Below, one piece after another: positions 1 through 64,000 of a stretch of 64,000 nucleotides of DNA (within the stretch, counting starts at the first letter, position 1; each line of letters starts with the position of its first letter). The stretch is from assembly GCA_949282305.1 (NCBI GenBank), contig CASDPB010000047.1, positions 62,001 to 126,000 on the forward strand. Direction: 5' to 3'. Source of the DNA: an uncultured Lentisphaeria bacterium (lineage in GTDB: Bacteria; Verrucomicrobiota; Lentisphaeria; Victivallales; UBA1829). The notes beneath the pieces were generated by a model. That model was not told the origin of the DNA. It worked only from the letters and a program-made list of their open reading frames with translations, and did no database searches. The position numbers and the translations under genes are program-made.

Positions 1-1
1 G

Positions 2-865
2 CTGTATCTGCGTCTCTCCTCCGCAGGCGTTGCCCTCTTTTTCCTGATCGTTTCCATCTTTTTCGCACAGCTGGACTACATCAATATGTTTACGACGATC
101 ATGTGCGCAATCTGGCTTGGCGGCGCGGGGCCGATCATGGTCTTCGGCCTTTACAGCCGTTTCGGCAACCTCACCGGAGCATGGTGTGCCATTTTCTTCG
201 GCTCCGGATTTTCCATGCTCGGACTGATTTTTCAGCGCAACTGGGCAAAAAGCATCTATCCGCTGCTGGAACAGTGGGGCGCAGTGGAGACCATGAACAG
301 TTTTCTGGAAACAATTTCCGCTCCCTTCCACCCCTGGATCGCCTGGACCATGGATCCGGTAAAATTCCCGATCAACTCCTTTGAGATTTATTTCATCTCC
401 ATGGCACTTTCCGTCGGCGGATATATTGCCGGTTCTTACCTGACTTACAAACCTTACAATCTGGAACGGCTTCTGCATCGCGGCGCATATGCGGACACCC
501 CGGAAGTGCCGGCGGAACCGTGGACGCCAAGAAATATTTTCAGCAAATTGATCGGCATCACGCCGGAATACACCCGCGGCGACAAGATCATCGCCTATTC
601 GGTCTTCGGATATTCGATCATATACCAGATCGGCATCGCATTTTTAATGATCGTCATCTGGAACGCGGTCAGTCCCTGGTCGAAGGAATGGTGGACAATC
701 AAATTCTACATCACATCCCTGCTCATCCCGGGAATCGTCGGAATCATTTCCACGGTCTGGTTCATGATCGGCGGCGCGTATGACACCTATCGTCTTTTTG
801 CCGATCTGGAAAAGCGAAGTGAAAACCCGGAGGATAACGGACAGGTTTTCCAGGATAATCATTGA
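2..865 (+). CDS. Sodium:solute symporter family protein, C-terminal part
   Basis: The reading frame is open from the first bases of the window, so the start lies outside; the visible part is about 288 residues. It holds several hydrophobic segments and the ending typical of SSS-family carriers, a GGAYDTYRLFADLEKR-like stretch shortly before the stop. Family members couple Na+ entry to uptake of sugars or other small solutes across the inner membrane; the substrate cannot be read here. The next gene, a secreted glycan-active protein, starts 53 bases downstream with no terminator between, so co-transcription and a sugar substrate are plausible inferences. Confidence 0.85.
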   Translation: MYLRLSSAGVALFFLIVSIFFAQLDYINMFTTIMCAIWLGGAGPIMVFGLYSRFGNLTGAWCAIFFGSGFSMLGLIFQRNWAKSIYPLLEQWGAVETMNSFLETISAPFHPWIAWTMDPVKFPINSFEIYFISMALSVGGYIAGSYLTYKPYNLERLLHRGAYADTPEVPAEPWTPRNIFSKLIGITPEYTRGDKIIAYSVFGYSIIYQIGIAFLMIVIWNAVSPWSKEWWTIKFYITSLLIPGIVGIISTVWFMIGGAYDTYRLFADLEKRSENPEDNGQVFQDNH

Positions 866-918
866 ATTGAAACGGAATTCATTTCCAAACAAAAACATAA
901 TTAACCACAGGAGGTATT

Positions 919-1728
919 ATGAAGAAAATGTTAACCCTGCTGTCAGTTGCGGCGCTGTCGCTCGGAGCGGCAGAACAAATGCCGCTGCCATCGGGAAAAG
1001 CGGAATTCGCCCCGACAGAAAAAGCATCTGCCGACCAGGTGCAGACGCTGGTTCCCAGAATTGAAGGCAATGCGATCGTCTGCGGCAACAAGAGGCTGGA
1101 TCTGCAGAACAACAGCGGCATGACTCTGACCTGCGACGGCGAGATGCTGGGACGCTTTTTCTACTATTTCACAGGCGAAGACAAAGCAATAAAGAAACCA
1201 TACTGGATTGAATGCGGCCGCTGGTTCGCGGACCAGGAAAAGTCATCTTTCAGGAAATCGGGCAATACGTTTTATGCCGATACTTTCATGAAGATCGGTG
1301 ATTACCCCTCGTGGGAAGCGTGCAAACAGCAGGTCGAACTCCTGCCGGACGGCCTGATCAAAATCGACATTCAATGGACTCCGTCGGAAGATCAGAACCT
1401 GGCTCTGGAAGGGCACTCCCTGTTCTTCATGATGCCCTATAAGACAGGCGGAGGAAAAAGCATCACGCTGAACGGCAAAAAAACAATGCTTCCCACGGAA
1501 GCGGTTTCCGGCATCATCTGCGGAGAATACCGCCCGAAAGAATTCAAAGTCGTTTTTCTGCCGGACGATCCGGGCAAGACTTTTTCCATTACTGCGGTAA
1601 AACCTGATATTGATCTGTTCAATTCATGGGCGATCAAAGACGGTCTGCGCTTCAATTTCGTGGACAATAAGAAGACCCGTCATCTGACGGTTTTTCTCGA
1701 CATCCGGCAGGGCATAAAAAAAAAGTAA
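919..1728 (+). CDS. N-terminal part of a secreted glycan-active protein, closed by an apparent frameshift
   Basis: This 269-residue protein starts at an ATG behind a good AGGAGG-type site and has a signal peptide (MKKMLTLLSVAALSLGAAE). I do not recognise a domain in residues 20-260. The frame stops right after an A9 tract at 1716-1724: codons ATA AAA AAA AAG TAA. The -1 frame is open across this point and continues without a break into the 4925-ending reading frame, which itself has no signal peptide and no ribosome binding site. The two are therefore most likely one gene of about 1,335 codons, joined by -1 slippage on A AAA AAG, or split by a one-base error or mutation. Confidence 0.75.
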   Translation: MKKMLTLLSVAALSLGAAEQMPLPSGKAEFAPTEKASADQVQTLVPRIEGNAIVCGNKRLDLQNNSGMTLTCDGEMLGRFFYYFTGEDKAIKKPYWIECGRWFADQEKSSFRKSGNTFYADTFMKIGDYPSWEACKQQVELLPDGLIKIDIQWTPSEDQNLALEGHSLFFMMPYKTGGGKSITLNGKKTMLPTEAVSGIICGEYRPKEFKVVFLPDDPGKTFSITAVKPDIDLFNSWAIKDGLRFNFVDNKKTRHLTVFLDIRQGIKKK

Positions 1729-4700
1729 CCACGGATACGGCGGCGGGAATTGATTTCAAGGCACTGGAAAATCTCTCCCTGCCGGACCGGTCCTCAAAAA
1801 ACCTGCAGGGAAATCCGTCTTTTGAACAGGGCTTTCATGGCTACCGGAGTGCCCACGTATACGGAACCGGCTATTCTCCCGAAAAATGGCGGACAAAACC
1901 GTATGTGATTGACGAGGGAAATGCCCTGTTCGGAAAATCCTCTCTCAGAATTCACACTCTTTACAAACCGGATACCGATTATCGCGCCCTGACGAATGCG
2001 GGGAATCTCACCGGACCACCCGTCATCGTACCGCCCGGAATCTATACCTGCAGCTTTTATGCGAAAGGAACGCGCGCGGGACAGAGGGTCAATGTCTGGA
2101 TCTCCCACTTTTCCACCGGAAGCATGTATGCCGGACTGGCGCATCTGACCGTCTCACCGGGAAAAGATTGGCGGCGTTATCATTTCACCTTTGAAACGAA
2201 GGTTTCCATGCCGGTCAATCTTAACATCAATGCAGACAGTCCGGACGGGACCGGTTACGTCTGGCTGGACGGTCTCCAGCTTGAATCCGGAAACCAGGCG
2301 ACACCGTTTGAAACAAAACCCGTGGAAGGTCGGCTCTTGACCTCGGCACCCGACAATTTCATCTCCGCAAAAGAAAAAATCAATGCAAAGATGAAACTTG
2401 TCACTATTCCCGGCGCAAAAGGAAAGGCAGTCGTAAAGGTAAAAAATTTCTATAATGAGGAAATCCTGCGGACGGAACTTGCCTTTACCGCAGATCACAC
2501 TGGCAGCGCAGTCATTTCCCTGCCTTTTGATGGAAAACTCGGCAAAGGCATTTTCGTCATCCGTACGGATTATGAACTCGCCGACGGCAGGAAAAGTTTT
2601 GATTTCCACCGTCTGACCGTCTGCGATTTTCTGGAAAACAAACATGCTTTAAAGAACTTCTTCGCTGAAGATTACGGACATTTGGAACAACGTTACAATC
2701 TGCTTGATTACCTCGAACGCTACCGCAAAGTTGGACTCGGCGCCAAAAATCACCTGTTCAACTGGTCGAAAATCGTATCGGACACCTACCGCTCCTACGG
2801 AGTGGAACCCACTGACAGTTCCGTGGGGACATTAATCAGCGATCCCGATACGCGCAAACTGATCGGATTCGGAATTCTGCCGACAGGATCAGTCGGCTAT
2901 GGGAAATTTCCGGAGGATCCGGAATATCTGATCCGCGACTTCAAGCTGGATGCCGGCGGCGTTCTGACGGACGCATATCTCGCAAAACTGACCGAAGCGG
3001 CAAAAACAGTGGCAAAAGCCCACCCGTGGATTAAACTCTGGTGTTTCTATGGAGAAATCAAGGCGAAATTTCCTGACGAATGGTGGAGCAAAGACGCATC
3101 GCCGGAAGCAACGGTAAAGGTATTCGCCCGTCTATTGAAGGCATGTGCGGACGGAGTCAGGCAGGGCAATCCGCAGGCAAAAGTCTATCAGGATGCGCCG
3201 TGCAACATGAATCCCGGCGGGGGCATTGCCGAAACGGAGCTCCTGCTGAAAGAGTGCAACCGCATCGGCGTGAAATTCGATGTCATAGGAATTCACCCCT
3301 ACCGCTTCTCACCGGAAAATCCCGATCTGGATGCCGATATCCGGACTTTCCTTGCCATGCTGGACAGAAACGGATACAAAGACACTCCCGTCTTTTTCCC
3401 GGAAATGATGCACTGGGGAGCCTACAACATCCCCCAGTGGGGAACGGAATCCTCAAGCTGGCAGGGCACTCCGCGGAGCTGGCACAACGGTGCAATCTCT
3501 TACGATATGGGATGGACCGAAAAGCTTTCGGCGGCATGGCGCGCCCGGAGCTGGCTCATGGCACTGAAATACTCGGACCGCATCTTCTCGGTTCAATCCG
3601 GCGCGATGAACAATTTCGACATGGATCTTTACCTGACGCCGTTTGCATCGCAGATCGTCTCCAACACGCTCGGCAACCTGCTCGGCAACTCGCGGTTCAG
3701 AAAAGAAGTGCGGTTCGCTCCGTTCATACGCTGCTACATCTTCGAGGATGAACGGAAACGCCCCGTCGCGGCACTCTGGTGCCATCAGGAGCGGGTTGAT
3801 TCCGGCAAAGTCGACGCTCCCGTTGCGGAAGCGGATTTCGGCGCAGCGCTCGAAGGAGCCTTCGATCTGATGAACCACCCGAGAGCCGTTCCGCAGGGAA
3901 AGATCACATTCCCCGTTACATCCTTTCCGCTTTTCCTCCGAGGAAAACCCGGCACACTTGCGGACATGATCAAAGCGCTCGAAAACGCCTCTCTCGTATC
4001 GGGAGACGGCATCACCCCGGTTCTGGTTTCATCCCGTCCGGTCTCTCCGGCGGAAATGAAAATCACGGTGGAAAATCTCGTTTCCCGTGATCTTGCCGGC
4101 ACCCTGAACGGACACGGCATCACGGTGAAAGGAAGTTCTTCCGGCTCCCTGTCTCTGCCCCTTCCCATTCCGCTGAAAGATACGGAAATCACACATCAGC
4201 AGATCCCTGTTGAATTCAAAACCGGACAATCGCAGTTCAAGGCGGACAGTTCTTTCGACGGATTCTGCTGCCGGAAGGTCAAAGACGGGCTCACGCTTTC
4301 CGAAATCGACTGGGCAAAGCTCCCCGCCGTCACTTTCACGAAGTACACCGGGAAGCAGAAAGAAACAGACGGTTCCTTCCGTATGGCGTGGAATACACAG
4401 GGGCTTTTCCTCGAAGTCAATGTCAAAGACCGGAAGTTCGTGCATGAAGAATATCCCCGCATGGCGGAACGCTGGAACAACGACTGCCTGCAGGTTTACA
4501 TCGACACATTCGCCGATGCACGCTCCAAGCAGAAACAGGGCTATGATGAAAACGATTACGAATACGGAATCTTCCCGAATCACGCGGGAACCTCCGCCTG
4601 CGTATATCGCGCCCATCTTGTAGATCAGCAGCTCGGACTCGGAACCGCGGCGCCGCAGAAAAATACAGTCGCGGAAGATATTCCATCGACATTCACAAGA

Positions 4701-4925
4701 AATGCGGACGGGTACACTTACCGTGTATTCTTCCCTGCAAAATATCTGCTTCCGGCGAGAATGCAGAAAGGTTATGTCATGGGATTCGGGCTTTTCGCGC
4801 CGAATGTCGACGATCCTGCCGCAAAAAAAGAAAAACGCATGACCTCGGCACTGACTCTTGACGAGGACAGCAAAGGCTGCTTCAACCGTCCCCACAAATG
4901 GCCGCTCCTCCTGCTGTGGGAATAA
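1725..4925 (+). CDS. C-terminal part of the secreted protein: CBM-like, clan GH-A-like barrel and CBM9-like domains
   Basis: The frame is open well before its first possible start (GTG at 1905, no ribosome binding site). Codons from 1800 encode NLQGNPSFEQGF, the usual opening of a galactose-binding-like carbohydrate-binding module, which the GTG start would cut off. A beta-sandwich linker follows, then a TIM-barrel-like part with acidic residues at the expected strand ends (LWCFYGEIKAKFP, FDVIGIHPYRF, PVFFPEMMHW). The last 170 residues look like a CBM9-like module (FRMAWNTQGLFLEVNVKD, WNNDCLQVYIDTF). The likely role is extracellular or periplasmic polysaccharide cleavage; family and substrate are not assignable by eye. 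Read as the continuation of the 919 gene. Confidence 0.75.
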   Translation, partial: VTTDTAAGIDFKALENLSLPDRSSKNLQGNPSFEQGFHGYRSAHVYGTGYSPEKWRTKPYVIDEGNALFGKSSLRIHTLYKPDTDYRALTNAGNLTGPPVIVPPGIYTCSFYAKGTRAGQRVNVWISHFSTGSMYAGLAHLTVSPGKDWRRYHFTFETKVSMPVNLNINADSPDGTGYVWLDGLQLESGNQATPFETKPVEGRLLTSAPDNFISAKEKINAKMKLVTIPGAKGKAVVKVKNFYNEEILRTELAFTADHTGSAVISLPFDGKLGKGIFVIRTDYELADGRKSFDFHRLTVCDFLENKHALKNFFAEDYGHLEQRYNLLDYLERYRKVGLGAKNHLFNWSKIVSDTYRSYGVEPTDSSVGTLISDPDTRKLIGFGILPTGSVGYGKFPEDPEYLIRDFKLDAGGVLTDAYLAKLTEAAKTVAKAHPWIKLWCFYGEIKAKFPDEWWSKDASPEATVKVFARLLKACADGVRQGNPQAKVYQDAPCNMNPGGGIAETELLLKECNRIGVKFDVIGIHPYRFSPENPDLDADIRTFLAMLDRNGYKDTPVFFPEMMHWGAYNIPQWGTESSSWQGTPRSWHNGAISYDMGWTEKLSAAWRARSWLMALKYSDRIFSVQSGAMNNFDMDLYLTPFASQIVSNTLGNLLGNSRFRKEVRFAPFIRCYIFEDERKRPVAALWCHQERVDSGKVDAPVAEADFGAALEGAFDLMNHPRAVPQGKITFPVTSFPLFLRGKPGTLADMIKALENASLVSGDGITPVLVSSRPVSPAEMKITVENLVSRDLAGTLNGHGITVKGSSSGSLSLPLPIPLKDTEITHQQIPVEFKTGQSQFKADSSFDGFCCRKVKDGLTLSEIDWAKLPAVTFTKYTGKQKETDGSFRMAWNTQGLFLEVNVKDRKFVHEEYPRMAERWNNDCLQVYIDTFADARSKQKQGYDENDYEYGIFPNHAGTSACVYRAHLVDQQLGLGTAAPQKNTVAEDIPSTFTRNADGYTYRVFFPAKYLLPARMQKGYVMGFGLFAPNVDDPAAKKEKRMTSALTLDEDSKGCFNRPHKWPLLLLWE

Positions 4926-4947
4926 AGTTCCGCCTGTAAAATATAAA

Positions 4948-4986
4948 AACGGGTCTCCGAAACAAAACCGGAGACCCGTTTTTTTT
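4948..4986. terminator. Bidirectional intrinsic terminator
   Basis: Perfect 12-bp stem (AACGGGTCTCCG at 4948-4959 with its complement at 4969-4980) with a 9-base loop, followed by eight T on the plus strand and preceded by an A-run serving the minus strand. It sits between the convergent glycan gene (ends 4925) and lysS (ends 5005). Confidence 0.92.
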
Positions 4987-5004
4987 ATGATCTTATGATA
5001 TTTG

Positions 5005-6495
5005 TCACTGCTTCAGACGCATTTGCGGGAAAAGCAGAACATCGCGGATGGATTCCGCACCCGTAAGAAGCATGATCAGACGGTCAACGCCGAGTCCGAG
5101 ACCGCCCGCGGGAGGCATTCCGTGTTCCATCGCGGTAAGGAAGTCCTCGTCAATCGCCATTGCAAGATCCTTTCCGTCGTGAACCGCCTGCTCGACAAAA
5201 CGCTTGCGCTGTTCGATCGGATCGTTGAGTTCGGAATATCCGGGGGAAATCTCCTGCCCGTTGATCTCAAGCTCATAGACATCGACCACAGTCGGATCGT
5301 CCTCGCAGGCTTTTGCCAGCGGGACAAGATACGCAGGCAGGCGCGTTACAAAGGTCGGCTGGATCAGAGTCTGTTCGATCAGTTTTTCATAGATTTCATG
5401 CGTGATGTCGCGTTCTTCCATTTCGGTCGTGATCGTAAGCCCCATTTCCCTGGCTTTTGCGGCTTTCTGCTCTTTGGTCAGTTCAAACCAGTCCGCACCC
5501 GCCCGCTCTTTGATAAGGTCGCGATAGGGAGCGCGGCGCCAGGGGCGCGCCAGATTGATGACCTTTCCGCCGGGATGCTGAATTTCCAGCGTCCCGAACA
5601 GATTCATGGCGATCGTCGTGACCATCTCCTCGATGAGATCCATCATGGAACGGCAGTCGCCGTATGCCTGATAGATTTCCAGCATGGTGAACTCGGGATT
5701 GTGTCTGCGGTCGATCCCCTCGTTGCGGAAGTTGCGGTTCAGCTCGAACACTCTTTCAAACCCGCCGACCAGCAGCCGCTTGAGATAAAGTTCGGGAGCG
5801 ATTCGCATGTACATCGGGCTGTTGAGCGCTTCATAGAATGTCTTGAACGGATTTGCGTTTGCACCGCCGGGGATCGGCTGGAGCATCGGCGTCTCGACTT
5901 CAAGGAATCCTTTGGAAGCAAGGAACTTGCGTATCTCGGAAAGAATTGCGAAACGCTGCATGAAAACTCTGCGGCTGTCGTCGTTCGTAATCAGATCCAG
6001 GTAGCGCTGGCGGTATCTCTGTTCAATGTCGGTGAGTCCGTGGAATTTCTCGGGGAGAGGCCGCAGGGATTTGCTGAGGAGAGTGAACTTGTGCACTTTG
6101 ACCGTAAGCTCGCCGGTGCGCGTCGTGAAAGGTTCGCCGGTCACGCCGATGATGTCGCCGAGATCAAGTTTCTTGAAGACCTTGAAATCATCTTCCCCGA
6201 TCTGGTCGCGCTGAACGTAAATCTGCATTCTGCCGGAAGAGTCTTTGATGTCCGCGAAAATGGATTTGCCCATGGCGCGGAATGCCGTCATGCGGCCTGC
6301 GATCGTAACTTCCTCCTGCTTTTCCGCTTCCGGCTTGAAGTTTTGCCTGACATCCGCAGTCATCTGCACATTGTCGAAGCGTCTTCCGAAGGGCGGAATA
6401 CCTGCGGCGGCAAGCTCCTGAACCTTTGCCGCGCGCTGCGCGAAAATGTCCTCGGGCTTCTGCTCGGGAGTATGCTGAACGTTTTCTTCGCTCAT
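5005..6495 (-). CDS. lysS: Lysyl-tRNA synthetase, class II
   Basis: Charges tRNA-Lys in the cytoplasm. The N-terminal OB-fold anticodon-binding domain (roughly residues 50-150, VTIAGRMTAFRAMGKSIFAD) is followed by the class II catalytic core, with motif 2 (FRNEGIDRRHNPEFTMLE) and motif 3 (GGLGLGVDRLIMLLTG). Length of 496 residues is normal for the family. An in-frame TTG lies two codons upstream, but the ATG at 6495 is preferred because GGAAAGGA lies about 10 bases before it. The gene stands alone, convergent with the gene to its left and divergent from the lipoprotein operon. Confidence 0.97.
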   Translation of the reverse strand: MSEENVQHTPEQKPEDIFAQRAAKVQELAAAGIPPFGRRFDNVQMTADVRQNFKPEAEKQEEVTIAGRMTAFRAMGKSIFADIKDSSGRMQIYVQRDQIGEDDFKVFKKLDLGDIIGVTGEPFTTRTGELTVKVHKFTLLSKSLRPLPEKFHGLTDIEQRYRQRYLDLITNDDSRRVFMQRFAILSEIRKFLASKGFLEVETPMLQPIPGGANANPFKTFYEALNSPMYMRIAPELYLKRLLVGGFERVFELNRNFRNEGIDRRHNPEFTMLEIYQAYGDCRSMMDLIEEMVTTIAMNLFGTLEIQHPGGKVINLARPWRRAPYRDLIKERAGADWFELTKEQKAAKAREMGLTITTEMEERDITHEIYEKLIEQTLIQPTFVTRLPAYLVPLAKACEDDPTVVDVYELEINGQEISPGYSELNDPIEQRKRFVEQAVHDGKDLAMAIDEDFLTAMEHGMPPAGGLGLGVDRLIMLLTGAESIRDVLLFPQMRLKQ

Positions 6496-6691
6496 TCTCA
6501 AATATCCTTTCCAATAATTTAGATAAACTATATAAGATACAGCCTGTCAGGATTTTTTCAATGGGAAAGCATCATTTTCATGCTTCATATTGCTTTGCGG
6601 CTGCTGATTCCCGTCAAGAAACCGCTGCGAGACGGAAGAACATCGGGCATCCGCTTTTCGGCTGAAGCCTCATCAATCTTATGATACATAC

Positions 6692-6720
6692 TTGAAAAAA
6701 TCGCATATTGTGAATACATT
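6692..6720 (+). promoter_or_regulatory. Predicted sigma70-type promoter of the lipoprotein/FabG/KS operon
   Basis: TTGAAA at 6692-6697 and TACATT at 6715-6720 with a 17-base spacer, about 39 bases before the first gene of the operon. Prediction by inspection only. Confidence 0.45.
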
Positions 6721-6758
6721 GATCCCTGACGGAAAAACTCAACAAGGAAGGAACTGTT

Positions 6759-7313
6759 ATGGCAATTGCAAAAAAATGCGGGAAGATGCTTTCCGCTTCC
6801 GCACTCATTCTGGCGGCGCTGTTTTCCGCCGCCGGATGCGGCAGCATGGCAGACGGCAATACGGTGAAAGTGGCGGCGGTCAATGCAAAAGCGACCGGAC
6901 TGGTCATTCCGGGACCCCGGGTATGGGTTGCCGCCGATGAATCCGTGGCGGCCGATGCGCTTTCCGGACAGTGCAGAAAATATATCGTCAATGCAATCCG
7001 GCATCTGGGTCTGAAAGAGGCGTCCGCCGAAGATCAGGCGGATCTTATCGTTCTCTATTCCTACAAGGAAGAGAACCCGGGCGGCAGGAAAACCAGAACC
7101 ACTGTTTCTCTGAATGCGGTACAGGCGGGAACGCGGAACCAGGTCTGGCATGGAGAGGCGTTCTGCATTTCAAAACGCCCGAACCTGCCGCGGTATCTGC
7201 CGGCTCTGGTAACGGCTTCCGCCATGTTTCTCAACAAGAACATGACTGACGAGATCGTTCTGGAGAAATATCCGAACATGCTGAAATCCGTTTCCGGAAA
7301 CGGTGCGAAATGA
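6759..7313 (+). CDS. Small lipoprotein, first gene of a KR/FAD-oxidoreductase/KS operon
   Basis: 184 residues with a lipoprotein signal sequence: hydrophobic stretch followed by the lipobox SAAGC with Cys27 as the predicted lipidated residue. The mature part is alpha/beta-like (PRVWVAADESV, ADLIVLYSYKEE, NQVWHGEAF) and recalls DUF4136-type outer-membrane lipoproteins, but I cannot name a family with confidence. An AAGGAAGG-type site precedes the ATG. Its stop overlaps the start of the FabG-like gene (ATGA at 7310), so translation is coupled. A lipid-anchored partner for a lipid made by the next three enzymes is an inference from that order. Confidence 0.8.
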   Translation: MAIAKKCGKMLSASALILAALFSAAGCGSMADGNTVKVAAVNAKATGLVIPGPRVWVAADESVAADALSGQCRKYIVNAIRHLGLKEASAEDQADLIVLYSYKEENPGGRKTRTTVSLNAVQAGTRNQVWHGEAFCISKRPNLPRYLPALVTASAMFLNKNMTDEIVLEKYPNMLKSVSGNGAK

Positions 7314-8032
7314 CGAAGACAGCTCTCATCACCGGTGCCAGCCGGGGAATCGGCAAAGCGGCGGCGCTGCGTCTGGCAAAGGATGGTTTTGACATCATCG
7401 GCACATGCAGGAGTTCCCTGGAAGCCCTTGAGGAAACCCGGAAGGGAGTCGAGGCATGCGGACGAGTCTTTCAAGGCGCTGTCTTCGATGTTGCCGACCG
7501 TGTCCGGACTTCAGAGAAAATGACGGAACTGTTCGGGGACTCCGCGCCGGACGTCGTTGTCTACAATGCGGGAATCGCGCGTGACAATATGTTCGTCTTC
7601 ATGTCTCCGGAAGAGTGGGACAGCGTGATTCATACCAATCTCGACGGGTTCTATCATACGGTTCAGCCGCTTCTGTTCGGAATGATCGCGCGCCGGAGCG
7701 GACGCATCATTGTCATTACGAGCGCCTCGGGGCAGAGCGGACAGGCGGGGCAGGTCAACTATGCGGCGTCCAAGGCGGGACTTGCCGCGGCAGTCAAATC
7801 CCTGGCGCGTGAAGTCGGGCGCAAGGGCATTCTCGTGAATGCGGTTTCACCGGGCGTGATTGAAACGGACATGACCGCGGAGCTTCCGAAGGAGCAGATT
7901 CTTCCGATGATTCCGCTGAGACGGTTCGGAACACCGGAGGAAGTCGCGGGAGTCATCAGTTTTCTCTGTTCTCCGGACAGCACGTATCTCCACGGACAGG
8001 TGATCGCGGTCAACGGCGGGCTTCTGACATGA
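7310..8032 (+). CDS. SDR-family 3-oxoacyl-ACP reductase (FabG-like)
   Basis: 240-residue short-chain dehydrogenase. Visible signatures are the nucleotide-binding TGASRGIG (residues 8-15), the NAG motif near 86-88, Asn110, the catalytic serine around 138-140, and YxxxK with Tyr151 and Lys155, so the active site is complete. Such enzymes reduce 3-ketoacyl thioesters with NADPH. Overlaps at both ends by ATGA (7310 and 8029) tie it to the lipoprotein and flavoprotein. It is probably not the housekeeping fabG, since no acpP, fabD or fabH lies nearby; pairing with a ketosynthase points to a dedicated acyl or polyene product. Confidence 0.88.
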   Translation: MTKTALITGASRGIGKAAALRLAKDGFDIIGTCRSSLEALEETRKGVEACGRVFQGAVFDVADRVRTSEKMTELFGDSAPDVVVYNAGIARDNMFVFMSPEEWDSVIHTNLDGFYHTVQPLLFGMIARRSGRIIVITSASGQSGQAGQVNYAASKAGLAAAVKSLAREVGRKGILVNAVSPGVIETDMTAELPKEQILPMIPLRRFGTPEEVAGVISFLCSPDSTYLHGQVIAVNGGLLT

Positions 8033-9504
8033 ATTTGCAGTATGACGATCTTGTAGTGGGAAGCGGCGTCGCCGGCATGACGATCTCCCTGCTGCTTGCC
8101 GGAACCGGACGCAGGGTTCTGCTTCTGGAAAAAAGCGATGTCGTCGGCGGCAGCATGCAGCGGTTCCGCCGGAACTCGGTTCCTTTTGACACGGGCTTCC
8201 ATTTCACCACGAATTTTACCGGATGTATGGGAGACATGATCCGTATGCTGGGATTTGAGCATGAACTCGAATGTATTCCCATCGACACGAACATCATTCT
8301 CGGCGGCAGAAAACTGCGGATTTCGCGCGGACGCGAACGCGCATGCGCCTATCTGTGCGGGGAGTTCCCCGGGGAAGAGGAGAAAATCCGCCGTTATTTC
8401 GAGACGGAAAAAAGAGTTTACGACAATACCGCTCTGTTCGATCTGCACGCCCCCGGCGGATTTACCGCGGCACAGCCGCTCGACGAGGATTTCATTTCCC
8501 TTGCGGATTATCTGGATTCGCTCGGCGTATCGGGAGAGCTGCGGACCGTTCTGGCGGGTTTTGCAACCTGCCACGGAACTCCGCCTTCTGAGATTTCTCT
8601 TGCAAACCATTGCCGTGTCAGCTATGGACTGCTTGACGATCTGGTTCGCGTCAAAGGCGGCGGCGGGGCTTTCGTCGAGGCGTTTCTGCGGAAAGCGCGG
8701 AAACTCGGAATCACGATTTTGACAGGAACCACAATGGAGGCGTGTCTTGACCTGGAAAGGAAACGCTGTCACAAGATGCGGCTCACCAACGGCGCCGAAG
8801 TGTCATTCGAAAACTGTTTCATGACGATTCATCCTTGCAGTATTGCAAAGTTTCTGCCGCAGTCCGTGCAGTCCGAAGATTTCAGGCAGCGCATCGGGGA
8901 ATTCAGGGAGACCTGCGGATTTTTTACGGTGTTCTGCACCCTTGACCCGCCGGTTCCGGAGTTTCATCAGGAACTTTCCTCCTGTTTTTCCGTGCCGGAT
9001 GTTGAAATGATCCTTTCCGGCGGACATCCGGAAGCGACAGCGACCGCCGTCATGCTGACATGGGAAACGGCATCCGGGGGCGGACAGCGCCAGACTCTGA
9101 CTGCCTTTGAAACCGTGTTTCCGGAAGAAACGCGCGAGTGGGAGAACACGACGCATCGGAACCGTCCGCCGTCCTATCTTGCCTACAAGCAGGCGAAAGC
9201 ACGGAAAATCATGGAGAAAGTTCTGCAGGTCTACCCTCAGTTTGAGGGACATCTGAAACCGGCGGAGACTGCTTCCATGCTGACCTACCGCGACTATCTC
9301 TCTCCGTTCGGTTCCGCATACGGAATCCGCCAGCGGATGGAACAGCACAATCTGTTCGGCAGGCTTCCCATACGCAACTTTTATGTGCTCGGGCAGAGTG
9401 CGCTTCTGCCGGGAGCGATGGGCGCGATGCTTTCCGCGTTCGTCATCTGGCGCAAACTCATCGGCGAGGAGACTTACAGGAAAATGCCGGGGTGGAATTC
9501 ATGA
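8029..9504 (+). CDS. Phytoene-desaturase/RetSat-like FAD-dependent oxidoreductase
   Basis: 491 residues. The N-terminus carries the Rossmann dinucleotide motif GSGVAGMTISLLLAG and an acidic strand end (VLLLEKSDVVGGSM), as in the carotenoid desaturase / carotenoid isomerase / retinol saturase group. A central KGGGGAFVEAFLRKA segment and a C-terminal segment before LLPGAMGAMLSAF fit the same family. The enzymes are FAD-dependent and act on long conjugated lipids. No carotenoid genes (crtB, crtE) lie nearby; instead the gene sits between a ketoreductase and a ketosynthase, so an acyl chain made by those enzymes is the most economical substrate. That link is inference. Confidence 0.85.
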   Translation: MNLQYDDLVVGSGVAGMTISLLLAGTGRRVLLLEKSDVVGGSMQRFRRNSVPFDTGFHFTTNFTGCMGDMIRMLGFEHELECIPIDTNIILGGRKLRISRGRERACAYLCGEFPGEEEKIRRYFETEKRVYDNTALFDLHAPGGFTAAQPLDEDFISLADYLDSLGVSGELRTVLAGFATCHGTPPSEISLANHCRVSYGLLDDLVRVKGGGGAFVEAFLRKARKLGITILTGTTMEACLDLERKRCHKMRLTNGAEVSFENCFMTIHPCSIAKFLPQSVQSEDFRQRIGEFRETCGFFTVFCTLDPPVPEFHQELSSCFSVPDVEMILSGGHPEATATAVMLTWETASGGGQRQTLTAFETVFPEETREWENTTHRNRPPSYLAYKQAKARKIMEKVLQVYPQFEGHLKPAETASMLTYRDYLSPFGSAYGIRQRMEQHNLFGRLPIRNFYVLGQSALLPGAMGAMLSAFVIWRKLIGEETYRKMPGWNS

Positions 9505-10745
9505 ACGGAAGACGGAGAGTCGTCATTACGGGAACAGGCGTCGTGTCGGCGCTCGGCATGTCGCGCACGGAACTGTTTGAGAGTCTTTTGAACGGCAGAT
9601 CCGCGGTCCGGCGCATGGAGGAGTGGGGCAGAAACCTGAACGGCGGATATTCTCCCGGAGCTCCGGTTGTGCTCGACGAGGCGGCAAAGAAGAAAATTCC
9701 CCGCCAGTTCCGGCGCTCCATGGGCGATTTGAGTATTTTCGCTTCTCTTGCGGCAATGCAGGCGCTTGAGGAATCCGGGCTTGAACCGGAAGCTGTATCC
9801 GGCGGCGGTTGCGGCTGTGTGATCGGTTCCACAATGGGCAGCTCCAAAAGCATTGCGGAGGCGTTCCGCATGATTCTCCTGGAACACGGAATGGCGGATA
9901 TGCCCGCCGCCCAGTTTTTCAAATGCGCCTCGCATACCGCGTCTTTCAATGTGGCGAACCTGCTGAACATCACGGGGTGCGTCCAGTCCGCGTCGGCTGC
10001 GTGCGCTTCGGGGCTTCAGGCGGTCGGAACGGCGCGCAGCCTGATCGCGTACGGCACGCAGGATATGATGATCTGCGGCGGTGCGGATGAGCTTTCGCAG
10101 GAAGTGACGGGCTCCTTCGACCTGCTTTATGCGGGGGCTTCGGCAGATGAAAACGCCCCGGAACGTTCTTCCCGTCCGTTCGATGCGGAAAGAACGGGAC
10201 TGGTCTGCGGAGAAGGTGCGGGAATTCTTGTTCTGGAAGAGTATGAACATGCAAGGAAACGCGGCGCGGAAATCCTAGCTGAGATTGCCGGATATGCCAC
10301 CTGCGGATGCGGTTCGCAAATCAGCCAGTCCGATGCGTCCTCGATCCGGCGCTGCCTGGCGCTCGCCTTCCGTGACGCCGGAATCGCTTCGGATTCTACG
10401 GATTACATCAGCGCCCATGCGACTGCGACAAGACAGGGCGATGCGGAGGAGGCAAAAGCTCTCCGTGACTTTTTCGGAACGGATGCGGTTCCCGTGAGCA
10501 GTCTCAAGGGCGGCCTGGGGCATACGCTCGGCGCTTCGGGGGTGATCGAAACCATTGCCGCGCTGGAAATGATGAAACGCGGCATTCTGCTGCCGACCTT
10601 GAATCTGGAAACTGTTGCGGAAGAGTGTTCCGGGGTGGATCATGTCAGAACTCCGCGGGAATGCAGAATTGATGTTTTCCTGAAAAATTCTTTCGCTTTC
10701 GGCGGAATCAACGCCGCGTTAATCTGTATTGCAAATGAGCAATAA
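9501..10745 (+). CDS. Beta-ketoacyl-ACP synthase, FabF/KAS-II-like
   Basis: 414-residue thiolase-fold condensing enzyme with an intact active site: nucleophile in SAACASG (Cys168), histidine in SAHATATRQGD (His306), and KGGLGHTLGASG with Lys336 and His341. The ATG at 9501 is preferred over a GTG three codons earlier because GGGGTGG sits just ahead of it and the ATGA overlap with the flavoprotein stop repeats the coupling used upstream. It would extend an acyl-ACP by two carbons. No carrier protein, dehydratase or thioesterase is encoded within 10 kb, so the pathway must borrow them. The active-site Cys argues against a KSbeta chain-length factor. Confidence 0.9.
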   Translation: MNGRRRVVITGTGVVSALGMSRTELFESLLNGRSAVRRMEEWGRNLNGGYSPGAPVVLDEAAKKKIPRQFRRSMGDLSIFASLAAMQALEESGLEPEAVSGGGCGCVIGSTMGSSKSIAEAFRMILLEHGMADMPAAQFFKCASHTASFNVANLLNITGCVQSASAACASGLQAVGTARSLIAYGTQDMMICGGADELSQEVTGSFDLLYAGASADENAPERSSRPFDAERTGLVCGEGAGILVLEEYEHARKRGAEILAEIAGYATCGCGSQISQSDASSIRRCLALAFRDAGIASDSTDYISAHATATRQGDAEEAKALRDFFGTDAVPVSSLKGGLGHTLGASGVIETIAALEMMKRGILLPTLNLETVAEECSGVDHVRTPRECRIDVFLKNSFAFGGINAALICIANEQ

Positions 10746-10863
10746 AGAATTCCCGGTCTGATCTCTGTTTTACTTGCCCTGTTTGCTTTCTGTCCTCCGC
10801 GAAACTATTTTCTCACAATGTTATTTTTTCACAAGTTTTTTTTGCTTTTTTTGAAAATCCCCC

Positions 10864-10905
10864 TTGCGCTTTCGCTTTTTTTTGATTATAATTAACATAA
10901 GTTAA
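10864..10905 (+). promoter_or_regulatory. Predicted promoter with adjacent dyad operator ahead of the LacI gene
   Basis: TTGCGC (10864-10869), a 17-base spacer and TATAAT (10887-10892). Overlapping the -10 end is a perfect dyad, TTAAC-ATAA-GTTAA (10892-10905). LacI-family proteins bind such dyads and commonly repress their own operon; autoregulation by the gene starting at 10927 is inferred from position. Confidence 0.6.
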
Positions 10906-10926
10906 CGAGAAAAAGGGGATTGTCTT

Positions 10927-11844
10927 ATGATCAGTATGAAAGAGATTGCGGCGGAAGCCGGAGTAAGCCGGACAACGGTTTCTTTTGTACTGAACGGACG
11001 GCATGAGCGAGATCTGAAAATTTCAACGGAAGTCGTGGAAAAGGTAAAGCGGACCGCCGAGAAACTGGGATATGTCCGCAATGAGCTTGTGCAGTCGCTT
11101 GTCAAGGGCAAAAGCAAAGTCATTGCCATCATTGCACATTTCTCCGACTTTATGATGCCGATCATCCGAGGTTATTCCGAAACCGCGGCAAAGTATGGCT
11201 ACTCCATCAGTCTAATCTCCCTGAGTGAGAACTGCACGCTGAATCAGGCGCTTATGACCGCGGTGGAATACCGTGTAAGCGGGATCGTGGTCATGACGTT
11301 GGAACCGGAGGAAAAAGCGCAGGTGAATCCCGGTTTCTTTCAATACGGGATACCCGTCTCCGGTCTGGATGTCAATCGGAAAGGCTTTTTTGATCAGGAA
11401 GGTTCCGCAGAGGTTGCCGTAAATTATCTGGTTTCGCTCGGGCACAGGAAGATCATCTGCCTGGGACAGCAATCGGTGGTTGCCGGACAGCGCATTCAGG
11501 GATATTTGAATATTATGGAGAAAAACGGGTTGCCGCCCTGTATTTTAGAGGACGGCAGTTCTCATCACGGTGTGCATGAAGCGGTGGTGGAGGCGAACCC
11601 CGATGCGGTTTTCTGTGTGAACGACCCTCTGGCATTGAGTCTGCTTCAGTATCTTTATCACCGAAGGATCTTTGTTCCCGATGCATTTTCCGTGATCGGA
11701 TTCGGCAATCTGGGAGCGGAACTGGCTTCACCGTCCCTGACGACGATCAGAGAACCTTATTACGAAACAGGTTGCCTGGGATTTGAGAATCTTTATTCCA
11801 TCATCAGGGACGGACGGAAATCTCCCGTCTGGTCGGAGAATTGA
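10927..11844 (+). CDS. LacI-family transcriptional regulator with a frameshifted C-terminus
   Basis: Helix-turn-helix at residues 1-50 (MKEIAAEAGVSRTTVSFVLNG, then LGYVRNE) followed by the periplasmic-binding-protein-like effector domain (VIAIIAHFSDFMMP, SGIVVMTLEPEE, DAVFCVNDPLA, VIGFGNLGAELASPSLTTI). At 305 residues it is short and ends SPVWSEN. The -1 frame from about 11820 reads RLVGELIIRESTAKNN, the normal last strand of LacI proteins, and stops at 11894, overlapping the pseudopilin start. The intact gene therefore probably ran 10927-11894. It heads an operon with a pseudopilin, DUF4838 and GH39, so a glycan breakdown product is the likely effector. Confidence 0.88.
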   Translation: MISMKEIAAEAGVSRTTVSFVLNGRHERDLKISTEVVEKVKRTAEKLGYVRNELVQSLVKGKSKVIAIIAHFSDFMMPIIRGYSETAAKYGYSISLISLSENCTLNQALMTAVEYRVSGIVVMTLEPEEKAQVNPGFFQYGIPVSGLDVNRKGFFDQEGSAEVAVNYLVSLGHRKIICLGQQSVVAGQRIQGYLNIMEKNGLPPCILEDGSSHHGVHEAVVEANPDAVFCVNDPLALSLLQYLYHRRIFVPDAFSVIGFGNLGAELASPSLTTIREPYYETGCLGFENLYSIIRDGRKSPVWSEN

Positions 11845-11890
11845 TCATAAGAGAATCCACGGCAAAAAACAATAAATATGGAGGATCGAT

Positions 11891-12577
11891 ATGATGCCGG
11901 TTCGTAAAAATTTCACATTGATCGAACTTTTAATCGTAATTGCGATCATCGCAATCCTTGCGGCAATGCTTCTTCCGGCATTGAGCAAGGCGAAGGAGAA
12001 GGCGCGGGAGATTTCCTGTGTAAACAACTTGAAGCAGTTGGGCACTCTGGAAAAAATGTATGAGGACGATTACTACGGCTACATGCCCGGTGTGAGCTGG
12101 AATCAAGATCAACAGTTTAATCCCTGCTTGTGGTTTCGTGTTGTGCAGTACAGCCTTAACAAAAAAGATACTGATGTTATCCCGAAACTTCTTCATTGCC
12201 CGTCTGTTCCCCCGCGCAACGGAGAATGGGCACTGGGGTCTGTCACCAACACATTTAAAAACGGTTGGATTGCGTTGACATTATCTTACAACCGGATGCT
12301 TAGTCTTGGCAATGCGACGATCGGTGAATTCAAACTTTATAAAAGCAATGCAGTCAAGCGCCCATCTGAGTGCACGGCTTTGCACGAACAGCGGAAAGCA
12401 AGCAGTTACTATTCCAGTTGGGCGAGTCAGAACGATCATATCAGCCTCGACAGGCACGGAAAAAACAAGGCGAATTATCTGTTCGTTGACGGTCATGCGG
12501 GATCACTTCAGATTCCCGAGGCAATGCGCGGCAATACGGCGTATGACCGGTATTTCTATCGGGAAGGAACCCGGTAA
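11891..12577 (+). CDS. Pseudopilin-like secreted protein with H-X10-DG motif
   Basis: 228 residues. A short positively charged leader precedes [20 protein letters not shown], the type IV prepilin cleavage/methylation motif with Glu at mature position 5. The C-terminal part has [15 protein letters not shown], a one-residue-longer version of the H-X9-DG motif of prepilin-like proteins expanded in Planctomycetota, Verrucomicrobiota and Lentisphaerota. GGAGG lies six bases before the ATG. It sits between the LacI gene and a DUF4838 gene in one transcript direction with gaps under 50 bases, so it belongs to a glycan locus; no pilus assembly genes are nearby. Its molecular role in such loci is not established. 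Confidence 0.88.
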
Positions 12578-12621
12578 ACGGGATTCAAATAAAACATCAT
12601 GACAAACAGGAAATTGTACAA

Positions 12622-14916
12622 ATGAAAATTTTTTTTTCCTCTCTTCTTCTGCTGATGGGTGCGTCGTTGTGCGCACTGGAAATCACTCTGCCTGCGAAAC
12701 CTTTGCCATCCGAAAAAACCGCCGCTCAGGAACTGCGTTCTTACCTGAAACGCACAGTGGACGGCGAGCTGAAAATCGGCGGCAGGGCGATCAACAGGAT
12801 TCTGCTCGGCGATACGCCGGAGACGCGGGCGGCAGGGATCGACGGCAGGGCATTGAAGACCGACGCCTATGTAATCAGGAGTTCCGGCAGTGATCTTTTC
12901 ATTGCAGGCGGCGGACAGTCCGGCACGCTTTATGGCGTCTATGCGTTTCTGGAGAATCAGATCGGGATACGCTGGTGGACTCCGGCGGAGGAGTTCGTGC
13001 CGGAAAAACGCCGTCTGGAGCTTCCGGCCCTGGACATCCGGTTTGAGTTTCCTGCCATTCAGCGCGACATTTACCGTGACCATGCCGTACTGCCGGACGG
13101 AGGAAAATGGGCGGCAAGGAACCGCCTCAACCGTAACGGCGACCTTGGAATATCCACGCTTTACGGCGGCAGTTCCTGCAATTTCGGAGGCCCCTATTTT
13201 GTACATACGTTTAACCTGTATCTTCCGAAGTCACTTGCTGAGGAGCATCCTGAATATTTTGCGGTTTTTCAGGGAAAACGCCAGCCGGGGAAGCTCGGTC
13301 AGCTATGCCTTTCCAATGAAGGAATGCGGCGTGAATTTCTTGCCCGTTTGAAGAAACGGATCCTTGCCGATGAATCCGCGGCGAAAGCAAAGGGTAATCC
13401 GGTTCCCCGGATTTATGACGTCAGCCCCAACGATGTTGGTTTTTCCTGTGAATGCGCGGAGTGCCGGGCACTGAACAGCCAGGAGAAGTCCGATGCCGGG
13501 ACATTGATTGCGTTTGTCAACGGAATGGCGCGGGAGATCGGAAAATTCCGCCCGGATATTCTGATTTCAACCACAGCATACACCAACACGGTCAAGCCGC
13601 CGAAAACGCTTCGCCCGGAAAGCAATGTCCTGATCAGATTCTGTTATACGCCGAAATGCATGGCGATTCCACTGGACACGGCATCCAACAGAGAGTATCT
13701 CGACAACGTCCGGAAATGGAAGGGGCTGTCTCCGGAACTTTATGTGTGGATTTACGGCATTACGTATCAGGTTCATGGATATCCGCTCCCCAATGAACAG
13801 TTTATGGCGAATGATGTCCGGCAATTCTATGAAAACGGAATCCGCTATTTCTTCTTTGAACATGAGGACAGCCATATCGCGGATATGTATGCACTGAAAG
13901 TATGGATGGAGGCGAAGCTGGCGGAGAATCCGGAAGCGGACGGCAGGGCTCTGCTGAAGATTTTCATGGACGGTTATTACGGTCCGGAGGCGGGGGAGTG
14001 GATTCTCAAGGCGCGGCGGATGATCGCGGAGTCCGCCCGTGAAAAGTGCCGTGCAATGGGAATTATGGCGGGAATCAATGCTTTCAATTATCTGACGTTT
14101 GAAGTCGTGGAGGCGTGCCATGGATTTTTTGACAAGGCGGCGGAATGTGCGGCGGGCGATCCCGTAAAATCCCAGCGAGTGGCGGAGGCGCGTCTTTCTC
14201 TTGATCGGTTTACGCTTGCCGCGGTTCAGCGTCTTTACAAGGAATTCCGTGAGTCCAGCGGTGATTCCGCGGAATTTCCGTTCGACCGGAAAAAGATTGC
14301 CGCGCGCATCCGGAAAATCTACCCGGCATACCTGCGTAAACTGAATCCGGCGGTCTTCCGGCAGCATTCGGACGCGATGAACAAAGAGCTGGACGGTCTA
14401 GCGATGCTTCCGATGGAAAGCAGACTGCCCGCCCGTTTCGCAGGTTTGCCGCCGGAAGACGTCTGGGATTTCACTGCCGATAAAATGCAACTGCACAACA
14501 AAAGTCTGAAAGTCGTGAAAGACCCCGCCGCCGAATCCGGCATGGCTGTCAGATTTCTTACTTCGCCCGAGCGGAAAGAAAACCCGTTCAATGCCGGAAT
14601 GTATTTGTACCGGGAAAAGAAAATTCCTGTGAAGCGCAGCATCAGCCCGAAAGAGAATGCCGGAAGCGTGGGACGTTACCAGTGGTATAAGCTTTTTACA
14701 GTGAAGGTTCCGAAAGGGTTCAGCTATATTTACCTGCTTTCCAGGTGGGAAATCCAGATGCCTCTGGTCGATCTCTCAAAAACGATGCTAGGGGCCGAAT
14801 ATGATGTCTATCTGAGTCTGAAATATCAGGGGCCGCTTTACGGCGGAAAAGGCGAAAACGCAGTCTTTGTGGAACGTGTTGTCATGGTCAGGAAACATTC
14901 CATTACACTGAGGTGA
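12622..14916 (+). CDS. Secreted DUF4838 / alpha-glucuronidase-like glycan-active protein
   Basis: 764 residues with a signal peptide (MKIFFSSLLLLMGASLCA). Residues 20-130 resemble the small alpha/beta domain found before GH20 and GH67 catalytic barrels (KTAAQELRSYLKRTVDGEL, SGTLYGVYAFLENQIGIRWW). The following barrel region has the DUF4838 pattern: Cys-rich SPNDVGFSCECAECRAL near 275 and FFFEHEDSHIADMYALKVW near 420. The C-terminal 150 residues look like a beta-sandwich. The family is taken to hydrolyse glycosides but is poorly characterised, so the substrate is unknown. The GH39 gene starts three bases after its stop. Confidence 0.85.
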   Translation: MKIFFSSLLLLMGASLCALEITLPAKPLPSEKTAAQELRSYLKRTVDGELKIGGRAINRILLGDTPETRAAGIDGRALKTDAYVIRSSGSDLFIAGGGQSGTLYGVYAFLENQIGIRWWTPAEEFVPEKRRLELPALDIRFEFPAIQRDIYRDHAVLPDGGKWAARNRLNRNGDLGISTLYGGSSCNFGGPYFVHTFNLYLPKSLAEEHPEYFAVFQGKRQPGKLGQLCLSNEGMRREFLARLKKRILADESAAKAKGNPVPRIYDVSPNDVGFSCECAECRALNSQEKSDAGTLIAFVNGMAREIGKFRPDILISTTAYTNTVKPPKTLRPESNVLIRFCYTPKCMAIPLDTASNREYLDNVRKWKGLSPELYVWIYGITYQVHGYPLPNEQFMANDVRQFYENGIRYFFFEHEDSHIADMYALKVWMEAKLAENPEADGRALLKIFMDGYYGPEAGEWILKARRMIAESAREKCRAMGIMAGINAFNYLTFEVVEACHGFFDKAAECAAGDPVKSQRVAEARLSLDRFTLAAVQRLYKEFRESSGDSAEFPFDRKKIAARIRKIYPAYLRKLNPAVFRQHSDAMNKELDGLAMLPMESRLPARFAGLPPEDVWDFTADKMQLHNKSLKVVKDPAAESGMAVRFLTSPERKENPFNAGMYLYREKKIPVKRSISPKENAGSVGRYQWYKLFTVKVPKGFSYIYLLSRWEIQMPLVDLSKTMLGAEYDVYLSLKYQGPLYGGKGENAVFVERVVMVRKHSITLR

Positions 14917-14919
14917 CAA

Positions 14920-16206
14920 ATGGATCTGCATATTGATTTCAATGTCGGGATGGGCGAAATCCGCGCATTGAACGGAGTCAATCTCGCCCCGAAACTTCAC
15001 AATCAGAAGAACCGGAACATGAATGAGGCATACCGGGCGCTGAAAATTCCTTATGCGCGCCTGCACGATGTCCCGCTGGACAATCCGGGGATGCGACTGG
15101 TGGATATTCAGCATATTTTCGGAAACTGGGAGGCGAATGAGAACGATCCGCGTAACTACTACTTCAAACAGACGGACGACTACATCCGCAACTGTCTCGG
15201 GTTGGGAACGCAGGTCGTCTACCGTCTCGGCACAAGCATCGAGCATTCGCTTCAGAATTATTATGCATTCCCCCCGGAGGATTTCGACCGATGGATCACA
15301 GTCTGCATCAACATCATACGCCATTACAACGAAGGCTGGGCGAACGGTTATTCATGGAAAATCGTCTACTGGGAAATCTGGAACGAACCCAATGCCAAAC
15401 CGCACATGTGGAGCGGTGACGACAAACTGTATTATGAGCTGTATGCGCGCGCCGCGAAACGGATCAAAGAGCGTTTCTCCTATGTGAAAGTGGGAGGCCC
15501 CGCATTGAGCTGTCCGGTTCAGTACGATGCGCCGTTGAAATATACGGATGATTTTCTGGAATACTGCCGGAAGGAAAACGCTCCCCTTGATTTCTATTCA
15601 TGGCACTGTTACCCGACCTGTCTTGAAGAGATTGTCGATGAGCCCGCCCGCGTGCGCAAGGTGCTTGACCGTTTCGGGTTCACCGAAACCGAGCTTCATT
15701 TGAACGAGTGGCATTATGCGCCGACATGGGAATGTTCCGCCAAAGCCCGCGCCCGTCTTTCCGACGCCGAGAGCGCCGCGTTCACGACGGCGGTTCTGAC
15801 CTCATGGCAGGATTCCCCGTTGACGTTGGGCGGTTTTTATACCGCCAGTGTCATCTGGGGGATTTATGACGCTTACGGCGTTTTTCTCAAGACCTATTAC
15901 GCCCTGCACGCCTTTGCGCGAATGCTGGAACATCCCCACCGTGTGGAAGCCGTTTCCCCTGAAAAGAATGTCACGGTTCTTGCCGGAATGAATGCGGACG
16001 GCAAAGCGGCGGCGCTGATCAGCGCATACCGGTGTCCCGCAAAAACGGTCCGGCTCAAAATGAAAGGCGCGGAGGGACGCAGATTCAGGATATCGTGTCT
16101 GGACGAGTCCGGTGATGCCCCGTTTGACTGCGGCAAAGAAGACGGCGGGCTTATTTCGCTGGAGTTAAAATCCGAATCGGCAATTTTTCTTCTGACGGAA
16201 GTCTGA
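14920..16206 (+). CDS. Glycoside hydrolase family 39-like enzyme, cytoplasmic
   Basis: 428 residues, no signal peptide. It is a clan GH-A barrel with the acid/base glutamate in WEIWNEPN (Glu156) and the nucleophile in LHLNEWHYAP (Glu263), both in GH39-like settings; a short beta-sandwich tail (residues 345-428) follows. GH39 includes beta-xylosidases and alpha-L-iduronidases, retaining enzymes that act from the non-reducing end. With a secreted DUF4838 protein before it, a division into external attack and internal processing of oligosaccharides is likely. GAGGTG before the ATG supports the start. Confidence 0.87.
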   Translation: MDLHIDFNVGMGEIRALNGVNLAPKLHNQKNRNMNEAYRALKIPYARLHDVPLDNPGMRLVDIQHIFGNWEANENDPRNYYFKQTDDYIRNCLGLGTQVVYRLGTSIEHSLQNYYAFPPEDFDRWITVCINIIRHYNEGWANGYSWKIVYWEIWNEPNAKPHMWSGDDKLYYELYARAAKRIKERFSYVKVGGPALSCPVQYDAPLKYTDDFLEYCRKENAPLDFYSWHCYPTCLEEIVDEPARVRKVLDRFGFTETELHLNEWHYAPTWECSAKARARLSDAESAAFTTAVLTSWQDSPLTLGGFYTASVIWGIYDAYGVFLKTYYALHAFARMLEHPHRVEAVSPEKNVTVLAGMNADGKAAALISAYRCPAKTVRLKMKGAEGRRFRISCLDESGDAPFDCGKEDGGLISLELKSESAIFLLTEV

Positions 16207-16253
16207 AAGTTCCTCCGGACGTTCTCTACGGGGAACAGGTTGAATTTTGAAAA

Positions 16254-16304
16254 AGGAGTGTTAGACTCCTGTTTCAGTATTTTTCTGAATATACCCTGAA
16301 ACAG
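16254..16304 (+). other. Two overlapping hairpins between GH39 and the GT2 remnant
   Basis: AGGAGT/ACTCCT (16254-16259 with 16265-16270, five-base loop) and CTGTTTCAG/CTGAAACAG (16269-16277 with 16296-16304) share two bases, so they are mutually exclusive at the edge. There is no clean T-run after either stem. A weak terminator or leader structure is possible. Confidence 0.4.
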
Positions 16305-16318
16305 ATAGGACACTTGCG

Positions 16319-16573
16319 ATGGAACATTCATTCTTCTCCGTGATTGTGCCTGTCTGCCGTTGCGGGAAGTATACGGAATGTCTGGTGAAATCTCTTTTGC
16401 GGCAGTCGTTCGGTGATTTCGAGGTGCTGATTCTGAACGACGGTTCCGGCAACGGCACATTGGACGCTTACGGTCGGCAAGCTCAAGGGAAAGGCGGCAA
16501 TCTCGGAACGCAAAAATTTTTTTCCTCTTGCCGGAATCCCTACCGCATTGATTCTGGATGTGGAAGCCACTGA
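16319..16573 (+). pseudogene. Remnant of a family 2 glycosyltransferase gene (first about 48 codons)
   Basis: The ATG has AGGA nearby, and the first residues (FFSVIVPVCRCGKYTECL, then SLLRQSFGDFEVLILNDGS) are the classic N-terminus of GT2 enzymes: the first strand and helix and the nucleotide-binding LxNDGS. Homology ends around 16465, and the remaining codons are out-of-frame reading of the next gene. About 200 residues of catalytic domain, including the DxD part, are missing. It is the left half of a deletion junction and cannot be active. Confidence 0.75.
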
Positions 16574-19247
16574 TCTGGAAGCGGCAGTCTCATGGGTCTT
16601 CCGGGATGCCGCCGGCAAGACATTCCGGACTCCGGCTCAACTTATTTCCAATAAAAGGGAGTGCCTGACATTTCCTCTTGACATTCTGATGAAAGACGGC
16701 AAACCGCCGTTTCGGGTTGAACAGCTTGAAATGGAACGGAAAACGGGTAACGGCACTCTGCGTTTTCATGACAGTTCCTTCAAGACAAGCCTGACGCGCT
16801 CCGAAGCAGTCCGGTTCGAGCTGGAAACCGGGCTTGCAATTCCTGTTCTCAAGCGCGGACATGAAACCACCCTGGCATATCGCTTCACCAATACGGCAGC
16901 GGTTCCGGGCGATTTTACTTTTCACCTCGCCATGCGCCATTTTCACGGGGATGTCCTGACCAATCAGTACAAACGCCGTCTTGCACCCGGTGAAAGTGTT
17001 CTCCTGTTTCCGGAAAAGCGCCCGGAGAAACTGGGACACTGGGATGTCGAATGCCGGATCACCGAGGCGAGCGAAAAAGGAGGCACGAATCTTCGGCGTT
17101 CCTTTGCCTACCTTGATCCCGCGGGACCGACTCCGGAGCGGGCTTCCGGATTTCTGTTCGGAGTCTGCACGCATACCCAGCGCTGGTCGCCGGAAGATCG
17201 GAAACGGGAATATCTGGCGGCGGCACTCTGCGGTGCCAAAGTCGTGCGGACAGGCGTCGAATGGGGCGGCATTCAGCCGGAAAGGGATCAATGGAACTTC
17301 ACAATCATGGATGAACTTGTCGAAACCTACGGGGGCTACGGGATGGAGCTTCAGGCGATTTTCGGCTTCTGCCCGAAATGGGCGGCAGCTCCGGAGGCGC
17401 AGAAATCCGCAAACTGGCTTGACTGGGCACGTTCCAAACCGGAGGATGCCGCATGGACAACCTACATCCGCACGATGGCGGAACGCTACCGCGGCAGAAT
17501 CCGTTACTGGGAAGTGTGGAATGAGCCGGATCTGAAAGGATTCAACAGAATGACGCTGGAGGAATACGTCGGGCTCCAGAAAGCCGCGTTTCAGGAACTG
17601 AAACGGCATGTCCCCGAAGCAATTGTCATGAGCGGAGGATTTGCCACAATGTCTGACCATCCCGGACGCAAGAGCAAGACTTTTCATCGAGACTACCTGA
17701 ACCTGGCAAAAGGGTTTTTCGCAGTCCATGCCATCCATGAACACGGCTCTTTCCAGTCGTATGCGGATCTCATTGACCATAAATTTCTCCCCATGCGGCG
17801 GCAGACCGGCACAAACGTCCCCTGGTACTCCAACGAGACGGCTGTTGCCTCCATGCATGGCGCGGAACGGCATCAGGCGATCACCCTGTTCAAGAAACTG
17901 CTGTTCTCCTGGTCCCGCGGGGCAATCGGATATTCCTGGTATGACCTGCGCAACGACGGCATCGACCCGTCCGATGCAGAACATCACTACGGTATGATGA
18001 CCAATGACTTTCAGCCCAAACCAGTTTATTCCGTCTACAACATGCTTGCCGGGAATTTCCGCGGGATGACGTATCTCAGCCAGCCTGAAACCGAACCGAA
18101 TCTCAGGATGTTCCTGTTCTCCGGAAAAGGCAAGACGCTGATTCCTCTCTGGGATGAATCGGGGCTCGCCTCCATGCTCCTGGCATTCCGCACCGATGCG
18201 GTTTCCGCCTCCATGATTGATCTCATGGGAAATGAAACTCCGCTTGCCGTCCATAACGGGATCGTCATCGCCCCGGTATCGCCGGAGCCGCGTATCCTGC
18301 AATTTTCCGGTTCATCGCAAACGGTTCCCGTTGCTCCGCTTGTGAATGCCTCGGACATCGGAACCGCCGTTCCCGGGCGTCCGTTCCGCTTCACGGTGAA
18401 ACTTTCCAATCCGACGGAAAAGCAGCTGACCTTCCGTCTCCGCCCCGACAATTTGCCGAAAGGAGCCCGCGATACCGTCGGCGAACGGACAATTACTCTG
18501 CCGCCGGGAACTGCGAAAGCTCTGCCGGTAAGCATCCAGCTTGCCGCCGAACCGCTTTCCCGGCATCCCGCGCCGATTCTCCTGCACTGCGGGGAAAGCG
18601 GTTCGGGCTGGAAGGGACTACTGCAAATCCCCGTCAATCCGGCTGTCCTGATCCCCGCCGCCCCGATGGAGCAGCGTTCTCCCGATTTCGATCTGCATGA
18701 CGTCGGGCAGACCGTTTCATTTGCGCAGGCGGATCCCGTCCTCCGTCACAGGGTCTGGCAGGGACCGCAGGATCTCAGTGTCAAAGCATGGCTCCAGCTT
18801 CAGGAAAACAATCTGATTCTCCGTGCCGCGGTCCGGGACGACAAACATCATCAACCGGAATCCGGCTCCAACGCATGGAAGGGGGACAACATTCAGCTTG
18901 CCCTGAAACTGCCGTCGCAAAACGGCTTCTGGGAAATCGGAATATCCCGTCTGAACTCCGGCGGAAATGAAGTATTTGTGTTCTCCGCACCGAACGGAAT
19001 TCAAACGGAACAGTGTGCGGCGGAAATGAAGCTGGAAACATCACGGGAAAATGACCGGACTGAGTACCGTCTTCAAATTCCGCTTGCCGCAATCCGGACA
19101 GCTCCGGAAGAACTGCGGAAGGGAATCCGTTTCAATCTTCTCGTCAACGACAACGACGGGGAAGGACGCGACGGCTGGATTCATCTTGCACCGGGGCTCG
19201 GCTCCGGAAAGAATCCGGACGCCTTTCCCTTTATCGTCTTTGAATGA
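16548..19247 (+). CDS. 5'-truncated glycoside hydrolase (clan GH-A barrel plus CBM9-like domain)
   Basis: The frame is open from 16437, and protein-like sequence begins near 16470 (TVGKLKGKAAISERKNFFPL). The first usable start, TTG 16548, has no ribosome binding site, and no signal peptide is present, so the true 5' end is missing. Residues 200-560 form a GH39/GH5-like barrel with acid/base Glu326 in WEVWNEPD and a probable nucleophile in WYSNETAVA (about 435). Residues 715-899 form a CBM9-like domain (LQENNLILRAAVRDDKH, WKGDNIQLALKL). The intact version was probably a secreted glycosidase. As it stands it is likely unexpressed. Confidence 0.75.
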   Translation: MILDVEATDLEAAVSWVFRDAAGKTFRTPAQLISNKRECLTFPLDILMKDGKPPFRVEQLEMERKTGNGTLRFHDSSFKTSLTRSEAVRFELETGLAIPVLKRGHETTLAYRFTNTAAVPGDFTFHLAMRHFHGDVLTNQYKRRLAPGESVLLFPEKRPEKLGHWDVECRITEASEKGGTNLRRSFAYLDPAGPTPERASGFLFGVCTHTQRWSPEDRKREYLAAALCGAKVVRTGVEWGGIQPERDQWNFTIMDELVETYGGYGMELQAIFGFCPKWAAAPEAQKSANWLDWARSKPEDAAWTTYIRTMAERYRGRIRYWEVWNEPDLKGFNRMTLEEYVGLQKAAFQELKRHVPEAIVMSGGFATMSDHPGRKSKTFHRDYLNLAKGFFAVHAIHEHGSFQSYADLIDHKFLPMRRQTGTNVPWYSNETAVASMHGAERHQAITLFKKLLFSWSRGAIGYSWYDLRNDGIDPSDAEHHYGMMTNDFQPKPVYSVYNMLAGNFRGMTYLSQPETEPNLRMFLFSGKGKTLIPLWDESGLASMLLAFRTDAVSASMIDLMGNETPLAVHNGIVIAPVSPEPRILQFSGSSQTVPVAPLVNASDIGTAVPGRPFRFTVKLSNPTEKQLTFRLRPDNLPKGARDTVGERTITLPPGTAKALPVSIQLAAEPLSRHPAPILLHCGESGSGWKGLLQIPVNPAVLIPAAPMEQRSPDFDLHDVGQTVSFAQADPVLRHRVWQGPQDLSVKAWLQLQENNLILRAAVRDDKHHQPESGSNAWKGDNIQLALKLPSQNGFWEIGISRLNSGGNEVFVFSAPNGIQTEQCAAEMKLETSRENDRTEYRLQIPLAAIRTAPEELRKGIRFNLLVNDNDGEGRDGWIHLAPGLGSGKNPDAFPFIVFE

Positions 19248-19270
19248 ACTGCTCCGAAGCCAAAGGCATC

Positions 19271-19301
19271 GCCCGTGCAGGGCTGCAAGTCCTGCACGGG
19301 C
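19271..19301. terminator. GC-rich hairpin after the glycan operon, terminator-like
   Basis: Perfect 11-bp stem GCCCGTGCAGG/CCTGCACGGGC with a 9-base loop, 24 bases after the glycosidase stop and between convergent genes. Only TTCT follows on the plus strand, so termination efficiency is uncertain. Confidence 0.5.
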
Positions 19302-19427
19302 TTCTGAATGTGCTGTAAGATGGAACAGTCCGAAGCCGATTCATTGTCAGGGGAAAATCCCGGCAATGCCGGCTTGCAGATCAGGCGTGACATGAAAGAC
19401 GCCGGCAGCAGAAAAGGCAGGATGCGA

Positions 19428-20141
19428 TCAGAACAAGGGAACTTCCCGGTATTCCTCCTTGCCGCTCCGGGTATCCCAGCAGATTTCTTTCACGCCCTGT
19501 TCCCGCAGAAAGGCATTGATTGCGGAAAAGGGGCGGCTGCCGAAAAATCCGCGATAGGCGGAAAGGGGCGACGGATGTGCCGAAGCGATGATTTTGTGCC
19601 GCGTCCGGTCAATGAATCCGGCTTTTCTCTGTGCCGGATCGCCCCAGAGAACGAAGATGACGGGGCGGTCAAAACCATTGACCGTCCGGATCACGGAATC
19701 CGTGAATGCCTCCCAGCCGCGTTTTTTATGGGAATTTGCGGCATGTGCCCGCACGGTCAGCACCGTATTGAGAAGCAATACCCCCTGCTCTGCCCAGGAT
19801 TCCAGAGAACCGCTTTCCGGAACCGGAATTCCGACGTCTGTCTCCAGTTCCTTGAAGATATTGCGCAGAGACGGAGGAAGTTTGACACCGGGGAGCACGG
19901 AGAAGGCAAGCCCGTGCGCCTGCCCGTTGTCATGATACGGGTCTTGCCCGAGAATTACGACTTTGACCTGATCGGGCGGCGTCAGGCGGAACGCATGAAA
20001 TAGATTCTCCCGCGGCGGGAAAATCTCCTGTTCCCGGTATTCCCGATTCAGGAAGAGTTCAAGCTGTCTGAATGATTCCGTGTTCAGGGCGTCCGACAGC
20101 AGAAGCCGCCATTGTTCCGGAAGAAGGTTCGCCAGTTCCAT
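19428..20141 (-). CDS. ung: Uracil-DNA glycosylase
   Basis: Family 1 UDG of 237 residues that removes uracil from DNA at the start of base excision repair. The water-activating motif GQDPYH (Asp67), the uracil-binding [10 protein letters not shown] segment and the [13 protein letters not shown] leucine-loop motif with its catalytic His are all intact. GAGGAAAT just before the ATG supports the start. It lies about 190 bases downstream of the radical SAM gene on the same strand; I see no further gene in that gap. Confidence 0.97.
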
Positions 20142-20334
20142 ATTTCCTCATGATTTCAAATTTGTTTCCCGCCTTTTTCATGCCGACACGGTAACATACT
20201 CCGCAACGGCATACGAATCAAGCGGGAAAGGCAGATACCTCCGCCCTGCGCTTTCCGTATTTCACGCCCGGCTGATTTTTCCCTTGAGAACATCACAGAT
20301 CGAATGCAAAAGCGTCTGCTCCGTTGATCCCGCG

Positions 20335-21987
20335 TCATGACGGGGAAGCCAGTTTCCAGACGGCGGCAGGACGGTTTGCGGCATATTTCCGGTGGAATGC
20401 AAAATAGAACGCCGCTCTTCTGCCGGGCAGAAGCCAGTATTTTGTCTCCCGTTCCTCTGCAGATGCGGGATCGCCTTCAAGAAGAAGCGCCGTTTCCGGC
20501 GGTTTTCCTGTTTTGACTGCCTTCATGCCGGGACATGCTTCCGGCGGATAACCGGAACGAAGCCACTGAAATGCCAGCTCTTCCGCTGCGGTCCTGCAAT
20601 TTTCCCCGGAAAGAAACTCCTGCAAAAGCAGAAACCGTTTTTTCAAATCGAAGAGACGTTTCAGGTCAAGTCCGTTTAACAGGAAGAACTGCAGGAATCC
20701 CGGCAGGAAATCCGGTTTTCCGGCAAGGATGGCGCGGAGAACCGGACGCAGTGCGGGGTGATTGTAAGTAAGATCAAGCAGACGCGACAACTTCCGCGCC
20801 AGGAGAATGTCTTCCGTCGACATGGTGTTTGTCTTCATGACGTCATAAGGCGGTTTCGGTGCAAAAATCAGTCCGAGCTCCTCCGCCCGCGCACGCAATG
20901 GAGTTCCCGGCAGCACCTTGAGCACTTCCAACTGGATTTCGGCGGCGCCGGCTTCCATCAGGCTGGAGACATCGAGAAAAAGCTGCTCCGGGGACTGTTC
21001 CGGCAGACCGGCAAGCAGATCGGCATGGGTCTCGAAATTCGGGCAGGAACAGAGAAAACGCAAACCGTCCAGCGCATCCCCGGGACGGCTCCGGCGCCCG
21101 ATTGCATTTTGCACGTTCTCCGCCAGACATTGAATTCCCGCCTCAATATGAAGCTGCCCCGGAAGAGCCGCCCGCAGCTCCTCTCGCAGTTCGGCGTTCA
21201 GAAACTGGGGATGAATCTCAAGATGAAAACGCATTTCCGGAAAGCTGTTTCTGAAAAGACGCAGAAGTTCTGCCCCCCGTGTCTGCGGACAGTTGAAGGT
21301 GCGGTCGAGAAGGCGGACTTCTCTGACTCCACGCCGGCGCAGCGCTGTCAGTTCCTTCATGACCGCGTCCGGACTTTTGAAACGCAGCTTTGTCCTGCCG
21401 CTGGTGCAGTAGAGACAGCCCATCGGACAGCCTCGCGAAGTTTCCACCTGTATGAACGGCTTATCCGTCCGGAAGAAATCGTCTTCAACGGGCGGCGGAG
21501 CCGTTCCCCATTCCTCATAAACGGCATTGCCTTTTTCCGGGATGATCTGAACTCCCCGAGGCGGAAAGCTGTTCAGGAAGTCCGGGAGCAGCCCTTCGCC
21601 TTCCCCCCGGAACACGGTATGGATGAAGGGATACCGGGCAAGCAGATGCTCCGCGCCGTCCCCCAGACATTCCGGTCCGCCGACTGCGATATGGCAGACG
21701 GGGTTGAGAGCATGAAAACGCTGCAAAACCTCCATTACCATGTTTCTGTTAAACAGATACAGGGTTGTGCAGAGCAGACATCCCCGCAGCCCGTTCAGAC
21801 GTGCCGCTGTTTCCGATGGATCATCCGCAACGGTCGTTTCCAGCGGAATCCATTCCCAGCCGGGTATTTTTCCGCATGCGGCATGAAGCAGCGGCAGTGC
21901 CAGCGAGGAGTGGGAATAGGAGGAATTCACCGACAACCAGATCAAGCGCCGTTTTTCATTTCCGCCATCTTCTGAAATACCTGTCAT
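20335..21987 (-). CDS. B12-binding-domain radical SAM protein (DUF4080-type)
   Basis: 550 residues. The N-terminal part (IWLSVNSSYSHSSLALPLL, ending HTVFRGEGEGLLPDFL) is a cobalamin-binding-like Rossmann domain without a clear DxHxxG. It is followed by the radical SAM cluster CPMGCLYC (Cys187, Cys191, Cys194), the barrel, and a DUF4080-like C-terminal region from about 400. Proteins of this layout often act as methyltransferases or peptide/RNA-modifying enzymes, but the substrate of this subgroup is unknown. The ATG at 21987 is chosen over two earlier ones because AGAGGA sits five bases ahead of it. Confidence 0.88.
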   Translation of the reverse strand: MTGISEDGGNEKRRLIWLSVNSSYSHSSLALPLLHAACGKIPGWEWIPLETTVADDPSETAARLNGLRGCLLCTTLYLFNRNMVMEVLQRFHALNPVCHIAVGGPECLGDGAEHLLARYPFIHTVFRGEGEGLLPDFLNSFPPRGVQIIPEKGNAVYEEWGTAPPPVEDDFFRTDKPFIQVETSRGCPMGCLYCTSGRTKLRFKSPDAVMKELTALRRRGVREVRLLDRTFNCPQTRGAELLRLFRNSFPEMRFHLEIHPQFLNAELREELRAALPGQLHIEAGIQCLAENVQNAIGRRSRPGDALDGLRFLCSCPNFETHADLLAGLPEQSPEQLFLDVSSLMEAGAAEIQLEVLKVLPGTPLRARAEELGLIFAPKPPYDVMKTNTMSTEDILLARKLSRLLDLTYNHPALRPVLRAILAGKPDFLPGFLQFFLLNGLDLKRLFDLKKRFLLLQEFLSGENCRTAAEELAFQWLRSGYPPEACPGMKAVKTGKPPETALLLEGDPASAEERETKYWLLPGRRAAFYFAFHRKYAANRPAAVWKLASPS

Positions 21988-22057
21988 ATTCCTCTTTTCC
22001 GTGCTCCAAAGCATAAACAAATTGATTCATAACCGGGGTCGGAAGGAATCAGGAACC

Positions 22058-22116
22058 TGCGGGCATTGCATTCATCTCCCGGGACTGCGCTGACGGGCGC
22101 AGGAAAAATGCCCGCA
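22058..22116. other. Nested hairpin in the 270-base gap between the GH106-like and radical SAM genes
   Basis: Outer stem TGCGGGCATT (22058-22067) with AATGCCCGCA (22107-22116), and an inner hairpin CTGCGC/GCGCAG (22085-22102). No T-run follows on either strand. The rest of 21988-22257 holds only shorter GC-rich repeats, and I see no gene in it. Confidence 0.4.
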
Positions 22117-22257
22117 ACCTTTCCCCGTCTTGAAAGCAGACCGCGCTTCCGCCGGCGCACATGCCAGGAACAGCCCCGATGCGAAACACATGCGGGGCAT
22201 CCGGAAAAATCGCGCAGGCAGACCGCGCAGCCGGGGAGAATCCGCCATCCCGCAGAC

Positions 22258-25143
22258 TCAGGAGAGAGACAGCCCTTCCAGCCCGAAGCGTACAATACAG
22301 TAGGCGTCATTCCACGGCAGCGGCCGGTGCCCGAGATAATCCTCATGCCGGAAGAAGCTGTACGGACCGACTCCGAAACACTCCCCTTCCTCCAGATGAT
22401 GCGGCCCCAGAAGATTGCGCAGATTTCCGGCAAGCTCAATCTCCAGAACATTGTCCTTCTCTTTCAGGACTCCCGGAGGAACCGCGACACGGTACGGACG
22501 CCACAGCAGAGTGCCGAGCGTCCTGCCGTTCAGACGGATTTCCGCGGCATTGGCAAAAAGCTCCCCGCAGTTCAAAACAGAATAATCGGTTCTGTCAAGA
22601 TCAAAGCGCTGTTTCAGAAGCACCCTTCCCGCGAAGAAGCAGAGACCGTCCTGCTGGAGATTGCCGCCGGAAACTACGGCAGCGGGTTCCGTAATGACAA
22701 ACGGTCCGGAAATACGTTCCGCATTTTTCGGCAACGGCTCGGTCGTCCCCTGATTTCTCACGGCAAAGTCTCCGGCAATATAAATCGACTCCAGTTCCAT
22801 GTCAAACGTGATCTTATTGCCTTCCGACTCGAAGCAGCGTCCGCGGCGGAGCATTTCATATACTTCCGGGTTCTGCTCGAAATGAGTTTCCAGGCGGATC
22901 GTGTTCCTCCCGTTCCGGCAGGCAGGAAGCAGTATCGTCTTGAAGGCATGGTCAAACAGAGTTCCATCCACCTTCGCCTCAATCGGAGAATCATTCAGGA
23001 AGATTCGATACTGCTCCGGATTCTCAATCACCAGATGGAGCGGACGGCGGACATCGAACGAGGAATCAATCTCAAATGAAAATTCCAGCTTCAAGTCCAC
23101 AGGACGCTCCCGTTTCAGGAGTTCCGGCATCAGACTGATTGTTTCTATTTTTTCCGCCAGCAGTTCACCGTCCGCATAACAGCGGCAGGTATCCAGCGTC
23201 AAAGTATTCGGAGTCAGGAGCTTCAGGTCAAAAGCGGCGTCAAGAGCCTTCGAGCGCGGCAGACAGCCGCCCTCCGGACGAACCATCAGCAGCAGATCGC
23301 CGCCCGGTTCAAACTCATGTTCCAATACGGAAGCGCAGACAGGGAACGGCAGGAATCCGCCGCTTGCCGCGTCAAAGCGGGAAATCACCTGTCCCTTGAA
23401 CTCAATGCGGACTTCTGCCTTCTCACCGCTGCTCTGGTTGACCAGATAGAACAGTTCCGCGGGGGCTCCTTCCCAATCTGCGAAACGGCGTTTTGTGCAG
23501 ACAATTTCCTCCGCCTCGCCGGTGACTCTGCAAAGCGAACAGGTTTCACGCAGATACTCCGACAGTTCCGCTTCGGAGGCAAACCAGCGGCATTTCTCCA
23601 GAAGCACTGCCGCTTCCGGATCCGTTTCGCCATCCACGGTAAACGGATGTTCCGAGGAATCGCGGACGCCGAGCAGGGTTCCCCCGTTCGCGCAGAATTC
23701 AAGCAGAAGGGTCTTCTCCTTTGCGGAAATATTGCTCAGCTGCGGGAAGATCACGACCTGGTATTTCTGTCTGCCGATCACAAAATCCCTGCCGCTCACA
23801 CTGCCATGCTGCCCTATCAGGGTTTCATCGCCGTAGTGACAGTTAATCTGGCGTTTCTCAAGTTCACGGGTCAATACGGCAAGGGCATCGGAATAACGAT
23901 CCAATGCGCCGTTGTCCCCGTCGTCATATTCAATCCATGCGGTGGATTGTCCATGGAGCACTAGAACGGGACACTCCAGCTCTCCCTCCGCAAGGAGGCG
24001 TCCGACCCGGGAGACATAATCATTGTAATAATGGTATTCACGCCACCAGGGCTGATGCTGGAAAAGCGAAGCGGGATAATCCCGCTTGCGCAGACCGCGC
24101 AGGGAATACCCCTCCAGATGCTGGCAGAGGAAATTCACACCGCGCACCATCTGAAGCTGATAAATCCATTTCAAGTCCTGAAAGCTCACATTCCAGCCGC
24201 AGCAGGCGAACGTTTCCGCAAGCAGACGCTTTTTACCGGTCTGTGCCGCGGCGGAAAGAAGCTGGATCAGAGCGACCGCATTCGGAGCGCTGCGCCCCAG
24301 CCAGTCCACACCCGGAATATGGTAATACTGATACTGCGGCATAATCGCGCCATTGGAAACAAGCTGGCTGTAATAGGTCTCCTCAAGCACATGATGCCCA
24401 GTCAGCAGCACGCCGTTGGCGTCGCACCAGTCATGAATCGGCTTGAGAAAGTGGTTCATGAAAAGACGTGTCACAAGTCCCCAGTAACGGACTCTTATGC
24501 TGCGGTATCCCGGAATTTCCGTAAACAGCCCGGGCAGATCCGCGAAAAGATCGCGCCCGTATGCCTTTTCATATTCCCCGGGCAAAGTCAGCGACCACGG
24601 GATTCCTTTCCGGGATATTTGCGGCTCATCGGTGAAAAAGCCTTTCACGCTGCGCCAGACTTCCGGCGGCAGGGTATCCCTGTAAACCTGATAAACCTGT
24701 TTGATGAATTCAGCCGTGACCGAGGCGTCCAGCGTGTCCACATAATAGGGATTGACGTCATAGTAAAAACTCATCTCCCCGGACCGGCAGATCAGATTGT
24801 GAGGCGCCGTCCCCTTCGTCATGCGCAGATATTTCTGCTGGTATTTTTCTCCGAGCCCGTTCACCCCGCCGTTGCCGAAACCGCTCGGCCATCCGTTTTC
24901 ATCGTAAAGCCACGGTTCCATGCCCCGCTTTCCCGCTTCTTCGATGCACGCCTGAACAGCTTCAAACCATTCCCGGGAAAAATATTGCGTGCGCAGTCCG
25001 GAACGGGCGTGCATGAAAAAGCCGCCGATGCCGGCAGCGTGCATTTCCCTGATCTGACGACGAAGTTCGGAAATGTCCAGATGGTCATTCCAACTCCAGA
25101 AAGGAACCGGCCGGAAATCAGCCGGAGGATTTTCATAACTCAT
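22258..25143 (-). CDS. GH106-like glycosidase (alpha-L-rhamnosidase type), cytoplasmic
   Basis: 961 residues without signal peptide. The opening RPVPFWSWNDHLDISELRRQIREM and the next strand GIGGFFMHARSGL match the start of the GH106-like barrel, and EPWLYDENGWPSGFGNG is another hallmark. A glutamine-amidotransferase-like alpha/beta domain (DRYSDALAVLTRELEKRQI, GTLLGVRDSSEHPF) and a C-terminal galactose-binding-like beta domain (EIRLNGRTLGTLLWRPYRV) follow, as in that family. Likely activity is removal of terminal rhamnose or a related deoxy sugar from imported or small glycosides. It is transcribed divergently from a GntR-type regulator and has a TTTAAC/GTTAAA dyad just ahead of its start. 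Confidence 0.82.
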   Translation of the reverse strand: MSYENPPADFRPVPFWSWNDHLDISELRRQIREMHAAGIGGFFMHARSGLRTQYFSREWFEAVQACIEEAGKRGMEPWLYDENGWPSGFGNGGVNGLGEKYQQKYLRMTKGTAPHNLICRSGEMSFYYDVNPYYVDTLDASVTAEFIKQVYQVYRDTLPPEVWRSVKGFFTDEPQISRKGIPWSLTLPGEYEKAYGRDLFADLPGLFTEIPGYRSIRVRYWGLVTRLFMNHFLKPIHDWCDANGVLLTGHHVLEETYYSQLVSNGAIMPQYQYYHIPGVDWLGRSAPNAVALIQLLSAAAQTGKKRLLAETFACCGWNVSFQDLKWIYQLQMVRGVNFLCQHLEGYSLRGLRKRDYPASLFQHQPWWREYHYYNDYVSRVGRLLAEGELECPVLVLHGQSTAWIEYDDGDNGALDRYSDALAVLTRELEKRQINCHYGDETLIGQHGSVSGRDFVIGRQKYQVVIFPQLSNISAKEKTLLLEFCANGGTLLGVRDSSEHPFTVDGETDPEAAVLLEKCRWFASEAELSEYLRETCSLCRVTGEAEEIVCTKRRFADWEGAPAELFYLVNQSSGEKAEVRIEFKGQVISRFDAASGGFLPFPVCASVLEHEFEPGGDLLLMVRPEGGCLPRSKALDAAFDLKLLTPNTLTLDTCRCYADGELLAEKIETISLMPELLKRERPVDLKLEFSFEIDSSFDVRRPLHLVIENPEQYRIFLNDSPIEAKVDGTLFDHAFKTILLPACRNGRNTIRLETHFEQNPEVYEMLRRGRCFESEGNKITFDMELESIYIAGDFAVRNQGTTEPLPKNAERISGPFVITEPAAVVSGGNLQQDGLCFFAGRVLLKQRFDLDRTDYSVLNCGELFANAAEIRLNGRTLGTLLWRPYRVAVPPGVLKEKDNVLEIELAGNLRNLLGPHHLEEGECFGVGPYSFFRHEDYLGHRPLPWNDAYCIVRFGLEGLSLS

Positions 25144-25154
25144 TTTCTCTAGCC

Positions 25155-25168
25155 TTTAACTGGTTAAA
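25155..25168. promoter_or_regulatory. Dyad operator candidate upstream of the GH106-like gene
   Basis: TTTAAC-TG-GTTAAA, perfect arms, 12 bases upstream of the minus-strand start at 25143. The only regulator gene next to it is the divergent GntR/AraR-like gene at 25491, which is the natural candidate to bind. Repression of the glycosidase by blocking early transcription or translation is inferred. Confidence 0.45.
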
Positions 25169-25335
25169 AATTCTGTATTTATTACAAATACCGCGGAACT
25201 TCCTTTATGCAAGGGCGACACTTGTGAAATATGAATATTTTTTCAAGTCGCGCCGACCGCTCAAAGGCGGCCGGACGCCGGAAAGGCAAAATGAAATCCT
25301 CCAATGTTCTGCGGTCAGACAAAAAACAAGGAAGA

Positions 25336-25363
25336 CTGCACCGGGGCTTTCCCCGCGGTGCAG
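25336..25363 (+). other. Hairpin in the leader of the GntR-type regulator
   Basis: CTGCACCG/CGGTGCAG arms with a further GGG/CCC pairing inside. No T-run follows, so not a clear terminator. Apart from this and the 25155 dyad I see nothing in the 347-base divergent region 25144-25490. Confidence 0.35.
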
Positions 25364-25490
25364 ATGAAACACTGTGAAACAGTTATTTCCGCCTTTTCCC
25401 GTATATTGCCATTGACGACAACTTCATTTTCGGTTATAATAGTGAAGGCGGAAAAGAAACAATTCAAATCACTCGGGAGAACAAGCGGGT

Positions 25491-26486
25491 ATGTCTGACA
25501 ACCGATTGCGGACAGCAAAACTGACAGGATACATCGAAGCCATGATCGCCGGAGGCAATTTCGCCGCGGGGGATCGTCTGCCTCCCCTGCGCAAACTCGC
25601 GGATCAATTCCATTTAACGCCGAGCACCGCGCGCAGAAGTCTGCAGGAACTTTGCGAGCGGGACATTCTTGAATTCCGCCACGGCTCCGGCACCTATGTC
25701 AAGCCCCGCGGGAAAACGCACAACGTTTCCTGCAACATTTCCGTCATTCTCTTTGAAAAGAATTTCAGGTCCAGTTACTGTTCCTACGCCATGCAGGGCT
25801 TTCAATGCATGGCGGCGGAATACGGCTGGCAGCTCCACCTTCTTTTCCATCCGTACGAACAGTTGAAGCAGAACTATGACGATTCGATTTTTCAAAACCG
25901 CGATGCACTGGTCTTTCTCGGCTGTTATGACACCTATGACCTGAGTTATCTCCCGAAACATCTTCCGGGTGTGGGGCTTGAAATGCACAGCTCCCTGGAC
26001 GGGCAGTTTTCCACGGTGACACTGGATCCGTTCCATGCCGCAGCCATCGCGTCAGAACATTTCCGCAGTCTCGGCATCCGTCATGTCAAGATCATCTCCG
26101 CCGATATGCCGGTACACCGGATCCGCACCAGGCTTTTCCAGATGGAATGGGGCAGAGAACACGAAGTCATCGACTCCCGGAACTTCTGCAAATGTAAAAT
26201 CGTCCCGAACTGCGGTTATCTGTTCGTCAGCGGCACTCATCATGAAGCCTATGCACAGGAATACTTCCGGAAACACAAAAAACATCTTGCGGACAACCCC
26301 GCGGTTCTGAGCATCGACGGCAAAAGCCTGATCACGCCGGACTTTCAGCCCGCCAACACCATTGCCATTGACTGGCCGTCCGCAGGGGAAGCCGCGGCGG
26401 AAGAGTGTCTGCGCCGCCTGAACTCCCGAGGCAGCGCCGCACGCAGAATCTATATCTCGCCGAAATTACATCTCCATCAGAAGTGA
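25491..26486 (+). CDS. GntR-family regulator with LacI-like sugar-binding domain (AraR-like layout)
   Basis: 331 residues. Residues 1-75 form a GntR winged helix (AGDRLPPLRKLADQFHLTPS, ELCERDILEFRHGSGTYV). The rest is a periplasmic-binding-protein fold (ISVILFEKNFRSSYCSYAM, DALVFLGCYDT, GYLFVSGTHHEAYAQ). This combination, as in AraR, gives sugar-responsive repressors. It is divergent from the GH106-like gene, so the ligand is probably the sugar that enzyme releases. AAATCACTCGGGAGAAC precedes the ATG and supplies a GGGAG site. Confidence 0.9.
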   Translation: MSDNRLRTAKLTGYIEAMIAGGNFAAGDRLPPLRKLADQFHLTPSTARRSLQELCERDILEFRHGSGTYVKPRGKTHNVSCNISVILFEKNFRSSYCSYAMQGFQCMAAEYGWQLHLLFHPYEQLKQNYDDSIFQNRDALVFLGCYDTYDLSYLPKHLPGVGLEMHSSLDGQFSTVTLDPFHAAAIASEHFRSLGIRHVKIISADMPVHRIRTRLFQMEWGREHEVIDSRNFCKCKIVPNCGYLFVSGTHHEAYAQEYFRKHKKHLADNPAVLSIDGKSLITPDFQPANTIAIDWPSAGEAAAEECLRRLNSRGSAARRIYISPKLHLHQK

Positions 26487-26934
26487 AACTCAACCACTTC
26501 AAATTTCCCGCACGGAGAATCATGATAAGTCGAAGAGGAGCCATTGCCTTTCCACAACAACGACTGCCGCAGCCGCTTTGAAACGCCGCATTCCCGCAGT
26601 TCATCTTACGGACGGCGGTTTGCCGGATCAATGCAAAGCAGGGAAATATGCCGCCGGGGAGACACGTCCGGGGAAACCTGTTTTCCTCCGTTTATCCCGG
26701 CGCTTTCTTTCATTTGTGAAAACTCAAACAGACTGAAGCCGGAACAGCAGACGGCAGCCGTTTTTTCCACCTGTGCCGCAAAATGAATCCCAGAAAAATA
26801 TTTATGGTTTCATTTCATCCATGACAACTTGAAAAAAAACAATATTATGCTATTGTTAATTAATTCACACTTTCAGATTTTTTCCGCGGATGGGCCGCGA
26901 ACGGGATCTGGAAAAAATAATACTGAATGCAGAT
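26487..26934 (+). other. 448-base gap with no supported gene
   Basis: Short open frames here have no codon structure or homology that I can see. The only signals are a six-base GAAGTG/CACTTC hairpin just after the GntR stop and a weak promoter for the nitronate monooxygenase, TTGAAA at 26829 with TATTGT at 26851 (16-base spacer). Confidence 0.5.
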
Positions 26935-27984
26935 ATGAAACTTCCATCACTGAAAATAAGAAATCTTGAAAGCAAATATCCCGTGATCCAGGCGGGAATG
27001 GGCGTGCGCATCGGAATGGCCGAACTTGCATCGGCGGTCATCAAAAACGGCGGATACGGAACGATCGCCAGCGTCGGCATCGGCGATGTCGAACGGGGCA
27101 AGATCAGATTTGTGGAAGAGTGCAATGAAAATTTCGCACTTGAAATCCGCAAGGCAAGAGAACTCGCGGAAGGCAGGAAACCACTCGGCGTCAATGTCAT
27201 GGTCGCTCTCTCCAATTACGAGGAAATCGTCCGGACGGCAGTGGCGGAAGGCGTGGATTACATCATTTCCGGAGCGGGTCTGCCCCTGCCTCTGCCGGAA
27301 TATGTCGGAGATGCCGATATTGCTCTGATCCCGGTGATTTCCAGCGGCCGTGCCTTCGAGGTCGTGGTCAAAACATGGCTCCGCAAGTATGACCGCAAGC
27401 CGGATGCTGTCATTATCGAAGGACCGAAATGCGGCGGGCACCTGGGTTTCACGCTTGATATGATCGAACATCCTGAAACCTGTTCTCTGGACAAACTTCT
27501 TGCGGAAGTCAAAGAGGTCGCCGTCCGTTATGAACTTGATATTCCGTTCATCGCCGCAGAGGAAGTCGCATGCCGCGGGGATATTGAGAAGTTCCTGAAA
27601 ATGGGATTCGACGGCGTTCAGATCGGCACCTATTTCATCACGACCGAGGAAGCGGGCATCGCAAGAGAAAGCAAACAGGTTTTCGTCGATGCAAAACCGG
27701 AAGACGTTGTCGTAATCAAAAGTCCCGTCGGACTGCCGGTCCGCGTTTTGAAAACCCCGCTTGTCCAGCGTGTTCTCAGCGGAAACCGTGAAAAATTCAC
27801 CTGTCCATACCGCTGTCTGCGTTCCTGCAATCCGGCAAAATCGCTCTTCTGCATCGCGCGCGCCCTTCTTGCCACATGGCGCGGCGACACGGAAAACGGT
27901 CTCTACATGACCGGATGCAATATCGGGGCAACCACAAGGATTTTCCCGGTCAAGGAGTTCTTCGATACATTGGAAGGCGAGTAA
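26935..27984 (+). CDS. Nitronate monooxygenase family / FabK-like flavoprotein
   Basis: 349 residues, FMN-dependent TIM barrel. Signatures: KYPVIQAGMGVRIGMAELASAV at the N-terminus, GVNVMVALSN, DAVIIEGPKCGGHLGF with the phosphate-binding Gly-rich turn, and GFDGVQIGTYFITTEEAG. Family enzymes oxidise alkyl nitronates, or reduce enoyl-ACP in FabK. The Cys-rich tail (CPYRCLRSCNPAKSLFC) matches a subgroup often annotated as nitronate monooxygenase in anaerobes and may hold an extra cofactor. The ATG at 26935 is chosen because MKLPSLKI is the usual family start, although no strong ribosome binding site precedes either it or the ATG at 26890. Confidence 0.85.
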   Translation: MKLPSLKIRNLESKYPVIQAGMGVRIGMAELASAVIKNGGYGTIASVGIGDVERGKIRFVEECNENFALEIRKARELAEGRKPLGVNVMVALSNYEEIVRTAVAEGVDYIISGAGLPLPLPEYVGDADIALIPVISSGRAFEVVVKTWLRKYDRKPDAVIIEGPKCGGHLGFTLDMIEHPETCSLDKLLAEVKEVAVRYELDIPFIAAEEVACRGDIEKFLKMGFDGVQIGTYFITTEEAGIARESKQVFVDAKPEDVVVIKSPVGLPVRVLKTPLVQRVLSGNREKFTCPYRCLRSCNPAKSLFCIARALLATWRGDTENGLYMTGCNIGATTRIFPVKEFFDTLEGE

Positions 27985-28015
27985 GCCTCATCGCCGGCTC
28001 TTTTCCCGGTACAGC

Positions 28016-28055
28016 AAAAAATCCCCGCCTTTCCTTGAGAAAGCGGGGATTTTTC
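28016..28055. terminator. Bidirectional intrinsic terminator
   Basis: AATCCCCGC and GCGGGGATT arms with an additional TTTC/GAAA pairing, flanked by A- and T-runs on both sides, between the convergent genes ending at 27984 and 28125. Confidence 0.9.
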
Positions 28056-28124
28056 TTTGCGCTCCCGGCACGGTCGAAGGCTTCAGAACGCCTCCGGACC
28101 GGCGGACGCTTTTCCTGCGCGGAC

Positions 28125-29381
28125 TTAAATGCCGATATCGGAACGGTGAATGGGGAATCCGAGCGAACGCAGTTGTTCCTGAACTTTATGGACATCAAGT
28201 TCCCAGATCTCCTTTCCGGCATCGATGGACATTGATGCGGCAAGTCCGGCAACCTGTCCGGTCATGGCGGCGCTCGGAATGACGCGCGTGATTTCCCAGG
28301 CATCCCCCTGCGCCGCGGTGCAGCGTCCGGCGGCAATGATTCCGCCAGTCTTTTTCTTCGCATAAAACGTCCGGAACGGCACTTCCCAGACATATTCCGA
28401 GCCGGATTTGCGCCAGTCGGCAAGCAATCCGACGGAATCTTCAAAGTATTTCGCATTTTCCCCCGTATTCAATACATATTCGCCATCCACACAGTAAATT
28501 TTCCGGAACTGCGGCATCAACGGCAATTTGACCGGATAACAATCCATGCGGGTGTATTTTCCGCCTTCATAGCGCATTTTGTAAGTTTCCAGCAGAATCC
28601 TGTGACTTTCCTGCACAAAGCGGGAAACGGATCTGCCTGTAAGTCCGCGGTATGTGATAAGGTCGTGATACTCTTTCCCGGAACATTTCCCATACATCCG
28701 TTCAAGAAGTTCCGGGGATGCCGCCAGCCGCGTTTCCTGATCCAGTGTGCTTGTGGTTATGGTATAAACGGAAATATTTTTTCCGAAATCCATGTCCTCC
28801 GCATCCGACTGATACTGCATAGCCCACATCGTCAGATAATTGTCTTCGGTCAGGCAGGGCACACCAGCACGGCGCATTGCCACACCGGTTCCGCTGGCAT
28901 CCACAATGGATTTCGCCTCGATCCTGCCGCGTCCGCTCTCATTTTCCACAATCAGGGCAGTTACCTTTTTGTCCACGACCTCCGCGCCGCAGACCAGCGT
29001 ATCATACCAGATGTCCACATTTTCTCCGCGGAGCAGTTCCTCCAGCGAAAGCATGAAGGACGCCGGAGAAAAACGGCACATCAGGCGTCTCCGCTCGGGA
29101 GCGTTTTTCTCCTGCCTCCAATTCCGGGGAATATTCCCCGGTCCATATTGGATGCTGTTGCGCAAAAGCTCCTCGCTGATGCCGCAGGTCGCCTGGTGCC
29201 CGCTGCCGTCGCAAAGCGGAAGATAAATGTAAACAAGCCCGCTCGTTGCAAGCCCCCCGAGAAGAATTGTCTTTTCGATCAGGACAGTTTTTTTCCCGCA
29301 TCTCGCGGACTGGATCGCCGCGGCAATTCCGGCAACACCTCCCCCGACAACCGCCACATCATAACCGACTGTAAAATCCAT
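28125..29381 (-). CDS. FAD-dependent oxidoreductase (FAD_oxidored type)
   Basis: 418 residues. Dinucleotide motif VVGGGVAGIAAAIQSARCG followed by VLIEKTILLGGLAT and, near 170, SIVDASGTGVAMRRAG, as in the FAD_oxidored (pfam12831-like) group. These enzymes are frequent in glycan and polyol loci of this phylum, with unknown substrates. The start at 29381 is preferred over 29396 because GAGGGTG lies eight bases before it. The C-terminus contains the conserved GGIIAAGRCTAAQGDAWEIT. It is probably co-transcribed with the IclR gene 30 bases upstream. Confidence 0.86.
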   Translation of the reverse strand: MDFTVGYDVAVVGGGVAGIAAAIQSARCGKKTVLIEKTILLGGLATSGLVYIYLPLCDGSGHQATCGISEELLRNSIQYGPGNIPRNWRQEKNAPERRRLMCRFSPASFMLSLEELLRGENVDIWYDTLVCGAEVVDKKVTALIVENESGRGRIEAKSIVDASGTGVAMRRAGVPCLTEDNYLTMWAMQYQSDAEDMDFGKNISVYTITTSTLDQETRLAASPELLERMYGKCSGKEYHDLITYRGLTGRSVSRFVQESHRILLETYKMRYEGGKYTRMDCYPVKLPLMPQFRKIYCVDGEYVLNTGENAKYFEDSVGLLADWRKSGSEYVWEVPFRTFYAKKKTGGIIAAGRCTAAQGDAWEITRVIPSAAMTGQVAGLAASMSIDAGKEIWELDVHKVQEQLRSLGFPIHRSDIGI

Positions 29382-29411
29382 ATGATTCACCCTCATGTTA
29401 AATGGTTTCTT

Positions 29412-30173
29412 TCAAGCCCGCAGAAAAAGACTTTCCGAAGCCGGCTCCTCAAGAACCACGTCGGACAGTCCCATCAGTTCGTTCAAAAGTCTCTTCTCTT
29501 CTTCCACCCCAAGATGCAGGCAGGTGCAGGTCAAAGCTCCGGACAGCCTCCCCTTGTGAAACATCGGAATCCCGATCCGGCTCATTTCCGGAGGATCAAA
29601 CGGCAGACGCGCATACCGCCGTTCCCGGCACAGGCGGACAGCCTCCTCCAGCGCATGTTCCGTTCCCCAGTCGCCGCGGCTGCGCTCCGAAAACGGAAAA
29701 TCAGCCCGGAGAACCGCGGCTTCCTCTTCCGGCAGGAACGCAAGAAACACAAGCCCGGCAACAGTCCGGTACGGCGGCAGGACGCTTTCCGCGGCGCGGA
29801 TGTCTCCCTTCAAATCCTGAGACCGGTTCAAAAAAGCCGTTATCTGGGCTCCCGTAAAACGGGAATAGGTCAAGTCCGCCTCCGGATACCGTTCAATCAA
29901 GGACAGCATGACAGCGCGGGCATGGCGGATCAGCTCGCCATGTCTCCGCCGCCTGTGAAGCTCCGTCACCATCGGACCCGGCAGCAGAACATGTTCCTTC
30001 CCGCGGCAAATCATCCCTTCCCTCATCATGGAATTCACCAGATTGTAAACCGTGGTATATTTCAGCTTCATCCCCCTGGCAATATCCGCAAGTCTGACTC
30101 CGTCGGGAGAGTCCGCCACAATCTTAAGAATATCCATGCAACGTGAAAAAGACTGAATCATGTTTTCATGCAC
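29412..30173 (-). CDS. IclR-family transcriptional regulator
   Basis: 253 residues. The N-terminal winged helix (SFSRCMDILKIVADSPDGV, LADIARGMKLKYTTVYNLV) is followed by the GAF-like effector domain (TVAGLVFLAFLPEE, MSRIGIPMFHKGRLSGAL). IclR proteins usually sense small carboxylic acids or aromatic or sugar acids. It precedes the FAD oxidoreductase on the same strand and most likely controls it. No clear ribosome binding site separates ATG 30173 from ATG 30161, so the exact start is uncertain by four codons. Confidence 0.9.
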   Translation of the reverse strand: MHENMIQSFSRCMDILKIVADSPDGVRLADIARGMKLKYTTVYNLVNSMMREGMICRGKEHVLLPGPMVTELHRRRRHGELIRHARAVMLSLIERYPEADLTYSRFTGAQITAFLNRSQDLKGDIRAAESVLPPYRTVAGLVFLAFLPEEEAAVLRADFPFSERSRGDWGTEHALEEAVRLCRERRYARLPFDPPEMSRIGIPMFHKGRLSGALTCTCLHLGVEEEKRLLNELMGLSDVVLEEPASESLFLRA

Positions 30174-30218
30174 CGGTAAAAATTCATCAATAATAAAATT
30201 TTATTTCCCTTATATTGA

Positions 30219-30247
30219 AATATAATATCCGAAACAGTAAAAATCAA
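30219..30247 (-). promoter_or_regulatory. Predicted promoter of the IclR/FAD-oxidoreductase operon
   Basis: On the minus strand TTGATT (30242-30247), 17-base spacer and TATATT (30219-30224), in an AT-rich stretch 46 bases ahead of the IclR gene. Confidence 0.6.
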
Positions 30248-30319
30248 GCGGAAAAAGTACAAAACAAAATGCCCGGGAATGCCGCAGAAACACGGCAGGG
30301 GGGAAGTCCTACGGTTCAA

Positions 30320-30343
30320 GGAAGAATGCCCGCGCATTCTTCC
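30320..30343. terminator. Strong hairpin after the TPM gene
   Basis: GGAAGAATGC/GCATTCTTCC, a 10-bp perfect stem with a 4-base loop, 50 bases after the TPM stop on the minus strand. The following T-run is weak (TTGAACC), so it may act as a 3'-end stabiliser rather than a terminator. Confidence 0.45.
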
Positions 30344-30392
30344 GGCTCAACGCCGTTTCAAGGAAAAACATTGAAAACAATGAGAGGGAAAT

Positions 30393-31094
30393 TCACCAGC
30401 GCCCGGAGGCGCCGCCGCCACCGAAACGCCCTCCCCTTCCGCCGGAAAATCCGCCGCGGAAAAATCCGCCGCCGGAACTTCCGCCGGAAGCGCCGCCGGA
30501 GCGTCCACCAGACAGAAAAAGAGAAACAACGACAACGGCTGCGACAATGAGATAATCGGTAATCGTGTTCTTCCCCTTCGCGGAAACCGAAGCGGAGGGA
30601 GGTTTCGGCAGATTCTCCGGCGCAGTTCCTGTAACCAGTTTCTGAACCTGCCCGACGGCATACACGGCTCCATCGGCATAACGTTCCGCGCGGAAAAATG
30701 GCTGCAGTCCGCGAATGATGTCTCCGGCTCTTGCATCGTTGATGTTTCCCTCCCAGCCGTAACCGATTTCAAGACGCATCCGGCGTTCCGAGGGAACAAT
30801 AATCAGAATTGCACCGTCATCTTTTCCCTTGTTGCCGACTTTCCAGGCATCCGCGATCCTGATTCCGGCTTCTTCAATCGAAATCCCGTTCAGGTGCTTC
30901 AATGCAACGACCGCCATCTGACCGCCGTCCGTCGCTTTTTCAAGTTGCTGAATTGCATCGAGAATCCTGTTTTTTCCCGCTTTGGAAAAAATTCCGGCTT
31001 CATCCACAACCCATGAAGTATGCCGGGGAACCACAAAATCCGCAGCCATGAGGGGCAATACGGCGAAAGCAAGAAACAGGAAAAGACGTTTCAT
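30393..31094 (-). CDS. TPM-domain membrane protein with glycine-rich tail
   Basis: 233 residues: signal peptide (MKRLFLFLAFAVLPLMAA), TPM domain about 25-165 (VVDEAGIFSKAGKNRILDAI, GAILIIVPSERRMRLEIGYGWEG, DIIRGLQPFFRAERYADGA), one membrane segment about 180-195 (YLIVAAVVVVSLFL) and a Gly/Ser/Arg-rich cytoplasmic tail. TPM proteins of the YgcG type commonly pair with LemA; here LemA ends nine bases upstream. Roles in envelope stress or photosystem repair are described for distant members; the function here is unknown. Confidence 0.92.
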   Translation of the reverse strand: MKRLFLFLAFAVLPLMAADFVVPRHTSWVVDEAGIFSKAGKNRILDAIQQLEKATDGGQMAVVALKHLNGISIEEAGIRIADAWKVGNKGKDDGAILIIVPSERRMRLEIGYGWEGNINDARAGDIIRGLQPFFRAERYADGAVYAVGQVQKLVTGTAPENLPKPPSASVSAKGKNTITDYLIVAAVVVVSLFLSGGRSGGASGGSSGGGFFRGGFSGGRGGRFGGGGASGRW

Positions 31095-31103
31095 GGCAGC
31101 ACC

Positions 31104-31676
31104 TTAAAAGTTGACTGCGGGAACCTTTTCCACGGCGGCACGGCCCGCGGGAGCTTCAAAGAATTCCGCACGCTCCAGACCAAGCCCGGCGGCAAACATG
31201 GAGCCGGGAAACTTGCGGATCGCACTATTGAAATCACGAACCGTCTCATTGTAACGAGTGCGCGCCACGGCAATCCGGTTTTCCGTGCCGGCAAGCTCAT
31301 CCTGAAGGCGCGCAAAGTTTTCGTTCGCCATCAGATTCGGATAGGCTTCCGCGACGACAAGCAGACGCCCGAGCGCGCCTTTCAGTGCCGCATCCGCCTC
31401 CCCTGCGCCTTCCGGAGTTTCAGCAGCAAGCAGACGTGAGCGCGCATCGGCAATCTCCGTAAAAATCTTCTCTTCGTGCTTTGCATATCCCTTCACCGTA
31501 TTCACCAGATTCGGAATCAGATCACTGCGGCGCTGAAGCTGAGTTTCAATCTGGCTCCATTGCGCCTTGACATTTTCATCCCGCTGGATCAGACCGTTCC
31601 GAACGGAAACAATCACCAGAGCGGCAAGAATCACGACAACAGCAAAACTTCCGAGTGCAACCCAAAGACTTTTCAT
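31104..31676 (-). CDS. lemA: LemA family protein
   Basis: 190 residues: one N-terminal membrane helix (ALGSFAVVVILAALVIVSV) and a helical-bundle LemA domain with the conserved NVKAQWSQIETQLQRRSDLIPNL-type opening and VARTRYNETVRDFNSAIRKFPGS. ATG 31676 is preferred because GGGAG lies at normal distance; the ATG one codon upstream is closer than usual. Forms a two-gene operon with the TPM protein, the usual partner. Confidence 0.94.
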   Translation of the reverse strand: MKSLWVALGSFAVVVILAALVIVSVRNGLIQRDENVKAQWSQIETQLQRRSDLIPNLVNTVKGYAKHEEKIFTEIADARSRLLAAETPEGAGEADAALKGALGRLLVVAEAYPNLMANENFARLQDELAGTENRIAVARTRYNETVRDFNSAIRKFPGSMFAAGLGLERAEFFEAPAGRAAVEKVPAVNF

Positions 31677-31750
31677 CATCAACTCCCTTTTTTGAAACGA
31701 TGCTTCATTGATCGTCAATGTAATATAAATGCAGCGCATCCGAATGCAAG

Positions 31751-31786
31751 CAAAAAAAGAGCCGACCATGTCCGGCGGCTCTTTTT
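31751..31786. terminator. Intrinsic terminator between AsmA-like and lemA genes
   Basis: AAAGAGCCG/CGGCTCTTT stem with an 11-base loop and A/T-runs on both sides. On the minus strand it follows the AsmA-like stop at 31809. Confidence 0.85.
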
Positions 31787-31808
31787 CTTCAGCATATCAT
31801 GCGGAAAT

Positions 31809-32633
31809 TCATTTTTTCTTCTCTTCATCTCCGCCGCCCGTCAAGCCTTTCAGAAGCCCGGCGGCAGCCTTGCCGAGATCGCCCGCGCCGTCCGAGAGAC
31901 TCGTTGCGCCGTCACCAAGAACCTGCCCGGCACTGAGCGCGCCGTCTCCGATGGCTTTGCCCGCACTGAGAAGAAGGGACGCCATGACTTTGCTCATCAC
32001 TTCCGACGATGTAATGCCTTCCGGTTCCGTGCCGAGATTCCGGAGATGGACAGGAGGCGCGATCAGAGGAATGACTCTGGTGTCCTCGCGTCCCTTGAGA
32101 ATCGTATAAACCTTGATGTCGGAAAGATCAATCCGGTTGATCTGCAGCGGATTGGACTCCGCCTGGACTTTTTTGACATCTTCCGCCTGTTTCCCGTCTT
32201 TCGGCGCATTGGAACCGGGATTGGAAAACTTATCAATGTTATCCTGAATCTCCGACAAGTTGCTGCGCAGGAAATTCGTCTCCATGTTCAGCTCCACGCC
32301 CTCGATTGCGAGTTTGTCAATCACCATCTTGTCTCCGCTGAACAGGGACGAAGGCACGATAACGACCTCAAATTTTCCGAGTTTGAAGGCATGGGGACTG
32401 GAATATCCCTCCGGATTGCCGACCACCAGGTTGTTAATCCGCAAGGCGCCTTTGAAAGGTTCCAGGGCAATGCTGTCCACCGTTACCGGCACCCCCATGA
32501 CCATGCTGCCGAACGTCTGCACACTGCTCTTCAAAATCAGGGAAAGAGAGAAATAGACGATCACAAGCAGAACTGCGATCACGCCCAATACGATTCCTGA
32601 AACAGTCAGGACCTTCTTTTTGTTGAATTTCAT
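31809..32633 (-). CDS. AsmA/DUF748-like membrane-anchored protein
   Basis: 274 residues: short basic N-terminus, one membrane helix (VLTVSGIVLGVIAVLLVIVYF), then a beta-rich region with VTVDSIALEPFKGALRINNL and VSS-like repeats typical of the N-terminal part of AsmA-like lipid-transport proteins. The central part (HAFKLGKFEVVIVPSSLFSGDKMVIDKL) matches the same pattern. It is much shorter than full AsmA proteins and ends in a low-complexity GDGALSAGQVLGDGATS/KKK tail. Role unproven; a periplasmic envelope-associated part is likely. Single-gene unit with a terminator behind it. Confidence 0.75.
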   Translation of the reverse strand: MKFNKKKVLTVSGIVLGVIAVLLVIVYFSLSLILKSSVQTFGSMVMGVPVTVDSIALEPFKGALRINNLVVGNPEGYSSPHAFKLGKFEVVIVPSSLFSGDKMVIDKLAIEGVELNMETNFLRSNLSEIQDNIDKFSNPGSNAPKDGKQAEDVKKVQAESNPLQINRIDLSDIKVYTILKGREDTRVIPLIAPPVHLRNLGTEPEGITSSEVMSKVMASLLLSAGKAIGDGALSAGQVLGDGATSLSDGAGDLGKAAAGLLKGLTGGGDEEKKK

Positions 32634-32725
32634 AACCGCTCCTTATGTTGTTCGAGCAAATCAGCCCTAAGTCGGAATTTAATTCATATTTCCCGCAATG
32701 CAACAGGAGAAAAAGTAAAAATCAC

Positions 32726-32764
32726 CAAAAAAAAGAACCCGGAACCATACATGCTCCGGGCTCT
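32726..32764 (-). terminator. Intrinsic terminator of rpmB
   Basis: On the minus strand an AGAGCCCGGA/TCCGGGTTCT stem (one G-U pair) with an 11-base loop, followed by eight T. Confidence 0.9.
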
Positions 32765-32809
32765 CTGAATTCATGACCGCAGGTATATGAGCGGAAGAAG
32801 GAAAATATC

Positions 32810-33040
32810 TCAGCAGGCCTTTTTCACCTTGCCGCTGCGGATGCAGGCTGTGCAGACTTTCATTCTTTTGGTTGTTCCGTTGTCATCCACTCTGACAGAC
32901 TGGATGTTGGGCTCGAAAATACGCGGAGAAACCTTCACCACGTGCATACCGATACCGCCTTTTTTCTTTGCAAGACCTCTACGGATGATTCTGGAACCGT
33001 AGAACTTCTTCTTTCCACAGATTTCACAAACGTTGCTCAT
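32810..33040 (-). CDS. rpmB: 50S ribosomal protein L28
   Basis: 76 residues, normal for L28. It keeps the zinc-binding pairs CEIC (residues 5-8) and CTAC (near 63-66), so it is the C+ form. GGAGGT-like sequence (minus strand GAGGTG) precedes the ATG. It is encoded alone, without rpmG, and has its own terminator. The C+ form is relevant because the same window carries a putative zinc-responsive uptake operon; a C- paralogue elsewhere would be expected if L28 swapping occurs. Confidence 0.96.
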   Translation of the reverse strand: MSNVCEICGKKKFYGSRIIRRGLAKKKGGIGMHVVKVSPRIFEPNIQSVRVDDNGTTKRMKVCTACIRSGKVKKAC

Positions 33041-33259
33041 TATTACACCTCATATACGTTGCGTATTAAAATTTACCTGTTCAATACATCATTCCAATGT
33101 ATACGTGAATCAAGAAACATAAATATAACACCCATCCGGAAACTTTCAAGATTTCCAAGCGTTTTTTTTTCGATTTCTTCCCGCTCCGGCGCAACAGCCG
33201 CATTCGGCAGCCGCGGCACGCAGTCAAATCGCGCAGTCAGGTTCCGGAATGAACTGTCG

Positions 33260-35074
33260 TCATTCATAAAGAACAACTACCTTTTTATGAGGCGGTTTCA
33301 GCTTCAGCCTCTGGGCGGTGCCGTTCTGCGTCACGCGGAATCTGCCGCCGCCGTAAAGGTCTGTCAGCATACGCTTCTCCCAGAACCCTGCCGGAAATTC
33401 CAATTCGCATCTGGAAGTCATGGCAGGAAGAAACACAAACAGCATCCGATGCCCTCCGCCGCTCAAAAGTTTCAGGCAGGGAATCGCATTTCCCGGCATC
33501 TTCAGAATCCGCACCGGGGGGCTGACTTCCGCCGAAGCGCAAAGACGCTGGACGAATTTTTCAAGTTCGGCATTCCGTTTTTCCTGATAGAGCGCAGAAA
33601 AATACGGCGCGCAGAGAATGATTTTCCCTTTGCCGTATTTCACACGGGTTATCAGATCGGCTCCGCTGTTCAGCGCAGTCACAGTTTCCGAAAACTTTTT
33701 CACGGGAATATACGGAGTCAGAATTTCTCCGGCATTCAAGAAAAACGTCTCTTTGCCGAAACTGTATTTCACACGCTTATTCGCCAGCCGGATCCGTTCC
33801 GGCTGTTCCATGACACCGGTTGCTTCCGCGACAAAGCGACGCTCCGGGTCAAGGCAGGCACCGACTCCGTCGTAATGCCCGCACTCTCCTTCGCAGAACA
33901 ATACGCCGCCTTTCAGTGCAAAATCAAGCAGACGCTCCGTCTCCTGTTCCTCCAGAGCGGCAGCGGCGGGCAGAATCATCAGCTTCAGTCCCGGCGGAAA
34001 TTCCATGCCGCCGCCCGTAATCCGGTAGGGTATGGAAGAAGCGGCCAACGCCCTGCCCCAGGACCGGAAAGAGCGTTTATGCAGATCCTTCGGAAGCTCA
34101 AACGCTTTATAAAGAGACTGAGTGGCAAGGCTCTGATACAGTCCGGTTTCCGCGGACACAGACAGTCCGTCACGCAGATTGCGGTATTTTCCCAGAAAGG
34201 AAAGGAGTTCCTGATCCGCTGCAATCCGCCGGACAGGCTCCGGAGGAAGCTGCAGAGGCGCCGGAACTTTGCAGCAGTCCCTGTATTCAACGGCGGAAGC
34301 TCCGCAGGCATACGCGCAAAGCGCAAATTCCGCATCCGCCGTTTCCGAAACAGAATTCAGGTGAAGCTGATATGCCTTCCCCGACTCAGCCGCCTCGTGA
34401 AGCAAAGTCAACGCGGAAAGCGTGTCCGGCAGCTCCGGCTTGCGGGAGACGAAAACCGCATGTTCCAGCGCCTGAAAGGAGACGTCGCCGACAGTATTTC
34501 TGAGGTCAGCAAGTTTTCTTTCATAATTCCAGTGCTGGAAAAGCCGCAGTTCCGTTTTCATGCGGATACCGAACAGAGCGGCGTCTTTCACGGAAATGTC
34601 TTCCGGGGCATGGTAACACGTGCAGAGGGTGCGGTTCAGTTCCTCCAGCGAACGATATTTTCCCGTCAGGTAACTCCGGAACATGGAGTCCGAACCCGGA
34701 TTCTTCTCCGGCTTGAAAAGAATCTGGAAAAACGCAAGCTCCTGCCGTTTGCAGAGACGGCTTATCACGTGCGCAAGAAAAAGCCGGACACTTCGCCAGG
34801 TCTCCGGTTCGTCAAAGGAGGACTCCGTCTCTCCCGCCCATGGGGGCGTATGGAAGGAAACCGCGGGAACCACCTTGATCCCCGCGGCGGCGGCATCCGC
34901 GAAAAAGGAGTCCATGAAAGAGTCGTCGTAACGACGGAGCGAGACTTCCGTCATGGCGCGGTCAATCCGGAAACGGACCGCGTCATAAGATTCCTCCTTG
35001 AGATGCGCAAAAATCCTCCGCCGCGCCGCCGGCGAGTATTCCCGGTAGTCACTGAATGTCGTAATTCTGAACAT
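33260..35074 (-). CDS. GH42-like protein (barrel plus amidotransferase-like domain), cytoplasmic
   Basis: 604 residues, no signal peptide. Residues 1-300 form a TIM-barrel-like part (YSPAARRRIFAHLKEESYDA, FFADAAAAGIKVVPAVSFH). Residues 310-510 resemble the trimerisation / amidotransferase-like domain of GH42 beta-galactosidases (GLKLMILPAAAALEEQETE, FALKGGVLFCEGECG), followed by a small beta domain. The usual NE at the acid/base position is not obvious (FFQILFKPEKNPG), so activity is doubtful. The ATG at 35074 lies five bases after the TPR gene stop, which argues for coupling to that gene. Confidence 0.7.
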   Translation of the reverse strand: MFRITTFSDYREYSPAARRRIFAHLKEESYDAVRFRIDRAMTEVSLRRYDDSFMDSFFADAAAAGIKVVPAVSFHTPPWAGETESSFDEPETWRSVRLFLAHVISRLCKRQELAFFQILFKPEKNPGSDSMFRSYLTGKYRSLEELNRTLCTCYHAPEDISVKDAALFGIRMKTELRLFQHWNYERKLADLRNTVGDVSFQALEHAVFVSRKPELPDTLSALTLLHEAAESGKAYQLHLNSVSETADAEFALCAYACGASAVEYRDCCKVPAPLQLPPEPVRRIAADQELLSFLGKYRNLRDGLSVSAETGLYQSLATQSLYKAFELPKDLHKRSFRSWGRALAASSIPYRITGGGMEFPPGLKLMILPAAAALEEQETERLLDFALKGGVLFCEGECGHYDGVGACLDPERRFVAEATGVMEQPERIRLANKRVKYSFGKETFFLNAGEILTPYIPVKKFSETVTALNSGADLITRVKYGKGKIILCAPYFSALYQEKRNAELEKFVQRLCASAEVSPPVRILKMPGNAIPCLKLLSGGGHRMLFVFLPAMTSRCELEFPAGFWEKRMLTDLYGGGRFRVTQNGTAQRLKLKPPHKKVVVLYE

Positions 35075-35079
35075 GGAAC

Positions 35080-36618
35080 TCACTTCAGCCGGAATGTTTC
35101 CCCCGCACGTCTGGTCATGTCCGCGATCTTCTCTCCGGCGCCCGGGGGAAGTTTTGCGGTCCTGAGCCATTTCTCAAACAGCGCGGTATCCCAGTCCATA
35201 TCCTCCGCTCCCTGCTTGAACTGCGGCAGAAGCCCGTAAAAAGTCTTCATGGCTTCCTCCGCATTTCCGCCGGAGGCGAGCCGGGCGGATGCCGCCAGGT
35301 AACTGGAAATGCACTTCATGGCTTTGTCGGCGGAACGGAGCAGCGTATCTGAATCAAGAAGTTTCAGAGCCTCCGCATATTTTCCCCGGACGATGTACAG
35401 TTCCGCAAGATTGATCTGCGTCACCGGCGTGGCGTCTTTCTTCAGCAGTTTTTCATAAGCCTTCTCCGCATCGTCAAGTTTATCGAGGTGCGAGCTGGCA
35501 ACTGCCAGTCCCTCCTGCACCTCGGGAAGATCCGCCATGTCAGACGTCTCCGAGAGCTTTTTATAGTCCAGATAAGCCTTTTCGTAGTTGCGCTGCAGCA
35601 TGTAAGCGCCCGCCCTCGATATGCGGGCAAAGACATCATTCCCGTCCTGTTTGAGAAGCCCGGAGGCATACTGGACAAGCCCGTCCATATCCTTCAGCAG
35701 ATAATAGAGCTCAATCCGCCCCCGGATAAATTCCACGGCATTGCCGGATACCGCAATCGCCACCTTGATGTCATCCAGCGCCTCCTCCTTCTTCCCGTTC
35801 ATCGCATGGAGAAACGCTCTTTCGCGATAGAAGAACGGATCAGCCGGATTCAGACGGAGCGCCTCATTGAAATAGGCTTCCGCCTCCTTGCGCTGTTCCT
35901 TCTTCATGGCGACAAGCCCGCGGCAGTAAGGAATCGCCGGATGCTTCGGATTCAGCTTTGTCTCCTTGTCCAGTTCGGCAAGAGCCGCATCATAATTCCG
36001 GTTTCTGTAAAAGTCGAGGAATGCGGAATGAATCACCTTCCAAACGCTCTCACGGATCATGAAGTTGCGCCCCGCGTTCTGATATGCCTTGAGCAGATAC
36101 TGAAATCCGTCCGCATACTGATACTGCGCATAGCGGATCATACCAAGCACCAGCAGACAGTCCGGATCTTTCTGATAATCGGGAATGCTTTCGATCTGTT
36201 TTGCGGCGTCATCCAGAAACATCTCGTTGCGGTGCCAGAAGCGCGCCAGTGCGATTTTCCCTTTTTTCAGTCCGCCGTCCGCGGCAATCCGGTAATATTT
36301 CGCCGCGGAAATGCCGTCCTGTTTCACGCCCTGCCCCAGGTCATACATGCAGGCAAGGAGAAGCGCGGATTCCAGATCATTCCTGTCGGCTTCTTCCTGC
36401 AGAGTCTCGAACGCCTCTTTCAGAAGCGCGGCACGTTTCTCCGCCTCCTGTGTTTTCACAGCCTGAAAATAAATCTCCCTGCCGGATTTTTTCACTTCCT
36501 GAACAGCCTGCTTCCGACACTCCGGACTCTCCTGTTCCTCCGTTGCCGCAGTCGAGCAGGAGGAACAGACACCCAGCGCAAGAAGTGCGCCGCCTGCAAG
36601 TAACAGTTTATCAAACAT
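35080..36618 (-). CDS. TPR/Sel1-repeat lipoprotein
   Basis: 512 residues. N-terminal hydrophobic segment followed by CSSC (Cys18/Cys21), a probable though imperfect lipobox. A Sel1-like repeat near 90-120 (LACMYDLGQGVKQDGISAAKYY) is followed by TPR units (NPKHPAIPYCRGLVAMKKEQ, EAYFNEALRLNPADPFFYRERAF, DDAEKAYEKLLKK). Such proteins are protein-interaction scaffolds in the periplasm or envelope. It starts 15 bases after the znuB stop and is likely the fifth gene of the metal-uptake transcript; the partner is unknown. Confidence 0.8.
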   Translation of the reverse strand: MFDKLLLAGGALLALGVCSSCSTAATEEQESPECRKQAVQEVKKSGREIYFQAVKTQEAEKRAALLKEAFETLQEEADRNDLESALLLACMYDLGQGVKQDGISAAKYYRIAADGGLKKGKIALARFWHRNEMFLDDAAKQIESIPDYQKDPDCLLVLGMIRYAQYQYADGFQYLLKAYQNAGRNFMIRESVWKVIHSAFLDFYRNRNYDAALAELDKETKLNPKHPAIPYCRGLVAMKKEQRKEAEAYFNEALRLNPADPFFYRERAFLHAMNGKKEEALDDIKVAIAVSGNAVEFIRGRIELYYLLKDMDGLVQYASGLLKQDGNDVFARISRAGAYMLQRNYEKAYLDYKKLSETSDMADLPEVQEGLAVASSHLDKLDDAEKAYEKLLKKDATPVTQINLAELYIVRGKYAEALKLLDSDTLLRSADKAMKCISSYLAASARLASGGNAEEAMKTFYGLLPQFKQGAEDMDWDTALFEKWLRTAKLPPGAGEKIADMTRRAGETFRLK

Positions 36619-36633
36619 GGCAAAATCTCCGTC

Positions 36634-37500
36634 TTAAGATTTTTTTGGTTTCAAGATTCCGAACAGCAGACTGATGCAGAAAATGACACATGCACACAGC
36701 ACAATGGTCGCACCGGACGCCGTTTCCGCCCACGGCTGGGCGGAGATCAGAAGACCCGATATACCGGAACATACACCAATTATGATGGAAATCCAGAACA
36801 TCATCCCGGAACTTTTCGACAAATTGCGTGCCGCGGCGGCGGGGACGATCAGAAGCGCGGTCACGAGAAGCACTCCGGCGGATTTTACGGAAAAAATCAC
36901 AACCAGCGACAACAGCGCCACATAAGTATACTGGTAAAAGGCGGTGTGCACCCTGTGGGTACGCGCCAGCTGCTCATGAAGCCCGATCGCATTCAGGCGG
37001 TTGTAGGCAAAAATCTGAAAAAGGAAGAATGCGCAGAACAGCAGAAACAGATACAGGAGGTCATTGTGCGTGACAGTCAGAATATCCCCGTAAAGAAACA
37101 CCTGCATGTCTCTTGCCACATTCGGATTGCGGCTCACAAGGGCAAGCCCGAACGCCACAACCGCGGAGAAGAAGACGCCGATCACCGTATCCGAGGAGAG
37201 CGAGGAACGCTGCTTCATCGCCATGATTCCGACACCGATCGCCAGTGCCAGCAGCGGCATCGTCAGGTCGGGGCTGAGCCCGAAAATGAGTCCGAGCGCC
37301 ACACCGGCAAAAGCGGAATGCCCGATCGCGTCCGAAAAAAAAGACATGCGGAAATTCACCACCTGAATTCCGGCGGCGGCAGCCAGAGGCGCCGTCAGCA
37401 GAACCCCGAGAAAAGCCTCCTGCATGAAACGCAGCTTCATACATTCAAACGGCAGCATTCCGACAATGCCGCATAAGAAATCAATTACTGTTTCGAGCAT
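36634..37500 (-). CDS. znuB: Metal ABC transporter permease, ZnuB/MntB family
   Basis: About 288 residues with eight to nine hydrophobic segments and the family hallmarks NFRMSFFSDAIGHSAFAGVALG and FSVKSAGVLLVTALLIVPAAAA. Imports zinc or manganese through the inner membrane with the two genes before it. The first in-frame start is a TTG at 37509, but ATG 37500 is taken; both overlap the end of the ATPase gene (stop 37485), indicating coupled translation. Confidence 0.93.
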   Translation of the reverse strand: MLETVIDFLCGIVGMLPFECMKLRFMQEAFLGVLLTAPLAAAAGIQVVNFRMSFFSDAIGHSAFAGVALGLIFGLSPDLTMPLLALAIGVGIMAMKQRSSLSSDTVIGVFFSAVVAFGLALVSRNPNVARDMQVFLYGDILTVTHNDLLYLFLLFCAFFLFQIFAYNRLNAIGLHEQLARTHRVHTAFYQYTYVALLSLVVIFSVKSAGVLLVTALLIVPAAAARNLSKSSGMMFWISIIIGVCSGISGLLISAQPWAETASGATIVLCACVIFCISLLFGILKPKKS

Positions 37501-38288
37501 AATCTGCAACCGACTCCATGTTTGTCATATTTCACCATTCCCATGTGAAGACCGAACGTCGCGGACAATGCGTCCGAGGTAAGAACCTCCTCCGGCACCC
37601 CTTCGGCATACACCTTTTTATTGATGCAGATCACATGTTCCGCATGTGCGGCAACCATCGAAAGGTCATGACTGACCATCACCTGCGTAAATCCGAGCTT
37701 CCGCCGGAACTTTTCCAGCAGTTCGCAGCAGAGTTGCTCCCCCTTGAAGTCAACTCCCGCGGCGGGTTCGTCGAGGATCAGTATCTCAGGATTCTGCATC
37801 AGCGCCTGCGCCAGCAGAACCCGCTGGAGTTCGCCGCCGGAAAGGGCTCCGAGGCTCCGCTCCGCAAGATGCCCGCATTCCACCTCGGTCAGATACTCCG
37901 CGCATTGCCGGCGGAACGCCTTTGAAATGCCGAAAAAAACGGGACGCCGGACCAGTCCGCCCGCAAGAAACTCAGTTACGGTCAAAGGCATGTCACGGTC
38001 GAAAATCAACTTCTGCGGGACATAGCCGAAACGCGGTTTCCTGCGCGAAAAATTTCCTGAAGCATCTCCGAATTCAATTCTGCCGTTGTAGGGGATGTCC
38101 TCAAGCAGCGCTTTGGTAAGAGTGGTTTTCCCCGCTCCGTTCGGACCCACGATCGCGGTGCACATGCCGCGCGGAATTTCCGCGGAAACATCTTCCAGAA
38201 TCGAAACCGCACCGATCCGGACATTTAAGTCGCGTATCCTGACCGCAACATGGCTTCCGCAATGGCATTTGTCTTCTTCCGAATTCAT
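37485..38288 (-). CDS. znuC: Metal ABC transporter ATP-binding protein
   Basis: 267 residues. Walker A GPNGAGKTTLTKALLED, signature LSGGELQRVLLAQAL, Walker B EILILDEPAAGVD and the H-loop MVSHDLSMV are complete. Both ends carry metal-ligand-like extras: CHCGSH at residues 8-13 and HGVGCRLCSKQ at the C-terminus, not part of the core fold. Energises the zinc/manganese importer. Its ATG overlaps the znuA stop (ATGA at 38285-38288). Confidence 0.93.
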   Translation of the reverse strand: MNSEEDKCHCGSHVAVRIRDLNVRIGAVSILEDVSAEIPRGMCTAIVGPNGAGKTTLTKALLEDIPYNGRIEFGDASGNFSRRKPRFGYVPQKLIFDRDMPLTVTEFLAGGLVRRPVFFGISKAFRRQCAEYLTEVECGHLAERSLGALSGGELQRVLLAQALMQNPEILILDEPAAGVDFKGEQLCCELLEKFRRKLGFTQVMVSHDLSMVAAHAEHVICINKKVYAEGVPEEVLTSDALSATFGLHMGMVKYDKHGVGCRLCSKQ

Positions 38289-39199
38289 TTGTCCAGAGTC
38301 TTTCCGAGAATTTCAAGATTTTTCTTCATGGTCTTTTCATAATAGTCCAGCGGGGCGTCCGCCGGACCGTTTGCCACGGGGTCAAGTTCCGCAAGCGGGA
38401 TGCCGCATTCCCGGGCGATCGTGCGTGCGACACGCGAAGGATACTGGGGTTCCGTATAAATGACGTCTATCCCGCTTCCCTTGAGCTTCTTCACAAGATC
38501 CGCCATTTCCGAAGCCGTGACTCCGGATTCGGGTCCCCCCATGATCGTTGCCGCAATCGGCAGATTCAGATTGTGCGCCAGATAGTCGAAAACGCCATGC
38601 TGAGTTACAATTTTCCGGTCGCTGAAACGGTATTTCCGCGCGGCGGCTGTAAATTCATCGCAGAGTCTGCGGAGTTTTGCGGTATAGGCCTCCGCATTCG
38701 CCCTGTAGGAGGCCGCATTCGCCGGATCGGCAGACGCAAGCCCCCGGGCGATATTCGCCACGATTCCGACGGCTTCAAACGGACTTGCAAAAAGATGCGG
38801 ATTTTTCCTGCCGCGGTGATGCCCATGACAGGCGGCATGACTGCACTCCTCCGCAAGTTCCAGTGCCGGAATCCCTTCCGACGTATCCACTGTTCTGGCG
38901 TCCGGATTCATTTTCCGGAGCGGATTCAGAATAAAATCATCCAGTCCAAGACCGTTGCGGACAAGCACCATGTTTTTCGCGCCGAGCCTGCGCATGTCGC
39001 GCGGAGTCAGCGCGTAATCATGCGGACATCCCGTTCCCGGCGGAATGACAAGTTCCGTGTTGACGTTGTTGCATCCCTGCGTGACATTCCGCGTCAGCAG
39101 ATAAAGCGGAAACGTGGTGCAGTAGACATTCAGCGGTTCCGCCGCACCGCAGACAGCTCCCGCAAACAGCAGGAAACAGGAAACAATGAAACTTCTCAT
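38285..39199 (-). CDS. znuA: Zinc ABC transporter substrate-binding protein
   Basis: 304 residues with a signal peptide (FIVSCFLLFAGAVCGAAE). Cluster A-I binding protein with the expected ligands: His in GCPHDYALTP, His in KNPHLFASP, His in TQHGVFDYL and Asp in ELDPVANG. A short Cys/His loop (CSHAACHGHHRGRKNPH) precedes the second ligand, favouring zinc over manganese. The ATG at 39199 is preferred over GTG 39208 because GGAGGAG lies eight bases upstream. It overlaps the stop of the RHH regulator by ATGA. Confidence 0.94.
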   Translation of the reverse strand: MRSFIVSCFLLFAGAVCGAAEPLNVYCTTFPLYLLTRNVTQGCNNVNTELVIPPGTGCPHDYALTPRDMRRLGAKNMVLVRNGLGLDDFILNPLRKMNPDARTVDTSEGIPALELAEECSHAACHGHHRGRKNPHLFASPFEAVGIVANIARGLASADPANAASYRANAEAYTAKLRRLCDEFTAAARKYRFSDRKIVTQHGVFDYLAHNLNLPIAATIMGGPESGVTASEMADLVKKLKGSGIDVIYTEPQYPSRVARTIARECGIPLAELDPVANGPADAPLDYYEKTMKKNLEILGKTLDK

Positions 39200-39483
39200 C
39201 GGCAGCACTCCTCCTTAACGTCATGTTCATGGTCGCGGCACTCAATTTCGAGTCCATCGCATTTTCTGCATCTCTTCAGAGTATGGAACTTGGCAAACGT
39301 CTTCCAGTGCCGCCGCTGTTTCTCATTCAGGAATCCGGCGCCGCCGCAGAACGGACACGTTTCATCAAGCGCGTTCAGCACCGCAGCGCGGATGAACTCC
39401 GACTTGTTCGGTATCTTGTTCAGGGCGGCAAGCATTTCTCCTTCCGCCTTGAAGGTGATGACAGCCTGTTTCTTTTCGCTCAT
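39196..39483 (-). CDS. Ribbon-helix-helix protein with Cys/His metal-binding tail, putative zinc regulator
   Basis: 95 residues. Residues 6-40 (QAVITFKAEGEMLAALNKIP, SEFIRAAVLNAL) have the beta-helix-helix pattern of CopG/MetJ-type DNA-binding proteins. Residues 43-94 hold CPFC (43-46), CRKC (72-75), Cys82, HEH (85-87) and a final CC (93-94), enough ligands for one or two zinc ions. GGAGG five bases before ATG 39483 fixes the start. It is the first gene of the znuACB operon and is coupled to znuA by ATGA. A metal-responsive repressor standing in for a Fur-family Zur is inferred; no fur-like gene is in the window. Confidence 0.78.
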   Translation of the reverse strand: MSEKKQAVITFKAEGEMLAALNKIPNKSEFIRAAVLNALDETCPFCGGAGFLNEKQRRHWKTFAKFHTLKRCRKCDGLEIECRDHEHDVKEECCR

Positions 39484-39514
39484 AAAAGCCTCCATGGGTT
39501 CACAGACCGGAAAC

Positions 39515-39540
39515 GTAATACAAAGTAATACTATTGTCAA
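39515..39540 (-). promoter_or_regulatory. znu operon promoter with tandem GTATTAC repeats
   Basis: On the minus strand TTGACA (39535-39540) begins a promoter whose spacer contains two direct copies of GTATTAC (plus strand GTAATAC at 39515-39521 and 39525-39531), exactly 10 bp apart, one DNA turn. Direct repeats on one face suit cooperative binding of RHH dimers. The -10 is not sharp (TATTAC or TACGTT). The epimerase gene at 39695 diverges from the same region. Confidence 0.6.
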
Positions 39541-39694
39541 GTGGAAAAGAGAAAGATTTCCGGAAAATAAAGAGATCAAGCCCGTCCCCGCCCTTTTAAT
39601 TTTCCGCAATATCCTCTCCCGTCATTTGCAAAAACGGCGGGGGGGAATTAAACTACTTTCCGGAATCTGTCCAATAACGGAAGGGAGTTGTTAT

Positions 39695-40486
39695 ATGAAT
39701 TTATGTATGATGTCCATGATGATGGAAGGGAAATTCACGCCTGCGGAGATCATTCAGACGGCGCTTGACTGCGGCATGTCCGCAATCGACTGGGTCACTA
39801 CCCATGGCACTCCGGCGGAAGAACTCCGGAAACGCTGCGACGACGCCGGGCTTCCCGTTGCGGCGCACACGCCGCTGATCCGCGGTTTCATTGAAGAATC
39901 CCCCAATGCCATGGATGAATTCAAACGCGCCGTGGAAGACGCTGTCACCCTGGGAGCTCCGGTCATGATGATTCCGCCGTTTGCGCATAAGCGCATCATG
40001 ACACAGGCGGAAGACCGGAGGCTCTGGATTGAACAATATCGGGAGATGCTCCCGATTGCCAGGAAGGCGGGAATTACTCTCACCTTTGAAAGCACAGCCC
40101 TGGACCGAAGCCCGATTGTCACCGCAGAGGAAGCGCTGGAAGTCCTGAATGCGGTTCCGGGACTCTGCCTCACTTTCGACAACGGCAATGTCGCCACTGC
40201 GGAAAACGATGCGGAGTCCTACCGCAAGGTTCAGGATTACGTAGTCCATATCCATTTCAAAGACTGGCTCGTCACCGACAAGCCGGTCCCGGGAGCCGAC
40301 CGCAAACGCGACGGGCGCTATTACACCCTTGCGCTGATCGGAAAAGGCAATATTGATTTTGCCGCGACCTGGAAAGCAATCCGGGAAAGCGGATACCGGG
40401 GATATGTCAATCTGGAAACCTGCGACCCGGAAATCCCCATCCGCGATGCCCTGAAACAGGTCTGCGACCGTCTGCGCGACTGGTAA
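39695..40486 (+). CDS. Sugar phosphate isomerase/epimerase family protein
   Basis: 263 residues, xylose-isomerase-like TIM barrel (AP endonuclease 2 fold). Metal and substrate residues appear as GITLTFESTALD, LCLTFDNGNVATA, DYVVHIHFKDW and GYVNLETCDPEIP. Family members epimerise or isomerise sugars and inosose-type compounds with a divalent metal. GGGAG before the ATG at 39695 sets the start. Single gene followed by a terminator; substrate not assignable. Confidence 0.87.
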   Translation: MNLCMMSMMMEGKFTPAEIIQTALDCGMSAIDWVTTHGTPAEELRKRCDDAGLPVAAHTPLIRGFIEESPNAMDEFKRAVEDAVTLGAPVMMIPPFAHKRIMTQAEDRRLWIEQYREMLPIARKAGITLTFESTALDRSPIVTAEEALEVLNAVPGLCLTFDNGNVATAENDAESYRKVQDYVVHIHFKDWLVTDKPVPGADRKRDGRYYTLALIGKGNIDFAATWKAIRESGYRGYVNLETCDPEIPIRDALKQVCDRLRDW

Positions 40487-40533
40487 TCCGATTCGCAGAA
40501 CGGCTCCTCCTTCCGACAGGAGCGGGAGAACAG

Positions 40534-40586
40534 GAAACCGGATTCATCCTCTCCGCCCCTCCAGATTCCGGTTTCTCCATTTTTTC
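40534..40586 (+). terminator. Intrinsic terminator after the epimerase gene
   Basis: GAAACCGGA/TCCGGTTTC stem (40534-40542 with 40567-40575), long loop, and TTTTTT at 40580. Confidence 0.75.
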
Positions 40587-40673
40587 CTGTTTTTTTCAAT
40601 GACCGCACAATAAAACAGGAACATTGCACGTTACAGAAGCATAACCGTTGTAAAATAAAGGATGGGATCATTT

Positions 40674-41981
40674 ATGAAAGCAACTATCAAACTCGTCATT
40701 CTGTTTCTCATTGTCGCCGCCATCGTCGCTCTGGCTGTATGGGGATACCGAAGCTACGCCGACACAGGAGAGAAAACCGTCTTCCGGACAGATTCTCTTG
40801 AAAAAACGGAACTGATGCGCACGATCAGTGCAACAGGCACCGTGGAACCGGAAGAGCTGGTGAACGTCGGCGCGCAGGTTCAGGGGATGATTGCCCAGTT
40901 CGGAAAGGATACAGCCGGCAAAAGCGTCGATTACGGCTCCGTCATCAGAAACGGCGACATTCTTGCGTTAATCGACGATTCCCTGTATGCCGCGGAGCTG
41001 AAATCAGCCGAAGCGGAACAGCTCCAGGCAAAGGCGGCGATTCAAAGCGCAAAAGCCAACATCCAGCAGTCCGAAGCGAAATGCAAACTTGCTTTGCAGG
41101 AATGGACACGCGCACAGCAGCTTTATCCGACCAACGCCATAGCGAAAACGACGTATGACAGTGCCAAAGCGGATTACGACGCCGCTGTGGCGGATCTTGC
41201 CGTTCAAAAGGCAAGCCTGGCGCAGGCGGAGGCCTCCCTTGCGGCGGCAAATGCGGCGCAGGAGCGGGCAGCCCGCAATCTCGGCTACTGCACGATCAAA
41301 TCGCCGGTGGACGGCGTCATCATCGACCGCCGGGTCAGCATCGGGCAGACCGTTGTTTCAAGCATGAGCGCCCCGAGCCTGTTCCTGATCGCCAAAGACC
41401 TCAAAAGAATGCAGATCTGGGTGTCCGTCAACGAGGCCGATGTCGGCATGATAAAAGTCGGTCAGCCGGTCATCTTCACGGTGGACGCCTTCCAGGGACG
41501 CGAATTCAAAGGCGAAGTGCAGAAAATCCGGCTCAACGCCACCATGTCGCAGAACGTCGTCACATACGTTGTGGAGGTCGGCACCGACAATTCCGACGGC
41601 ACTCTGCTGCCCTACCTGACCGCCAATGTCAAGTTCGTTCTGGACAAGCGCGAAAATGCGTTTGCCGTTCCCAACGCCGCGCTCCGGTTCACCCCCGACG
41701 CGGCCGATCTCAAGCCGGAATACCAGTCCGTCCTGAATGAAACTCCGGTGAAAGGCGAACGCACCATCTGGACCGTTGAAAACGAAGTCCTCAAACCGTT
41801 AAAGGTCAGAACGGGCCTCAATACCGGCACGGAAACGGAGATCATTGCCGACACACTCAGGGAGGGGCTCGTATACGTAACCGGCAAGGAAACGGTCAAG
41901 ACCATTCAGAATGCGGGAAGCAATTCCGCCAGTCCGTTCCTGCCCACACCGCCTCACAGAAGGAACCAGAAGAAAAAATGA
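40674..41981 (+). CDS. macA: MacA-type periplasmic adaptor of an ABC efflux system
   Basis: 435 residues. Membrane anchor at residues 5-25, lipoyl halves (SATGTVEPEELVNVGAQVQG and LGYCTIKSPVDGVIIDRRVS), a long alpha-hairpin between them (about 95-195, Ala/Gln/Glu-rich heptads), then beta-barrel and membrane-proximal domains (FQGREFKGEVQKIRL). It bridges the inner-membrane MacB complex to a TolC-like channel, which is not encoded here. ATG 40674 fits GGGA spacing better than 40662. Its stop overlaps the ATPase start (ATGA at 41978). Confidence 0.92.
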   Translation: MKATIKLVILFLIVAAIVALAVWGYRSYADTGEKTVFRTDSLEKTELMRTISATGTVEPEELVNVGAQVQGMIAQFGKDTAGKSVDYGSVIRNGDILALIDDSLYAAELKSAEAEQLQAKAAIQSAKANIQQSEAKCKLALQEWTRAQQLYPTNAIAKTTYDSAKADYDAAVADLAVQKASLAQAEASLAAANAAQERAARNLGYCTIKSPVDGVIIDRRVSIGQTVVSSMSAPSLFLIAKDLKRMQIWVSVNEADVGMIKVGQPVIFTVDAFQGREFKGEVQKIRLNATMSQNVVTYVVEVGTDNSDGTLLPYLTANVKFVLDKRENAFAVPNAALRFTPDAADLKPEYQSVLNETPVKGERTIWTVENEVLKPLKVRTGLNTGTETEIIADTLREGLVYVTGKETVKTIQNAGSNSASPFLPTPPHRRNQKKK

Positions 41982-42670
41982 GCCTCATTGAACTGAAATC
42001 CATAACAAAGACCTATTTTCTCGGTGAAATTGACGTGCCTGTCCTGAAAGGCATCACCATGAATATCGAGAAAGGAGAATATGTCGCCCTGATGGGAGCA
42101 TCGGGATCCGGGAAAAGCACGCTCATGAACATCCTGGGGTGTCTGGACCGCCCGACAACCGGCGAGTATTTCCTCGAAGGACAGGAAGTCGGCTCTCTTT
42201 CCGGAGACAAGCGGGCGCAGGTGCGGAACAAACACATCGGGTTTGTATTCCAGAGTTTCAATCTTCTGCCGCGGACCAGTGCGCTGGAAAACGTCATCAT
42301 GCCGCTGTTCTATACTGCCGGTTCGCTTTCCACCAAAGAGGCGCAGGAACGCGGACGTGCCATGCTGAAACGGGTGGGGCTCGGCGAAAGAATGAATCAC
42401 TATCCGTCACAGCTTTCCGGCGGACAGCAGCAGCGTGTCGCGATCGCCCGTGCTCTGATCAACCGTCCGCCGGTTCTGTTCGCCGATGAACCGACGGGAA
42501 ATCTGGATTCCAAGACCAGCGTGGACGTGATGAAAATTTTTGAAGAACTCAATCAGGAGGGGATTACGATTATTCTCGTCACGCACGCGAAGGAAGTCGC
42601 CGACTATGCCAGGAGAACAATTCATATTCACGACGGGCTCCTGGTCAGCGGCGCATACGGAGGTGAATAA
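41978..42670 (+). CDS. MacB-type ABC transporter ATP-binding protein
   Basis: 230 residues of the LolD/MacB group. Walker [13 protein letters not shown], the family-typical [19 protein letters not shown], signature [15 protein letters not shown] and Walker [13 protein letters not shown] are intact. It powers the mechanotransmission-type permease encoded next, unlike E. coli MacB, where both parts are fused. Exports drugs, peptides or lipoprotein-like substrates; the cargo is unknown. Confidence 0.94.
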
Positions 42671-42671
42671 G

Positions 42672-44033
42672 ATGTCATTACTGAGAACCATAGAGGTCGC
42701 CTTAAAGGCGCTCCGGCGCAACCCGACGCGCGCCCTGCTGACCGCACTCGGCATTGTGATCGGCATTGCCGCCGTGATCGCCATGATGGAAATCGGCAAC
42801 GGCTCTTCCACGGCAATCCGGACATCCATTGAAAAAATGGGCGCGAATTCCATTATGGTGCTTCCCGGCGCGCCGCGTGTGCCCGGCGGAGTACGGCAGG
42901 GTATGGGCAACAGCATGTCGCTCACTCCGGAGGACTGCAATGCGATTCTCGCGGAATGCCATACCGTCGACAAGGCGGTGCCGATCGTCCGGGCATCCTC
43001 GACGCAGGTGATCGCCGGAAATAAAAACTGGATGCCGAACACGATCGTCGGCTCGGCACCGGATTATTTCGACATTCGGGACTGGGGCGTGACGGAGGGG
43101 CGCATCTTCACGCAGCGGGAAGTCGATACACGTGCCAGAGTCTGTGTCGTCGGCACGAAGATCGTGCAGGAGCTTTTCGGCGGCAATTCTCCCGTTGACT
43201 CGGAAATCCGCATTCAGAACGTGACGTTCACGGTGATCGGCGTCCTTCAGTCAAAAGGCGCAAATATGATGGGATTCGATGAAGACGACATCATCGTCGC
43301 GCCATGGACCACCATCCGTCTGCGGGTGACGGGCTTGAAGACAGGAGATCCGACGAACACAACCAGTGAGGCGACCACCTCCCCCAGCGCCCTGTATTCG
43401 GCAGAGGGAGTTGCCTTCTATCCGGAACAGGCGGAAAACTTTGAAACCGACACGCTTCATACACCGAAATTCACTCAGGTCGATCAGATCATGCTGACAG
43501 CGTCTGTTCCGGAAAAGGTCAATGACGCGATTGACGAGGTTACAAATCTTCTGCGGGAACGGCACCGGATCGGCCCCGACAAGGAGGATGATTTCCATGT
43601 CCGCAACTTTGCCGAATTCATGAAGACGCTGAACAGCACATCAACTCTGATGACCAATCTGCTGCTGGTCGTGGCAATGATTTCCCTGGCGGTCGGCGGT
43701 GTGGGCATCATGAACATCATGCTGGTGTCCGTCACGGAACGCACGCGGGAAATCGGACTGCGCATGGCGGTCGGTGCGCGCTCCCGCGATATTCTGAAGC
43801 AGTTTCTTGTGGAGTCCATCCTGCTCTGCCTCGTCGGCGGACTGGTCGGCATCCTTCTCGGCCGCGGCGCCGCCATGATGGTCAAATACCAGCTGGGATG
43901 GCCGATTGAACCCAGTCCCGGCGGAATGATTGCGGCGGTTCTGGTGTCGGCGGCAGTCGGCATTGTTTTCGGTTTCTATCCGGCATGGAAAGCCTCGAAA
44001 CTTGACCCGATTGAAGCTCTGCGCTACGAGTAA
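42672..44033 (+). CDS. MacB-type ABC transporter permease (FtsX domain)
   Basis: 453 residues from ATG 42672, preceded by GAGGTG and one base after the ATPase stop. One N-terminal membrane helix (ALLTALGIVIGIAAVIAMM), a large periplasmic MacB_PCD domain (NSIMVLPGAPRVPGG, VSSMRIVQ-like central part), then three helices with FtsX signature SVTERTREIGLRMAVGARSRDI. Forms the MacAB core with its two upstream neighbours. Confidence 0.94.
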   Translation: MSLLRTIEVALKALRRNPTRALLTALGIVIGIAAVIAMMEIGNGSSTAIRTSIEKMGANSIMVLPGAPRVPGGVRQGMGNSMSLTPEDCNAILAECHTVDKAVPIVRASSTQVIAGNKNWMPNTIVGSAPDYFDIRDWGVTEGRIFTQREVDTRARVCVVGTKIVQELFGGNSPVDSEIRIQNVTFTVIGVLQSKGANMMGFDEDDIIVAPWTTIRLRVTGLKTGDPTNTTSEATTSPSALYSAEGVAFYPEQAENFETDTLHTPKFTQVDQIMLTASVPEKVNDAIDEVTNLLRERHRIGPDKEDDFHVRNFAEFMKTLNSTSTLMTNLLLVVAMISLAVGGVGIMNIMLVSVTERTREIGLRMAVGARSRDILKQFLVESILLCLVGGLVGILLGRGAAMMVKYQLGWPIEPSPGGMIAAVLVSAAVGIVFGFYPAWKASKLDPIEALRYE

Positions 44034-44060
44034 TGCCGTTTTCCCGCAGAACAAGAGCAT

Positions 44061-44106
44061 AAAACAGTCCCCGGTTGCGAATGGAGTGAAACACAACCGG
44101 GGACTG
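44061..44106. terminator. Terminator between macB permease and the convergent epimerase
   Basis: Perfect 13-bp stem CAGTCCCCGGTTG/CAACCGGGGACTG (44065-44077 with 44094-44106) and TTTT on the minus strand. Stronger for the minus-strand gene ending at 44124. Confidence 0.8.
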
Positions 44107-44123
44107 CTGCTGTTCAGGAATCC

Positions 44124-44981
44124 TCAGAGACCGGCAAGCTGAACCGCCATCTTGTCTGCAAGCGCCTGATCCGGCAGCACCAGATCCGGCAGACGGCAGA
44201 ACGGGATCATTTCAACCGTGAACGGTCCCTTGTAGCCGATTTTATCCAGTTCGGCGAACACAGCCTTGAAATCGACAACACCTTTGAGCAGGTCGTCGCC
44301 GAAATTGTGAAGCCCGCCGCCGCAGTCGGTTTCCTCGAAGTTCTTGAGATGCACCGCCTTGATATAGCTTCCGAGAATTTCCGGGAAATCCTGCGGACGG
44401 CAGTTCAGGCAGGCGTTGCCGACGTCGAAATAGATGCCGACGTATTCGGATTTGAACTGATCCAGAAAGAATTTCCATTCCATAGGAGAAATCAGGAAAC
44501 GGTTCCAGACGTTTTCAAGGGCGAGATTGACTTTCAGCTTTTCCGCAACCGGAACAAGCTCCTTGACGGATTTCGTGGTCTGCTCCCAGACTGTTTTATA
44601 GGTCAGGACAGGACGGCTCGGGTCCCATGCGACACGGGTTGCGCCGGGAACGACGAGGACGGTCTCCGCACCGATCCATGCTCCAATCTGAAGGTATTTT
44701 TTGACGAATTCGATTGCATTCCTGCGTTCGGTTTCATCCGCCGCGCCGAGATAGCAGCCCCATCCGGCACCGGTCGCGAGGGAACGCAGACCGATTTTCT
44801 TCTCCGCCGCATACTTTGCGATTTTCCTGCATTCCTCTTCGGTAATATCCGGAGAAAGCGCATCGCCGACGGTCAGTTCGACGCCGTCAAGTCCTTTTTC
44901 CGCCGCCCAGTCGATGAACTCATACGGGGTCTTTTTTCCGTCGAACCCGCCGAACACCCAATAATTCAACGCTTTATACAT
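44124..44981 (-). CDS. Sugar phosphate isomerase/epimerase (xylose isomerase-like barrel)
   Basis: 285 residues. TIM barrel with DGVELTVGDALSP, NLALENVWNRFLISP, VGIYFDVGNACL, IKAVHLKNFEE and KGPFTVEMIPF, the last four carrying the usual metal ligands (Glu, Asp, His, Glu). Likely an epimerase for a keto-sugar or sugar acid. It lies 11 bases downstream of the Gfo/Idh gene and is co-transcribed with it, a common pairing in polyol and uncommon-sugar pathways. Confidence 0.9.
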   Translation of the reverse strand: MYKALNYWVFGGFDGKKTPYEFIDWAAEKGLDGVELTVGDALSPDITEEECRKIAKYAAEKKIGLRSLATGAGWGCYLGAADETERRNAIEFVKKYLQIGAWIGAETVLVVPGATRVAWDPSRPVLTYKTVWEQTTKSVKELVPVAEKLKVNLALENVWNRFLISPMEWKFFLDQFKSEYVGIYFDVGNACLNCRPQDFPEILGSYIKAVHLKNFEETDCGGGLHNFGDDLLKGVVDFKAVFAELDKIGYKGPFTVEMIPFCRLPDLVLPDQALADKMAVQLAGL

Positions 44982-44992
44982 GAAAAACCTCC

Positions 44993-46033
44993 TCAGTATT
45001 TGATCTCGACACGTTTCCCGCTGTCTACCGCTTCCTGTTCGGCGGCGTTGATCTTGAAGCCGTCGAGCACGGATTCAAAATCCTGATATTTGTCAGGCTT
45101 GATGCCGTTCTTGACGCAGTCGACGAAGTAGGCGAGTTCGACGTGCCATCCGGTTGTGGCTTCCACTTCCGGTGTTTCGATTCTGCCGTCTGTCCAGTAA
45201 ACTTTGAAGCCTTCCGCCATCAGACGGATGGTGGCTTTCTCGCAGATGATCTGGAACGTCATTTCAAACGGCGTCGTTCTGGAAGCCATCCAGGAACCTT
45301 CCGCCTCGACAAGAGTGCCGTCGTCGTAATGATAGAAAGAAATGACATGGTCCACGCCGCCTTTGCTGACACCGCCGGTCACGCCGACGGACGTCACGGC
45401 TTTCGGGCGTCCGAAGAAGTAACGGACCGCGTCGGTGTCATGAAGGTGCATGTCGAGAAGCGCACCGCCGGAACGTTTGCCGTCCATGAACCAGTTGTCC
45501 CATGCGTTTCCGGCGATGTCCGGAGAGAGACGGCGGAAGGTTGCGGAACGGAGTTTGCCGTATTTTCCGGCTTTGAACTGCTCATAGGCATAACGGTATT
45601 CGGGCCAGGCGCGGACGCACATGCCGAAGTTCAGGAACGTTTTCGCGTTCCTGTAGGCCTCCGCAATCTCTTCCGCCTGCTCGAGATTGCGCGCGAAGGG
45701 CTTTTCCGCAAAAACATGTTTCCCCGCCTTGAGAGCGGCGACAATATAAGCGGCATGGTCCGGAGTCGGGCAGCAGATGTCGACCACATCCACATCCGGG
45801 TCATTGATGAGATCGAAACCGGATTCATAGGTTTTGATGCCTTCCATATTCAACGGCTGGGAATTGTCGGCATTGCCGATGTTGCCGACGACTTTGGAAA
45901 TATCGCCTTTGCGCTTGTTCGCATCGACATCGGCAAGAGCGACAATCTGCGCATCCTTCATTGCCTCGTAAATTCTGAAATGCGTGCTTCCCATGAAGCC
46001 CAGTCCGATGAGACCGATTCTGACTTTGTCCAT
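44993..46033 (-). CDS. Gfo/Idh/MocA family sugar dehydrogenase
   Basis: 346 residues. Rossmann motif GLIGLGFMGSTHFRIYEAM, the AEKPFARNLEQAEEI segment with the EKP motif, and the MHLHDTDAVRYFFGRP catalytic region (His/Asp) are present. NAD(P)-dependent oxidation or reduction of a cyclic sugar or polyol. ATG 46033 is chosen by the GGAGAAGG site ahead. Divergent from the PocR-AraC regulator, which probably controls it. Confidence 0.93.
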   Translation of the reverse strand: MDKVRIGLIGLGFMGSTHFRIYEAMKDAQIVALADVDANKRKGDISKVVGNIGNADNSQPLNMEGIKTYESGFDLINDPDVDVVDICCPTPDHAAYIVAALKAGKHVFAEKPFARNLEQAEEIAEAYRNAKTFLNFGMCVRAWPEYRYAYEQFKAGKYGKLRSATFRRLSPDIAGNAWDNWFMDGKRSGGALLDMHLHDTDAVRYFFGRPKAVTSVGVTGGVSKGGVDHVISFYHYDDGTLVEAEGSWMASRTTPFEMTFQIICEKATIRLMAEGFKVYWTDGRIETPEVEATTGWHVELAYFVDCVKNGIKPDKYQDFESVLDGFKINAAEQEAVDSGKRVEIKY

Positions 46034-46088
46034 GATCCTTCTCCTGTTTTTGGATGTTTCAGCCAAGAAATTTTTCCGACTGTGCATA

Positions 46089-46160
46089 ATTATACTTGAA
46101 AAATCGCTTTTCGTAAATAGATTAACAGGCAAATAAATGGACTTTTCTGCAAATATGCAG
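46089..46160. promoter_or_regulatory. Divergent promoter region between the Gfo/Idh and AraC genes, with a dyad
   Basis: Minus strand: TTTACG (46112-46117), 17-base spacer, TATAAT (46089-46094). Plus strand: TTGAAA (46096) with TAGATT 16 bases later. A CTGCA-AATA-TGCAG dyad at 46147-46160 lies close to the AraC start and may be a regulator site. Confidence 0.5.
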
Positions 46161-46186
46161 TTTTTTTGTCAAAAGGAGAAACGGAA

Positions 46187-47038
46187 ATGCCGTCCGCGGA
46201 CAACAATTTTTCTCTTGATCTGATTCTTCACAACGAAGTGCAGAAACTGCTTGACAACTTTGCCTCCGTAATGCGCATCCACGTCATGTTCTACGGTCCG
46301 CAGGGACAGGTTCTCCGGCAGGGGCGAAGCGAGGGGAACTGCCGTTTCTGCCAGCTGATGCAGAATAAATTCTTTTCTCTTGAACGCTGCCTCAGGCTGG
46401 ATCAGGAAAAACAGGCATTGAGCAGGGCGACAGGCAGATGCCAGTCCTACCTCTGCCACGCGCACTTATGGGAGGCGATCATGCCGGTGATTTCCGACGG
46501 CAAACTGCTCGGATATGTCATGTTCGGACAGTTCCGGAGCACGGAAAGTCTGCCTCCCGATCTGGCGGAAAAAGCACGTGACAAAAGAGAAGTTTCAGAA
46601 CTGAAAAAGGCTTTCCGCGACCTGCCGTATCTTTCCGCCGAAGGCATGGAAAACCTGATCGGACTGATGGAGCTGCTGGTCGATTACATTGTCCGCCGTG
46701 AACTGGTCACAATGGGGGGAGATCATCTTTACCGTGCGATTGTCCGCTACATTGAGGACAATATGACTTCTCCCCTGAAAATATCGGCTGTTGCACGCCA
46801 TCTGGGGCGCAGCGTTTCCACCATTTCGCATTTTCTTCAGAACCGCTCCGCAAAGAGTTTCAAGAAACTGGTCATAGAAAAGCGTCTGGCACGTGCGGAA
46901 CAACTGCTGAAAGAACGTCCCGAACTCAGCATCGGAGAAGTCGCCGAACTGGTCGGAATTCAGGACCGCTATTATTTTTCACGTCTGTATAAAAAATACA
47001 GGGGAGTCACCCCCGGAGAATTCCGCCGTTCCCGGTAA
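46187..47038 (+). CDS. AraC-family regulator with PocR sensor domain
   Basis: 283 residues. The N-terminal PocR domain has the Cys pattern GNCRFCQLMQ, LERCLRLDQ, GRCQSYLCHAHLWEAIMPV. The C-terminal AraC double HTH runs from about 185 (AIVRYIEDNMTSPLKISAVA, RLARAEQLLKERPELSIGEV, YYFSRLYKKYRGVTPGEFR). PocR domains bind small hydrocarbon or polyol-like ligands. ATG 46187 has AAGGAG eight bases before it. Expected to activate the divergent dehydrogenase/epimerase operon. Confidence 0.92.
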   Translation: MPSADNNFSLDLILHNEVQKLLDNFASVMRIHVMFYGPQGQVLRQGRSEGNCRFCQLMQNKFFSLERCLRLDQEKQALSRATGRCQSYLCHAHLWEAIMPVISDGKLLGYVMFGQFRSTESLPPDLAEKARDKREVSELKKAFRDLPYLSAEGMENLIGLMELLVDYIVRRELVTMGGDHLYRAIVRYIEDNMTSPLKISAVARHLGRSVSTISHFLQNRSAKSFKKLVIEKRLARAEQLLKERPELSIGEVAELVGIQDRYYFSRLYKKYRGVTPGEFRRSR

Positions 47039-47155
47039 CGGAAGACTGTCGCCGCGCCCCGCGGACTGGCGGAAAAACCGACGCAGATTCTCATGAACCG
47101 CACTGCTTCACGGCGAAGCATGATGCGCTGCGGACAGCCCCCCGGAGAAAAATTC

Positions 47156-47530
47156 ATGAAAAAACTTTTCCGGATGTTGCATTTCCTCATTCGGGTATTA
47201 CTTTATAATACCATGAAGCAAAAACGTCTGACTCCATCTTATTGTTCTCTGCTGGGAGCGGTTCTGCTGTTTGCATTCAGCGGCATCTGGCACCCCCTGC
47301 TCCATCACACATGCGTTTCTCATGAAAAGCAGGAATTGTCCGCAGCGCGCCATGTTTCGCCGCAGACCGTATGCGCCGTCTGTCTTGGACTGCTTCAATC
47401 CGATGAAATGCCGTCATTCTGTCTCTCCCTTCCTTGCGGAAAACCGCTCCGGAATCTTGATTTTCCCGTGCGGCAATGTCATTCCCCGATTTTCCGGGAA
47501 CATTCCCCCAGGGCACCGCCCGTTTTCTGA
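47156..47530 (+). CDS. Small membrane/secreted Cys-His-rich protein, unknown
   Basis: 124 residues. Two hydrophobic stretches near the N-terminus (LLGAVLLFAFSGIWHPLLHH being the stronger) are followed by a Cys/His-rich segment: HHTC, SHEKQ, VCAVC, FCLSLPC, RQCHS. The ligand spacing suggests metal binding, and the layout recalls DUF2946-type small proteins, without a firm match. ATG 47156 has GGAG at good distance; ATG 47213 is the alternative. The next gene encodes a His-rich pseudopilin. Confidence 0.55.
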   Translation: MKKLFRMLHFLIRVLLYNTMKQKRLTPSYCSLLGAVLLFAFSGIWHPLLHHTCVSHEKQELSAARHVSPQTVCAVCLGLLQSDEMPSFCLSLPCGKPLRNLDFPVRQCHSPIFREHSPRAPPVF

Positions 47531-47675
47531 AAAAAGAAACGCATCATAATCAGACGGATGTTCCGGAATGCAGAAGATTCCATACCGTCTGTTGAGTTGT
47601 CCAGCCTGAATTCCGCCTGTTTTCCGGAAGAATTCGCAGCGTATTTTCCTGTCTCAATTTCAGAAAGTGATAAAC

Positions 47676-48542
47676 ATGAAATCATTTCCTTTCATTGCAC
47701 ATCTTCCCTCCGCCGCTGAACAGTTTCCGGCGGAAGATACAGTCCATCCGCACCCGTTCCTGTTGAGGAGTTTTCCCGCTCCTTCCCGATTCCGTGTTCC
47801 AGGTCCGGACACTCTTTCCCCCGGATCGGGAATGAAGATTTTCACCCTTGTCGAGCTCCTCATCGTGATTGCGGTCATTGCGATTCTTGCGGCAATGCTG
47901 CTTCCGGCGTTGAATCGTGCAGGAAACAAGGCAAATGCAATTGCATGCCTGAACAATCACAGACAGACCTATCTTGCCCTCAACTCCTATGCGGATGACA
48001 GCAACGGCATGTTTCCGCAGATTCACACAGGCACATTTGCCGGAGAAGCGGCGGAAGCGGAACATTCACATCCGGAAGCGGAATCCGACGGACACGCTCA
48101 CGACGAAACGCAATGGTACACTCCGCTGATCGTTCACTACAACTGCAAAACGGCATATTTGAAATGCAAAGCCGATCCGGAATTTCAGGAGGGAACACGT
48201 CATGAAGACCACATGCACGATGCGGTGCAAAGCTACATCATCAACGCAATGTTCACATTCGGGCACAAACGCGACACCCTGAAACAGGCGTCGTTCTATG
48301 TGCTTCTGTCCGAACGAGGCGAAGACGACAACGGGGCGGCATACGGTCATCAGTGCTACCACAGCATGTGCCCCGTGGCGGAGTGGGAGGAGCATATCGC
48401 GAAAAAACGTCATGGCAGCAGTTCCAATTACCTGTTCGCAGACGGTCATGCAGCACCGCATTCATTTCATGAGACAGTCGGCGACAGAACCGAAAAGCAG
48501 AATCGTCATTTTGTAACGGAGTGGTGCCGAAGCTACCTGTAA
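47676..48542 (+). CDS. Pseudopilin-like protein with long leader and His-rich insert
   Basis: 288 residues from ATG 47676, a 52-residue leader before MKIFTLVELLIVIAVIAILA; ATG 47832 would give a normal short leader but has no clear ribosome binding site. After the pilin helix comes a His/Asp/Glu-rich insert (EAEHSHPEAESDGHAHDE), further histidines (RHEDHMHD) and the C-terminal H-X9-DG motif RHGSSSNYLFADGH. Probably exported by type II / type IV pilus machinery and able to bind metal. Confidence 0.82.
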   Translation: MKSFPFIAHLPSAAEQFPAEDTVHPHPFLLRSFPAPSRFRVPGPDTLSPGSGMKIFTLVELLIVIAVIAILAAMLLPALNRAGNKANAIACLNNHRQTYLALNSYADDSNGMFPQIHTGTFAGEAAEAEHSHPEAESDGHAHDETQWYTPLIVHYNCKTAYLKCKADPEFQEGTRHEDHMHDAVQSYIINAMFTFGHKRDTLKQASFYVLLSERGEDDNGAAYGHQCYHSMCPVAEWEEHIAKKRHGSSSNYLFADGHAAPHSFHETVGDRTEKQNRHFVTEWCRSYL

Positions 48543-48550
48543 TGAAATGC

Positions 48551-48605
48551 CGGGAGCGGAAAGCAGGAAAAAGTTCCGTTCTTTCCGCGTGAATGTCTGC
48601 TCCCG
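48551..48605. terminator. Nested hairpins after the His-rich pseudopilin
   Basis: CGGGAGC/GCTCCCG (48551-48557 with 48599-48605) encloses and partly competes with GCGGAAAG/CTTTCCGC (48556-48563 with 48581-48588). No T-run, so termination is uncertain. Confidence 0.4.
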
Positions 48606-48663
48606 TAATTCCCCATAAAAGACAAATTCAAAAGTCCCGACCCGATGATCCGGGATTTCCCGT

Positions 48664-48693
48664 TTGACATACAGACTGTGCGGGTTATATTAT
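48664..48693 (+). promoter_or_regulatory. Predicted promoter of the lipoprotein gene
   Basis: Consensus TTGACA at 48664-48669 with TATATT (48686, 16-base spacer) or TATTAT (48688, 18-base spacer), about 50 bases before the start. Confidence 0.7.
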
Positions 48694-48741
48694 TTTGCGG
48701 ATTTGCAAAGGGTGTCGTCAACGGTAAAGGGAGGGTTTGTC

Positions 48742-49269
48742 ATGCAGGATCAGAAAACAACACTTCTGTCAAACAGTTTTTTCCGGAGCGCCGCCTTTCT
48801 TCCGGCACTGTTTTTCTTTCTTCTTCTCTCCGGAGGATGCAGCACCGGCGGGAAATTGTATCCATGTGACCGCTGGTGCGTCATTAACGCCGTGACCGGA
48901 CAGCCGGAATCCGATGTGCTGATCGCATTCCGCGACAAGCGGTCCGGCAAAATGCTCTACGGCAAGACGAACAGCAGGGGACTGGCAGAACTGGAAATTC
49001 CCAGAAACGGCTGGAACTCTGCGGAAGAATTTGAATTCCAGCTTGGAAAACCCGGTTTTGACCCGCCGGTATGGTGCAGCAATCCGCCGTCAGAACTGCG
49101 GCGGCATTACCAGGACTGCACGTTCTGGTGCATCGTCCCCAAAGGAACGGACCGTAAAGAAATCAAGGGGCACGATCACCGGCGGGAAGACGTGTTTTCC
49201 GGTTCCGGGCAGACTCAGGAAGAACTGCGGGCGGAATGGGAGGCATATCTGCAGGGGAACATTTTCTGA
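48742..49269 (+). CDS. Lipoprotein with transthyretin-like fold
   Basis: 175 residues. Signal sequence ending LLLSGGC with predicted lipidated Cys33. The next 60 residues (CVINAVTGQPESDVLIAFRD, then YGKTNSRGLAELEIP) follow the carboxypeptidase-regulatory / transthyretin-like pattern of a TGxP turn and TxxxGxxxL. Four more Cys may form disulfides. GGGAGGG precedes the ATG. Expressed alone from a strong promoter; function unknown. Confidence 0.75.
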   Translation: MQDQKTTLLSNSFFRSAAFLPALFFFLLLSGGCSTGGKLYPCDRWCVINAVTGQPESDVLIAFRDKRSGKMLYGKTNSRGLAELEIPRNGWNSAEEFEFQLGKPGFDPPVWCSNPPSELRRHYQDCTFWCIVPKGTDRKEIKGHDHRREDVFSGSGQTQEELRAEWEAYLQGNIF

Positions 49270-49327
49270 GGAGGAACCGTGTCCCCCCTGTTCGGATTGT
49301 TCTTCATTCAACGGACACCGTTTCCGG

Positions 49328-49957
49328 TTATTCCCCGCCATTCCCGCCGTTTGCAGCGGATTCCGTGTTTTTCCACAGGAGTCCCCGTATCAGCATGAAA
49401 AAGATCAGCAGTATGGAAAGAACAGCAAACAGATAACCGAAAAAAGCAGTAATGCCGGCAATCCGGTCGGCTTGATGCAGACAGCCGAAATAATCGAACA
49501 GCCAGTTCCAGTCATGAATGATCTCTCCTCCGCCGGAAAAAGGAGAAACCAGCGGAAGTTCCAGTCGCCGGGCGTCCTTCATATAGACGGAAGCATCCAG
49601 AACGGCAAAGCCGAACCAGCCGAGCAGAACTGCCAGCGGGGGAAACTCCTGGCGCAGGACGAACTGGATTCCGCATATCACCGGAGTCAGAATCTGAAAT
49701 ACCGTTCCCGCAAGCAAATGGATCACCATAGGAAAATACCTGGGTGAAAAGAAAAAATGACCGATCTCATGCACCGGTCCGTGAATAAACCAGAATGCGG
49801 ACATATAGTCGCCGTCTGCCTTCACAGTCAGGTAACGGACTGTCACATAAATAAAATAAATCCCCACCAGAAAATAGAAAACGGACATCGCCCCCCTGAC
49901 GCACCATACAGGTTCCGCATCATCCCCCGCCGGACGCCTGAAACTGAATATTCTCAT
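49328..49957 (-). CDS. Membrane protein with HEIGH motif, M50-like putative zinc metalloprotease
   Basis: 209 residues. Membrane helices near 25-45, 75-100, 105-125 and 170-195. HGPVHEIGHFFFSP at residues 58-71 holds HExxH. Downstream are LLAGTVFQILTPV, a DASVYMKDARRLELPLV segment and HDWNWLFDYFG. This set (HExGH, Y..DAR, HDW) recurs in an uncharacterised family of small bacterial membrane proteins that I recognise by pattern but cannot name. The usual M50 NxxPxxxxDG is absent. ATG 49957 has GGAG at about nine bases. Confidence 0.68.
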   Translation of the reverse strand: MRIFSFRRPAGDDAEPVWCVRGAMSVFYFLVGIYFIYVTVRYLTVKADGDYMSAFWFIHGPVHEIGHFFFSPRYFPMVIHLLAGTVFQILTPVICGIQFVLRQEFPPLAVLLGWFGFAVLDASVYMKDARRLELPLVSPFSGGGEIIHDWNWLFDYFGCLHQADRIAGITAFFGYLFAVLSILLIFFMLIRGLLWKNTESAANGGNGGE

Positions 49958-50041
49958 TCCGCAAATCTCCCTCCATGTTCGGCAATTAACAGCTTCCGCT
50001 TTTACTGAAACGATCGAAAAATCTTCTTCTCCGCCGAAGGT

Positions 50042-50069
50042 AAAATAGCACTTCACAAAAACTTTGCAA
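50042..50069 (-). promoter_or_regulatory. Possible promoter of the HEIGH membrane protein
   Basis: Minus strand TTGCAA (50064-50069), 16-base spacer, TATTTT (50042-50047). The 423-base divergent region 49958-50380 otherwise holds only the uxaB promoter and a weak GGAGG/CCTCC hairpin with T-run near 50238-50262. Confidence 0.4.
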
Positions 50070-50295
50070 GGCAAACTCTGCCGGCAGACCGCGCAGATGA
50101 TTACGGAAAAAGCAGATATTGCCTCGTGTTCAGCCTCCGGCTTTCCCTCTGGGAATCCCTGCCAGCCGGATGCGGCAAATGCAACATCCGCCATGCAGAA
50201 CCGCCGGTGCATTTCCGTCTGCCCCCGTGAAGAAAGCGGAGGGGGTGAAATCCTCCCTTTTTTCCGGAAAAAGAGAAAAAAAACGGTTTTGCGCC

Positions 50296-50324
50296 TTGAC
50301 ATTGCCAACGATGGCAAATATAGT
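50296..50324 (+). promoter_or_regulatory. uxaBA promoter with a perfect operator dyad between -35 and -10
   Basis: TTGACA (50296-50301), exactly 17 bases, TATAGT (50319-50324). The spacer is filled by TTGCCA-ACGA-TGGCAA (50302-50317), a perfect dyad. A LacI-family repressor sitting here would block RNA polymerase; the LacI gene downstream of uxaA at 53338 is the obvious candidate. Confidence 0.75.
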
Positions 50325-50380
50325 AAACATGATTTTGACAACCATCACTTTTTAACTTACTTCGAGGGAGATTTGGAAAA

Positions 50381-51847
50381 ATGGCTCTTCTTAGACGCAC
50401 AAAAGATACGACATTTCCGGTAAAAGTCATGCAGTTCGGCGAAGGCAACTTTCTGCGTGCATTCATCGACTGGATGATCCATGAAATGAACAAGCAGGGA
50501 AAATTCAACGGCATGGTGCAGCTTGTCCAGCCGCTCGAAAAAGGAATGGGCGACATGATCAATGCGCAGGACGGTCTGTACACTCTGATTCTGCGCGGCG
50601 TGGCGAACGGGAAAGTCGAGGAAAACCGCGAAATCATTGAATGCGTCAAAGGCTGTCTGAACCCCTACACCCAGTGGGCAGAGACCGTCGCCTGCGCCTG
50701 CGGAAAAGACCTCCGCTTCCTCTTTTCCAACACGACCGAAGCGGGAATCGAATACAAGCCGGAGCCCTATACGCCCGGAACATGCCAGCATACCTATCCG
50801 GCAAAACTCACAAGTCTGCTGTATGAGCGTTTCAAAGCATTCAACGGCGCGGCGGACAAGGGACTGATCCTGATCCCCTGCGAACTCATTGACAAGAACG
50901 GCACAAACCTGAAAACGTGCATTCTGAAGTATGCGGAAGACTGGAATCTGCCAGCGGAATTCACCGCATGGATCAATGAGTCCAATCTGTTTGTCAATAC
51001 CCTGGTGGACCGCATTGTTGCCGGCTACCCGCGCGCCGAAGCCGCAAAAATCGAAGCGGAACTCGGTTACAGCGACAATCTGATCGACTGCGGCGAGATT
51101 TTCCATTTCTTCGTGATCGAAGGTCCGCAGTCTCTCTCGAAGGAACTGCCGCTCATTGATGCCGGGCTTCAGGTCGTGATTACCGACAATCAGACACCCT
51201 ACCGCACAAGAAAAGTCCGTTTCCTGAACGGCGCCCATACGGCAGATGTTCTCGCCGCAAGCCTCGGCGGGCTCACCTTCGTGGACGAGATGATGAACGA
51301 TCCCGACTTCGGCAGGATGGTCTGCAAGGCGATCAACGACGAGATTTTCCACACGGTTCAGCTTCCCGAAGAGGAAAAACGTTTCTTCGCCGATTCCGTG
51401 ATCGAACGGTTCAAGAATCCTTTCGCCCAGCACCGGCTGCTTTCGATCTCCCTGAACTCCGTTTCCAAGTGGAAGGTCCGCGTCATGCCGAGTCTGCTTG
51501 ACTACGTGCAGATGAAAGGCAGACTGCCTGAAGTGCTCGCATTCTCTCTCGCCGCCCTGATCCGGTTCTATATGCTTGAGCTCAAAGACGGTGCCGCGGA
51601 AGGGTCGGTGGACGGCAGAACCTATCCCGTGGCGGACTCCGAAGATGTGCTCCGTTTCTTTGCGGACGCCACAGCCCGGTTCAAGGCGGACGGCGATACG
51701 GCAAAACTGGTCGCGTCCGTCCTCGGGAACCAGGAGTTCTGGGGTATGGATCTCAACACGGTTCCCGGACTTGCGGAATTCGCAACCGCAAAACTTGAGC
51801 TCATCTGCAAAGACGGTATCCGCAGCGCCGTCAGGACAATTCTCTGA
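50381..51847 (+). CDS. uxaB: Tagaturonate reductase
   Basis: 488 residues, close to E. coli UxaB (483). Converts D-tagaturonate to D-altronate with NADH in galacturonate catabolism. Mannitol dehydrogenase superfamily layout: N-terminal QFGEGNFLRAFIDWMIHEM nucleotide-binding opening, then the C-terminal domain with the catalytic segment RKVRFLNGAHTADVLAA and HRLLSISLNSVSKWKVRVMPS. GAGGGAG lies about 12 bases before the ATG. The altronate dehydratase gene starts nine bases after its stop. Confidence 0.95.
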   Translation: MALLRRTKDTTFPVKVMQFGEGNFLRAFIDWMIHEMNKQGKFNGMVQLVQPLEKGMGDMINAQDGLYTLILRGVANGKVEENREIIECVKGCLNPYTQWAETVACACGKDLRFLFSNTTEAGIEYKPEPYTPGTCQHTYPAKLTSLLYERFKAFNGAADKGLILIPCELIDKNGTNLKTCILKYAEDWNLPAEFTAWINESNLFVNTLVDRIVAGYPRAEAAKIEAELGYSDNLIDCGEIFHFFVIEGPQSLSKELPLIDAGLQVVITDNQTPYRTRKVRFLNGAHTADVLAASLGGLTFVDEMMNDPDFGRMVCKAINDEIFHTVQLPEEEKRFFADSVIERFKNPFAQHRLLSISLNSVSKWKVRVMPSLLDYVQMKGRLPEVLAFSLAALIRFYMLELKDGAAEGSVDGRTYPVADSEDVLRFFADATARFKADGDTAKLVASVLGNQEFWGMDLNTVPGLAEFATAKLELICKDGIRSAVRTIL

Positions 51848-51855
51848 GGTGGCAC

Positions 51856-53328
51856 ATGCGTTTCATTCAGATACATCCCGCCGACAACGTCGCCGTCGCG
51901 CTTGAAGACCTCAAGGCTGGCGAAAATGCCGGAGTGACTCTCCGCGAAGACATCGGACGCGGACACAAATTTGCCCTGCGCCCGATCACTGCCGGTGAAA
52001 ACATCGTCAAATACGGTATGCCCATCGGCACGGCGAAAGCCGACATCGCCGCAGGGGAGAAAGTGCATACGCACAACATCAGGACACGTCTTGACGGCGT
52101 CCTGAATTATGAATATCATCCCGATCTCTCCAAGGCGCCGCGCAACGGTCATGAGGACTTTTTCATGGGATACCGCCGTTTCGATGGACGCGCGGGAATC
52201 CGCAACAACATCTGGATCATCCCGACAGTCGGCTGCGTCAATACGCTTGCGGAGAATCTGGCGAAGGCGGCAAATAAAAAACTGCCCGCCGGAGCCGTGG
52301 AACGTGTCATCGCCCTGCCCCATCCTTACGGCTGTTCCCAGCTGGGAGCGGATCACGCGCTGACGCGCAGGATTCTCGCCGATTTTGTAAGACATCCCAA
52401 TGCCGGCGGTGTTCTCGTCACGGGCCTCGGCTGTGAAAACAACACGATTGCCGAATTCAAGAAAGAGGTCGGCGCGCACGATGAGAAACGTGTCCGGTTC
52501 ATGGTTGCGCAGGAAGAGGAAGATGAGTTTGAAACCGGCATGAGAATGATTGACGAGCTCATTGAAAACGCAAAGAACGACCGGCGTGTGAAAATCCCGG
52601 TCTCCGAACTCGTTGTCGGGCTCAAATGCGGCGGTTCGGACGGACTTTCCGGCATTACCGCGAATGCGCTTGTGGGGCGTTTCTCGGACCGCCTGACCGC
52701 TTCCGGCGGCACCAGCATATTGAGCGAGGTGCCGGAAATGTTCGGTGCGGAAACACTCCTGATGAACCGCTGCATCACGCCGGAAGTGTTTGAAAAATGC
52801 GTGAAGATGATCAATGACTTCAAAAATTATTTCACCCGTTACGGGCAGACCATCTATGAAAATCCGTCTCCCGGCAATAAAGCGGGCGGCATCTCCACGC
52901 TGGAAGACAAGTCCCTCGGCTGCACGCAGAAAGGCGGCGCCGGAACAGTGGTCGATGTGCTGGATATGGGCGAAACGGTCAAAGTCCGGGGGCTGAACCT
53001 GCTGAACGGTCCCGGCAACGACATGGTGGCAACGACACTGTTAAGCGCCGCAGGAGCTCATATTGTCCTCTTCACAACCGGGCGCGGGACACCGTTCGGC
53101 GGTGTGGTTCCGACTCTGAAAATCGCTTCCAACACGGCACTGGTGGAAAAAAAGCCCCACTGGATCGACTTCAATGCCGGACAGCTTGTCGAGTCGGGAA
53201 AAGAATCCGCCGCGATAGACAGGGATTTCTACCGGCTCGTTCTGGATACGGCATCCGGCAGGCCCGCAAAAAATGAAGAACATTCCTACGAAGAGATCGC
53301 GATCTTCAAGGACGGCGTGACGCTGTAA
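51856..53328 (+). CDS. uxaA: Altronate dehydratase
   Basis: 490 residues, normal for UxaA. Small N-terminal SAF domain (residues 1-95) followed by the large catalytic region (RAGIRNNIWIIPTVGCVNT, PYGCSQLG, VTGLGCENN, LKCGGSDGLSGITAN). Dehydrates D-altronate to 2-keto-3-deoxygluconate using Fe2+ or Mn2+. Middle gene of uxaB-uxaA-lacI; uxaC, kdgK and kdgA are not in the window. Confidence 0.96.
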   Translation: MRFIQIHPADNVAVALEDLKAGENAGVTLREDIGRGHKFALRPITAGENIVKYGMPIGTAKADIAAGEKVHTHNIRTRLDGVLNYEYHPDLSKAPRNGHEDFFMGYRRFDGRAGIRNNIWIIPTVGCVNTLAENLAKAANKKLPAGAVERVIALPHPYGCSQLGADHALTRRILADFVRHPNAGGVLVTGLGCENNTIAEFKKEVGAHDEKRVRFMVAQEEEDEFETGMRMIDELIENAKNDRRVKIPVSELVVGLKCGGSDGLSGITANALVGRFSDRLTASGGTSILSEVPEMFGAETLLMNRCITPEVFEKCVKMINDFKNYFTRYGQTIYENPSPGNKAGGISTLEDKSLGCTQKGGAGTVVDVLDMGETVKVRGLNLLNGPGNDMVATTLLSAAGAHIVLFTTGRGTPFGGVVPTLKIASNTALVEKKPHWIDFNAGQLVESGKESAAIDRDFYRLVLDTASGRPAKNEEHSYEEIAIFKDGVTL

Positions 53329-53337
53329 AGGGAACGT

Positions 53338-54303
53338 ATGGCAGGCATCACACTCAAACAGCTGGCCGAGCTTTCCGGACTTTCGATCCGCACCGTGAGC
53401 CGTGTGCTGAAGGGACAGGCGCACGTGATTCCGGAGAAACGCGATCTGATTCTGGAACTGGCACGCAGGCATCATTACATCCCGAATATGGCGGCGCGCA
53501 ATCTGCGGCTGAGCCGCACGAACATCGTCGGGATCATCTGCGCGAACATGATGCAGGAAGTCAGCGTGAAAAAGCTGCACGACCTTGTAATGCAGCTTGA
53601 AGCCTGCGGATATTATCCCCTGATCGGACGCCTTGACTGCAATCCGGAAAATATCCGGCACATGCTTGCGGAATGGTCCGGCGTGACAAACCATGTGGTG
53701 GTGATGCCGTCGGTCACGGAAAATGTCTCCACGGAAATCGTGGACATTCTCTCCCAGTCCCAGCTAACCGCGATCTTCATCGACCAGAAAGGGGTCGAAG
53801 GATGCCATACGCTGAATATCAACCGTTCGACCGGAATCCGTTCCGCAATCATCCACCTGATCCGAAGCGGACGCAAGAAGATTCTGCGCTGCGGCGACGT
53901 CGGCACACGCGACTCCGGGCTTGCCGCGGCATTCGAGGAGACGGCGCTTTCGGAACGTCCGGAATTCATCCGGATCAAATGCCGTTCCAATTTCAAGGAC
54001 GGCATGGAGCTCGGTCCCCGGATCATGGATTCCGGCGCGGACGCGGTCTTTTTCGACACGGACAGGATGGCGCTCGGATTCATGAACTATGCCGCGGCAC
54101 ACCACATTCCGATTCCGGAACGGATCGCGGTGGTGGGGTTTGACGATGACAACAGCGGGCACATGATCTATCCCGCGCTGAGCACAGTCGCCCATCCGAT
54201 CGAAGAACTGAACCACGCAGTCATATCCATCATCCGCTCCAAGAGCATGAAGATTGTCAGAAAGAGCTTTGATACAAAGTTCATCCAACGTGCCAGCGCA
54301 TGA
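53338..54303 (+). CDS. LacI-family regulator of the hexuronate operon
   Basis: 321 residues. HTH at 4-25 (LKQLAELSGLSIRTVSRVLKG), hinge (NMAARNLRLSRTNIVGIICA) and a complete sugar-binding domain ending in a normal last strand (KSFDTKFIQRASA). It begins 10 bases after uxaA, so it is part of the transcript it likely represses through the TTGCCA/TGGCAA dyad at 50302. An inducer such as galacturonate, tagaturonate or altronate is inferred. Confidence 0.92.
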   Translation: MAGITLKQLAELSGLSIRTVSRVLKGQAHVIPEKRDLILELARRHHYIPNMAARNLRLSRTNIVGIICANMMQEVSVKKLHDLVMQLEACGYYPLIGRLDCNPENIRHMLAEWSGVTNHVVVMPSVTENVSTEIVDILSQSQLTAIFIDQKGVEGCHTLNINRSTGIRSAIIHLIRSGRKKILRCGDVGTRDSGLAAAFEETALSERPEFIRIKCRSNFKDGMELGPRIMDSGADAVFFDTDRMALGFMNYAAAHHIPIPERIAVVGFDDDNSGHMIYPALSTVAHPIEELNHAVISIIRSKSMKIVRKSFDTKFIQRASA

Positions 54304-54314
54304 TTTTCCCGATC

Positions 54315-56096
54315 TCAGTCCTGCCTCTGTCCGCGTTCAAAATAAATCAGCGTGCCGCCCGCCGACTTCCAGAAACGGGGCTTGTCTTCCCGAAGCGCGC
54401 CCAGAAACTTGTCCGCATCGGCAGTATGGCACAGCAGAACCCAGTATTTCCCGGGAGCCATGAAGACCGGGCTTGAACTGCATGTGCCGAGATCGCTCTC
54501 CTCGTAAGGCAGATCGCAAATGTCATGAAGGGAAATCCGCTTATCCGAAAAAAGATAAACGGCAGCTTTCCCCCCGGCATTGGCATAGATGACATCCCCC
54601 TTTTTCCGGTTCTCCTCCAGAATTTGATACAGGGGATCAATCGCCCATGTTATGTGAAAGGTGAAAAGAAGGATGAAAAGATTCATGCCGATGAAGCAGA
54701 AAAGCAGAACATGACAGACATAACGCTGTTTCCGCATCATCCAGTTCACCCCGGAAGCAGCCAGCAGATACACAAAAGGAGTTGTGAAAAGAATCAGTCT
54801 TGCATAAATGACATTTTCGCCGCTGTCAATGGGGTAATGCTTCAGCAGAGACGCCAGCCAGGTCAGCAGCAGGGGAACGGAAACAAGCAGGCATTTCCAT
54901 CTGTCATACCGCCACAGCCGCCATGCGCCGGCAAGAGCAAGGACAAGAGGCAGCAAGTAAAAGGGAAAATACCGGATGGAAAGAGCGTATGGAAAACAGA
55001 ATATATTTTGAAATAAACGGAGATACCATTGCACATTCCCGACGCTGCAGGGAACCGGTGCAAAAAATGGCGCATGAAAAGAAAACATTCCCCGCGGAAC
55101 TGTTTTCAGAGCAAGCGCCAGGCATAACAGCAAGAGCGCTCCCCATATCGCGTTCAGCAGAATTATCGGAGCCATTCTTTTTCTTCGATCCTCATGGCAC
55201 AGGTAATAAAAGAAAAGAATTCCCCCCAAAGCAGGAACCACGAAAAACATCGCATTGGAACACAAAATTGCCAGGCCGCCCGCCAGGATCGCCTTCCGGC
55301 AGCAGCTCATGGAAAAAGCGTCCTTCAACTGCAGGGCATAATAAAGCAGGACAACGGAAAAGAGAACATCAAAAGAGTACGGTTTCAGTTCTCCCGCGTA
55401 ATAAATCAATGAAGTGTTGCAGGAAAATAAAAAGAACAGCGGCAGAACCACCCCGGCGGGAAACAGGAGTTTCAGCAACTTGTAAAAATAAAACAGAGAA
55501 AGAATGCTTGCCAGGCAGACAGGGAACACTACGACCAGTTCATCATAGGAAAACACTTCACCGGAAAATTTCAGCAGCAGCAGAAAAAGCGGCGGGGCGG
55601 ATTGCGCATTGGGCAGGGTCTGAGTCAGCAAACTGGAAAAGGGGGTCTGCGCCACTGCCGACGCCACCGCCAAAGTATCGCACCAGTAGGTGTGTGTCAG
55701 ATAATTCTCAATTCTGAAAAAAATTCCAAAAGCGAAAATCATGACTGGAATCAGAAAAGTTCCGCCGCCGTATTCCTCCATTCCCATGATTTTCTTCGCA
55801 CGCGCAATCAAGTGCTCCGGCGCATAACGGAGAACAAAGAACAAACCGATCAGACAGACTCCAAGAAAGAATGCGGTATCAAACAAAAATCTCAGTTTGG
55901 AATAATAGTAGTAATAAACCTCATGATTCATCTCCCGACGCAGGAAAAGACGGAGTTTTTCAATGCCGGAGTAGGACAGCGGCTCCCAGAAGGAAATGCA
56001 GAACAGGAAAAGCAGCAAAGTGCAGCCGCAAAACAAGAAAATGCAAGGTCTGTGCGCAATCCTCTCCCAAATCGTCCCTGTCTTTTTCATTTCCAT
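54315..56096 (-). CDS. GT-C fold membrane glycosyltransferase (PMT/ArnT-like), putative
   Basis: 593 residues with about eleven hydrophobic segments (for example IFLFCGCTLLLFLFCISF, VLPLFFLFSCNTSLIYYAG). The first extracytoplasmic loop carries an acidic pair in FFRIENYLTHTYWCDTLA, as expected for GT-C enzymes using polyprenyl-phosphate sugars, and the C-terminal 110 residues form a soluble domain. Probable role in glycosylating an envelope lipid, glycan or protein. Single gene, convergent with the LacI gene. Confidence 0.72.
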   Translation of the reverse strand: MEMKKTGTIWERIAHRPCIFLFCGCTLLLFLFCISFWEPLSYSGIEKLRLFLRREMNHEVYYYYYSKLRFLFDTAFFLGVCLIGLFFVLRYAPEHLIARAKKIMGMEEYGGGTFLIPVMIFAFGIFFRIENYLTHTYWCDTLAVASAVAQTPFSSLLTQTLPNAQSAPPLFLLLLKFSGEVFSYDELVVVFPVCLASILSLFYFYKLLKLLFPAGVVLPLFFLFSCNTSLIYYAGELKPYSFDVLFSVVLLYYALQLKDAFSMSCCRKAILAGGLAILCSNAMFFVVPALGGILFFYYLCHEDRRKRMAPIILLNAIWGALLLLCLALALKTVPRGMFSFHAPFFAPVPCSVGNVQWYLRLFQNIFCFPYALSIRYFPFYLLPLVLALAGAWRLWRYDRWKCLLVSVPLLLTWLASLLKHYPIDSGENVIYARLILFTTPFVYLLAASGVNWMMRKQRYVCHVLLFCFIGMNLFILLFTFHITWAIDPLYQILEENRKKGDVIYANAGGKAAVYLFSDKRISLHDICDLPYEESDLGTCSSSPVFMAPGKYWVLLCHTADADKFLGALREDKPRFWKSAGGTLIYFERGQRQD

Positions 56097-56150
56097 GTAT
56101 GCCCGCCGGTAGTATTGAATGCTCTTTCTGCGTCATGGCATACTTTATGC

Positions 56151-56168
56151 TGATTATTATAATAATCA
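56151..56168. promoter_or_regulatory. 18-bp perfect palindrome upstream of the GT-C gene
   Basis: TGATTATTATAATAATCA is its own reverse complement. It includes a TATAAT on the minus strand (56156-56161) that could be the -10 of the GT-C gene (start 56096). Its shape recalls Fur/PerR-type boxes. Confidence 0.5.
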
Positions 56169-56219
56169 AATGTTTTTGCCGTATTTTTTCAAAGAAACAG
56201 GGCAGCGGAAGTGAGCGCG

Positions 56220-56289
56220 AAAAGCGGAATGCAGACAGAGACGGCAAAGAGAAGCCGTGCCATGCGTGCATCGGGAGATTCCGCTTTTT
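56220..56289. other. Structured 70-base element (nested hairpins with T-run)
   Basis: Outer stem AAAAGCGGAAT (56220-56230) with ATTCCGCTTTT (56278-56288), inner hairpin ACGGC/GCCGT (56241-56258), and T-runs on both strands. It lies in the 349-base gap between lpxA and the GT-C gene. A bidirectional terminator or the end of a small RNA are both possible. Confidence 0.5.
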
Positions 56290-56357
56290 CCGGATGAAAA
56301 TCGGCAGACGCAGAACATCCCGATGCCGTCGACGCGGATAAAATATGCACCGGACAG

Positions 56358-56400
56358 AAAAACGGCGGGAAAACCTTGAAACTCAAAGTCTGCCCGCCGG
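56358..56400 (-). terminator. Intrinsic terminator of lpxA
   Basis: Minus-strand CGGCGGG/CCCGCCG stem (56363-56369 with 56393-56399), 23-base loop, then TTTTT. Confidence 0.65.
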
Positions 56401-56445
56401 TTTGTCCTGAATTGCTTGTATGGAAACGTGTTTCAGTTCAAAGAA

Positions 56446-57279
56446 TCAGGTCGTCTGCGACTCAATCAAATCACGCTGTTCATCGGAAATCCCGACGAAC
56501 TTCGGGTTGCCCGGCATGATTCCGCGGTGCGACTCCTTGATGAAGTTCACGAACATGTGAACTTCCGGCAATACGTTTTCGCCGCGTTCGATCTGCTCCA
56601 GCGCGTTTTTGGCATTAAGCCCCTCGAAGAAGAAAGTCCGGATCGCCCGGCGGATAGCCAGACGCTGTTCATTGCTCATTCCCGCCCGGCGGAGCCCGAT
56701 TGTATTGGGGCCTGTGATGAAATTCGTTTCGCGCAACATGCAGAACGGCGGAATATCCTGTCCCACATGGGCGGTCGGGCCGACCATCGCAAGAGCGCCG
56801 ATACGGCAGAACTGATGCACCAGGACGCAGCCGCTGAATACGGCGCCCGGTCCCACCTGAACATGACCGGAAAGCGCGGTGTTGTTTGCAATCGTGACTC
56901 TGTCGCCGATAATGACATCATGCCCGATATGGACGAACGCCATCAGCAGCACATGATTGCCGATCGTCGTTTTCAGGAACTCGAAAGGCGGTCTGTGAAT
57001 CGTCACATACTCCCGGATCACGGTATCCGAGCCGATTTCCGTATAAGACTGGATGCCCTTGTAAAATCTGTGATCCTGCGGTTCCGCTCCGACAAATGCG
57101 CCGAAATAAATCCGGCAGCGGGGGCCGATCGTCGTATACTGTCCGATTTTGACATGCGCGTCAATAAAGCAGTCGTCACCGATTCTCACATCATCATCAA
57201 TGATGGCATAAGGTCCGATCTCTACATTTTTCCCGATCTCCGCATTCGGAGATACAACAGCGGTTGGATGGATTGCCAT
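56446..57279 (-). CDS. lpxA: UDP-N-acetylglucosamine O-acyltransferase
   Basis: 277 residues. First step of lipid A synthesis: transfer of a 3-hydroxyacyl chain from ACP to UDP-GlcNAc. The N-terminal left-handed beta-helix shows hexapeptide repeats, the catalytic base region is MAFVHIGHDVIIGD with His120 (equivalent of E. coli His125), and the C-terminal helical part is complete. Shows that the organism has an LPS-type outer membrane. The usual partners lpxD, fabZ and lpxB are not adjacent; panB lies upstream on the same strand with a 141-base gap. Confidence 0.95.
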   Translation of the reverse strand: MAIHPTAVVSPNAEIGKNVEIGPYAIIDDDVRIGDDCFIDAHVKIGQYTTIGPRCRIYFGAFVGAEPQDHRFYKGIQSYTEIGSDTVIREYVTIHRPPFEFLKTTIGNHVLLMAFVHIGHDVIIGDRVTIANNTALSGHVQVGPGAVFSGCVLVHQFCRIGALAMVGPTAHVGQDIPPFCMLRETNFITGPNTIGLRRAGMSNEQRLAIRRAIRTFFFEGLNAKNALEQIERGENVLPEVHMFVNFIKESHRGIMPGNPKFVGISDEQRDLIESQTT

Positions 57280-57420
57280 AGAAGTTCCTTTCCATTGTTA
57301 TTCCCTTGCCTGTTAATCTAACACGTTTTGAGCTTCATGCAAATGAAGTTCCGGAAAAAAGCGGCAAACCTTCGGATTGCAGCCCCGGCTCATCCGTCCC
57401 GGAACGACAGGCGCTCCTCC

Positions 57421-58227
57421 TCAGAATGAGTTTTCCGGACCGGGAAATTTCTGTTCCCGCACATCGGAGGCATATTCCGTGAAAGCGCGGCGGATTTCAT
57501 CGGTAAGATTGGCATAACGCCGGGAATGCTTCGGCTGGAAATCCGTAAAAAGACCGAGCAGGTCATTGACCACCTGAACCTGACCGGAACAATGCACCCC
57601 CGCCCCGATTCCGATCGTGGGAACGCCGACCGCCTCCGTGATCTGCTTCCCCAGCTCGGCAGGCATGCACTCAAGCACCATTGCAAACACACCCGCCGCC
57701 TCCATCGCCTTCGCGTCCGCAATGATGCGCTCGGCTTCCTCCTCCTTCCTGCCGGTCACGCGGTAGACACCGGAAGTTTTGATATGCTGAGGCAGAAGTC
57801 CGATATGCCCCATCACCGGAATCCCCGCATGAACCATGCGTTCCACAGTCGGGGCGAGCGCGGCGTCGCCTTCGATTTTGACAGCATCGCACTGTGCCTC
57901 CTGCAGATAACGCGCCGCATTTTTAAGAGCTTCCGTCTCGCTCGCGTGGCAGGTCATGAACGGCATGTCGCCGACGATAAACGCATCCGGAGCGCCGCGG
58001 CGGACCGCCGCGCAGTGATGAAGCGACTGTTCCAGCGTGACCTGAAGCGTATTCTGATAACCGAGAACCGCCATGCCGAGAGAATCGCCCACAAGAATCA
58101 TGTCAATCCCGCATTCCTGCGCAAGTTTTGCAGTCGGCGCATCATACGCGGTCAGCATTACGATCTTCCTCCCCTCGTTTTTCATCTTACGGAAAAGGGA
58201 AACTGTCGGTTTTTTCATAGTAGCCAT
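57421..58227 (-). CDS. panB: 3-methyl-2-oxobutanoate hydroxymethyltransferase
   Basis: 268 residues, TIM barrel. Makes ketopantoate from 2-oxoisovalerate and methylene-THF for pantothenate and CoA. Signatures KIVMLTAYDAPTAKLAQE, DMILVGDSLGMAVLGYQNT, DAVKIEGD and GVPTIGIGAGVHCSGQVQV are intact. ATG 58227 is taken because GAGGTGAG precedes it and MATMKKPTV is a usual start. panC and panD are not in the window. Divergent from rnr. Confidence 0.96.
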   Translation of the reverse strand: MATMKKPTVSLFRKMKNEGRKIVMLTAYDAPTAKLAQECGIDMILVGDSLGMAVLGYQNTLQVTLEQSLHHCAAVRRGAPDAFIVGDMPFMTCHASETEALKNAARYLQEAQCDAVKIEGDAALAPTVERMVHAGIPVMGHIGLLPQHIKTSGVYRVTGRKEEEAERIIADAKAMEAAGVFAMVLECMPAELGKQITEAVGVPTIGIGAGVHCSGQVQVVNDLLGLFTDFQPKHSRRYANLTDEIRRAFTEYASDVREQKFPGPENSF

Positions 58228-58365
58228 AAAATTTCTCACCTCGCAATTAAAACGGATCACTGTCTTAATAAAATAACACGGAAAATATCATTAAGCAAAG
58301 TTTTTTATTTGATTTTCAACAAATAAGAGGGCATATTGGTATGAAAACCGAAGGAAAAGCCGCTT

Positions 58366-58426
58366 GAAAGGATTTGAAGGACAGGAAAGACCGGCAATGC
58401 GTCCTTTTTGTCCTTTGCATCCTTTC
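58366..58426 (+). promoter_or_regulatory. Long imperfect hairpin in the rnr leader
   Basis: 58366-58391 (GAAAGGAT, then GAAGGACAGGAAAGAC) pairs with 58401-58426 over about 26 positions with a few mismatches; the loop is near 58392-58400. The right arm contains three CCTTT repeats. The element ends 50 bases before the rnr start. Confidence 0.6.
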
Positions 58427-58475
58427 AGACCGCTTTTGAGCCGCAACCGCGTCAATTTCATAAGGAGTGGGAAAG

Positions 58476-60443
58476 ATGAGCAGAAAAAAAGCAGAAAAAT
58501 CCCGGGAGAAACAGGCGAAAAGACAGAAAAGAGAACAGCCGGAAATCATAACCGGAAAATTTTCCGCCAATGCCGGCGGATTCGGATTCGTGACTCCGGA
58601 CAACCATTCCGGCAAGGATATTTTCATTGCTCCGAAACATGTAAACGGAGCGCTGCACGGGGATAAGGTCAAGGTGGAAATCCTCCATGAAAACCGGGAC
58701 GAGCGCGGCCCCGTCGGACGTATCGCCGAAATTGCGGAACGGGAACGCAGGTTCATCACGGGAAGCATTATCTCTGAACGGATGCTCAAACCGCTGGACA
58801 GCCATTTCATTGCCGACATCAAGCTCAGCGGGTCCCTGAAAGGCGCGAAACGCGGCGACTGGGTCAAAGTGCGTCTGCTGGAAAACGGGGCAAAACATAC
58901 CGAAGCCCTGCGCGGAAGCGTGGAGGAAGTCTATGGAAAGGCGGGAGAAATCGACTGCGATCTGCGTGCCGTCGCCTCCGAGTTTCAGCTCTGCCCCCCA
59001 TACACCGAGGCGGACAACAAAGCCGCGGAAAAGATCAAGCCGCAGGAAATTGAACGCCGCGACTTGACGAAACTGTTCTGCGTCACGATTGATCCGCATG
59101 ACGCAAAGGATTTCGACGACGCAATTTCCATCGAAAAAGGCGAAAACAAAGGTGAATTGAAGCTGGGCGTCCATATCTCTGATGTCGCCGCATGGATCCG
59201 CGCCGGTTCAAAGTTCGACAAAGAAGCCGGCAGGCGCTGTTTCTCCTCCTACCTTCCGGGCATGTTCCTGCCGATGCTGCCGAAAAAACTCACGGAACAG
59301 ATCAGCCTCAAGGCGAACCGTGACTCCAATGCGCACTCCGTCATCTTCACAATCCGGGAATCCGACGGGAAAATACTGAAATCGGAACGGTTCCACTCCG
59401 TGATCCACGTCAAATACCGGATGAATTTCGATCAGGTGCAGGCATTCATCGCAGACCCGGAATCCGCCCCGAAAGAATGGAAGGCAAACGTCAGACGCAA
59501 TCTGACAAAGCTGATCGACATTACGCGGAAAATGCGCAGACTGCGCCGGGAAACCGAAGAATACCTGGCAATTGAAACCAGTGAAATCCGTGTTCTCTGC
59601 GACGAAGCGACAAAGCAGATCACCGGAATAGAACGCAAAGTGCAGCGTGAAGCGGATCAGATCGTTGAAGAGTGCATGCTCGCCGCAAATTCCGCCGTGG
59701 CAAATGAGCTGATCGAGCGCAGGATTCCCGGAATTTTCCGTATCCATCCTGAACCAGACCCGGAAAAAATGGCTGAATTTTCCTTCTTCATGGAAAAATC
59801 CTTCCATATCCGCACCGGCGATCTGACGAACCGGACAAACTGCTGCAAATTTCTGGAAAATCTGCCGGACGATCACCGAAAGCCAGTCATCATTTCCAAC
59901 TTTCTGCGTTCCCTCCCCCGTGCCTCCTATCTGGAGGAGAACGCGCTTCATTACGGACTCGGCAAATACCGCTATGCCCATTTCACAAGCCCGATCCGGC
60001 GTTATCCCGATCTGATCGTGCATCGTCAGCTCTGGGCGGCGGACACCAACAAAACGTTGAAATCAAAAAAGACCATGGCGTCAATTGCATCCGAATGCAG
60101 TATCAGGGAAGAACGGAACGACGAAGCCTATTTCGAGGCAAACGACCGTCTCAAGATTCATTATCTGCGCATGCGGGGAATCGACGGGGAACAGGTCGCG
60201 ACCTATGAAGGCGTCATTTCAAAAATCAGCTCGAACGGTCTGCTCTGCGATATTACGGATCTGGGCATTTACGGATTCGTCCCGTCGAAGTATCTTTCCG
60301 GGGAACTGCGTTACAACCGGAAATCGCGCAAGCTCAAAGCCTCGCGCGGACATGCGGAATACAAGATCGGCAACTTCATCTATCTGGTGCTGGATTCTCT
60401 GGACATGGTCCACGGCAGGGCGGTGTTCCGGCCGGTCGTATAA
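58476..60443 (+). CDS. rnr: Ribonuclease R (RNB family exoribonuclease)
   Basis: 655 residues: basic N-terminus, cold-shock-like OB domains (FSANAGGFGFVTPDNHSGKD), the RNB catalytic domain with the acidic cluster DPHDAKDFDDAISI and the conserved YAHFTSPIRRYPDLIVHRQL, and a C-terminal S1-like domain (GVISKISSNGLLCDITDLG). 3'-5' degradation of structured RNA. Shorter than E. coli RNase R (813), mainly at the termini. AAGGAG lies eight bases before ATG 58476. Confidence 0.95.
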   Translation: MSRKKAEKSREKQAKRQKREQPEIITGKFSANAGGFGFVTPDNHSGKDIFIAPKHVNGALHGDKVKVEILHENRDERGPVGRIAEIAERERRFITGSIISERMLKPLDSHFIADIKLSGSLKGAKRGDWVKVRLLENGAKHTEALRGSVEEVYGKAGEIDCDLRAVASEFQLCPPYTEADNKAAEKIKPQEIERRDLTKLFCVTIDPHDAKDFDDAISIEKGENKGELKLGVHISDVAAWIRAGSKFDKEAGRRCFSSYLPGMFLPMLPKKLTEQISLKANRDSNAHSVIFTIRESDGKILKSERFHSVIHVKYRMNFDQVQAFIADPESAPKEWKANVRRNLTKLIDITRKMRRLRRETEEYLAIETSEIRVLCDEATKQITGIERKVQREADQIVEECMLAANSAVANELIERRIPGIFRIHPEPDPEKMAEFSFFMEKSFHIRTGDLTNRTNCCKFLENLPDDHRKPVIISNFLRSLPRASYLEENALHYGLGKYRYAHFTSPIRRYPDLIVHRQLWAADTNKTLKSKKTMASIASECSIREERNDEAYFEANDRLKIHYLRMRGIDGEQVATYEGVISKISSNGLLCDITDLGIYGFVPSKYLSGELRYNRKSRKLKASRGHAEYKIGNFIYLVLDSLDMVHGRAVFRPVV

Positions 60444-60458
60444 AAACAGACAGGACAC

Positions 60459-60486
60459 TTGCAATTTCCGTCCGCCCGGTTATAGT
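60459..60486 (+). promoter_or_regulatory. Promoter of the guanidinium exporter gene
   Basis: TTGCAA (60459-60464), 16-base spacer, TATAGT (60481-60486). Transcription would start close to 60493, right at the 5' edge of the riboswitch. Confidence 0.6.
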
Positions 60487-60493
60487 ATATGCC

Positions 60494-60537
60494 CGGCAGG
60501 GACGACCCTGCCGACAGAATCACCGGGGACGACCCCG
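60494..60537 (+). promoter_or_regulatory. Guanidine-II (mini-ykkC) riboswitch
   Basis: Two small hairpins, each capped by the tetraloop ACGA: CGGCAGGG-ACGA-CCCTGCCG (60494-60513) and CGGGG-ACGA-CCCCG (60524-60537), joined by a 10-base linker. Tandem stem-loops with ACGR loops define this class, which binds two guanidinium ions by loop-loop dimerisation. The second hairpin ends just before the AGGA site of the exporter gene, consistent with translational control, guanidinium freeing the site. Confidence 0.93.
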
Positions 60538-60555
60538 TAAATTGCAGGATGAAAA

Positions 60556-60873
60556 ATGAACTGGATTTATCTGCTGCTGGCAGGGCTTTTTGAAGTTTGC
60601 TGGGCCGTCGGACTCAAATATTCTCATGGTTTCACCCGTCTTTGGCCGTCCGTCTTCACAGCCGGCACCATGGCGCTGAGCGTGTTTCTGCTGGCATTGT
60701 CCGTAAAGACGCTTCCCATGGGAACCGCCTATGCCATCTGGACCGGAATCGGGGCGGTCGGAACTGTAATCGCCGGAATCATCCTCTTTCATGATTCGGC
60801 ATCTCTTCCGCGGATCTTATGCCTGGTCCTGATTCTTTCCGGAATCGTGGGGCTGAAACTCCTGTCGAAATAG
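60556..60873 (+). CDS. gdx: Guanidinium exporter of the SMR family (Gdx/SugE)
   Basis: 105 residues with four membrane helices, very close in pattern to E. coli Sug[18 protein letters not shown] with the proton/substrate glutamate Glu13, then [16 protein letters not shown] and SGIVGLKLL. Exports guanidinium in exchange for protons as an antiparallel homodimer. The guanidine-II riboswitch directly upstream confirms the substrate. Convergent with the TauE/SafE gene, two bases apart. Confidence 0.96.
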
Positions 60874-60875
60874 GT

Positions 60876-61799
60876 TCAATGCGCCCGGGGGTTCCTCTCT
60901 ACGTAAAAGGCGAACCAGGCAAGGTAAATGATAAGTCCAGCGGCAATCGTCAGCATCAGGTAACGGCTGACTCCCGCATGTCCGTACATGTTCAGCAGAG
61001 TATTCGCAAGAACTGCAATCGCGACTACGGCAAAACTTTTATGGATATGCTGCGCGTAACCGTTGTCATAGACAATTGTATGCAGTTTCGCCCCCAGGGG
61101 AAAACCGAAGACGCCTCCGAGTGCAACCGCCATGGAAACCATGAACACTGTCCAGTCAAAACCGTCGCGGGCAAGCAGATAAGTCATACCGCCCGTGACC
61201 GTTGTGACAAGAACCAGCAGCCTTACAATACGGCTCGTGTAATATTCCGGCACCTTGCACCCGGAAGTCAGGAGCGGCCGGATCAGGAGTCCTCCGCCGA
61301 TGCCGAGCAAGGAGGACATAATTCCCGTAACCAGCCCCATCACAAATGCAATCCGGCTTTCCGCGGCGCCGATCTGCGGCATCTTGTCGTTGTAACACGC
61401 CGTCCTGCTGCAAAGCGTCTGGCAGATGATGACTGCGATAATCACAATCAGCATCCACTGAAGCCAGCGCGCATCCCCGATCACGGCAGTGAGCTTTGCA
61501 TTGATTGTTTTGCCGAACAGAGAGGTAATCGCGGCTCCGGCGCCGATCGGAAGAGCAAGGGAAAATCCCGGCGCGCCCTTCGTCCACCCGATCTGGGACG
61601 CCTGCCTCGAAACCGTCAGAATCGTGGAAGGCACCATCTGAAGCAGCCCGATGCCGACCGCCTGAATCGGATCGAATCCGATAATCAGCATGGCGGGAAC
61701 AACAAACCAGCCGCAGCCCACACCCCAGTATCCGCCGGACATCATTCCGATGAAACCGATCATCGGACAGACAATATAAAACCATAAAACGGCATCCAT
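60876..61799 (-). CDS. TauE/SafE-type sulfite/organic-anion permease
   Basis: 307 residues, about eight membrane helices in two repeats (FIGMMSGGYWGVGCGWFVVPAML and GIMSSLLGIGGGLLIRPLL carry the family GxGGG-like turns). The family exports or imports sulfite, sulfoacetate, taurine-related compounds and other organic anions. ATG 61799 overlaps the stop of the SGNH gene (TAATG) and has AAGGGA ahead. Third gene of the esterase operon, so the anion is likely the product or by-product of ester cleavage (inference). Confidence 0.88.
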   Translation of the reverse strand: MDAVLWFYIVCPMIGFIGMMSGGYWGVGCGWFVVPAMLIIGFDPIQAVGIGLLQMVPSTILTVSRQASQIGWTKGAPGFSLALPIGAGAAITSLFGKTINAKLTAVIGDARWLQWMLIVIIAVIICQTLCSRTACYNDKMPQIGAAESRIAFVMGLVTGIMSSLLGIGGGLLIRPLLTSGCKVPEYYTSRIVRLLVLVTTVTGGMTYLLARDGFDWTVFMVSMAVALGGVFGFPLGAKLHTIVYDNGYAQHIHKSFAVVAIAVLANTLLNMYGHAGVSRYLMLTIAAGLIIYLAWFAFYVERNPRAH

Positions 61800-62512
61800 T
61801 ATTTTTCCCTTTCTTCCAGAACATCCATCGCACACTGCGCAATCAATCCGGTCCGGCAGAAATCGCGCTTGTCTTCAGCGAGCCTGAAACCGAACCGGCG
61901 CATGAGATCAAGCCCGATCACCATGTTGCCGTATTGATTGACATGCATGAAGTCGCGCATCAGAAGACGGTAAACCTCCGGCGCATACAGCCGCAGACGT
62001 TCCCAGCGGGCATAATTGTCGTTGACATGACACTTCAGCTCCGCCGCGGTTTCGCGGATGATCCGCATGTAACGGGGAATCGCCTCTGCATGTGCAGGTT
62101 CCAGATGTTCCAGATCGCAACCGTAATAGGTCTGGAACATGACTTCTCCGCCAAGACCGGTCAAACGCCGGGCAAGCTCACGGAGATTATCGCGGAAAAG
62201 TTCCTCGGAAATATTGCGCGACGGACTGGAATCATTGCCGCCGCAGGTGATGATCGTCAGATCCGGAGCCCAAGGGGCGACATCCCTTCCGAAACGTTCC
62301 AGCATCTGACTGGACGTGTTGCCGCTGATTCCCGTATTGATGAACTGTCCGACGCCTCCGCCGAAAGTGTTCTTGAATCCGAGTTCCACATAGTCGAACC
62401 AGTGCATTCCGGTGTCGAACCGTTCCGTATTGGACGAGCCGAATGCGCATACGCGGATTGTTTTCCCCTGTCTGATTTTTTCAAACAGCCTGAGATCCGA
62501 AAATTCACTCAT
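61799..62512 (-). CDS. SGNH/GDSL-family hydrolase
   Basis: 237 residues. Block I nucleophile serine in VCAFGSSNTERF, block II Gly in INTGISGNTSSQML, block III Asn in ITCGGNDSS, and block V Asp/His in RDFMHVNQYGN are all present, so it should be an active esterase, possibly a carbohydrate O-deacetylase. No signal peptide. ATG 62512 overlaps the end of the upstream esterase gene by eight bases. Confidence 0.88.
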   Translation of the reverse strand: MSEFSDLRLFEKIRQGKTIRVCAFGSSNTERFDTGMHWFDYVELGFKNTFGGGVGQFINTGISGNTSSQMLERFGRDVAPWAPDLTIITCGGNDSSPSRNISEELFRDNLRELARRLTGLGGEVMFQTYYGCDLEHLEPAHAEAIPRYMRIIRETAAELKCHVNDNYARWERLRLYAPEVYRLLMRDFMHVNQYGNMVIGLDLMRRFGFRLAEDKRDFCRTGLIAQCAMDVLEEREK

Positions 62513-63299
62513 TGCATGATTCCTTCTTGTTGAGAACTTCATTGATAAAAGCCATGACGAGAAAATCGCAGCTGTCCAGCGCGGCTCCGTGATGATGCCC
62601 GGGAAGCGAATAACAGCGGACATGTTTATGCCCGATCGCTTTCAGGCTTGCCGCCATGAAAGCGTTCTCCTCCGGACGCGCCGGCATATCAAGTCCGGAT
62701 TCACCAGTCACCATCAGAACCGGCGGAAGATCGGCGGCAAGATTTCCCAGCGGAGCATATTCATCAATCAGCGGATTGTAAGGCCCGTTGTCGCGTCCCA
62801 GATCCGCCTTGATGTGAAAGTGCGTCGTCATCTGCCCGCTGATCAGCAGAAGTCCTGCAATCATTCTGTAATGCAGTCCGTACGGCGCAAGGAACTTCGG
62901 GTTCATGACCGAAATTGCCGCAAGATACGCCCCCGCCGACATTCCCCCGACAAAAATCCTGTTCCGGTCGATGCCGTATTCCCCCGCATGTTCAAAGCAC
63001 CATGCAACGGCACGCGCGGCGTCCTCGATCTGCGCCGGAGCCTTTGCCGCGGGGGAAAGACGGTAGCGAGGTTCCGCCACGGCATATTCGCCGTTATAAA
63101 TCTGCGCAGGACACTCTCTCTCGCCTCCGGTCATTCCGCCGCCGTGAAAAAATATGACCAGCGGGACATCTTTCCGGTCTTTCGGCACCGTCAGGTAAAG
63201 AGTCCGATCCTCGTCGGAGCCATCCGCATACGGATGAATCCGGAACGGATGATAGAATTCCTTGTTCGGGACGGTGAAATCACGCCATGAACTTCTCAC
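62505..63299 (-). CDS. Alpha/beta-hydrolase fold esterase
   Basis: 264 residues. Oxyanion motif FFHGGGM, nucleophile elbow VGGMSAGAY, and His in LPGHHHGA are visible; the acid is likely in GESGLDMPARPEEN. HSL/BD-FAE-like carboxylesterase, cytoplasmic. GTG start at 63299 is supported by GGAG seven bases upstream. First gene of the esterase-SGNH-permease operon, divergent from a FadR-type GntR gene. Confidence 0.88.
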   Translation of the reverse strand: MRSSWRDFTVPNKEFYHPFRIHPYADGSDEDRTLYLTVPKDRKDVPLVIFFHGGGMTGGERECPAQIYNGEYAVAEPRYRLSPAAKAPAQIEDAARAVAWCFEHAGEYGIDRNRIFVGGMSAGAYLAAISVMNPKFLAPYGLHYRMIAGLLLISGQMTTHFHIKADLGRDNGPYNPLIDEYAPLGNLAADLPPVLMVTGESGLDMPARPEENAFMAASLKAIGHKHVRCYSLPGHHHGAALDSCDFLVMAFINEVLNKKESCNE

Positions 63300-63372
63300 T
63301 TTTCAACTCCTGAAAAAATCTTTTCCGGTTATTTTCAGATTCAAATTTGCATAATTTACGATTCGGATTATT

Positions 63373-63385
63373 GTATACAGTATAC
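63373..63385. promoter_or_regulatory. GntR-type operator candidate in the divergent region
   Basis: GTATAC-A-GTATAC, a perfect 13-base dyad flanked by TT and TT, in the style of FadR-subfamily operators. It lies between the esterase operon (start 63299) and the GntR gene (start 63438) and would allow control of both. Confidence 0.6.
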
Positions 63386-63437
63386 TTTAAAATACGATTT
63401 GTCAAACCATTTTCCATATTTTCGGGAGGATTTGCCG

Positions 63438-64000
63438 ATGCTGAAAAAAATATCATTGTCCGAACAGGCATATAACAAACTGGTAAAGAAGATCATTTCC
63501 GGCAAATATCCCGCGGGGACGCGCCTGACGGAAGAGATGCTCTGCGGAGAATTCGGAATTAGCCGCACCCCCGTCCGCGACGCAATTTCAAAACTGATGG
63601 GGGAAGGACTCGTCCAGCCTCTGCCGAAACGGGGCTGTCAAGTCTGCAATCTCGATTCACAGGCGATTCGTGAACTGTTTGAATGCCGGAGCCGCCTGGA
63701 ACGGATCGCGCTGGAAAGCTCCATTCTCCGGATTCCCGAGAAAAAGCTCGCGGAACTGAAACTCCTCCTCCGCAAAAAAGGGACTCAGGAGGAAATGCGC
63801 AGAAACTCTCTGGACGCCGATGCAAAACTCCATGCGCTGATCTCGGAACACTGCGCCAACCGTTATGTGAAATCAATTCTCCGGCAGCTGTTCACGCAGA
63901 CACTGCCTTACCGCAGCTACCGCAATTATGACGAAAAACAGTCCGCTCTTTCCAGAGAACGCCTGAAACTTGTCGATGCGGTCCTTGAGCGGGATTACGG
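63438..64000 (+). CDS. GntR-family (FadR/FCD) regulator, partial at window end
   Basis: ATG 63438 with GGGAGGA seven bases ahead; the frame is still open at the window end (187 codons). Winged helix at residues 10-75 (PAGTRLTEEMLCGEFGISRT, PVRDAISKLMGEGLVQPLPK) and the start of an FCD effector domain (LFECRSRLERIALESSI, DADAKLHALISEHCANRY) with likely metal ligands Asp and His. FCD proteins sense small organic acids. Probably controls the divergent esterase/permease operon. Confidence 0.9.
   Translation, partial: MLKKISLSEQAYNKLVKKIISGKYPAGTRLTEEMLCGEFGISRTPVRDAISKLMGEGLVQPLPKRGCQVCNLDSQAIRELFECRSRLERIALESSILRIPEKKLAELKLLLRKKGTQEEMRRNSLDADAKLHALISEHCANRYVKSILRQLFTQTLPYRSYRNYDEKQSALSRERLKLVDAVLERDY

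Follow-up and report, generated by a model that had tools for sequence, protein, structure and literature searches.

Two predicted proteins of the window (the whole stretch of 64,000 nucleotides analysed in this work, from an uncultured Lentisphaeria bacterium) are, judging from their sequences, the two parts of one protein, so that the annotation should read one secreted enzyme at this locus. The homologues carry one gene; here its frame is broken at a run of nine adenines, the coding sequence after the break shows no decay, and the break is specific to this lineage. We consider it fairly probable that the break is a recent one-nucleotide indel, due to replication slippage, in an otherwise functional-looking gene, which would probably be leaky through slippage at the A9 run.

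Two reading frames meeting at an A9 run

The features of the locus are the following:

911..916 (approximate), + strand: Shine-Dalgarno-like AGGAGG-type sequence before ATG 919, read from the sequence.
919..1728, + strand: 5' part (269 aa), with a signal-peptide-like start and an N-terminal beta-rich domain, ending in AAG TAA; homologous to residues ~1-270 of single-frame proteins.
1709..1712, + strand: weak SD-like AGGG, whose distance of 6 nt to the heptamer is unfavourable for a -1 stimulator; read from the sequence.
1716..1724, + strand: A9 run, the frame junction; read from the sequence.
1719..1725, + strand: A AAA AAG heptamer in the zero frame, with the TAA stop next to it; read from the sequence.
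1725..4925, + strand: 3' part in the -1 frame, with a linker, a CBM-like region, a putative (beta/alpha) glycosidase-like region with E444/E560, and a CBM9-like C-terminal domain.
1733..1793, + strand: possible 3' stem ~7 nt after the heptamer, from folding; not distinguishable from background.

The frame opening at ATG 919, which has AGGAGG 5' of the start codon and a signal-peptide-like N-terminus, closes with GGC ATA AAA AAA AAG TAA (stop codon at 1726-1728). The -1 frame, whose GTA lies at 1725, is devoid of stops from 1671 to 4925 (1084 codons). No ATG, GTG or TTG occurs in it between 1671 and 1905; the first start codon is GTG 1905, which is not preceded by any Shine-Dalgarno-like sequence or ribosome-binding site and is located 3' of the NPSFEQGF opening of the 3' part. 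On re-reading the sequence, the frames, the A9 tract and the stop directly after A AAA AAG proved to be exactly as described in an earlier note on this DNA; the same holds for its description of a 3' ORF lacking a signal peptide and a ribosome-binding site, with NPSFEQGF preceding the first start.

A single gene in the related genomes

When 61 genomes were searched with the 269-residue 5' part, a sister genus (four genomes) and a few further members of the order gave matches, which lie at the start of long frames; where the contig is not truncated, these frames (from the same family and order) span ~1,268-1,471 codons and harbor no internal stop. The rest of the same frames is matched by the 1,066-residue 3' part, with an identity of up to 53-54%, and the joined product (...RQGIKKK/VTTDTAAGIDF...) aligns without gaps at the junction with ...RRGVEKKESPDILAGINF... 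and similar homologues. This gap-free alignment with single-frame homologues, together with the rarity of A/T runs of at least nine in coding sequence (see below), indicates that the junction is more than a chance arrangement. The locus was not found in three same-genus genomes at the similarity used, and the window's own genome has no intact second copy, the next paralogue being 34% identical.

The two ORFs lie in different frames, which might in itself suggest two independent genes. However, the 3' ORF has no start before 1905, no ribosome-binding site and no signal peptide, a start at 1905 would lose the conserved GIDF...NPSFEQGF segment, and the homologues have one frame. The single-frame homologues and the absence, in the -1 frame, of a start codon before 1905 and of a ribosome-binding site there led us to reject this explanation, to which we assign practically no probability. 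The proposal of the earlier note that the two halves constitute one secreted protein is thus strongly supported, both halves being in one frame in every homologue compared; the same note had suggested looking for relatives with two independently started genes, and the relatives compared carry one.

The nearest relative (L021) has its single gene directly after genes for a GntR regulator and for a protein with an N-methylation motif (pilin-like). The window's genome has the same two neighbours, with a sodium:solute symporter gene between them and the enzyme. Since these neighbours are common to both genomes, the loci appear to be orthologous, and a single gene would be the ancestral state. The cassette of GntR, N-methylation-motif (pilin/DUF1559-like) gene and enzyme is conserved (window positions 2-4925 with L124:6653-11000, and L021); in L021 the symporter gene is placed further downstream.

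The predicted protein

The joined product, of ~1,335 residues, is predicted to be a secreted, CBM-bearing, glycoside-hydrolase-like protein. The Pfam search retrieved CBM9_1 at the C-terminus (4.6e-10), CBM_4_9 below threshold, and no match for the N-terminal domain; the family profile gave weak matches in the PDB (E 0.001-0.02) to a CBM-cenC protein, an arabinogalactan endo-galactosidase and a xylanase CBM9. Two glutamates of the 3' part, Glu 444 and Glu 560, do not vary among the aligned sequences and are both retained here; they would fit the acid/base and the nucleophile of a clan GH-A-like barrel. The two AlphaFold models have low confidence (mean pLDDT 43 and 38), and the first gives no more than a hint that the junction may follow the last strand of the N-terminal domain.

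Window positions 2019-2310 (residues 99-195 of the 3' part) match, just below the cut-off, NCBIfam NF048003 (phage head spike fiber domain); this segment is probably a CBM-like jelly-roll.

Conservation of the gene and reliability of the sequence

No further stop occurs in the 3.2 kb (1,066 codons) after the break, and the 3' part retains 227 (94%) of 241 family-invariant positions, the values for intact members being 87-100%. On these grounds, an old or decayed pseudogene was rejected.

The A9 or longer runs of the genome gave 80 overlapping matches, nearly all of which were examined with their flanks (three were left out); the genome-wide statistics are based on 0.89 Mb around these runs plus the window. 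Frame breaks were scanned with an ORF-arm method; a codon-bias frame detector was too insensitive. Among the runs examined, only the one at 1716 shows strong coding potential in differing frames on its two sides, and five or more other A9/A10 coding runs stay in one continuous frame. An A10 in contig C112 (L148) was considered as a second break and rejected, as a gene ends there; the esterase-like gene after it is separate and has a ribosome-binding site of its own.

Moreover, the comparison with 0.8 Mb of a same-genus genome revealed no frame change in 70 genes (26,563 aligned residues), most of which have no long runs, so that the comparison bounds the general error and not the error at A9. 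The frame changes suggested by tblastn against this genome corresponded to antisense ORFs, intergenic extensions or one locus (L096/L166) taken as non-coding; after filtering to non-overlapping best ORFs, with L166 excluded by hand, none was left. The 70 genes without a frame change argue against frequent homopolymer errors in the assembly. Systematic assembly error is therefore unlikely; systematic homopolymer error is unsupported by the run scan, by the continuous A9/A10 runs and by the 70-gene comparison.

Avoidance of A/T runs in coding sequence

Coding sequence contains about six times fewer A/T runs of at least nine than synonymous shuffles would give: ~20 are present in gene models (counting nearly all tracts of the genome), and ~26 were expected for the sampled 0.71 Mb of coding sequence, which by extrapolation corresponds to ~130 genome-wide. 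Runs of eight are depleted as well (A8, 12 observed vs 35.8 expected; T8, 4 vs 10), and no depletion was found for A/T runs of seven in coding sequence. This genome, with ~52% GC, avoids A/T runs of at least 8-9 in its genes, and those that remain are therefore sensible places to seek slippage or switching.

According to Baranov et al., avoidance of runs in coding sequence is a sign that such lengths slip (PMC1088944). Mutations concentrate in poly(A) runs (PMC2831843), and the host RNA polymerase of E. coli slips detectably only on runs of 8 or more A's (PMC6260861). Transcription insertions climb exponentially with A-run length and, in transcriptional slippage, outnumber deletions (PMC5574713); this insertion bias is in the direction that would join the two frames. 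A point against the explanation favoured below is that one study of Buchnera found no transcription error that restored the frame (PMC5574713).

Other homopolymers of the same genome were observed in genes for secreted proteins. A T9 at 12629-12637 of the window lies at codons 3-5 of a signal-peptide-bearing protein (MKIFFSSLLLL; 12622-14913), the frame of which is intact; such homopolymers at the 5' end have been discussed in connection with phase variation. A second secreted-protein gene (L149:8672-11020) has a T9 in its signal-peptide codons (MIFKFFFLLLP), near the start, and a large secreted CBM-type protein of 1,228 aa (L119) has an in-frame A10 at 7666, in a probable inter-domain linker.

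The slippery heptamer and its surroundings

A slippery heptamer of the X XXY YYZ type lies in the zero frame at the overlap (A AAA AAG, 1719-1725). Neither A9 nor a frame break is present at the junction in any of the 15 homologues aligned there, the closest of which have A6-A7 at this position; the break is thus a lineage-specific lesion rather than a conserved recoding site. Three close homologues harbor A AAA AAG or A AAA AAA in register in an unbroken frame, and the heptamer may thus exist at the junction merely because Lys-Lys is encoded.

In E. coli dnaX, an SD-like element is spaced ~10 nt from the heptamer. No 5' SD-like stimulator was found here at about that distance, the sole candidate being AGGG at 1709-1712, 6 nt from the heptamer. 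The stem that can form 7 nt 3' of the heptamer has an energy of -23 kcal/mol (z -1.6), and structures as stable were obtained in 16 of 200 shuffles and in 182 of 1,598 window segments.

Origin of the frame break

In the scenario we favour, DNA polymerase slippage at 1716-1724 would have changed the length of the A run by one nucleotide and broken the frame, a recent event in the lineage or in only some members of the population sampled. As the sequence is written, translation from the 919 start would end at 1726, and the product released would be the secreted N-terminal domain; full-length protein would probably still arise in minor amount, when RNA polymerase adds an A on A9 and/or ribosomes slip -1 on A AAA AAG. 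The gene combines nine A's at the indel with an otherwise intact sequence, as do slippage-rescued frameshifts, and from the literature transcriptional slippage at A9 would be expected to give some full-length protein. We infer that the allele is real and recent and that its rescue is leaky. Of the causes listed in the earlier note, the best fit is a slip of one nucleotide in the A run, whether this is a real allele or a single-site error; the dnaX-like programmed -1 site is disfavoured, being absent from the homologues and having neither a well-placed 5' Shine-Dalgarno sequence nor a remarkable 3' stem.

Behind the recent slip we place, from more to less probable, a single-site error, a phase-variable switch and programmed recoding. 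If the sequence or the assembly were in error, the real genome would have one unbroken frame and the run length would have been miscalled or would come from a minority variant; the undecayed gene and the unbroken frame of every homologue compared agree with this, and singleton homopolymer frameshifts are often errors (PMC3711429), the GeneTack authors expecting those validated by BLASTp to be mostly sequencing errors (PMC3711429). The at least five continuous A9/A10 coding runs and the lack of frame changes in the 70 genes point the other way, and we regard such an error as rather unlikely. A phase-variable (contingency) switch, in which slipped-strand mispairing would flip the run length and turn the enzyme on or off in subpopulations, might be invoked for an otherwise intact gene with an A9 in a secreted carbohydrate-binding protein, a class where such switches are common (PMC3711429). 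Yet A9 is absent from all the homologues compared, and runs of such length are selected against in this genome, not enriched; we consider a switch improbable.

A programmed -1 ribosomal frameshift (dnaX-like) or programmed transcriptional slippage would yield the short secreted domain together with the full-length enzyme. The heptamer in the right register with the stop directly next, an A9 of the length used in Thermus dnaX slippage (PMC1088944) and the stem speak for it, but the break is shared by no homologue compared, the heptamer of the three unbroken relatives is no marker of a break, AGGG is too close when compared with E. coli dnaX, and the stem is not significant; we consider this origin very improbable. 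It is likewise doubtful that A9 is a maintained expression switch, slippage- or phase-based, setting the ratio of the short secreted beta-domain to the full-length polysaccharide-active enzyme; if the break is maintained, it would represent A-run recoding in a secreted polysaccharide enzyme outside the endosymbionts.

Comparison with known systems

The A AAA AAG/A9 motif is shared with dnaX, which uses ribosomal slippage in E. coli and transcriptional slippage in Thermus, and the position of the zero-frame stop, immediately 3' of the site, recalls the reversed arrangement proposed for some bacteria (PMC5009743); unlike dnaX, the site is devoid of conservation among homologues, of a well-placed SD and of a significant stem. 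Poly(A) contingency loci such as Listeria inlA (PMC2831843) are similar in that a frameshift of reversible type affects a poly(A) run in the gene of a secreted/surface protein, but the inlA run is at the 5' end, whereas the present one lies ~800 nt into the gene. The insect endosymbionts Blochmannia and Buchnera provide comparable cases of slippage-rescued frameshifts (PMC3017870, citing Tamas 2008 and Wernegreen 2010): like the present locus, these genes combine a single indel in a long A run, an otherwise intact coding sequence and an expected partial rescue by transcriptional slippage. Those genomes are AT-rich and reduced, and some of their breaks are conserved across populations; here, in contrast, the genome has ~52% GC, the break is found in one genome only, and rescue is predicted.
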